Virus record (IMG/VR): IMGVR_UViG_3300007539_000167
Coordinates: 1-26,823 of that record
DNA length: 26,823 nucleotides
Reading direction: 5' to 3' (one strand)
DNA from: a virus
Both the position numbers and the translations under genes were made by a program. This document shows, piece by piece, positions 1 to 26,823 of this stretch. The notes beneath the pieces are model-generated. The model made no database searches and had not been told where the DNA came from. It saw only the letters and a list, made by a program, of their open reading frames with translations. Every line of letters starts with the position of its first letter. The stretch's first letter is position 1.

Positions 1-1185
1 ACACCAACCATTGGCGATGCAACAATAACTTTGGCTGCTGGCGACGGTCTTGACAGCGGTGGATCTTTCACCACAAACCAGACAGGCATTGCAACAATAA
101 CGTTTAATGTTGATAGCACAGTTGTTAGAACAACTGGCGCGCAGACAATTGCAGGCAACAAAACTTTTACTGGGCAAACAGAACTTCAAGGAACACCAAC
201 AAATCCTGTAGTATTAAGGGCGACAGATAACACTGGATCTTCAAACGCTTTTCAATTGATTAGCGATTTTGATAGAGACGTTGGTTTTGCTTACATCAAT
301 GGCGTTACTGGAAGAGAATGGCGTACATGGATTGATGGTGCAGATGATGACAATTTTATAATTTCCGCCAACGGGTCTTCAAACATTGTCCTTGAATTGG
401 ACGAAACTGATTATAGTGTAGATGTTGTTTCTGGAAGTTTCAAGACTGCTGGCACAATTAGAATTACAAACGCTGGCGTGTTGCAGAACGTTACTGGTGA
501 TGCTGCCATTATAAACAGCGGAATATTTGATTCAGCAAGAATCCCAGTCTTAACTGCATCCGACATAGTTGGTGGGATCTTTGATAGCGCGCAGATACCT
601 TCGCTTGACATTAACACAGACACGCATGGTATTATTGATAGCGACAGACTGCCGCCGACAGTTACAACAAACAACGCAACAATAACTCTAGATGCTGGCG
701 CTGGATTATTGATTGGTGGCGACTTCACGGTCAACCAAGTTGCAAACGAAACAATCACATTCCAGGTGGACTCTTCTACGATTCCAACTCTGGCAGCAAA
801 CAACATATTCACTGGAACAAACACTTTCAACGAAATAGTTCGGCATGCCACAACTGCCGGAACGGTTGTTGCGGGTGATTTCGTTCAAACAGCCACATAC
901 ACATCAACAGCGCAGCAGACATTCGCAAGCATTGATACAGCAACATGGGGCGGAGGTAAAGCAATCATTAACGCAACAAGAGGTTCTGATAGACATATCA
1001 CAGAACTCATGATTGTGCACGACACAACAACAGCAACAGCAACCGAATATGGTATTGTGACAACTAATGGCGAACTGGCAACATATGATGTGGACATATC
1101 AGGCGGTAACTTTAGAATTCTGATAACACCCAATTCTGCAACCTCAACCAAATTTGATATGACAATGAAATTAATGGATGTGTAA
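1..1185 (+). CDS. Tail fibre-like structural protein, 5' partial
   Basis: The frame is open from base 1, so the true start lies upstream; the TTG at 31 is only an internal codon. The visible 394 codons are rich in T, N, G, S and D and poor in charged helix formers, as in beta-rich phage fibres. A module of the form N/D-ATITL-x-AG-x-GL-x2-GG-x-FT-x-NQ followed by TITF-x-VDS occurs twice (DNA about 12-117 and 675-774). Between them are short repeats of the type G-I-FDSA-R/Q-IP. Such modules are common in fibre proteins of marine T4-like phages. No enzymatic motif is visible. It ends in a TAATG overlap with the first LamG gene, so the two are probably translated together. Its place before gp13 matches the T4 region for short tail fibre and whiskers, but I see no gp12 or fibritin signature. 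Fibre or adhesin is inferred from composition and context. Confidence 0.65.
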   Translation, partial: TPTIGDATITLAAGDGLDSGGSFTTNQTGIATITFNVDSTVVRTTGAQTIAGNKTFTGQTELQGTPTNPVVLRATDNTGSSNAFQLISDFDRDVGFAYINGVTGREWRTWIDGADDDNFIISANGSSNIVLELDETDYSVDVVSGSFKTAGTIRITNAGVLQNVTGDAAIINSGIFDSARIPVLTASDIVGGIFDSAQIPSLDINTDTHGIIDSDRLPPTVTTNNATITLDAGAGLLIGGDFTVNQVANETITFQVDSSTIPTLAANNIFTGTNTFNEIVRHATTAGTVVAGDFVQTATYTSTAQQTFASIDTATWGGGKAIINATRGSDRHITELMIVHDTTTATATEYGIVTTNGELATYDVDISGGNFRILITPNSATSTKFDMTMKLMDV

Positions 1186-1901
1186 TGGCAACTAATTATA
1201 ATCCCAAGACAAACAACAATGGGTTAGTGCTTTGTTTGGATGCTGCGAACCCAAAATCATATAGCGGTTCCGGTTCTACTTTTACTGATATCAGCAAGAC
1301 AAAGATTAATGCTACTATTACTGGAACAACATATGATTCTTCTGCAAAGGCGTTTACGTTTGCATCTTCTTCTGACTATATCACAACAGGCACAAGTTAC
1401 GTTAATACAGGTGGAGAGATAGGTAACGGGGATATCGCTTACACGATAGAAGCTCTTGTCAAGATAGATGGAGAGTCATTGCTTGGCACTAATATCTTGA
1501 GTGACGGATCAAGCATTATTGGTCAAAACAACGCTGGCGGAATTGGACTTCAGGTTTATAAACCTGCATCCGGGAGAAAATTTAATTTCGGGGCAAGAAG
1601 CAACGATAACTTTGATAGTAACAGTACCTTCCAACTCGGAGTTTGGTATCATGTTGTTGCAACTCGTGAAGTTGGCGTCAACAACTACATTTATATTAAT
1701 GGCGTTGAGGACGCAACATATACCTCAGCACAGTTAGACGTTAATTCAACTGTCACCACTATGAGAATGGGTTATGCACCAGGAAGGATCGTACAGCCTC
1801 TGGATGGTCAAATAGCTCTTGTTCGATTGTATAATACCCACTTCACACCAGAACAAGTTAAGATCAACTACAATGCTGTTCGCGGAAGGTTTGGTTTATA
1901 A
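1185..1901 (+). CDS. LamG/concanavalin-like lectin-fold protein 1
   Basis: This 238-aa protein has the pattern of a single Laminin_G_3/concanavalin A-like jelly-roll domain. The N-terminal motif CLDAANPKSYSGSGST is followed by strands typical of the family, then WYHVVATRE, the hairpin YIYINGVED, and a closing LDGQIALVRLYN with TPEQVKINYNA. It ends in RGRFGL, an ending shared by the next two genes. The fold commonly binds carbohydrate or forms adhesion modules; in a phage this suggests receptor binding or fibre decoration. No signal peptide or membrane segment is seen. The ATG shares one base with the preceding stop (TAATG), and its own stop does the same with the next gene. It is the most divergent of the three in its first third. 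The fold call is fairly secure; the ligand is unknown. Confidence 0.75.
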   Translation: MATNYNPKTNNNGLVLCLDAANPKSYSGSGSTFTDISKTKINATITGTTYDSSAKAFTFASSSDYITTGTSYVNTGGEIGNGDIAYTIEALVKIDGESLLGTNILSDGSSIIGQNNAGGIGLQVYKPASGRKFNFGARSNDNFDSNSTFQLGVWYHVVATREVGVNNYIYINGVEDATYTSAQLDVNSTVTTMRMGYAPGRIVQPLDGQIALVRLYNTHFTPEQVKINYNAVRGRFGL

Positions 1902-2593
1902 TGGCACTTCATCATAGTCCCAAAATAGAAACAAACAACCTGGTCTTTTACTGCGACTTCGCCAACTCTAAAAGTTATCCTGGAAGCGGAAGCACTGCAT
2001 ACTCTTTAACAAAGGACAAACTCTCTGGCGCAATCAACAGTCCGGCAACAGTAACAGACGGGTATCTTGACCTGCCAAATACTGGTGCAAGTCATGTGGA
2101 CTGGGGAGACAATGTGAAGATTTCTGGTAGTTTTTCTATGAACATTTGGTTTTATGGTTCTTCCAATCAGGGTGCAACGTTCGCTTGCCTTTTTGGTAAA
2201 GGTGGAACCAACTTTGGAAACTACGGGTTCTTTGCAGACACCACTGACACCTATGTTCGGTTTGGGTTCTATAACGGGTCCAATCAGCCAGAAGTTGACG
2301 CAGATGCATACAGCGATGTTAAAGCTGAAACATGGGTTAATTATCAGGGAACCTATGATATCACAACAGGACTTAAACTTTATAGAAACTCAGTCTTGGT
2401 TGATAGTCTAGCAGACACAACAACGCCAGATAGCACAGTTACCTGGCCTCTGGCAATTGGCGCAAGATTAGATGCAGGAGGCGACGATCGCTTTAGGGGG
2501 CGTGTTGGGTTATGTTCAATTTATGACACTTGGTTGACACAGGATCAAGTTCTGAAAAACTTTAATGCCCACAAGGGAAGGTACGGGTTATAA
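1901..2593 (+). CDS. LamG/concanavalin-like lectin-fold protein 2
   Basis: This 230-aa paralogue of its neighbours starts with LVFYCDFANSKSYPGSGST. It keeps the central FSMNIWFY strand, a WVNYQGTYD strand where the others have WYH-V, the KLYRNSVLVD hairpin, and the closing RGRVGLCSIYDTWLTQDQVL. The C-terminus is NAHKGRYGL. This is the expected length for one stand-alone LamG_3-type domain. TAATG overlaps link it to both neighbours, giving a three-gene translational relay. The likely role is a virion-surface carbohydrate-binding or fibre-tip subunit, inferred from the fold and from its position before the neck genes. It could instead be a structural decoration protein with no lectin activity. 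Confidence 0.75.
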   Translation: MALHHSPKIETNNLVFYCDFANSKSYPGSGSTAYSLTKDKLSGAINSPATVTDGYLDLPNTGASHVDWGDNVKISGSFSMNIWFYGSSNQGATFACLFGKGGTNFGNYGFFADTTDTYVRFGFYNGSNQPEVDADAYSDVKAETWVNYQGTYDITTGLKLYRNSVLVDSLADTTTPDSTVTWPLAIGARLDAGGDDRFRGRVGLCSIYDTWLTQDQVLKNFNAHKGRYGL

Positions 2594-3321
2594 TGGCTGC
2601 CTTTGCTGGACCAAATGTTCTTTCTACTTCTTTAATTGGTTTCTGGGATGCTGCCAACTCAAAGAGTTACGCTGGGTCAGGCAGCACTTGGTATGACTTA
2701 ACTGAGAACGGAAACCATGCAACATTAGGTGGTGCAGTTGCTTACAGCAGCGACGACCTCGGTAAAATGTCATTTGGTAACACAGGTGATGTTGTGACCT
2801 TTCCTGATGTGCCTCTTTTTGATTTTGGAGCAAACAACTTTACTGTTGGTGGTTGGTTTTATCTGGCAGGTTCTTGGACCTCAACAAACGGCGGTAGGCG
2901 AGGGCAATTTATAACCAAGTGGAATACAGGTGCACAGCTTGGAACAAACGAGTGGTTCCTGGGCCTGGGTGGCAGTCAGACGGCAAGATATCCAACCTTT
3001 ACTATAGAAGGAGGAACAACCCTCTACCAGGTTCAGACAGCGTCAGATATTAGTGTTCCTGGTTGGTATCATTTTGTTGGCGTGAGAGAAACTAACACTA
3101 CCAAGTTGTACATTAATGGCGAACTTGAAGGTTCTGCAGATGTAACAGGCGTAACTGTAAACACGATATCAGCAAGACAAATGAAGTTGGGTGTTATTGA
3201 CGGACCATCCAATGCAGGATTTTACCGCGACATTCCTTTGGTTTACGTTTTTAATCGAGATCTGTCTGGCGGTGAGGTCAAACAGTTATTCAATGCTCAT
3301 CGAGGTAGGTACGGTTTATAA
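2593..3321 (+). CDS. LamG/concanavalin-like lectin-fold protein 3
   Basis: This 242-aa protein is the third tandem paralogue. It opens with LIGFWDAANSKSYAGSGSTW and YDLTENGNHATL, the canonical phage LamG N-terminus. It continues with NFTVGGWFY, then WYHFVGVRE with the hairpin KLYINGELEG, and ends in FNRDLSGGEVKQLFNAHRGRYGL-type sequence. It looks the closest of the three to the family consensus. The start overlaps the previous stop by one base. Its own stop codon lies inside a late promoter octamer (3317-3324), so the three-gene lectin unit ends exactly where the next late transcript is set up. A role in host adhesion is inferred from the fold and position. Confidence 0.77.
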   Translation: MAAFAGPNVLSTSLIGFWDAANSKSYAGSGSTWYDLTENGNHATLGGAVAYSSDDLGKMSFGNTGDVVTFPDVPLFDFGANNFTVGGWFYLAGSWTSTNGGRRGQFITKWNTGAQLGTNEWFLGLGGSQTARYPTFTIEGGTTLYQVQTASDISVPGWYHFVGVRETNTTKLYINGELEGSADVTGVTVNTISARQMKLGVIDGPSNAGFYRDIPLVYVFNRDLSGGEVKQLFNAHRGRYGL

Positions 3322-3324
3322 ATA
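3317..3324 (+). promoter_or_regulatory. T4-type late promoter (TATAAATA), before the 404-aa fibre gene
   Basis: This is an exact TATAAATA octamer, the T4 late consensus read by the sigma-like gp55 with the clamp-bound co-activator gp33. It overlaps the TAA of the third LamG gene. By T4 spacing transcription would start near 3330, giving a leader of about 37 nt before the ATG at 3367. Confidence 0.85.
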
Positions 3325-3366
3325 GCAATATAACAATAATAACGCACATTTGGGGACAGTGAACCG

Positions 3367-4581
3367 ATGGCGAACGATAAAAGGTTTGTAGTCAAGCACG
3401 GACTACAAACCCAAAACATTCTATTCATAGATTCCGCTTCTGGACTTCTGACAATACAAATGTTGTTTGACAGCACCGACACTCTGTCGTGGATTGGTGA
3501 TGTTGGGCAACTGTTTTCGATAACAGATTCTCTTACAGGAACAATCTTTTCTGTCAATGACATTTCAGGTATTCCTTCTTTAGAAGTTGACGACACTGGC
3601 ATTGTTCGTATTGCTGAGTTTGGGGGTAATGTTCTGATTGGAACTGACTCAGATAACGGCGAGAAACTTCTGGTAAACGGCACATCCCGCTTTGATAGTT
3701 CTGCAGAATTTAGAAGCACAATCACCAGTTTCAGCACAATCAATGCATCCCAAGCAAGTGCAACCGCAACACTAACCATAGAAAACACTAATGGGGCAGG
3801 AGGAGGAACTTACAACAGCGGTGCGCTGATTGCTGATTTTAAGGGCGAAACAGACGCTATAAGATTATATAATATCAACACAGGCGATTACTGGTTCGGT
3901 AACACCCAACAAGGAAACGGAATCTTTATGTATGACCAAACAGGCGGGGTGGTCATAACATATAATGGTTCTGCTGTTCTAGAGGTTAACAGCTCAGGGG
4001 GAATGAACCTTGCCAGCGGTGATTTGCAGATTGGCGGAACTTCTCGCATTTCTAATGCTGGAGCATTCACTGCTGCTTCGTTAAGTCTTGGCGGTCATAC
4101 AATGAACGACATTGATATTGGCGGCGAGTTTAATGACGTTGACGATCACTTAATGACATCTGCTGCTATTAATGATAGATTTGCTCCACTAAATTCTCCT
4201 GCGCTAACAGGAACGCCAACTGCACCAACAGCAGCTGGTGGAACAAACACAACCCAGATAGCAACAACTGCTTATGTCCAAACAGAATTGGCGGGTGTCT
4301 CAGGCGGCGGGTCAGAATTTCCTGTTACTGTGACCGCAACTGGCATTAGTATGCAAAAGGACAACCACTATCACCTCAGCGATTCGGGGCAAACAATGAC
4401 ATTGCCAGCAGCAGATGCCGGAGACCGATTAGAATTAACAGTAAGAAATTTTGCTAACACTGTTGTTGCTAGAAACGGCAACAAGATTATGGGTCTTGAT
4501 TCTGACATTACAATTGACGTTAAATACGCAAACAGTCTGTTTGTTTTTATAGATTCCAGTTGGGGATGGCATATCAACTAA
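3367..4581 (+). CDS. Tail fibre-like virion protein
   Basis: This 404-aa protein begins MANDKRFVVKHGLQTQNI and contains FSITDSLTGTIFSVNDISG. That N-terminal module (about residues 1-110) is recurrent in fibre proteins of marine T4-like phages. Residues around 95-115 carry LIGTDSDNGEKLLVNG, and a middle beta-rich stretch has GTSRISNAGAF. Near residue 280 is the widespread fibre motif NSPALTGTPTAPTAAGG followed by TTQIATTAYV. The C-terminal about 85 residues end in a small domain with LPAADAGDRLELTV and FIDSSWGWHIN. No coiled coil typical of fibritin is visible, so I do not equate it with T4 wac. A late promoter precedes it, and the start is supported by a G-rich stretch (TGGGGACAG). It is probably a fibre or whisker-like appendage assembled near the neck or baseplate; the position on the virion is inferred. 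Confidence 0.7.
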   Translation: MANDKRFVVKHGLQTQNILFIDSASGLLTIQMLFDSTDTLSWIGDVGQLFSITDSLTGTIFSVNDISGIPSLEVDDTGIVRIAEFGGNVLIGTDSDNGEKLLVNGTSRFDSSAEFRSTITSFSTINASQASATATLTIENTNGAGGGTYNSGALIADFKGETDAIRLYNINTGDYWFGNTQQGNGIFMYDQTGGVVITYNGSAVLEVNSSGGMNLASGDLQIGGTSRISNAGAFTAASLSLGGHTMNDIDIGGEFNDVDDHLMTSAAINDRFAPLNSPALTGTPTAPTAAGGTNTTQIATTAYVQTELAGVSGGGSEFPVTVTATGISMQKDNHYHLSDSGQTMTLPAADAGDRLELTVRNFANTVVARNGNKIMGLDSDITIDVKYANSLFVFIDSSWGWHIN

Positions 4582-4597
4582 TTAAGAAGTTTCCTAG

Positions 4598-4605
4598 TAT
4601 AAATA
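4598..4605 (+). promoter_or_regulatory. T4-type late promoter before gp13
   Basis: This exact TATAAATA octamer lies in the 48-nt gap before gene 13. The expected start is near 4611, leaving a very short leader of about 19 nt that contains the ribosome binding site GGAG (4618-4621), 8 nt before the ATG. The octamer is flanked by CCTA and TAGG, which form a small inverted repeat. Confidence 0.87.
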
Positions 4606-4629
4606 ATAGGATAAACCGGAGAATAATAA

Positions 4630-5385
4630 ATGGCAGTTGTAAACAGTCGAGCACAATTGGTTGACTACTGTTTCAGAAGGTTGGGCGAACCTGTTCTGGA
4701 AGTCAACGTTGACGTAGATCAGGTTGAAGATAAAGTCGATGATGCATTACAGAAGTATCAAGAATTTCATAATGATGCAACTGTAAGAGGTTATGTCAAG
4801 CATTTAGTTACTGATTCTGACATGTCAAATCAGTTCATCCCGATTTCTTCTGATGTAATGTTTGTGACCAAGTTGTTTCCTATCAAAAATACTTTTGGAA
4901 CAGAAAACAACATGTTTGATATCAAGTATCAGATGTTTCTGAACAGCATGGGAGATTTCTTGAGTTTCAGCGGAGATCTTGCTTACTACCACCAGTTGCA
5001 GCAATACTTGGAACTGATTGATATGCAGTTTCACGGAACCCCGAATATTGAATTCCAAAGAAAACAAGACAGACTGTATATCTTTGGAGACTTTAATGAT
5101 GGAGATATACAGACCGGAGATTACCTTGTTGCTGAAGTTCGACAAATTGTGAACCCAGAGTCACACACAAGTATCTACAACGACATGTTCATTAAGGATT
5201 ATACCACTGCACTAATCAAAGAACAGTGGGGTCTGAACATGATGAAATTTGATGGCATGCTTCTTCCTGGTGGCATAACGGTGAACGGTCGTCAAATGTT
5301 TGATGATGCACAAACAGAAATAGAAAGAATATTGGAAAACATGAGGTTGGAGCAGGAAAAACCCTGCGACTTCTTTATAGGTTAA
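4630..5385 (+). CDS. gp13: Neck protein gp13 (head completion)
   Basis: This 251-aa protein is recognisable as the T4 gp13 family. In T4, gp13 acts with gp14 after DNA packaging to close the portal vertex and make the joining surface for the tail. The N-terminus MAVVNSRAQLVDYCFRRLGE, then VDVDQVEDKVDDALQKYQEF and an aromatic-rich middle part, are typical of the family. It is shorter than T4 gp13 (about 309 aa), as in other environmental relatives. The start is set by GGAG at 8 nt spacing, with the same GGAGAATAATAAATGGC leader seen at gp19. gp14 follows after 5 nt, consistent with co-production of the two partners. Confidence 0.88.
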   Translation: MAVVNSRAQLVDYCFRRLGEPVLEVNVDVDQVEDKVDDALQKYQEFHNDATVRGYVKHLVTDSDMSNQFIPISSDVMFVTKLFPIKNTFGTENNMFDIKYQMFLNSMGDFLSFSGDLAYYHQLQQYLELIDMQFHGTPNIEFQRKQDRLYIFGDFNDGDIQTGDYLVAEVRQIVNPESHTSIYNDMFIKDYTTALIKEQWGLNMMKFDGMLLPGGITVNGRQMFDDAQTEIERILENMRLEQEKPCDFFIG

Positions 5386-5390
5386 ATTGA

Positions 5391-6281
5391 ATGGCGCTCA
5401 ACCGTTACATAAGCAGAGGTTCAAGAAACGAGCAATATCTTCTTGAAGATTTGATCATTGAATCTATCCAGCAGTATGGAACTGACACCTATTATATTCC
5501 AAGAGAACTTGTTTACAAAGATGAGATTTTCTTGGATGACAATTCTTCTAAATTCCAGAATGCATATAAACTGGAGATGTTTATAGAGAACACTGATGGG
5601 TTTGAAGGTGACCGAGATCTTTTTACAAAGTTTGGCGTAGAGATAAGAGACGCCGCAACATTCATTGTCTCAAGAAGAAGATTCAAGTCAACGGTGGGTT
5701 CGTTTGAAGAGTCACCAATAAACCCATTCTATCGACCAAGAGAAGGGGATTTGGTTTATTTGCCGTTGTCGCAGTCGTTCTTCCAAATCATGAAAGTTGA
5801 GGACGAAACGCCGTTTTACCAACTGAACAATCTGCCAACATTCAGAATGACCTGTGAGTTGTTTGAATACAACGATGAAGATTTTGATACTAACATTGAG
5901 GAAATTGATGATATTGAAGAGTTCGCAACGTACCAATACGTTCTTTCGCTGAGTTCTGTTACTGGTGATTTCAGTGTTGGTGAAGATGTCACGCAGGTCA
6001 ACTCAAACTTCAACATCACTGGCGAGGTTGTCAACTGGAATGATTCTGATGACAAACTCTATCTGGCGCACGTTAGAACCTCTGATGGCGAGTACCATAA
6101 TTTTGTTCTGGGCACTGTTGTTACTGGCGCAGAAACTGGCACAACAGGTATTCCTTCGCTGATTGAAGAACTACAGAATATACAAGAGACAGCACAGAAT
6201 GATACGTTCAGCACATTTGCTGCAGACTTCATCGATTGGACAGAGAGCAACCCCTTTGGAGATCCATCAGACTCGCCATAA
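5391..6281 (+). CDS. gp14: Neck protein gp14
   Basis: This 296-aa protein is the T4 gp14 family, the partner of gp13 at the neck. The N-terminal part (MALNRYISRGSRNEQYLLED, then YGTDTYYIPRELVYKDEIF and IRDAATFIVSRRRF) is the conserved core. It is about 40 residues longer than T4 gp14. The extra length fits an inserted beta-rich domain at about residues 185-260 (SSVTGDFSVGEDVTQ through VVTGAETG), a module also seen in marine relatives. The C-terminus carries NPFGDPSDSP, and the six residues NPFGDP recur at the C-terminus of the next gene's product, an endonuclease. No strong Shine-Dalgarno is visible; the 5-nt distance to the gp13 stop suggests coupling. Confidence 0.87.
   Translation: MALNRYISRGSRNEQYLLEDLIIESIQQYGTDTYYIPRELVYKDEIFLDDNSSKFQNAYKLEMFIENTDGFEGDRDLFTKFGVEIRDAATFIVSRRRFKSTVGSFEESPINPFYRPREGDLVYLPLSQSFFQIMKVEDETPFYQLNNLPTFRMTCELFEYNDEDFDTNIEEIDDIEEFATYQYVLSLSSVTGDFSVGEDVTQVNSNFNITGEVVNWNDSDDKLYLAHVRTSDGEYHNFVLGTVVTGAETGTTGIPSLIEELQNIQETAQNDTFSTFAADFIDWTESNPFGDPSDSP
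6249..6266 (+). repeat. Copy 1 of an 18-bp diverged repeat encoding NPFGDP (end of gp14)
   Basis: These bases encode NPFGDP near the end of gp14. A second copy lies 803 bp downstream at 7052-7069, at the end of the homing endonuclease gene. The two 18-mers differ at four positions, all third codon positions, so the peptide is identical. Confidence 0.6.
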
Positions 6282-6317
6282 TAAATTAAAAAATAACTGA
6301 ACTTAACCCGTTGGGTG

Positions 6318-6325
6318 TATAAATA
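6318..6325 (+). promoter_or_regulatory. T4-type late promoter before the first homing endonuclease
   Basis: This exact TATAAATA is preceded by GTG, the same local context as the promoter before the second endonuclease. The expected transcription start is near 6331, about 109 nt before the endonuclease ATG at 6440. A short ACCC/GGGT inverted repeat with a 3-nt loop lies just upstream (6307-6317). Confidence 0.83.
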
Positions 6326-6327
6326 TA

Positions 6328-6483
6328 ATGTGGGAATTGGAAGATTTAGAAAAAGCAACTAGATTGCAAGGATTGGGTTTCTTTCTAGATGTTTCCGATA
6401 CTGAATTGGCAGAAACTTTATACAACAAAAGGGTTCAAGATGTACAAACTATATCTGAAGGAACACAACAAGACAGGACTTAA
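6328..6483 (+). CDS. Possible 51-aa small ORF, perhaps a gene remnant
   Basis: ATG at 6328 opens a 51-codon frame ending at TAA 6481-6483 and overlapping the endonuclease start by 44 nt. The first about 37 residues (MWELEDLEKATRLQG, then DVSDTELAETLYNKRV) look like a plausible amphipathic helical protein, while the last about 14 lie in sequence shared with the endonuclease leader and start. No Shine-Dalgarno precedes it. Its ATG also lies upstream of the start predicted for the promoter at 6318, so that promoter's transcript would not contain it; only read-through from upstream would. It may be a truncated gene left by endonuclease insertion, a leader peptide or chance. I do not recognise a family. 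Confidence 0.28.
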   Translation: MWELEDLEKATRLQGLGFFLDVSDTELAETLYNKRVQDVQTISEGTQQDRT

Positions 6484-7075
6484 ATATTTGGGTTACACTA
6501 AAAAAGAAGATGCCCACAAATATACTGGGTCTGGAGTACACTGGAAGAGACATATAGCAAAACACGGTTATGATGTAACGACTACCGTTTTGTTTGAAAC
6601 CGAATGTAAGAACGAATTGAAAGAGAAGGGAATCCAACTGTCGCAAAAATATGGAGTAATCGACAATCCTGAGTTCGCTAACTTGAAAACGGAAGAGGGG
6701 GTTAGCGGGGAGTATGGACAAATTGCGAGAAAGAAGATGAGCGAATCGGCAAAGAAAAGAGGCGCACCCGTTGGTGCATTTACTTCTGAAAAAGTGGCAG
6801 AACTAAATAGAAAGACATGGCAAGACCCAGAGATCAGAAAGAAACGTTCCGAAGGTATAAGTAAAGCACTTAAAGGAAAGAAACGTGCGCCTCGTTCTGA
6901 AGAGTTTAAAAGGTTGATGAGCGAAAAGTTAAAGGGTCGCTCGTACGGTAAGGGTTTGAAACACAATTTGAAAGCAGTTACTTGCCCGCACTGCAATAAA
7001 GAAGGAAAAGGTCCAAACATGACAAGATATCACTTCGATAATTGCAAGGAGAATCCGTTTGGGGATCCGCAGTAA
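6440..7075 (+). CDS. Homing endonuclease, GIY-YIG-like with NUMOD3-type repeats
   Basis: This 211-aa protein starts at ATG 6440, supported by AAAAGGG with 6-nt spacing and because the family normally begins MYKLYLKEHNKTGLKYLGYT; the in-frame ATG at 6389 adds 17 unrelated residues. That opening is a variant of the GIY-YIG nuclease motif (KLYL...KYLGYT), followed by KYTGSGVHWKRHIAKHG. The basic middle (about residues 95-170) has repeated helices of the NUMOD3 type (RKKMSESAKKRG, RKKRSEGISKALKGKK, FKRLMSEKLKGR), expected to bind DNA. A C-terminal zinc-finger-like set is formed by C182, C185, H198 and C202. Free-standing endonucleases of this kind cut related phage genomes lacking the gene and spread by recombination. 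It ends in NPFGDPQ, mirroring the gp14 tail, and overlaps the next gene by TAATG. It lies between gp14 and gp15, adjacent in T4. Confidence 0.8.
   Translation: MYKLYLKEHNKTGLKYLGYTKKEDAHKYTGSGVHWKRHIAKHGYDVTTTVLFETECKNELKEKGIQLSQKYGVIDNPEFANLKTEEGVSGEYGQIARKKMSESAKKRGAPVGAFTSEKVAELNRKTWQDPEIRKKRSEGISKALKGKKRAPRSEEFKRLMSEKLKGRSYGKGLKHNLKAVTCPHCNKEGKGPNMTRYHFDNCKENPFGDPQ
7052..7069 (+). repeat. Copy 2 of the repeat encoding NPFGDP (end of endonuclease)
   Basis: This encodes NPFGDP two codons before the endonuclease stop and matches 6249-6266 at 14 of 18 bases, with all differences synonymous. Together the copies bracket the endonuclease gene. Confidence 0.6.
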
Positions 7076-7470
7076 TGTTGTCGTTTAGAAGGTACATTGA
7101 AGAAAGCGTTACAGACCCGTTCTCTCGGGAAAAAACCGGAAGAAAGAAAATAGACGACATGCTAAAAAACCCAAAGAAATATGGCGTAGAGGCAGAAGTT
7201 AAAATAATGACGATTAAAGCATTACAAAATGCTATGGCTAAGGGACAAAAGATCAGTGTGCAGAAAGCGTACGATAAGAGAATGAAGATGGGCGGAAGAA
7301 AAAAGGTAGATAACCTGAAGGACTTGATCAAAAGCGGCACGAAAATAGATATGCCAATTTTGGATTATGCTCCTGGGGGATTTGTGCAGGATGGTTTTCA
7401 TAGAGCACTAGCAGCGCAAGAGTTGGGAATAAAGAAAATTCCTGTGGCTGTTATTAAGAGAAAACGATAA
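7075..7470 (+). CDS. Small ParB/sulfiredoxin-like domain protein
   Basis: This 131-aa protein starts at ATG 7075, sharing one base with the endonuclease stop; the in-frame TTG at 7042 would run back into the endonuclease gene. The C-terminal segment GGFVQDGFHRALAAQELG followed by KKIPVAVIKR (residues 101-129) matches the ParB N-terminal/sulfiredoxin-like signature, in which a DG-x-HR core (D106, H109, R110) sits in a nucleotide-binding pocket. ParB family members bind CTP or act as nucleases; the activity here is unknown. Residues 20-90 are lysine-rich and helical, suggesting nucleic acid contact. The N-terminus MLSFRRYIEES resembles the capsid-targeting peptide of T4 internal proteins (MKTYQEFIAEA), with an I-x-E protease site at I8-E9-E10. 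A TAATG overlap links it to gp15. Domain call moderate; capsid targeting is inference. Confidence 0.6.
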   Translation: MLSFRRYIEESVTDPFSREKTGRKKIDDMLKNPKKYGVEAEVKIMTIKALQNAMAKGQKISVQKAYDKRMKMGGRKKVDNLKDLIKSGTKIDMPILDYAPGGFVQDGFHRALAAQELGIKKIPVAVIKRKR

Positions 7471-8261
7471 TGTTTTCTCAACATTTTTACCACCAACGCA
7501 TTCGTAAGGCAGTTGCCGTATTTGGTTCTCTGTTTGACAACATTTACATTGTTCGTCCAGGATCCACAACATCTTCTGTCAATCAGGCAAAGGTGCCATT
7601 GAGTTATGCTCCAAAGAGAAACTTCATTGAGCGCATTGAACAGATGAGTCGTGGGGAAGACAACGAAAGACAAATTGCAATCAAACTGCCAAGGATGTCT
7701 TTTGAGATTGTTTCTATTGATTATGATGCAGTTAGACAGTTACAGAAAACATTAAAGTGTTCGTTTCCTGGAACAGACAACACTTCTAAAAAGTCTGTAT
7801 ATGCCCAAACACCATACAACCTTTCTTTTGAGTTGAATGTCTATGCAAAATCACAAGATGATGCATTACAAATTGTAGAACAGATAATTCCATACTTTAA
7901 CCCGCAGTACACCTTGACGGTAAAACCAATCAAGGAGTTGCCAGAAATTAAAGATGATGTTCCAATCACTCTGGAAGCAGTTTCCTTCACAGATGATTAT
8001 GAAGGTCCGCTAGAGCAGAGAAGAACAATCATCTACACATTATCTTTCCAGATGAAGATTGCGTTCTATGGACCAGTTAATGATAACGCACCTATAATTA
8101 GAGAAGTTAGAGGAGAAGTTTACGAGCAAGACTTTGCCTTGAACGATAGTGCTGGTCCTCTAGAAACATTGATAACAACACCAAACCCATTGAACGTAAG
8201 TCCAGATAGCGACTTTACAGTTGATACTGAAATTTATACTGCATTAGATAGTGTGCCATGA
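7470..8261 (+). CDS. gp15: Tail completion and sheath stabiliser protein gp15
   Basis: This 263-aa protein is close to T4 gp15 in length (272 aa). The family forms a hexameric ring that caps the tail tube and sheath and connects the tail to the neck. The N-terminal block MFSQHFYHQRIRKAVAVFGS with LFDNIYIV is characteristic, followed by PLSYAPKRNFIERIEQM and the conserved PRMSFEIVSIDYDA. The middle has FELNVYAKSQDDALQIVEQI and YFNPQYTLTVKPI, also family hallmarks. The start overlaps the preceding stop (TAATG). The stop overlaps an ATG (ATGA at 8258-8261) that opens only a nine-codon frame, perhaps a relic of an earlier junction with gp16 before the endonuclease arrived. Confidence 0.9.
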   Translation: MFSQHFYHQRIRKAVAVFGSLFDNIYIVRPGSTTSSVNQAKVPLSYAPKRNFIERIEQMSRGEDNERQIAIKLPRMSFEIVSIDYDAVRQLQKTLKCSFPGTDNTSKKSVYAQTPYNLSFELNVYAKSQDDALQIVEQIIPYFNPQYTLTVKPIKELPEIKDDVPITLEAVSFTDDYEGPLEQRRTIIYTLSFQMKIAFYGPVNDNAPIIREVRGEVYEQDFALNDSAGPLETLITTPNPLNVSPDSDFTVDTEIYTALDSVP

Positions 8262-8278
8262 GTGAAAAACGGTTAGTG

Positions 8279-8286
8279 TATAAATA
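8279..8286 (+). promoter_or_regulatory. T4-type late promoter before the second homing endonuclease
   Basis: This exact TATAAATA lies in the gp15-endonuclease gap. The predicted start is 8292, which is exactly the first base of a strong stem-loop. Confidence 0.86.
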
Positions 8287-8291
8287 AACTA

Positions 8292-8323
8292 AATGGTTCG
8301 CGGGATGGCAGTCCCCAACCATT
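8292..8323 (+). promoter_or_regulatory. 5'-terminal stem-loop in the leader of the second endonuclease
   Basis: AATGGTT (8292-8298) pairs with AACCATT (8317-8323), and inside it GGGA (8302-8305) pairs with TCCC (8312-8315) around a TGGCAG loop. No T-run follows, so it is not an intrinsic terminator. It begins at the predicted start of the late transcript and ends 14 nt before the GGAG at 8338. Confidence 0.65.
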
Positions 8324-8350
8324 CTAATAACTAAGATGGAGTTATCAGCA

Positions 8351-9115
8351 ATGTCTATTTATTACACATACAAAATACTGTTTTCTTCCGGTCATTATTA
8401 TATCGGAAGAAGAAAGTGTCCAGAAAACAAAACCCCTGAAACGGATGAATATTATGGTTCTCCTGTGTCTAACGAACGTTATTGGAAAAAATATACTTTT
8501 AAAAAGGAAATACTAGAAACATTCAATAGCAGTGCCTACCATATCGAAAACGAAGATTTTTATTTGGGCGATAAGTGGAAAACAGATCCGCTTTGTTTGA
8601 ATAATAGTCCCGCTAATAGTTTTTCAAACTCAGGGTTGATTTGGTGTAACGATGGATCAAAGGAGTATATGTATTCTTTTATACCTGAAGGTTTCAAAAA
8701 GGGAAGGATAGGAACATCTGCGAAAGGTAAAAGATATTATACCAACGGCACAGATTCAAAGATGTTCGAAGAAGGTTCAGAACCTATGGGTTGGAAACTA
8801 GGGAACCATAATTCTAAAGGCGACAAAAATTGTTCTAGAACACACGGTAGTTCAACAAAAAATAAAATGGTGTTTAATAACGGCGAGGAAACAATATATC
8901 TGTCAAGGGAAGAGACAATCCCTGCAGGGTATGTTCCTGGAAGAACAAAAGATTTTTGTTCCAAGAGGAAGCATGCAGTATCTGGTAAGAACAACCCACG
9001 ATACGGGACAAGAGGAGAAAAGTGGTATAACAACGGAACTATAAATAAATTATGCATCCCAGGTAACGAACCAAAGGGATTTGTTAGAGGAATGAGAAAA
9101 AATGAAAGACGATAA
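8351..9115 (+). CDS. Homing endonuclease, GIY-YIG with four C-terminal repeats
   Basis: This 254-aa protein starts at ATG 8351, chosen because GGAG (8338-8341) lies 9 nt upstream and the family begins right at the nuclease motif; an in-frame ATG at 8336 overlaps that GGAG. Residues 4-23 (YYTYKILFSSGHYYIGRRKC) are a GIY-YIG variant, with R20/R21 as candidate catalytic arginine and a glutamate around 66-69 as the likely metal ligand. From residue 97 come four copies of an approximately 25-residue repeat of form W/Y-x-N-D/N-G ... P-x-G-F/W/Y-x2-G (about 97-119, 128-151, 172-198, 223-247), probably DNA-contact units. The gene lies between gp15 and gp16, normally adjacent, and overlaps gp16 by 14 nt. 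A late promoter and stem-loop precede it, and another late promoter lies within its 3' end. Confidence 0.82.
   Translation: MSIYYTYKILFSSGHYYIGRRKCPENKTPETDEYYGSPVSNERYWKKYTFKKEILETFNSSAYHIENEDFYLGDKWKTDPLCLNNSPANSFSNSGLIWCNDGSKEYMYSFIPEGFKKGRIGTSAKGKRYYTNGTDSKMFEEGSEPMGWKLGNHNSKGDKNCSRTHGSSTKNKMVFNNGEETIYLSREETIPAGYVPGRTKDFCSKRKHAVSGKNNPRYGTRGEKWYNNGTINKLCIPGNEPKGFVRGMRKNERR
9040..9047 (+). promoter_or_regulatory. T4-type late promoter inside the endonuclease gene, before gp16-gp17
   Basis: This exact TATAAATA lies in the last repeat of the endonuclease gene, encoding T-I-N-K. Transcription would start near 9053, 49 nt before the gp16 ATG. As there is no other octamer before the terminase genes, it could restore their late expression downstream of the insertion. 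Being inside a coding frame it is less certain than the intergenic ones. Confidence 0.6.
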
Positions 9116-9482
9116 TGAAAAGGTTGTTGATGCAGACATAGAATTTGCTAGAAAGCAATATTATGATTTGTTGGAACAGGGTCAGGAAGGGTTAGAACTG
9201 ATGATGCAAATTCTTCAATCCTCAGAACATCCAAGGTCTGGTGAAGTTTTTGCACAAATGCTAAAACAAAACGCTGACATAACAGAAAAAATCATTGACC
9301 TCAACAAGAAAGAAAAACAAATAAAGCAAATGTCAACCCTTCCGGCGCCTCAACAGAATGGTGCTGTGCCTTCTTCTGGGAACACAACTAATAATGTGTT
9401 TGTTGGGACAACAGAAGAACTCCAACGTTTGTTACAGGGAGATTCGTTGACAGTTGAAAAAGACGTCACCCCAAAGGAATAA
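9102..9482 (+). CDS. gp16: Small terminase subunit gp16
   Basis: This 126-aa protein is recognised as T4 gp16-like: the central helical stretch EQGQEGLELMMQILQSSEHP with RSGEVFAQMLKQNADITEKI matches the gp16 core that forms the recognition ring regulating the packaging motor. It lacks roughly the first 35 residues of T4 gp16 (164 aa), as short marine homologues do, and has a low-complexity tail. The start is supported by AGAGG (9086-9090) upstream. The first 14 nt overlap the endonuclease gene. The partner gp17 follows after 59 nt instead of overlapping as in T4. Confidence 0.82.
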   Translation: MKDDNEKVVDADIEFARKQYYDLLEQGQEGLELMMQILQSSEHPRSGEVFAQMLKQNADITEKIIDLNKKEKQIKQMSTLPAPQQNGAVPSSGNTTNNVFVGTTEELQRLLQGDSLTVEKDVTPKE

Positions 9483-9541
9483 CTACTTTCCCCATCAAAT
9501 AACTGTTTTATTATAGCGGTTCTTGGCGAACAATTCAAATT

Positions 9542-11185
9542 ATGCTGAATATTATAGACGACACGCGAACAAGAGAAAATTCATACCTTGGTAACGTCAA
9601 TGTCAAGAGAGATGGTGTTGTTGAGAATTGGACATTAGAAAAGATCAAAGAATATAATCGGTGTAGAACAGATCCGGTTTATTTCTGTAAAACGTATTGT
9701 AAAGTCATCCATCTTGATAGAGGTCTTGTAAACTTTGAACTCTATCCTTATCAAGAAAAGATGTTTGACAACTTTCATGACAACCGTTTTAATATTGTGT
9801 TGGCATGCCGCCAGTCGGGTAAGTCTATTTCTTGTTGTGCTTATTTGCTTTGGTACGCTTTGTTTCAGTCTGAACAGACCATTGCTATTCTAGCAAACAA
9901 AGGCATGAATGCAAGAGGCATGTTAGAGCGTATTGCCTTGATGCTAGAGAACCTGCCTTTCTTTTTGCAGCCAGGATGCAAAGCGCTTAACAAAGGTAAC
10001 ATTGACTTCTCCAACAACTCAAGGATCGTAGCACGCGCCACTTCTGGTTCTTCTATTCGTTCTATGTCTGTCAACCTTCTGTATCTTGATGAGTTTGCGT
10101 TTGTAGAAAAGGCAGATGTGTTCTATACATCAACCTATCCAGTAATCACTTCTGGTACCACAACCAAGGTTATCATCACTTCCACAGCAAATGGTATTGG
10201 TAACACCTACCATAAGATTTGGGAAGGTGCTGTTCAGGGAACAAACGAATATGTTCCATTCAGAGTTGATTGGTATGATGTTCCTGGTCGTGACGAGGAA
10301 TGGAAAAAGCAAACCATTGCTAATACATCCCAATTGCAGTTTGACCAAGAATTTGGTAACACTTTCTTTGGAACAGGCGACACCCTAATAAACGCAGAGA
10401 CTCTAATGTCCTTCAGGTCAAAAGAGCCCCTGCGAATATTGGAAGGTGGTCAAATGTTAATATATTCTGAACCTTGCGCAAGGCACGAGTACATCATGAC
10501 CGTTGATGTCTCGAAAGGAAGAGGTCAGGACTATTCTACGTTTAACCTTATCGACATCTCTACCCAACCGTTTAAACAGGTTGCTGTGTATCGGAATAAC
10601 ACTATCTCTCCAATACTCTTCCCAAACATTATTTATAAGTACGCTAAATTATACAATAATGCGTATGTTGTCGTTGAAAACAACGACCAAGGTTCGTTGA
10701 CATGCTATGGGTTATATCATGAAATTGAATACGAGAACGTTCACCTAACCTCTGCAACAAAATCAGATGCCATTGGCATTTACATGGACAGAAAGGTCAA
10801 GCGCATTGGTTGCTCTTCAATCAAAGACATTCTGGAAGAACGCAAACTGGAAGTGTATGACCAAGAGACAATCATAGAGATTTCAACTTTTGTTGCAAAG
10901 GGTCAATCATACGAGGCATCTGACGGAAACCATGACGACTTGATGATGAACCTTGTTATGTTTGGTTATTTTGCTAACACTCAGTTCTTTGCGGATATGA
11001 CAGACATTAACATAAAACAAATGTTGTTTGATAAACGCATACAAGACATTGCAGACGACCTTCCGCCGTTCGGGTTTATTGATAACAACGAAGACTTGAT
11101 CTCTGAGTATGAACAGAAAGACAGATCAGACGCTTGGCAATTGTTTGACCCCTTCAACGAGAGAGAATTTGAAGACGGATGGTAA
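9542..11185 (+). CDS. gp17: Large terminase subunit gp17 (packaging ATPase and nuclease)
   Basis: This 547-aa protein is the T4 gp17 family motor that pumps DNA into the prohead and cuts concatemers. The ATPase domain has Walker A ACRQSGKS (88-95), Walker B LLYLDE (179-184) and the coupling motif TSTANG (213-218). The RNase H-like nuclease domain has VDVSKGRGQDY with D322, then VVVENN with E379, and NHDDL with D465/D466, matching the acidic triad of T4 (D401, E458, D542). T4 gp17 is 610 aa; the missing part is at the N-terminus. No clear Shine-Dalgarno precedes the ATG, and the 59-nt gap before it holds no octamer, so it probably depends on transcripts through gp16. All motifs look intact. 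Confidence 0.96.
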   Translation: MLNIIDDTRTRENSYLGNVNVKRDGVVENWTLEKIKEYNRCRTDPVYFCKTYCKVIHLDRGLVNFELYPYQEKMFDNFHDNRFNIVLACRQSGKSISCCAYLLWYALFQSEQTIAILANKGMNARGMLERIALMLENLPFFLQPGCKALNKGNIDFSNNSRIVARATSGSSIRSMSVNLLYLDEFAFVEKADVFYTSTYPVITSGTTTKVIITSTANGIGNTYHKIWEGAVQGTNEYVPFRVDWYDVPGRDEEWKKQTIANTSQLQFDQEFGNTFFGTGDTLINAETLMSFRSKEPLRILEGGQMLIYSEPCARHEYIMTVDVSKGRGQDYSTFNLIDISTQPFKQVAVYRNNTISPILFPNIIYKYAKLYNNAYVVVENNDQGSLTCYGLYHEIEYENVHLTSATKSDAIGIYMDRKVKRIGCSSIKDILEERKLEVYDQETIIEISTFVAKGQSYEASDGNHDDLMMNLVMFGYFANTQFFADMTDINIKQMLFDKRIQDIADDLPPFGFIDNNEDLISEYEQKDRSDAWQLFDPFNEREFEDGW

Positions 11186-11198
11186 AAAAACGTTTTGG

Positions 11199-11206
11199 TA
11201 TAAATA
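11199..11206 (+). promoter_or_regulatory. T4-type late promoter before gp18
   Basis: This exact TATAAATA lies 13 nt after the gp17 stop. The predicted start is 11212, giving a 60-nt leader. An AT-rich 7-bp stem (11219-11236, loop CCGT) lies in that leader. Confidence 0.87.
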
Positions 11207-11271
11207 AACATTATTGAGATATTATCCGTATAATGTTAACCCTTATTATTAGCTAAGAGAAGGAAAACGAA

Positions 11272-13014
11272 ATGGCACTAAACACAAGTTTATCGCCAGC
11301 TATCATCACTAGAGAAGTTGACCTGACAGGAGTTGTTCCTGCCATTCAAACATCTATTGGTGCATATGTCGGCGACTTTAGTTGGGGTCCAGTCGAAGAA
11401 CCAGTCCTTGTTTCTAACGAAGGAATTCTGGTCCAAAGATTCGGAACACCAACGCAAACAACTGCTGTTGACTTTTTGTCAGCGGCTTCATTTTTGCGCT
11501 ACTCTCAAAGTCTTTATGTTGTTCGCGGCGCTGATGCGTCAGCAAAAAATGCGTATGATGCTGCTAGTCAGGCATCTGCTGCAGTTCTTGTTAAGAACGA
11601 CGAAGCATTTGAGGTACAAAAAAGCGCACTAGACTCTGACGGTCACACTTTTGTGGCAAGATATGCAGGCGCTGCTGGTAACAGCATCAGCGTTCAGATT
11701 TGTCCAGCAAACGCAGCTGATTCTGCGTATGATGGATGGACATATAACGATGAATTTGACGCAGCACCAGGAACTTCTTCTTACGCTTCTGGCGTAAGTG
11801 GTTCAAACGACGAAATGCATGTTATCGTTCTTGACGATGACGGCGACATTTCTGGTACTCCTGGCGCAATCCTTGAAGTATATCCGTTTGTTTCTGCGGC
11901 AAAAGACGCAAAAACTACAGACGGTTCAAACAACTTCGTTCTGGATGTTATCAACCAGCGTTCTGAATATATCCACGCAGTTAGTCTAAACCAAGATTCT
12001 GACGCAGCAGCCGGTTCTTTCACAGAAGATACTAACGCAGCGAACACAAACTTCCTGCTTACAGATGGTTCTGTTAAGACATACTCTCTGAGTGCAGGCG
12101 TAAACAGCGGTGCTTTGGGAACTGCAGAATATCTTCTTGGGTTCGATAAATTCGAAAACGTTGAAGAAATTACTGTTGACTTCCTGATTGCTCCTGGAAT
12201 GTCCGCAAAAGCAGATCAGACTACAGTTGTTAATGATCTGGTTGCAACAGCAAGTACAGTTCGTAAGGACTGTGTAGCAATTGCATCACCTAACAGAGCA
12301 TCTGTTGTTAACAACTCTGCTGCAAGCATTGTCACTGACACTGTTGCGTTTGCAGATACCTTGACTTCATCTTCTTACCTGTTTGTTGATAACAACTATC
12401 TGAAAGTGTACGACAAGTACAACGATCAGTATGTTTACATTCCTGCTGCTGCAAGCACTGCAGGTACTATGGCAAACACCGATGCTGTTGCTGCTTCATG
12501 GTTCTCCCCTGCTGGAAACCGTCGAGGTAATTATCTTGGTGTCACTTCGTTAGCTTACTCAGCTACTAAATCGCAAAGGGATACATTGTACAAGAATGGA
12601 ATTAACCCAGTTGTTAATCTTCCAGGACAAGGTGTCGTTCTGTTTGGCGACAAGACAAAAGAGTCTCGTCCGTCAGCATTTGACAGAATCAATGTTCGTC
12701 GTTTGTTCTTGACAATCGAAAGAGCAATTTCTGCTGCTGCGCAGAACGTTATGTTCGAATTCAACGATGAATTCACAAGAGCAGAATTCGTTGGTATTGT
12801 AGAACCGTTCTTGAGACAGATTCAGGGTCAGAGAGGTATTACTGACTTCCGAGTTGTCTGCGACGAAACTAACAATACTGCCGCTGTTGTTGACCGCAAC
12901 GAGTTTGTGTTTGACGTTTTCGTTAAACCAGCGCGTTCAATCAACTTTGTTCTTCTGAACTTTGTTGCTGTTCGATCTGGCGTTGATTTCAGCGAAGTAG
13001 TCGGAACGGTATAA
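11272..13014 (+). CDS. gp18: Contractile tail sheath protein gp18
   Basis: This 580-aa protein is the T4 gp18 sheath family (T4 659 aa). Subunits polymerise around the tube and contract to drive it through the envelope. The N-terminus SPAIITREVDLTGVVPAIQT with SIGAYVGDFSWGPV and the C-terminal block FDRINVRRLFLTIERAISAA, then FEFNDEFTRAEFVGIVEPFL, are hallmarks. The middle (about residues 100-300) is the variable surface-exposed insertion. The start is supported by AAGGA with 7-nt spacing. The C-terminal core ends in YSINFVLLNFVAVRSGVDF-like sequence (here beginning ARSINFV), typical of the family. A late promoter precedes it, and gp19 follows after 12 nt. Confidence 0.95.
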   Translation: MALNTSLSPAIITREVDLTGVVPAIQTSIGAYVGDFSWGPVEEPVLVSNEGILVQRFGTPTQTTAVDFLSAASFLRYSQSLYVVRGADASAKNAYDAASQASAAVLVKNDEAFEVQKSALDSDGHTFVARYAGAAGNSISVQICPANAADSAYDGWTYNDEFDAAPGTSSYASGVSGSNDEMHVIVLDDDGDISGTPGAILEVYPFVSAAKDAKTTDGSNNFVLDVINQRSEYIHAVSLNQDSDAAAGSFTEDTNAANTNFLLTDGSVKTYSLSAGVNSGALGTAEYLLGFDKFENVEEITVDFLIAPGMSAKADQTTVVNDLVATASTVRKDCVAIASPNRASVVNNSAASIVTDTVAFADTLTSSSYLFVDNNYLKVYDKYNDQYVYIPAAASTAGTMANTDAVAASWFSPAGNRRGNYLGVTSLAYSATKSQRDTLYKNGINPVVNLPGQGVVLFGDKTKESRPSAFDRINVRRLFLTIERAISAAAQNVMFEFNDEFTRAEFVGIVEPFLRQIQGQRGITDFRVVCDETNNTAAVVDRNEFVFDVFVKPARSINFVLLNFVAVRSGVDFSEVVGTV

Positions 13015-13026
13015 GGAGAATAATAA

Positions 13027-13554
13027 ATGGCAATTTTAGGCGTAGATGATTTTAAAGCAAAACTGCAAGGCGGTGGTGCTCGTCCCAATCTCTTTAAGGC
13101 AACTCTTAACTTTCCTGGCTATGCCGAGGGTGCAGTTGAAGAAACGTCTTTTATGTGTAAGGCGGCGGCGCTTCCTGCTTCTCAGGTCGGCGTTATTGAA
13201 GTTCCGTTCAGAGGACGTGTATTGAAAGTCGGCGGCGATCGCACTTTCGATCCATGGACCGTGACAATCATCAATGACACAGACTTTACTGTAAGAAATT
13301 CTTTCGAGAGATGGATGAACGGTATCAACGAACACAAGAGAAATACTGGTCGTGTTGACCCCGTTGAATATCAAGCAGATCTCTTGGTAGAACAACTTGA
13401 CAAAGATGGTTCGACTCTCAAGAAGTATGACTTCAGAGGTTGTTTCCCTTCTAATGTTTCTGAGATTGAAGTTAGTTGGGATACCAACGACACAATTGAA
13501 GAGTTCACTGTCGAGTTCCAAGTCCAGTACTGGGAGTCAAACACAACTTCATAG
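13027..13554 (+). CDS. gp19: Tail tube protein gp19
   Basis: This 175-aa protein is the T4 gp19 family (T4 163 aa), which stacks as hexameric rings to form the inner tube. Recognisable blocks are ARPNLFKATLNFPGYA, CKAAALPASQVGVIEVPFRG and the sequence FDPWTVTIINDTDFTVRNSF; the C-terminal YDFRGCFPSNVSEIEVSWD is also conserved. Its ribosome binding site AAGGAG (13013-13018) overlaps the gp18 stop, and the leader GGAGAATAATAAATGGC is identical to that of gp13, which suggests a shared strong late translation signal. A terminator lies 30 nt after its stop, so gp18 and gp19 probably form one late unit. Confidence 0.95.
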   Translation: MAILGVDDFKAKLQGGGARPNLFKATLNFPGYAEGAVEETSFMCKAAALPASQVGVIEVPFRGRVLKVGGDRTFDPWTVTIINDTDFTVRNSFERWMNGINEHKRNTGRVDPVEYQADLLVEQLDKDGSTLKKYDFRGCFPSNVSEIEVSWDTNDTIEEFTVEFQVQYWESNTTS

Positions 13555-13573
13555 ACTAACGTCTTAGAAGTTG

Positions 13574-13581
13574 TATAAATA
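13574..13581 (+). promoter_or_regulatory. T4-type late promoter before the portal gene, abutting a terminator
   Basis: This exact TATAAATA gives a predicted start near 13587, inside the 5' arm of the terminator hairpin at 13585-13608. The leader to the portal ATG (13631) would be about 44 nt and begin with the stem-loop. Confidence 0.87.
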
Positions 13582-13584
13582 ATT

Positions 13585-13612
13585 GGGACTCTCTTAATTG
13601 AGAGTCCCTTTT
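13585..13612 (+). terminator. Intrinsic terminator after gp18-gp19, doubling as a start-site hairpin
   Basis: GGGACTCTC (13585-13593) pairs perfectly with GAGAGTCCC (13600-13608) around a six-base TTAATT loop, followed by TTTT. This is a textbook intrinsic terminator for transcripts coming from gp18-gp19. Transcripts from the overlapping late promoter would start two bases into the 5' arm and keep a 7-bp stem at their 5' end. Confidence 0.83.
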
Positions 13613-13630
13613 ATTCATTAGGAAAACATT

Positions 13631-15343
13631 ATGGAAGATACCCAAGATTCCATTCTCAAACTTTTCGGATTTGAAATCAAACGGTCTAAGAAGCAAGAGA
13701 GTGAAGAAAGTAAATTAAAATCTGTTGTTCCTCCCACAGACGAAGATGGCGAGGGATATGTTACTGTATCAGGTCTTAATGGTGGATTCTATGGGCAATA
13801 TTTGAACACTGGCGGCGAACCCGCCAAAGATTCCAAAGAACAAATTATGCGTTACAGAGGTGCAGCAATGCACCCAGAAGTTGACGCTGCAGTTGAAGAA
13901 ATAACCAACGAAGCAATTTCTGCATCAGAACTAACATCCTCTGTAGAAATCTCTATGGCAGATGCAGAAATATCTGATAAAATCAAAAAACAAATCACCG
14001 AAGAATTCGACAATGTTGTCGGAATGTTGAAGTTCAACGAAATTGGACATGAGATATTCCGTTCATGGTACATTGATGGTCGAATTGTTCACCACCTGCT
14101 TGTTGACGAAAAGAACCTAAAAGCAGGCATTCAAGAAATTCGTCACATTGACTCAACAAAGATAAGAAAGCACAAGCAAGTCAAGTACAAAAAAGACGAA
14201 AAGACTGGCGTTGATATTGTCGACAAGGTTGTTGAGTATTACATTTATGACGACAAAAAAGGAAAGTCAGCAGGACCAGTTAAGCAATCAGTAAAAATAT
14301 CAACCGAAGCAATCAGTTATGTTACTTCTGGATTAATGGACGAAGCAAGGGTGAAAGTTCTTTCACATTTGCACAAATCATTAAAGACGCTAAACATGCT
14401 GAAGATGATGGAAGATGCTTTGCTTATCTATCGTCTGTCAAGAGCACCAGAAAGACGGTTGTTTTATATTGACGTTGGTAACATGCCAACGGGCAAAGCA
14501 GAAGAATATATGAAAGGCATCATGACAAAATATAGAAACAAACTTGTCTATGATGCTTCCACAGGTCAGATCAAAGATGACCGTAAGCATATGTCAATGC
14601 TAGAAGATTTCTGGTTGCCTCGCCGCGAAGGTGGTCGTGGCACAGAAGTTAGCAATCTTCCTGGTGGTCAAAACCTTGGCGAGATTGAAGACATTGAATA
14701 CTTCCAGCGCAAACTGTATCGATCTATGAATGTTCCGCTTAATCGTCTGGAGCAAGAATCGCAGTTCACGCTTGGTCGTTCCACTGAGATAACAAGAGAC
14801 GAATTGAAGTTCCAGAAGTTTATTGACAGACTCCGAAGAAGATTCTCTAAGGTTTTTCTTGATATTCTAAAGAAGCAACTTGTTCTTAAGAACATTATCA
14901 CAGAAGATGACTGGGAAGATTGGAAAAACGACATTCAGGTTTCTTATGTCAGAGACAATCATTTCACAGAACTCAAAGAACTTGAGATCATCAGAGAAAG
15001 AGTTGGTGTGTTGAACGAGATTTCTGCGTTTGTTGGAGAATTTTATACCAAAGAATGGATTATGCGCAATGTGTTGAGGTTAAATGACGAAGAACTGAAA
15101 CAAATGCAAAATGATCTTGAGAAAGAAGAACCTCTTGATATTCCGCAAGAACCAAAACCAGAACCAAAACCGGAACCAAAACCGGAACCAAAGGCAAAGG
15201 AAGGTGACAACGATAGCGATGAGGGCAGTCCTCCTAATGCAACGAAAAAGGTTGCTCAAGACGCCAAGGAACATTATCGTCCAACGCCCCAAGATGAACT
15301 TTATGAAACAATGATTAACTTCTTAAATAATGAGCAAAACTAA
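13631..15343 (+). CDS. gp20: Portal vertex protein gp20
   Basis: This 570-aa protein is the T4 gp20 family, the dodecameric portal that nucleates the prohead, docks the terminase and later the neck. Typical blocks are YRGAAMHPEVDAAVEEITNE, FRSWYIDGRIVHHLL, IRHIDSTKIRKHK, YRLSRAPERRLFYIDVGNMP, the stretch around YMKGIMTKYRNKLVYD, and NVPLNRLEQESQF. It is longer than T4 gp20 (524 aa); the extra length includes a C-terminal linker of EPKP repeats (about residues 507-520) and a short helical tail. The start is supported by AGGA 7 nt upstream. A late promoter and terminator precede it. The gene is followed 2 nt later by a collagen-like gene rather than by gp67 as in T4. Confidence 0.95.
   Translation: MEDTQDSILKLFGFEIKRSKKQESEESKLKSVVPPTDEDGEGYVTVSGLNGGFYGQYLNTGGEPAKDSKEQIMRYRGAAMHPEVDAAVEEITNEAISASELTSSVEISMADAEISDKIKKQITEEFDNVVGMLKFNEIGHEIFRSWYIDGRIVHHLLVDEKNLKAGIQEIRHIDSTKIRKHKQVKYKKDEKTGVDIVDKVVEYYIYDDKKGKSAGPVKQSVKISTEAISYVTSGLMDEARVKVLSHLHKSLKTLNMLKMMEDALLIYRLSRAPERRLFYIDVGNMPTGKAEEYMKGIMTKYRNKLVYDASTGQIKDDRKHMSMLEDFWLPRREGGRGTEVSNLPGGQNLGEIEDIEYFQRKLYRSMNVPLNRLEQESQFTLGRSTEITRDELKFQKFIDRLRRRFSKVFLDILKKQLVLKNIITEDDWEDWKNDIQVSYVRDNHFTELKELEIIRERVGVLNEISAFVGEFYTKEWIMRNVLRLNDEELKQMQNDLEKEEPLDIPQEPKPEPKPEPKPEPKAKEGDNDSDEGSPPNATKKVAQDAKEHYRPTPQDELYETMINFLNNEQN
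15149..15190 (+). repeat. 12-bp tandem repeat in the portal gene encoding EPKP units
   Basis: The 12-mer GAACCAAAACCA or GAACCAAAACCG occurs at 15149, 15161 and 15173, with a partial copy from 15185. It encodes a stiff, charged Glu-Pro-Lys-Pro linker near the portal C-terminus. Such arrays can change copy number by slippage. Confidence 0.85.
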
Positions 15344-15345
15344 TA

Positions 15346-16428
15346 ATGGAAAACGAAGTTGTTGCTGCCTTTGGTGTTGCATACGCTAAGAAGAAAAGCG
15401 AGAATTTACAAAGACAGATCGAAGAACTTTCTAGGGTTCCCGGCCCACAGGGAAAGCAAGGTCCAAAGGGCGATAAGGGAGTTAAAGGCGATCGAGGAAC
15501 AAAGGGCGACAAAGGCGCCAAAGGAGACAAAGGAGACAAAGGCGATACTGGTCCGCAAGGTTTACTTGGGCCTCAAGGAATTCAAGGTCAGCGCGGGGAT
15601 GCTGGACCTAAAGGGGACAAGGGCGAGACTGGTGAACAAGGTCCACAAGGCGTCACTGGCGATCGAGGTTTACAAGGTCCACAAGGTTTAACTGGTCTCA
15701 AAGGAGACAAGGGCGAACAAGGAGAGAAGGGTCTCAAAGGAGACAAGGGAGATATTGGACTTCGTGGCGAAACAGGTCCACAAGGACCGCAGGGAATTCC
15801 TGGCCCGCAAGGTGAAAAAGGTGAAACTGGACCTGCAGGACCAGCAGGACCGCAAGGACCAATAGGCAACGTAGGTCCGCAAGGTCTGCAGGGAATCCAA
15901 GGAGAACAAGGAGAGAGGGGAGAGAGAGGCGAACAAGGCGAATCTGCCCCAGACTATTCCCCAAAATTTGATGCGCTGCTTGAAGATTTCAATAGAAAGA
16001 TTTCCGAAAGCCAAAAAGAAATAAATAGAAAGGTAGACCAAAGATTACAGAATCTTTCTTCTATCAGTGGAGGTGGTTCATATAAGTTATTGGATAATGC
16101 TGACGTTGAAAAGACAAAGTTGAGCAACGTTGTCGGCGATAGCATTCTTATATTCGACCCAAACACGCAAAAGTTTCGACCTGAAAGTTTTGTGGATATT
16201 CTAAACAGACTTAGAACGGAACTAGAAGTGAAGTATAACAAACTTATTGATGTTGAAGGAAATTACACCTACATTGGAGAAGCATTACCAGGAACAGCAA
16301 CAAGTGCTTCTAAATGGAGGATAAGAAGAATTGAAGAAGTTGGTGATGATTTTAACATATTATGGGCAGATGGAACTGCCGAATTTACTAAAATCTGGGA
16401 CGATAGACTGTCCTTTAGTTTCTCATAG
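15346..16428 (+). CDS. Collagen-like virion fibre protein
   Basis: This 360-aa protein has an N-terminal helical segment (residues 1-31) and then 56 uninterrupted Gly-X-Y triplets (33-200). These are rich in GDK, GPQ and GET, a sequence type that forms a collagen triple helix. A probable trimeric coiled coil follows (about 208-240, FDALLEDFNRKISESQKEIN). The C-terminal domain has YIGEALPGTATSASKWRIRR and ILWADGTAEFTKIWDDR, a pattern common to C-termini of phage collagen-like proteins. Trimeric fibre on the capsid or tail surface is inferred from this architecture. T4 has no such gene after the portal. ATG 15346 is two bases after the gp20 stop, so translation is probably coupled. The array is lysine- and aspartate-rich with few prolines in the third position, as expected for bacterial collagens that lack prolyl hydroxylation. 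Confidence 0.85.
   Translation: MENEVVAAFGVAYAKKKSENLQRQIEELSRVPGPQGKQGPKGDKGVKGDRGTKGDKGAKGDKGDKGDTGPQGLLGPQGIQGQRGDAGPKGDKGETGEQGPQGVTGDRGLQGPQGLTGLKGDKGEQGEKGLKGDKGDIGLRGETGPQGPQGIPGPQGEKGETGPAGPAGPQGPIGNVGPQGLQGIQGEQGERGERGEQGESAPDYSPKFDALLEDFNRKISESQKEINRKVDQRLQNLSSISGGGSYKLLDNADVEKTKLSNVVGDSILIFDPNTQKFRPESFVDILNRLRTELEVKYNKLIDVEGNYTYIGEALPGTATSASKWRIRRIEEVGDDFNILWADGTAEFTKIWDDRLSFSFS
15442..15945 (+). repeat. Collagen Gly-X-Y repeat tract
   Basis: This tract encodes 56 consecutive Gly-X-Y triplets. At DNA level the 9-base pattern for GDK/GET units recurs with silent variation, and the opposite strand consequently shows long spurious proline-rich frames. Confidence 0.9.
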
Positions 16429-16429
16429 T

Positions 16430-16437
16430 TATAAATA
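16430..16437 (+). promoter_or_regulatory. T4-type late promoter before the first 652-aa structural gene
   Basis: This exact TATAAATA begins 2 nt after the collagen-like gene stop and is centred in the small inverted repeat AGTTA...TAACT (16427-16440). The predicted start is 16443. Confidence 0.87.
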
Positions 16438-16443
16438 ACTGAA

Positions 16444-16457
16444 TGGTTGCGCAACCA
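16444..16457 (+). promoter_or_regulatory. Start-site stem-loop before the 652-aa structural gene
   Basis: TGGTT pairs with AACCA around a GCGC loop, starting one base after the predicted late transcript start and ending at the Shine-Dalgarno AAGGAG (16457-16462). Its TGGTT/AACCA arms recur in the stem-loop at 8292-8323. Confidence 0.55.
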
Positions 16458-16472
16458 AGGAGATAATAACAA

Positions 16473-18431
16473 ATGCCAACAATTGTAGATCCAGACAATC
16501 TTTTGGACGCTGCTACTGATAGCGCCCAAAATATTTTCATTAACACAGGTACAAGGAACATTATTGTAAGAAACAATAGTGCTGCCCCATCTGGTCCAAC
16601 ATTGGACGAAACAGGTGTTACAGGTCAGGCACTTTACTCATTCCTAAAAGAACAGTGGAAGGACGATCCAAAGGGTAAGAACTTGATTTCATATCCTTTC
16701 CCAATGATCGCTATTACACCTGAGCAGTTCGAGTTTCGTTATGGTTGGAAACCAGACTCAGACGTATCTCGTTCTTTGATTCGTACTGCTGGATGGAGAG
16801 AATATCTTGCTGATAACACAACTCTTGAAAAGCAGTTCATGGGTGTTATCACACTGGGTAACATTGACGGCGAACAGACAGGTACAATCGGCGCTGCTGA
16901 CCAAGACCAGGTTTACTATGCTTTCTATGACGCAACAAACCGTACTCCTGTTGCCCCAACCACAACTGCTCCGATTGTATTTGACTATCCAGGTCAGGTG
17001 AACCAAGCAGTTAAGACGTTTGATAACGGTACTCTGACAGATGGTTCTGCACAGAACAACCTGACAGATATTCTTACTGTGTTTATTCGTACGCAAGGTA
17101 AGACATACGACCAAACGCGAACGGTTGATATCGGTATTGCAGCAGGAACAACTCTGCCATATAACGTACAGCGATTCCCTCTTGCCGAAGGTCAGGACTT
17201 GAACGTAACTGTATCAGATGCCGGCATTACTGATCCGGCAGCAAACGATACAACTATTGATGGTGGTGGTAACAGTACTACTGCTCTTGCAACAAAGTAT
17301 GATTCCGCAGCGGTCAATTATCTTGCCGCAAGTGTACAATCTAGCACACTGGGATACACTCAGGACTTGACAGGTGGTCCATACCCATTCGGTATTACCA
17401 TTGATGCATCATCTCCTGACGTTAATGGTTCTCTGCGTAAGCAGGAACTTTACTCTTGGGTTCAGTATTACCTTCGCCAAGACTCTGACATTCCAGGAAC
17501 ATTTTCTACTGCATACGGTCGTCTGCAGGATGAACTTCTGGAATTCGTTGGTCCTACACTGAAGACTAAGACTGCTACAAACCCAGGTGGTGCTGGTGCT
17601 GGTAACACAGAGAAGCAGTCTGGTACAGCAATTATTAACTTCTTCTCTCCAGACATTAACGATCTGGCGTTTAGATCTGACTCTGCTGTAACAACCACTG
17701 GTCTTGCTGACCGAGTTTTCCCGTTCACGGCGAACTTTACTCTGTCTTTCTCAGACACAATTTCTCAGGACGGTGCTAATGCGGCATTCTCTGTGTTCTT
17801 TGAGCGCACAAGAAGAACGTCAGTATCAGACTTTGCTATCACAAATGCTGGTACTGCTGCAACTGCGCCAGCAGGTTTTGAAGAAATTGATAGTGCTACG
17901 TTCACTTCTGCTGGCGGCAACTTCTCAGTAGTTTATACCGCAGGCGCACCAGCAACAGTAAACGACGGCGATTACATTAAGATTGGCGGTGCTACTAACA
18001 GCAATAACAATCAGGTTTACAAAGTAACAAACGTTGTTACGCCATCTGCTAATGCCTTCTCTGTGATCAGTTATGACAACCTCCCAATTGTTGACTCAGC
18101 GTTCTCTGCAACAATTGATGAGCACCCAATTAACTCTCCGGATGCTCTGTTGGTTGACTCTGCTGGTACATTAACACCAGACACTGGTGGTATCTCTGGT
18201 GACCTGACTGGTAATCTTTCTACGGTTACATTCTCTTATGACTTTGAGGGTAATACGCAGGGTGACAAACCAGCAGGCGACACGCAGGGTAACAACCCAG
18301 CAAACATTATTATTCGAGCAATTGGATTAACCAACGGATCGTATGTGGAAGTATCCGCAACCATTGAGCGTCTTGCATCGCAGACATTCTCTGTTGTATC
18401 CGCTCTGGAAAGAAACTACTCAAATCCATAA
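16473..18431 (+). CDS. Virion structural protein, 652 aa
   Basis: ATG 16473 is supported by AAGGAG with 10-nt spacing. The first about 120 residues contain NTGTRNIIVRNNSAAPSG, FLKEQWKDDPKGKNLISYPF and ITPEQFEFRYGWKP. This recalls structural proteins of marine myophages, but I cannot name the family. Residues about 120-440 are mixed; from about 440 on the protein is beta-rich and Ig-like, with a segment NDGDYIKIGGATNSNNNQVY (about 505-524). It ends in ERNYSNP. The equally long protein encoded from 18794 ends in DRNYENP and has a comparable GGDEIRV segment, so the two probably share C-terminal modules. Its own late promoter upstream and a strong terminator downstream make it a single-gene unit, suggesting high-level expression of an appendage or decoration protein. 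Confidence 0.6.
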   Translation: MPTIVDPDNLLDAATDSAQNIFINTGTRNIIVRNNSAAPSGPTLDETGVTGQALYSFLKEQWKDDPKGKNLISYPFPMIAITPEQFEFRYGWKPDSDVSRSLIRTAGWREYLADNTTLEKQFMGVITLGNIDGEQTGTIGAADQDQVYYAFYDATNRTPVAPTTTAPIVFDYPGQVNQAVKTFDNGTLTDGSAQNNLTDILTVFIRTQGKTYDQTRTVDIGIAAGTTLPYNVQRFPLAEGQDLNVTVSDAGITDPAANDTTIDGGGNSTTALATKYDSAAVNYLAASVQSSTLGYTQDLTGGPYPFGITIDASSPDVNGSLRKQELYSWVQYYLRQDSDIPGTFSTAYGRLQDELLEFVGPTLKTKTATNPGGAGAGNTEKQSGTAIINFFSPDINDLAFRSDSAVTTTGLADRVFPFTANFTLSFSDTISQDGANAAFSVFFERTRRTSVSDFAITNAGTAATAPAGFEEIDSATFTSAGGNFSVVYTAGAPATVNDGDYIKIGGATNSNNNQVYKVTNVVTPSANAFSVISYDNLPIVDSAFSATIDEHPINSPDALLVDSAGTLTPDTGGISGDLTGNLSTVTFSYDFEGNTQGDKPAGDTQGNNPANIIIRAIGLTNGSYVEVSATIERLASQTFSVVSALERNYSNP

Positions 18432-18444
18432 TTGAGTTGATATA

Positions 18445-18500
18445 GTTGCTTTTAGACCACTAATAATTACTATTGGTGGTCTTTAAGCAACATTTTTTAT
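18445..18500 (+). terminator. Strong intrinsic terminator after the first 652-aa gene
   Basis: An outer 7-bp stem (GTTGCTT 18445-18451 with AAGCAAC 18485-18491), a TT/TT internal mismatch, and an inner 12-bp stem with one G-T pair (18454-18465 with 18471-18482) close a 5-base loop. Six T residues follow (18493-18498). It is the longest hairpin I find in the window. Confidence 0.88.
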
Positions 18501-18514
18501 TAGGAGATTAGATA

Positions 18515-18790
18515 ATGAGAATTACATTACAGCAAGCCGCAGACATATTGAACAGGTCAGAAGATGAAGTCTTGTTCATTTCCCTTCACGAAAACCGTTT
18601 AGAATCACACCAAAAAATGGACAATGACATTGTCTACAACGAAGACGGCACTGTCAGGTTCGTAGAAGGCGATCGCGACCCAAGTTGGGAATTTGAACTT
18701 GAAGATGTTTTAACATTCAAGAAGGAAATGGAAGAAGGTCTTGTTGGTGAGGTTGAAGAAATACTAAACGACACAACTACTGGAAATTGA
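18515..18790 (+). CDS. Small acidic protein with excisionase/MerR-like HTH
   Basis: This 91-aa protein has ITLQQAADILNRSEDEVLFI at residues 3-22, the shape of the helix-turn-helix found in excisionases and MerR-type proteins. A spacer with beta-strand character and then WEFELEDVLTFKKEMEE follows, in the position where such proteins have their wing and second helix. The last third is very acidic, unlike a typical DNA binder, so protein contact is also possible. The start is supported by TAGGAG 9 nt upstream. It lies directly behind a strong terminator without an obvious late octamer of its own, so it may be expressed from read-through or from a different promoter class. The stop is 3 nt before a TTG start of the next gene. 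It is out of place among structural genes; function unknown. Confidence 0.6.
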   Translation: MRITLQQAADILNRSEDEVLFISLHENRLESHQKMDNDIVYNEDGTVRFVEGDRDPSWEFELEDVLTFKKEMEEGLVGEVEEILNDTTTGN

Positions 18791-18793
18791 TAA

Positions 18794-20752
18794 TTGGCCG
18801 CGCCGACGATACGAACAGACCTAGTCACCATAACAGATGCTGAGACCGCAACTGGATGGTCGAGAAACTCAAGTGCACCTTATAACTCCGGTGGTAACAT
18901 TCAGGAAGCGATCACTGGTGACTTTGTAATTCAGGGTTCTAACTCTTGGTCGTTTGTATCTGCTGGTGGAAACAACCGTGGTGCGCAATACGATGCCGTG
19001 ACTGGAATCACATTAGCCGATTCTGATCATGTGTATTTTTGGCAGTTCCTTGGTCCTGCGTCTGGTTCAGAAGTTTCGATAGGTTCAACTGATGTTGGTT
19101 CCTTTGCTGGTGACGCTGGCGCAACAGCATGGATGGGAACAGGAACTGCAACCAACAGAATTATCTACGGTACTGCAGGCGCTGATACTTATGGTGCTGG
19201 TGGTCGTAACTTTATTTGTTATCCTATTAAATACAATAGCGGTGCATCAACTGACTCAGATACTCTGGTTCAAGGAACTCCTGGTGCAGCACCCCAATAT
19301 TTTGGTGGAGGGTTTAACTTCCTAAGCACTTCTCGTGGTCCTAACGTTGCTTGCGACGCTATTCGATATGGCACAGGAATTTTTGTAACTGATGGTGATG
19401 TTACAACTCCAGCAACATTCCAAGATGTTAATATTTTTAATGACTCTGCTAATGGTCGTTATGGTGTGTTCACTGGTATTGGTGGTGGGTTTGAACTACA
19501 AGGAAAACTTGCATTAGGAAGAACTGTTGCAGGCGCGTCAGACTCTTGTTATTTTGTTGATCCTGGATCCACAATTTCAATTCCTGACACAATTCACTCA
19601 ACCTCTAACTTCTCTCAATTGTTGTTTGACGGGAACGCCACCACAACAATTGATATTACTGGTATGAATTATACTGCCATTGGACAGAACAACCGTGGCG
19701 TGTTGGAGTCTGTTTCTAAAGTTGCTGATATTGATATCAAACAAAGTAATATCATTAACATTGGTCAGATTCTTTTAGGAAAATCTACAACTGTAACTCG
19801 TACAACATTCAAAGAATGTAATCGAGTTATACAGGACAGCGCAACAATTACTGGTTGTATTTTGGAGAACACAACCGACACAACTGCGATTGAAGTCACT
19901 GGCCCGGATGCTGTTGGACTTAATTTGATTACAGGTTGTTCTTTTACTCGTACCGATTCAAGTCACGCTGTTGATTTGGGAACAATTAGTTCTAGCGTTT
20001 CAAGAAACTGGGACGGCAATGTGTTGGTGGGATACGGTACTGGGTCAACAGGGACATTCAGCGGCGCAACAGGAAACGGCGGTTCTGCCATTACTGCTTC
20101 TGTAGATTCTGGTGTAACATTAACGCTCAACATTGTTAATGATGCAACAACGCCAACAGTGCAAAACACTGGACTTGGTGATATAACAATTGCCGCAGCG
20201 GTTACTGTTACTCTTAGTGGACTACTAGGAAACTCAGAAGTTAAGGTATTAGAAAACCCTTCCCCGTACACAAGCAGTGTGGCATCGCCTGTGAACGTCG
20301 ATGCTATTGAGACGGTTAATGCTGTTACAGGAACAGACATAACTTATGATTCTTCTGGCGGCGATGTCATTACAATCTCTTCTACCACAACAGATTTCAC
20401 AACACTAAGTCTAACTGGTGGAGACGAAATACGAGTGACAAACAGAGCAGATGACCTTGTTATTTACGATATATTTGAGGTTGTTGGTACACCAACCACC
20501 AACCAAATTAATGTTGTTGACAAACCCAATACACAAATACAACAACCAGAATTGGGGTTTGCGCCAACAGGAGAAGAAGTAACAGTAGAACAAATAGGAG
20601 CATCATTCTCGTTCTCAGCAACAAGTGGACAGACATTAGATATCCTGGTTTTCAGGGTTGGTTCCGAGCCAGTGTATGTTTTGGATTTTCCTGCTTCTAC
20701 AACAACAATTCCAGTAACACAAACTGACGATAGAAATTACGAAAACCCATAA
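18794..20752 (+). CDS. Virion structural protein, 652 aa, TTG start
   Basis: The frame has no ATG until about codon 113; TTG 18794 gives the natural N-terminus MAAPTIRTDLVTITDAETAT and lies 3 nt after the preceding stop, so a TTG start coupled to the upstream gene is the best reading. A weak GGAA lies about 10 nt upstream. Residues about 280-420 have alternating short beta strands and turns (NIGQILLGKSTTVTRTTFKE, ATITGCILENTT), suggesting a beta-helix as in tail spikes. Residues about 530-560 have GGDEIRVTNRADDLVIYDIF, and the end is DRNYENP. The 931-aa gene follows after a late promoter. A fibre or spike-like virion protein is inferred; no catalytic motif is visible. Confidence 0.6.
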   Translation: MAAPTIRTDLVTITDAETATGWSRNSSAPYNSGGNIQEAITGDFVIQGSNSWSFVSAGGNNRGAQYDAVTGITLADSDHVYFWQFLGPASGSEVSIGSTDVGSFAGDAGATAWMGTGTATNRIIYGTAGADTYGAGGRNFICYPIKYNSGASTDSDTLVQGTPGAAPQYFGGGFNFLSTSRGPNVACDAIRYGTGIFVTDGDVTTPATFQDVNIFNDSANGRYGVFTGIGGGFELQGKLALGRTVAGASDSCYFVDPGSTISIPDTIHSTSNFSQLLFDGNATTTIDITGMNYTAIGQNNRGVLESVSKVADIDIKQSNIINIGQILLGKSTTVTRTTFKECNRVIQDSATITGCILENTTDTTAIEVTGPDAVGLNLITGCSFTRTDSSHAVDLGTISSSVSRNWDGNVLVGYGTGSTGTFSGATGNGGSAITASVDSGVTLTLNIVNDATTPTVQNTGLGDITIAAAVTVTLSGLLGNSEVKVLENPSPYTSSVASPVNVDAIETVNAVTGTDITYDSSGGDVITISSTTTDFTTLSLTGGDEIRVTNRADDLVIYDIFEVVGTPTTNQINVVDKPNTQIQQPELGFAPTGEEVTVEQIGASFSFSATSGQTLDILVFRVGSEPVYVLDFPASTTTIPVTQTDDRNYENP

Positions 20753-20760
20753 GTATAAAT
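20753..20760 (+). promoter_or_regulatory. T4-type late promoter before the 931-aa structural gene
   Basis: This exact TATAAATA starts at the base after the preceding stop codon (20750-20752). The predicted start is 20766, with a 30-nt leader containing TTGGAG before ATG 20796. Confidence 0.87.
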
Positions 20761-20795
20761 AGACTGATATATGCTTATTAATTTGGAGACAATAG

Positions 20796-23591
20796 ATGGC
20801 CGGTGAAAAAAGATATACCAGGATCCCGCCGGAAAGCACTGGCGATCGTGTGTACATGATACACACTGCCGAAATTAACTTTAAAAATGGTGGTGTTAGT
20901 TCGGGAGCAACATACGGTCCTCATAATTGGCAGATTGGCGATATGTACGATATTGCTGGTTTCGGTATGGTTCACGTTCATGGTGTTTATGATAGAGAAA
21001 ATGGAACAGGAACCCTTTCAGTTCATTATTCCGAAGCGGACAGAAACGAAAATAATGAACCAACAGACAACTCATTAATATCTCTGGATGGTGTTAATGT
21101 AGGTCAGGTTGACGGCACTCCAATAGATCTTTATATTCCTGCTCAAAACATCATGGGGTTCGACAACCCAGAATATGGTTGGGATATTGATAAGTTTGGT
21201 GCCGGCCTTACAACATTCTATGAAGGAGCGCCCCAGATTACAGCAATGGGTAATCTGAAAATTAATGATGCAAAATTGCTGGCGTCCTATGATTTCTCTA
21301 AGAGCAATCTTCCAAACGAATTCGTAAACTCGCGTGAAGGCGGTAGTGATGTATCTAACGTATGGGATCCTGTTACACGAGCAGTTAAACTTTCAGTAGG
21401 TACTGCTGCTGGTGACCGTGTAACACAGACATCCAACTTATTCCATTCTTATGAAGAAGCTGTGGGCATGTTGTTTGTTATGGCTGTAAGGGCAGGCGAT
21501 ACAGGAAAACAAGATGTTGCCCGTAACTGGGGCGCTTTTGATACCACAGACGGTTTCTTCTTTCAGATTAAAGGGTCTGACGATAACCCAGGCGGTAGGA
21601 CAACACCAACCGATCCTGTAGGAACTGGTCCTGGTTCTTCTCTACGAGTTGTGCATCGATTTACCTTTAATGGTGTCACAAAGAATCACGAAATTCTTCA
21701 GAAAGAATGGAACCAAGATACGTTGTTAGGAACAGGCGGTGGTTCTAATCCATCTGGCATGAAAATCGATGTGACGAAGATTAATACCTACTGGATTGAT
21801 TATCAGTTTATTGGTGGTGGTCGAACTCGTTGGGGTGTGTTCTATCAAGGCGAACGAGTTGTATGTCACGAAATGTACCATCACAATGGTAATGGTGTAG
21901 CCACTCAAAACAATCATCCTCTTTCCAATCCCTCAAGGCCAATGTGTTTTGCTCAAGCAAACTATGGTGCAAGTTCGCCAAGTGCATCAGAGTTTTATGC
22001 ATTCGGCAGCGCTGTGTTCGTAGAAGGCATAACCGATCCATTAAAAACCGCACAACAAGTTTCAATTGACTATCAAAGCAAATTATTTGGTTCACCGGAA
22101 TTAAAACCTTATTGGAGAACCAAACAAACACGTAACGGTTCGAGTTCGTTTTTCCCTGCTTTGTTAAAAACTGGTTCGTATAATTCTCAAAGTTCTACAC
22201 AATATGCGTTTTCGTTATCACCAAAACAATTCTTATTGAATCCGGATGGTACAGAAGGTGATGAAAACCACACTGTATACCAACCGCTGATTTTCCAAAT
22301 CAATGCACATGACATTGCGACAACTTCAAAAGAAGTCATGGAAGCCAGAGCATTCTATGGTTGTACTATGAGGGGTGTAGAATATAAAGACAATCTTCCA
22401 AGCACACCAACAGTACAGTATGAAGCAGATGGAGATCATCTAGGGCATATCGTTGAAATCGGTAGATTCGTGATTGATGGCATCGGACAATTTAGTTTCT
22501 CGGAGTTGTCCGATAACTTCCAATATGGTACGGTTAGAAACACGTCCGACCAAGATCTTGCTCGGCAATTGCAACCATTGACAGAATTTATTAGTACAGA
22601 CGATAAGTATAGCACTGGTATTTCAAGAGTAAAAATCAAAATTGGACCACATCCAATTTACGGCATAAACAGGCACAGTTTCTCAGATAAGCAACCTGTC
22701 GTGATTAGAGAGGTGGATGGAGACCAAGATGTAGCAACAGTTCTTGGCACAACCTATACAGGTAATACAGCGGGTGGTTCTGGATATGCTTCGTCTGATA
22801 AAGTAGACAATCCTGCTGACTGGTACTTCCTTTCATATGTATCTCTTGATGAAGCATGGTTGTATAACAGTCAAGCAGATATTGATGATGACAGATTGAC
22901 TCGTGTTTTGTCGGTTGATGACTGTGCCAACCTTCAGTTAGGCGATAAACTTACAGTCACATCAACTGGTGCCACTGCATTTATTATGAAAGTGGTATGT
23001 GCTACAGCGGGTGCAATCGCCGCTACTGCAATGTCAGGAGCAACAAAGTATCAAATTGTAACTGTCGGCAACACAGACTTTACTGCCGTTGGTGCAACAA
23101 TTAATCAACCAGGAGAAATATTCACTGCCTCTGGCGCAGGCACAGGCACTGGCACGGTTGTTGCAATTTCAGGTACAACAGGTAACGTTGCAATCTGCGG
23201 TAGAAGTTCTGCCAATACAAATTATTATAACGGTGTAAACTTAGCATTTACTACTGATGGTGGTGGTGCAGGAAACATTACTGCTATTACAACTAATTCA
23301 AGTGTTGAAGGATTAGAACCAGACGAGTTAGCAAAAGATTATTGGACATCTATCAATGCGATAGAGTACAATACCGATCTTGGTATGGGTGCTGATGTAG
23401 ATTTGACAAACACTACTGGTCCAACTTATACAGGTCTTGCTTTATACGGCAATCCGACAGTACGTGCTACTTGGACGTTTATGAATAAGTGGTTAGATGA
23501 TCCAATCGAAGATGAAGATGGTGATGCTAGTGAAGTAAAACCAAATACAAGAACGAATTGGAACATCTTCTGGCGAGAGCGTAAACAGTAA
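20796..23591 (+). CDS. Large virion structural or appendage protein, 931 aa
   Basis: The start is supported by GGAG at about 9-nt spacing behind a late promoter. The N-terminal part contains PHNWQIGDMYDIAGFGMVHV; a middle region of aromatic-rich beta strands (about 170-400) has a concanavalin-like look (YWIDYQFIGGGRTRWGVFYQ). Around residues 751-790 lies YQIVTVGNTDFTAVGA followed by a GTGTGTV run, a motif that recurs in structural proteins of marine phages. The C-terminus has ARWTFMNKWLDDP-like sequence (here RATWTFMNKW) and FWRERKQ. I do not know a characterised homologue. A TAATG overlap with the following 208-aa gene suggests that both products act together, for example as a fibre and its cap or attachment protein. 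The virion location is inferred from context only. Confidence 0.6.
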   Translation: MAGEKRYTRIPPESTGDRVYMIHTAEINFKNGGVSSGATYGPHNWQIGDMYDIAGFGMVHVHGVYDRENGTGTLSVHYSEADRNENNEPTDNSLISLDGVNVGQVDGTPIDLYIPAQNIMGFDNPEYGWDIDKFGAGLTTFYEGAPQITAMGNLKINDAKLLASYDFSKSNLPNEFVNSREGGSDVSNVWDPVTRAVKLSVGTAAGDRVTQTSNLFHSYEEAVGMLFVMAVRAGDTGKQDVARNWGAFDTTDGFFFQIKGSDDNPGGRTTPTDPVGTGPGSSLRVVHRFTFNGVTKNHEILQKEWNQDTLLGTGGGSNPSGMKIDVTKINTYWIDYQFIGGGRTRWGVFYQGERVVCHEMYHHNGNGVATQNNHPLSNPSRPMCFAQANYGASSPSASEFYAFGSAVFVEGITDPLKTAQQVSIDYQSKLFGSPELKPYWRTKQTRNGSSSFFPALLKTGSYNSQSSTQYAFSLSPKQFLLNPDGTEGDENHTVYQPLIFQINAHDIATTSKEVMEARAFYGCTMRGVEYKDNLPSTPTVQYEADGDHLGHIVEIGRFVIDGIGQFSFSELSDNFQYGTVRNTSDQDLARQLQPLTEFISTDDKYSTGISRVKIKIGPHPIYGINRHSFSDKQPVVIREVDGDQDVATVLGTTYTGNTAGGSGYASSDKVDNPADWYFLSYVSLDEAWLYNSQADIDDDRLTRVLSVDDCANLQLGDKLTVTSTGATAFIMKVVCATAGAIAATAMSGATKYQIVTVGNTDFTAVGATINQPGEIFTASGAGTGTGTVVAISGTTGNVAICGRSSANTNYYNGVNLAFTTDGGGAGNITAITTNSSVEGLEPDELAKDYWTSINAIEYNTDLGMGADVDLTNTTGPTYTGLALYGNPTVRATWTFMNKWLDDPIEDEDGDASEVKPNTRTNWNIFWRERKQ

Positions 23592-24217
23592 TGCCTTCAA
23601 TCCATTTCAATTATGGTACTTGGTGGCAGTGGGATCCTAATCAATATCCCGGCCAAAAAGTTGCCTTTGATGCATACACCAAAATAATTTATGTCAATGA
23701 AGGCGTAACTGATCTTGATGTTAAGGTTGATATATACTCTGCTTACAAAGAATGGGTTCAAAGTTCTCCAGAATATCCCAATCCGTTTTGGCAAAAAGAA
23801 GTCATTAGTGCGATTGGTGGCGAACCGCTTAATGACACATTGAACGTTGGTTCTACTTTCTTCCTGGAAAACGGTTGGAGAATACAACCTGCTCCTAGTA
23901 AGAACCCTTATATTTTAACCGTCAATGGTAACATTTATACAAGAGAAGCAGGGGGCAACCCATTTTTGTTTGCCGAAGGTGTTTCGGTCAACTTGACACG
24001 ATCTAACTTGGTTGACCAATTGGTTGCGACCTCTACACTGTCTCCGTCTCAAATAACCGAATTGGCGACAGCTGTTTGGCAATACAGTAAACTAGCGGAT
24101 GTCGGCGCGCAGTCATATGGTCAGTTAGTTCAAAATATAGATAGTGATTTGAGTATAACAAAAACAGAAGCAGAGAAATCGCTCAAGAAGGGCGAATTCT
24201 TGGCTCTACAAGAGTAA
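23591..24217 (+). CDS. Virion structural protein, 208 aa
   Basis: The start shares one base with the preceding stop. Recognisable segments are FDAYTKIIYVNEGVTDLDVK, IYSAYKEWVQ, an IGG followed by STFFLENGWRI, and LTVNGNIYTREAGG. This pattern recurs in small structural proteins of marine phages, usually beside a large appendage protein, but the function is not known to me. The last about 65 residues are helical (SPSQITELATAVWQYSKLAD onward) and end in a charged tail. The overlap with the 931-aa gene suggests balanced synthesis. It is the last gene of the accessory block before the head assembly genes. Confidence 0.6.
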   Translation: MPSIHFNYGTWWQWDPNQYPGQKVAFDAYTKIIYVNEGVTDLDVKVDIYSAYKEWVQSSPEYPNPFWQKEVISAIGGEPLNDTLNVGSTFFLENGWRIQPAPSKNPYILTVNGNIYTREAGGNPFLFAEGVSVNLTRSNLVDQLVATSTLSPSQITELATAVWQYSKLADVGAQSYGQLVQNIDSDLSITKTEAEKSLKKGEFLALQE

Positions 24218-24235
24218 ACCTTTAAGGAGATAATT

Positions 24236-24514
24236 ATGATGTCAGAAGATAATGAGTTTGATAAGGCGTTCGAGAAATCTGAGATTGAAGATTTTATCGA
24301 TCAAATTGATGACGAAAAATACACTGATGCAGAAGAGAAATTCAACGACCTTTTGTCTGGAAGGGTTAATGATGCACTAGAGCAAGCAAAGGTTAGGGTT
24401 GCGGCTGACATCTTTAATACGCCAGACGCTGACGAGCTCGGTTATGAAGAAGATATCAACGATGATGATCTCGAGTTTGTTGAAGAAGAAGACTTCGACG
24501 ACGACGAAGTGTAA
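24236..24514 (+). CDS. gp67: Prohead core protein gp67
   Basis: This 92-aa, very acidic protein occupies the place of T4 gene 67 (80 aa), whose product is an internal scaffold-core component later degraded by the gp21 protease. The central FNDLLSGRVNDALEQAKVRV (about residues 42-61) is the part that resembles the family. The tail after residue 70 is almost entirely Asp and Glu. Two adjacent ATGs (24236 and 24239) both fit AAGGAG at 24224-24229, so the start is ambiguous by one residue. The call relies on position and composition as much as on sequence. Confidence 0.7.
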   Translation: MMSEDNEFDKAFEKSEIEDFIDQIDDEKYTDAEEKFNDLLSGRVNDALEQAKVRVAADIFNTPDADELGYEEDINDDDLEFVEEEDFDDDEV

Positions 24515-24525
24515 ATTCTTTTTTG

Positions 24526-24533
24526 TATAAATA
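24526..24533 (+). promoter_or_regulatory. T4-type late promoter before gp68-gp21-gp22-gp23
   Basis: This exact TATAAATA ends 6 nt before the gp68 ATG at 24540. The predicted start is 24539, so a transcript from here would have essentially no leader for gp68 but a normal one for gp21. Confidence 0.85.
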
Positions 24534-24539
24534 GATGCT

Positions 24540-24746
24540 ATGAAAAGATTTTCAGAAATAAGAGAAGCAGTCTCCAGCAAAAGCAAAGGAGAATCTGTCT
24601 TTTCTAAAAAAGTTGGAAAGGTAAAAGTCTCTGTCAATAAAGACAGCAAGGGATTCACTGTCTTTATTGATGGCGACAAACTAGATACCTATCGGACTCA
24701 GAAAGAGGCAGAAAAGATGGGCATCGAATTCGCAAAGGAAATGTAA
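24540..24746 (+). CDS. gp68: Prohead core protein gp68
   Basis: This 68-aa basic protein is in the position of T4 gene 68 (141 aa), a minor prohead core protein. The N-terminus MKRFSEIREAV carries an I-R-E/A site fitting the gp21 cleavage rule, and resembles the capsid-targeting peptide of T4 internal proteins. The rest (VGKVKVSVNKDSKGFTVFID, then YRTQKEAEKMGIEFAKEM) looks like a small beta-beta-alpha fold. It is about half the T4 length, as in other environmental T4-like phages. No Shine-Dalgarno is visible. The stop overlaps the gp21 start. Confidence 0.68.
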   Translation: MKRFSEIREAVSSKSKGESVFSKKVGKVKVSVNKDSKGFTVFIDGDKLDTYRTQKEAEKMGIEFAKEM

Positions 24747-25408
24747 TGAAACTAATAGCAGAATATGCGGAAGAAATAGAATACATTACCGAAGCAACTA
24801 AGGACGGCAATAAGAACTATTATATCGAAGGAATCTTTGCACAAGCAAATAAAAAGAACAGAAACGGTCGTGTTTACTCGAAGAACATCATGGAACAGGC
24901 CGTTGATAAATACGTTACAGAACAGGTTAGTCAAGGTCGTGCTGTTGGTGAATTGAATCACCCTGAAGGTCCAACGATTAACCTTGATAAAGTTTCCCAC
25001 AAGATCACCGAACTTAAATGGGATGGTGATAATGTGATTGGAAAGGCATCTATATTAGACACCCCAAACGGTAAGATTGTAAAAGGTCTGCTTGATGGCG
25101 GAGTTCGATTAGGTGTTTCAACTCGTGGTATGGGTAGTCTTGAGTCTAGGAATGGCGTTAATTATGTACGCGACGACTTTATATTGAATACAGTCGACAT
25201 CGTACAAGATCCATCTGCTCACGAAGCCTTCGTTAATGGTATTAACGAAGGCGTTGATTGGGTTTGGAACAATGGCGTTATTCAACCTCAAGTAATTGAA
25301 AATATAGAGACAGAAATTAAAAGTGCTCCGGCAAAAGATCAGTACGAAGTGCAGATTCGTGAGTTCAAAAATTTCCTCTCGTTGCTTAAATCAAAAACTA
25401 AGGAGTAA
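24746..25408 (+). CDS. gp21: Prohead maturation protease gp21
   Basis: This 220-aa protein is the T4 gp21 family serine protease (212 aa in T4), which matures the prohead by cutting core and shell proteins after L/I-x-E and then itself. The family blocks KNRNGRVYSK, VGELNHPEGPTINLDKVSHK and GGVRLGVSTRGMGSL are present. H72 (in LNHP) and S125 (in GVSTRG) are the likely catalytic pair, with a conserved VDIVQDPSAHEAFV block (about 150-163) following. Residues 14-17 (ITEA) form a candidate self-cleavage site. The start overlaps the gp68 stop by TAATG. gp22 follows after 5 nt. Confidence 0.94.
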   Translation: MKLIAEYAEEIEYITEATKDGNKNYYIEGIFAQANKKNRNGRVYSKNIMEQAVDKYVTEQVSQGRAVGELNHPEGPTINLDKVSHKITELKWDGDNVIGKASILDTPNGKIVKGLLDGGVRLGVSTRGMGSLESRNGVNYVRDDFILNTVDIVQDPSAHEAFVNGINEGVDWVWNNGVIQPQVIENIETEIKSAPAKDQYEVQIREFKNFLSLLKSKTKE

Positions 25409-25413
25409 TCAAT

Positions 25414-26472
25414 ATGAGCGAAGATCAAGAATTTGATTTCGAAGATGTTGAACTTCCAAATGGTGAAGACAACCTAGAGGAAGGAAAACACGACATGGAA
25501 GGTGCAGAAAGACAGTCAATTGATACTGTTGATAAGACAGACGATTCTATCAAGAAAGCACCTAAGCGCACTGGTGACAAGGGTCATCAAGATCCAATGC
25601 CTAAAACTAAGGCAGGCATGCTTAACGCAATGGTCGCTAAGATGACTGGTCTTGGTAAGCAAGAACTTTCTGCAATGTACAGCAAAATGTCTGAAGAATT
25701 CGGCGAGTTTGAAGCAGAAGATTCAGAAGAACTGGAAGAAAATTCTTATGATTTCTCAGAAGAATTGACTAATCTGGTTGAATCAGAAGCGACTCTTTCC
25801 GATGAGTTCAAGGCAAAGTCTGCTGTTATTTTTGAAACTGCAATCAAGACAACAATTTCTGAAGAAGTTGATCGTCTTGAAAATGAATATCAAACTCAAC
25901 TTGCTGAAGAAATCGAGGCAACTCGTGATGATTTGGTAGAGAAGGTTGATAGCTACCTCAACTATGTTGTTGAAACTTGGATGACGGAAAACGAAGTGGC
26001 AATCGAGCAAGGTCTGCGTACCGAGATTGCTGAAGATTTCATGGGCAATCTGAAAGACCTGTTTGTTGAATCTTACATCGAAGTTCCTGAGTCTAAAATT
26101 GACCTGGTTGACGAACTTGCAGATCAAGTTGAAAGTCTGGAAGAAAAACTGAACGAGCAAACTTCAAGCGTTCTGGAAATGTCAGAAGAACTGGAAGCAT
26201 ACAAGCGCGCAATCATTGTTGCCGAGCATGCTGAAGATATGGCAGAAACAGAAGCAGAGAAGCTTGGTTCGCTGGTTGAATCTCTCGACTTTGAAGATGA
26301 AGATTCATTCTTCGAAAAAGTTAAAACCGTCAAAGAATCATACTTCAAGAAGTCTAGGCCTGCTATCGAAGCAGAAACTGAAGACATGAACGAAGAATGG
26401 GACGGTGAAGAAGTAAAACCTGTTAGCTCCAATATGCAGAAGTATATTGATGCTCTGAACATTCGATCTTAA
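25414..26472 (+). CDS. gp22: Prohead scaffolding core protein gp22
   Basis: This 352-aa acidic, helical protein is in the T4 gene 22 position (269 aa in T4), the main internal scaffold around which gp23 assembles and which gp21 then degrades to peptides. The region TKAGMLNAMVAKMTGLGKQE (about residues 65-84) and the coiled-coil-rich centre (about 120-300) with VDSYLNYVVETWMTENEVAI are typical. The N-terminal about 60 residues are a low-complexity acidic and basic stretch longer than in T4. Many L/I-x-E sites are present. The start is supported by AAGGAG at about 8 nt. The C-terminus NMQKYIDALNIRS resembles the family's shell-contacting end. Confidence 0.9.
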   Translation: MSEDQEFDFEDVELPNGEDNLEEGKHDMEGAERQSIDTVDKTDDSIKKAPKRTGDKGHQDPMPKTKAGMLNAMVAKMTGLGKQELSAMYSKMSEEFGEFEAEDSEELEENSYDFSEELTNLVESEATLSDEFKAKSAVIFETAIKTTISEEVDRLENEYQTQLAEEIEATRDDLVEKVDSYLNYVVETWMTENEVAIEQGLRTEIAEDFMGNLKDLFVESYIEVPESKIDLVDELADQVESLEEKLNEQTSSVLEMSEELEAYKRAIIVAEHAEDMAETEAEKLGSLVESLDFEDEDSFFEKVKTVKESYFKKSRPAIEAETEDMNEEWDGEEVKPVSSNMQKYIDALNIRS

Positions 26473-26496
26473 TAACCGAAAAGGGGAATAAAAAAA

Positions 26497-26823
26497 ATGG
26501 ATCACACATACAGAAATTTAATCGAGAAGTGGGACGGTCTGCTTAACGCAGAAGGCGTTCCTGCTATCGAAGATTACCACCGTAAAGCAGTTACTGCTGC
26601 TGTACTGGAATCAACAGAACGTGAACTGTCTGAAGCAAGCGAAATGCTGAACGAAGCATCTCCGACTTCAGCCGGTGACGTTAACAACTGGAACCCAGTT
26701 CTTATCGCTCTTGTTCGTCGTGCAATGCCTAACCTGATGGCATATGACGTTTGTGGCGTTCAGCCGATGTCAGGTCCTACTGGTCTGATCTTTGCTATGC
26801 GTTCACTGTACAAGTCAAGCAAG
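26497..26823 (+). CDS. gp23: Major capsid protein gp23, 3' partial
   Basis: The first 109 residues are present and the gene runs off the window. WNPVLIALVRRAMPNLMAYD with VCGVQPMSGPTGLIFAMRS is the strongly conserved gp23 block. The residues before it form the N-terminal propeptide removed by gp21. Candidate cleavage points are L44-S-E46/A47 and L51-N-E53/A54; T4 gp23 is cut after E65. The start is supported by AAGGGG at about 8-nt spacing. There is no TATAAATA immediately upstream, unlike T4, so gp23 transcription seems to come from the promoter at 24526 or from beyond what I can recognise. Confidence 0.95.
   Translation, partial: MDHTYRNLIEKWDGLLNAEGVPAIEDYHRKAVTAAVLESTERELSEASEMLNEASPTSAGDVNNWNPVLIALVRRAMPNLMAYDVCGVQPMSGPTGLIFAMRSLYKSSK

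Follow-up and report, generated by a model that had tools for sequence, protein, structure and literature searches.

A short gene among the neck genes of an uncultured T4-like phage

Is the small basic protein encoded between two neck genes of an uncultured marine phage loaded into the phage head and injected together with the DNA? The non-DNA material injected by phages is known in detail for only a few of them. The stretch analyzed here (the window, 26,823 nucleotides) is a 26.8 kb fragment of an uncultured marine T4-like phage, the closest annotated DNA being that of Phage C48C1 (Kyanoviridae), whose terminase gene is 70% identical. Genes are ordered gp13, gp14, a homing endonuclease gene, the gene under study, gp15, a second endonuclease-like gene, gp16 and gp17, and onward to gp20, gp21, gp22 and gp23. 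As given in a preliminary description of this DNA, the open reading frame begins with an ATG at 7075, its stop codon ends at 7470, and it encodes 131 aa (MLSFRRYIEES...VQDGFHRALAAQELGIKKIPVAVIKRKR); a TAATG overlap joins it to both neighboring genes. The neck region contains the following features:

5391..6281, + strand: gp14 neck protein with a diverged end (NPFGDPSDSP), from profile matches and junction comparison
6440..7075, + strand: homing endonuclease gene (phrog_314), whose terminal zinc finger is fused to a copy of the gene 14 end
7075..7470, + strand: putatively CTS-tagged ParB/Srx-like protein, 131 aa, pI 10.1, no cysteine
7470..8261, + strand: gp15 tail sheath stabiliser, with a TAATG start overlap with the ParB/Srx gene

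The second endonuclease-like gene (phrog_10820; 8336-9115), between gp15 and gp16, has its own late-promoter motif. Elsewhere in the window, three tandem paralogous ORFs (1185-3321) have a common N-terminal motif (like LDAANPKSYSGSGSTF) and are probably fibre or LamG-type proteins, and a collagen-like G-x-y repeat protein (15346-16428) lies immediately after the portal gene.

The N-terminus resembles the capsid-targeting peptide of T4 internal proteins

Membership of the T4-type internal proteins was assessed on a capsid-targeting sequence (residues 4 and 7 for targeting, 8 and 10 for processing), the conservation of this tag across homologues, a small basic mature protein, and the presence of a gp21-type protease and a gp22-type scaffold in the same phage. 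For T4 IPIII, the first ten residues alone are needed for loading, and mutational mapping of the T4 tag gave most weight to residues 4 and 7 in targeting and to residues 8 and 10 in processing (PMC9026906). In the T4 record, ipII and ipIII both start with MKTYQEFIAEA. The likeness of MLSFRRYIEES to this peptide, which had been pointed out beforehand, holds in the IPII/IPIII register at F4 and Y7 (targeting) and at I8 and E10 (processing), so that the first of these features is met, while residues 2 and 6 (L and R) depart from the usual K and E/Q.

7075..7104, + strand: capsid-targeting-like peptide MLSFRRYIEE (F4, Y7, I8, E10), with a predicted prohead-protease cut after E10
7105..7140, + strand: variable linker past the predicted cut, with 2/11 aligned residues shared with the relative L001 (see below), versus 6/10 in the tag

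E10 ends the sole [LI]xE site of the 131-aa protein. The earlier view of the product as small and basic was borne out, with a pI of 10.1 for the 131 aa and of 10.2 for the 121 aa that would remain after the predicted cut, and the feature of a small basic mature protein is therefore met.

A degenerate DNA pattern for the tag matched the window once, at 7075, T4 three times (ipII, ipIII and gene 61.1) and C48C1 twice, and gave no match in 100 dinucleotide shuffles. C48C1 encodes three proteins with the tag. At the protein level, the tag motif was found at none of approximately 7,100 internal methionines (T4, C48C1, HTVC008M, the window, L001 and 80 T4-like loci), nor at the first methionine of any of 1,734 ORFs in the 80 T4-like loci. 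Since the residue classes of the motif were picked with knowledge of this protein, the strongest evidence is that of the tests that came later and are independent of motif choice, i.e., L001, C48C1, T4 gene 61.1 and the IMG/VR scans.

T4 gene 61.1 (L088:18966-19130), annotated as hypothetical, starts with MKTFKEFIKED and matches the ipII/ipIII tag; judging by this N-terminus, its product may be an unrecognised T4 internal protein.

Prohead protease, scaffold and late-promoter motifs in the window

Both a gp21-type protease and a gp22-type scaffold are encoded in the window, by which the corresponding membership feature is met. These genes, the major capsid gene and the late-promoter motif nearest to the neck insertion are located as follows:

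24746..25408, + strand: gp21-type prohead protease (Peptidase_S77; PF03420, E=1e-40), the enzyme expected to cut the tag
25414..26472, + strand: gp22-type scaffold (phrog_237, E=1.5e-76), the core expected to be bound by such tags
26497..26823, + strand: gp23 major capsid protein, cut by the window end, with L-N-E/A at residue 53
6318..6325, + strand: TATAAATA, T4-type late-promoter motif preceding the homing endonuclease gene and lying 757 nt upstream of the tagged gene

The motif TATAAATA occurs 11 times in the window versus 0.77 expected, ten of these being on the coding (+) strand. The coding-strand positions are 3317, 4598, 6318, 8279, 9040, 11199, 13574, 16430, 20754 and 24526, most of them just before a gene. 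At the gp68 position, a small ORF (24540-24746) starts with MKRFSEIREAVSS, which is tag-like in a register one residue shorter (I-R-E at residue 9).

The remainder of the protein has a ParB/Srx-like fold

7294..7467, + strand: ParB/Srx core, residues 74-131, including QDGFHR..AAQELGIKKIP
7390..7404, + strand: DGFHR motif, D106-R110, at the position of the superfamily nucleotide-binding signature; role inferred from Srx/GmrS (PMC4619093)

In profile searches, the 131-aa protein matched phrog_1033, 'ParB-like partition protein' (E=4.9e-7), and phrog_8071 (E=6e-6), and the NCBIfam models for SerK and SbnI, both ParB/Srx-fold enzymes, matched residues 76-130 with weak E-values. A Pfam search gave no match, and a sequence search of the PDB returned nothing significant. 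An AlphaFold model, for which the alignment comprised two sequences only, reached a pLDDT of 75 and a pTM of 0.68. Residues 1-20 were below pLDDT 50, and such very low model confidence is as expected for a detachable tag. When the model was compared with the PDB by Foldseek, the best matches belonged almost exclusively to the ParB/Srx superfamily (Noc, ParB, sulfiredoxin, SerK, SbnI, Osa), with probabilities of up to 0.99 and E-values of just ~0.03, and the second match of a BFVD structure search is named ParB/Sulfiredoxin. The fold proposed in the preliminary description is thus supported both by the PHROG ParB match (E=5e-7) and by the structural comparison with ParB and sulfiredoxin folds that had been suggested as a check; on this basis, we consider membership of the fold as met, with the caveat that it rests on a two-sequence model and a Foldseek E of ~0.03. 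D106, H109 and R110 were read in the ORF exactly where they had been placed, and the signature expected at the DGxHR / GGCHR / GERR position is present, DGFHR being identical in L001. That this motif takes part in nucleotide binding is inferred by analogy.

Specific identities within the superfamily were tried and rejected. Sulfiredoxin was discarded as F108 stands where GGCHR has the catalytic cysteine, and sulfiredoxin chemistry is excluded because the protein has no cysteine at all. The partition protein ParB (a CTPase clamp) was also discarded: there is no Pfam ParB_N match, and the protein, of 131 aa and ending 21 residues after DGFHR, is too short for the HTH and the C-terminal dimer domain.

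BLAST searches against cultured phages with the 131-aa protein and its L001 relative yielded only weak partial matches to the ParB core, and phrog_1033 was absent from the cultured cyanophages tried, HTVC008M, C48C1 and T4.

Tag and domain are conserved in a relative at an unrelated locus

The only full-length relative in IMG/VR was L001, with 43% identity and at an unrelated locus near nrdA. Its N-terminus, MKTFNQYIEEN, shares M1, F4, Y7, I8, E9 and E10; by segment, identity amounts to 6/10 in the tag, then 2/11, and 33/57 in the core, which reads as a conserved tag, a free linker and a conserved domain. Conservation of the tag across homologues is hence met, with one homologue. The ParB/Srx gene was missing from all 80 nearest gp15 loci; given this and the single full-length relative, the gene is rare and may have arrived only recently.

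Around the L001 gene (L001:829-5735), four tag-like N-termini lie within 5 kb. Besides the ParB/Srx relative itself, three neighbors start in this way: one is HVA1-like (MLSFKQHAEAT), one has EEVEQVDE repeat units (MKTFKELSEKI) and one resembles 61.1 (MKTFKQFTEEAMTAGDAG); MKTFKQFTEEA is among the neighbor starts.

Tagged ParB/Srx proteins recur across IMG/VR

A survey of the N-termini of ParB-like proteins in T4-like phages, also suggested beforehand, was performed as a pattern scan of IMG/VR for the tag followed by DGxHR roughly 87-107 codons on. It retrieved 44 stretches, 38 of them in frame, which correspond to 25 distinct tag-plus-ParB/Srx proteins; L113, L114, L123, L125, L138 and L144 were set aside from the 44 as out of frame, truncated or not ParB. 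The same scan with a permuted tag found none, and with H and R swapped in the motif it found eight, which belong to other families, mostly to one other tagged family. Features outside the pattern were shared as well, residue 3 being T/S in 25/25 and residue 6 being E/Q in 19/25, and PHROG ParB-like profiles matched several members. L001 aside, identity to the 131-aa protein was 11-29%. Many of the tag-ParB genes of T4-like contigs sit between gp15 and gp17, i.e., in the neck/terminase cluster that also holds 7075-7470. An S77 protease was seen in 5/29 contigs with the combination, most contigs being fragments; the tag-ParB contigs of 136 and 202 kb have the protease together with 5 and 4 tag matches, respectively, versus 0 for the reversed pattern.

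Single-linkage clustering of the 38 tag-ParB proteins gave three groups. As the clustering merges proteins through the ParB core, we refrain from inferring that the domain arose independently many times. BLAST of four other tag-ParB families against cultured phages gave nothing for two of them and only a partial match for one; one other family matched Bacillus phage G gp541 (28% identity). A structure model of a second family (L111) had a pLDDT of 38 and was left unused. Since the same tag is found on other ParB/Srx-type proteins in dozens of environmental T4 relatives, the tagged proteins look, as far as can be told from sequence, like a class of injected phage proteins that recurs and has not been described so far.

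With a strict tag pattern, at least 83 sites were found in IMG/VR, 82 of 83 beginning ORFs of at least 25 aa, and the cargo formed at least 29 clusters among the matches listed (the first 83 sites). An S77 protease was present in six of the eight tag-bearing contigs of at least 90 kb tested. No match was obtained in cultured cyanophages, HTVC008M, Melnitz-1 or immuto, and the absence from cultured cyanophages, HTVC008M and Melnitz indicates that the tag is not universal among marine T4-like phages. Judged by these pattern matches, some T4-like lineages carry the tag often, whereas others lack it or have a different one; the range of cargo behind it, the census suggests, is larger. Inspected by eye, some of the cargo behind MKTFxxFIxEA starts (L153-L232) is acetyltransferase-, ADP-ribosyltransferase-, RlpA-like-, HAD- or nucleotidyltransferase-like.

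The tagged gene lies behind a copied gp14/gp15 junction

In relatives, gp14 ends with NPFGDPQ (or similar) and gp15 starts within the same TAATG. A copy of this junction was located at the end of the endonuclease gene:

7052..7077, + strand: AATCCGTTTGGGGATCCGCAGTAATG, copy of the relatives' gp14/gp15 junction, 23-24/26 nt

The window's own gp14 end matches the relatives' junction at only 17-18/26 nt. Related endonucleases mostly end in ...HFDNCKEKK or close to it, and the window's endonuclease reads ...HFDNCKENPFGDPQ. From the junction copy at the endonuclease end and the diverged gp14 end, it seems that the endonuclease gene acquired the end of gene 14. Between the copied junction and a second TAATG lies the tagged gene.

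The gp14/gp15 junction may be a homing hotspot. In another T4-like contig (L317:1871-1971), an endonuclease-type zinc finger is found at this junction without the tagged gene. Several contigs (L030, L036, L039-L041, L044-L046, L056-L057) have a gp14 insert of roughly 300-380 residues after residue 189, laminin-G-like by eye.

Proposed role and alternative explanations

We consider it likely that the 131-aa protein belongs to the T4-type internal (ejected) head proteins and has a ParB/Srx domain as cargo; this estimate extends to the packaged-protein part only, and prohead loading, cleavage after E10 and injection are inferred by analogy with T4. The proposal builds on what was observed: a conserved match to the T4 tag, the ParB/Srx-like fold, motifs of late promoters, genes for the protease and scaffold in the window, and the recurrent combination of tag and domain. 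The fold assignment and the capsid-targeting reading are supported, as they survived L001 conservation, the control patterns and the structure model. The tagged gene would be transcribed late, together with the neck genes, the first ten residues would bind the prohead core, and the phage's gp21 protease would cut after Glu10, so that the basic 121-aa ParB/Srx domain would remain with the packaged DNA and enter the next host with it. There, its most likely task would be to shield the DNA it arrives with from a defence of the restriction type. T4 Ip1, Ip2 and Ip3 do this, each against a different GmrSD enzyme (PMC12373910). The GmrS subunit adopts a ParB/Srx fold and has the signature DGQQR (PMC4619093), and the injected domain might stand in for, or poison, this subunit; alternatively, it might act by direct nucleotide or DNA binding or by nuclease activity, the latter having been reported for Osa (cited in PMC4619093). 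The host target remains speculative and argued from analogy, with restriction as the best lead.

It might be objected that this is a ParB-like DNA-binding or nuclease protein that is made during infection and acts in the cytoplasm, and that the likeness of its N-terminal helix to the T4 tag is accidental. Phages commonly encode small ParB/Srx proteins, tag positions 2 and 6 are non-canonical, and the motif was recognised after the fact. However, no match to the tag pattern was found in 100 shuffles, the tag stands out as conserved next to a diverged linker, tag and DGxHR co-occurred 44 times versus none for the permuted tag, and the neighbors of the L001 gene bear the same tag, all of which leaves a chance likeness improbable in our view. 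We give similarly little weight to a packaging helper that enters the prohead via its tag and acts with the terminase or at DNA ends, without being an injected effector. This would suit the nucleotide and DNA binding of ParB-type domains and the position of the tagged ParB/Srx gene of several families between gp15 and gp17, adjoining the terminase genes; yet the close relatives examined package DNA without the gene, the L001 copy adjoins nrdA and other tagged genes, away from the terminase, and T4 internal proteins are non-essential (PMC12373910).

That the endonuclease and tagged genes form one mobile cassette, in which the protein serves homing, is very hard to sustain. Its basis is that the tagged gene lies directly 3' of an endonuclease gene ending in a copy of the gene 14 end, but no endonuclease was seen beside the L001 relative, and in L317 the tagged gene is missing from a gp14/gp15 junction that has an endonuclease-type zinc finger. 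A passenger status in an endonuclease cassette is compatible with an internal head protein, and a homing role is not supported.

A broader proposition, rather unlikely at present, would be that tagged ParB/Srx proteins are a widespread injected anti-defence class that disarms ParB/Srx-subunit enzymes (GmrS/DUF262, DndB-like) by subunit mimicry or replacement, and a module of tag-based delivery by which environmental T4-like phages carry cargo from dozens of unrelated families. As the ten-residue tag is readable in DNA, it allows candidate injected proteins of uncultured phages to be listed; it points to ParB/Srx proteins as repeated cargo, each being a directly testable candidate counter-defence protein.

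Comparison with known systems

Delivery of internal proteins by such a tag is known, and it has been suggested in a review that T4-like phages can use the tag for cargo of various kinds (PMC9026906); the three internal proteins of T4 have all been tied to GmrSD restriction only recently (PMC12373910). No paper combining ParB and capsid targeting was found in the open-access literature, most subscription journals being outside this scope. The preliminary description had regarded a packaged ParB-like protein as a new kind of effector. This has to be narrowed, because a ParB-like stretch is already present in the annotated 'structural protein' of Pseudomonas phage Epa33/LKA5, a giant protein annotated as part of the virion, which differs in its size (~3,800 aa), comes from a non-T4 phage and is matched by the tag-ParB family L104, not by the 131-aa protein. 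What stands as new is therefore that small stand-alone ParB/Srx proteins bear a T4-type tag.

With T4 Ip1, Ip2 and Ip3 (and Alt), the protein shares the ten-residue N-terminal tag with key residues 4, 7, 8 and 10, and, with the T4 internal proteins, a small basic mature part, a T4-type protease and scaffold in the phage and a late-promoter motif upstream; it differs from them in its ParB/Srx-fold cargo, in its location in the neck gene cluster instead of an ip locus, and in that its presence in virions is unproven. With the ParB/Srx superfamily (ParB, Noc, Srx, SerK, SbnI, Osa), it has in common the predicted fold and the DGxHR..A...LG...IPV core, but it is one small domain without cysteine and without room for the helix-turn-helix or dimer domain of partition ParB. 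Lastly, it resembles GmrS, the DUF262 subunit of GmrSD type IV restriction enzymes, in the ParB/Srx fold and in DGxxR (DGQQR in GmrS, DGFHR here); there is no sequence match between them and the link is a literature-derived hypothesis, GmrSD being the very system countered by the T4 internal proteins.
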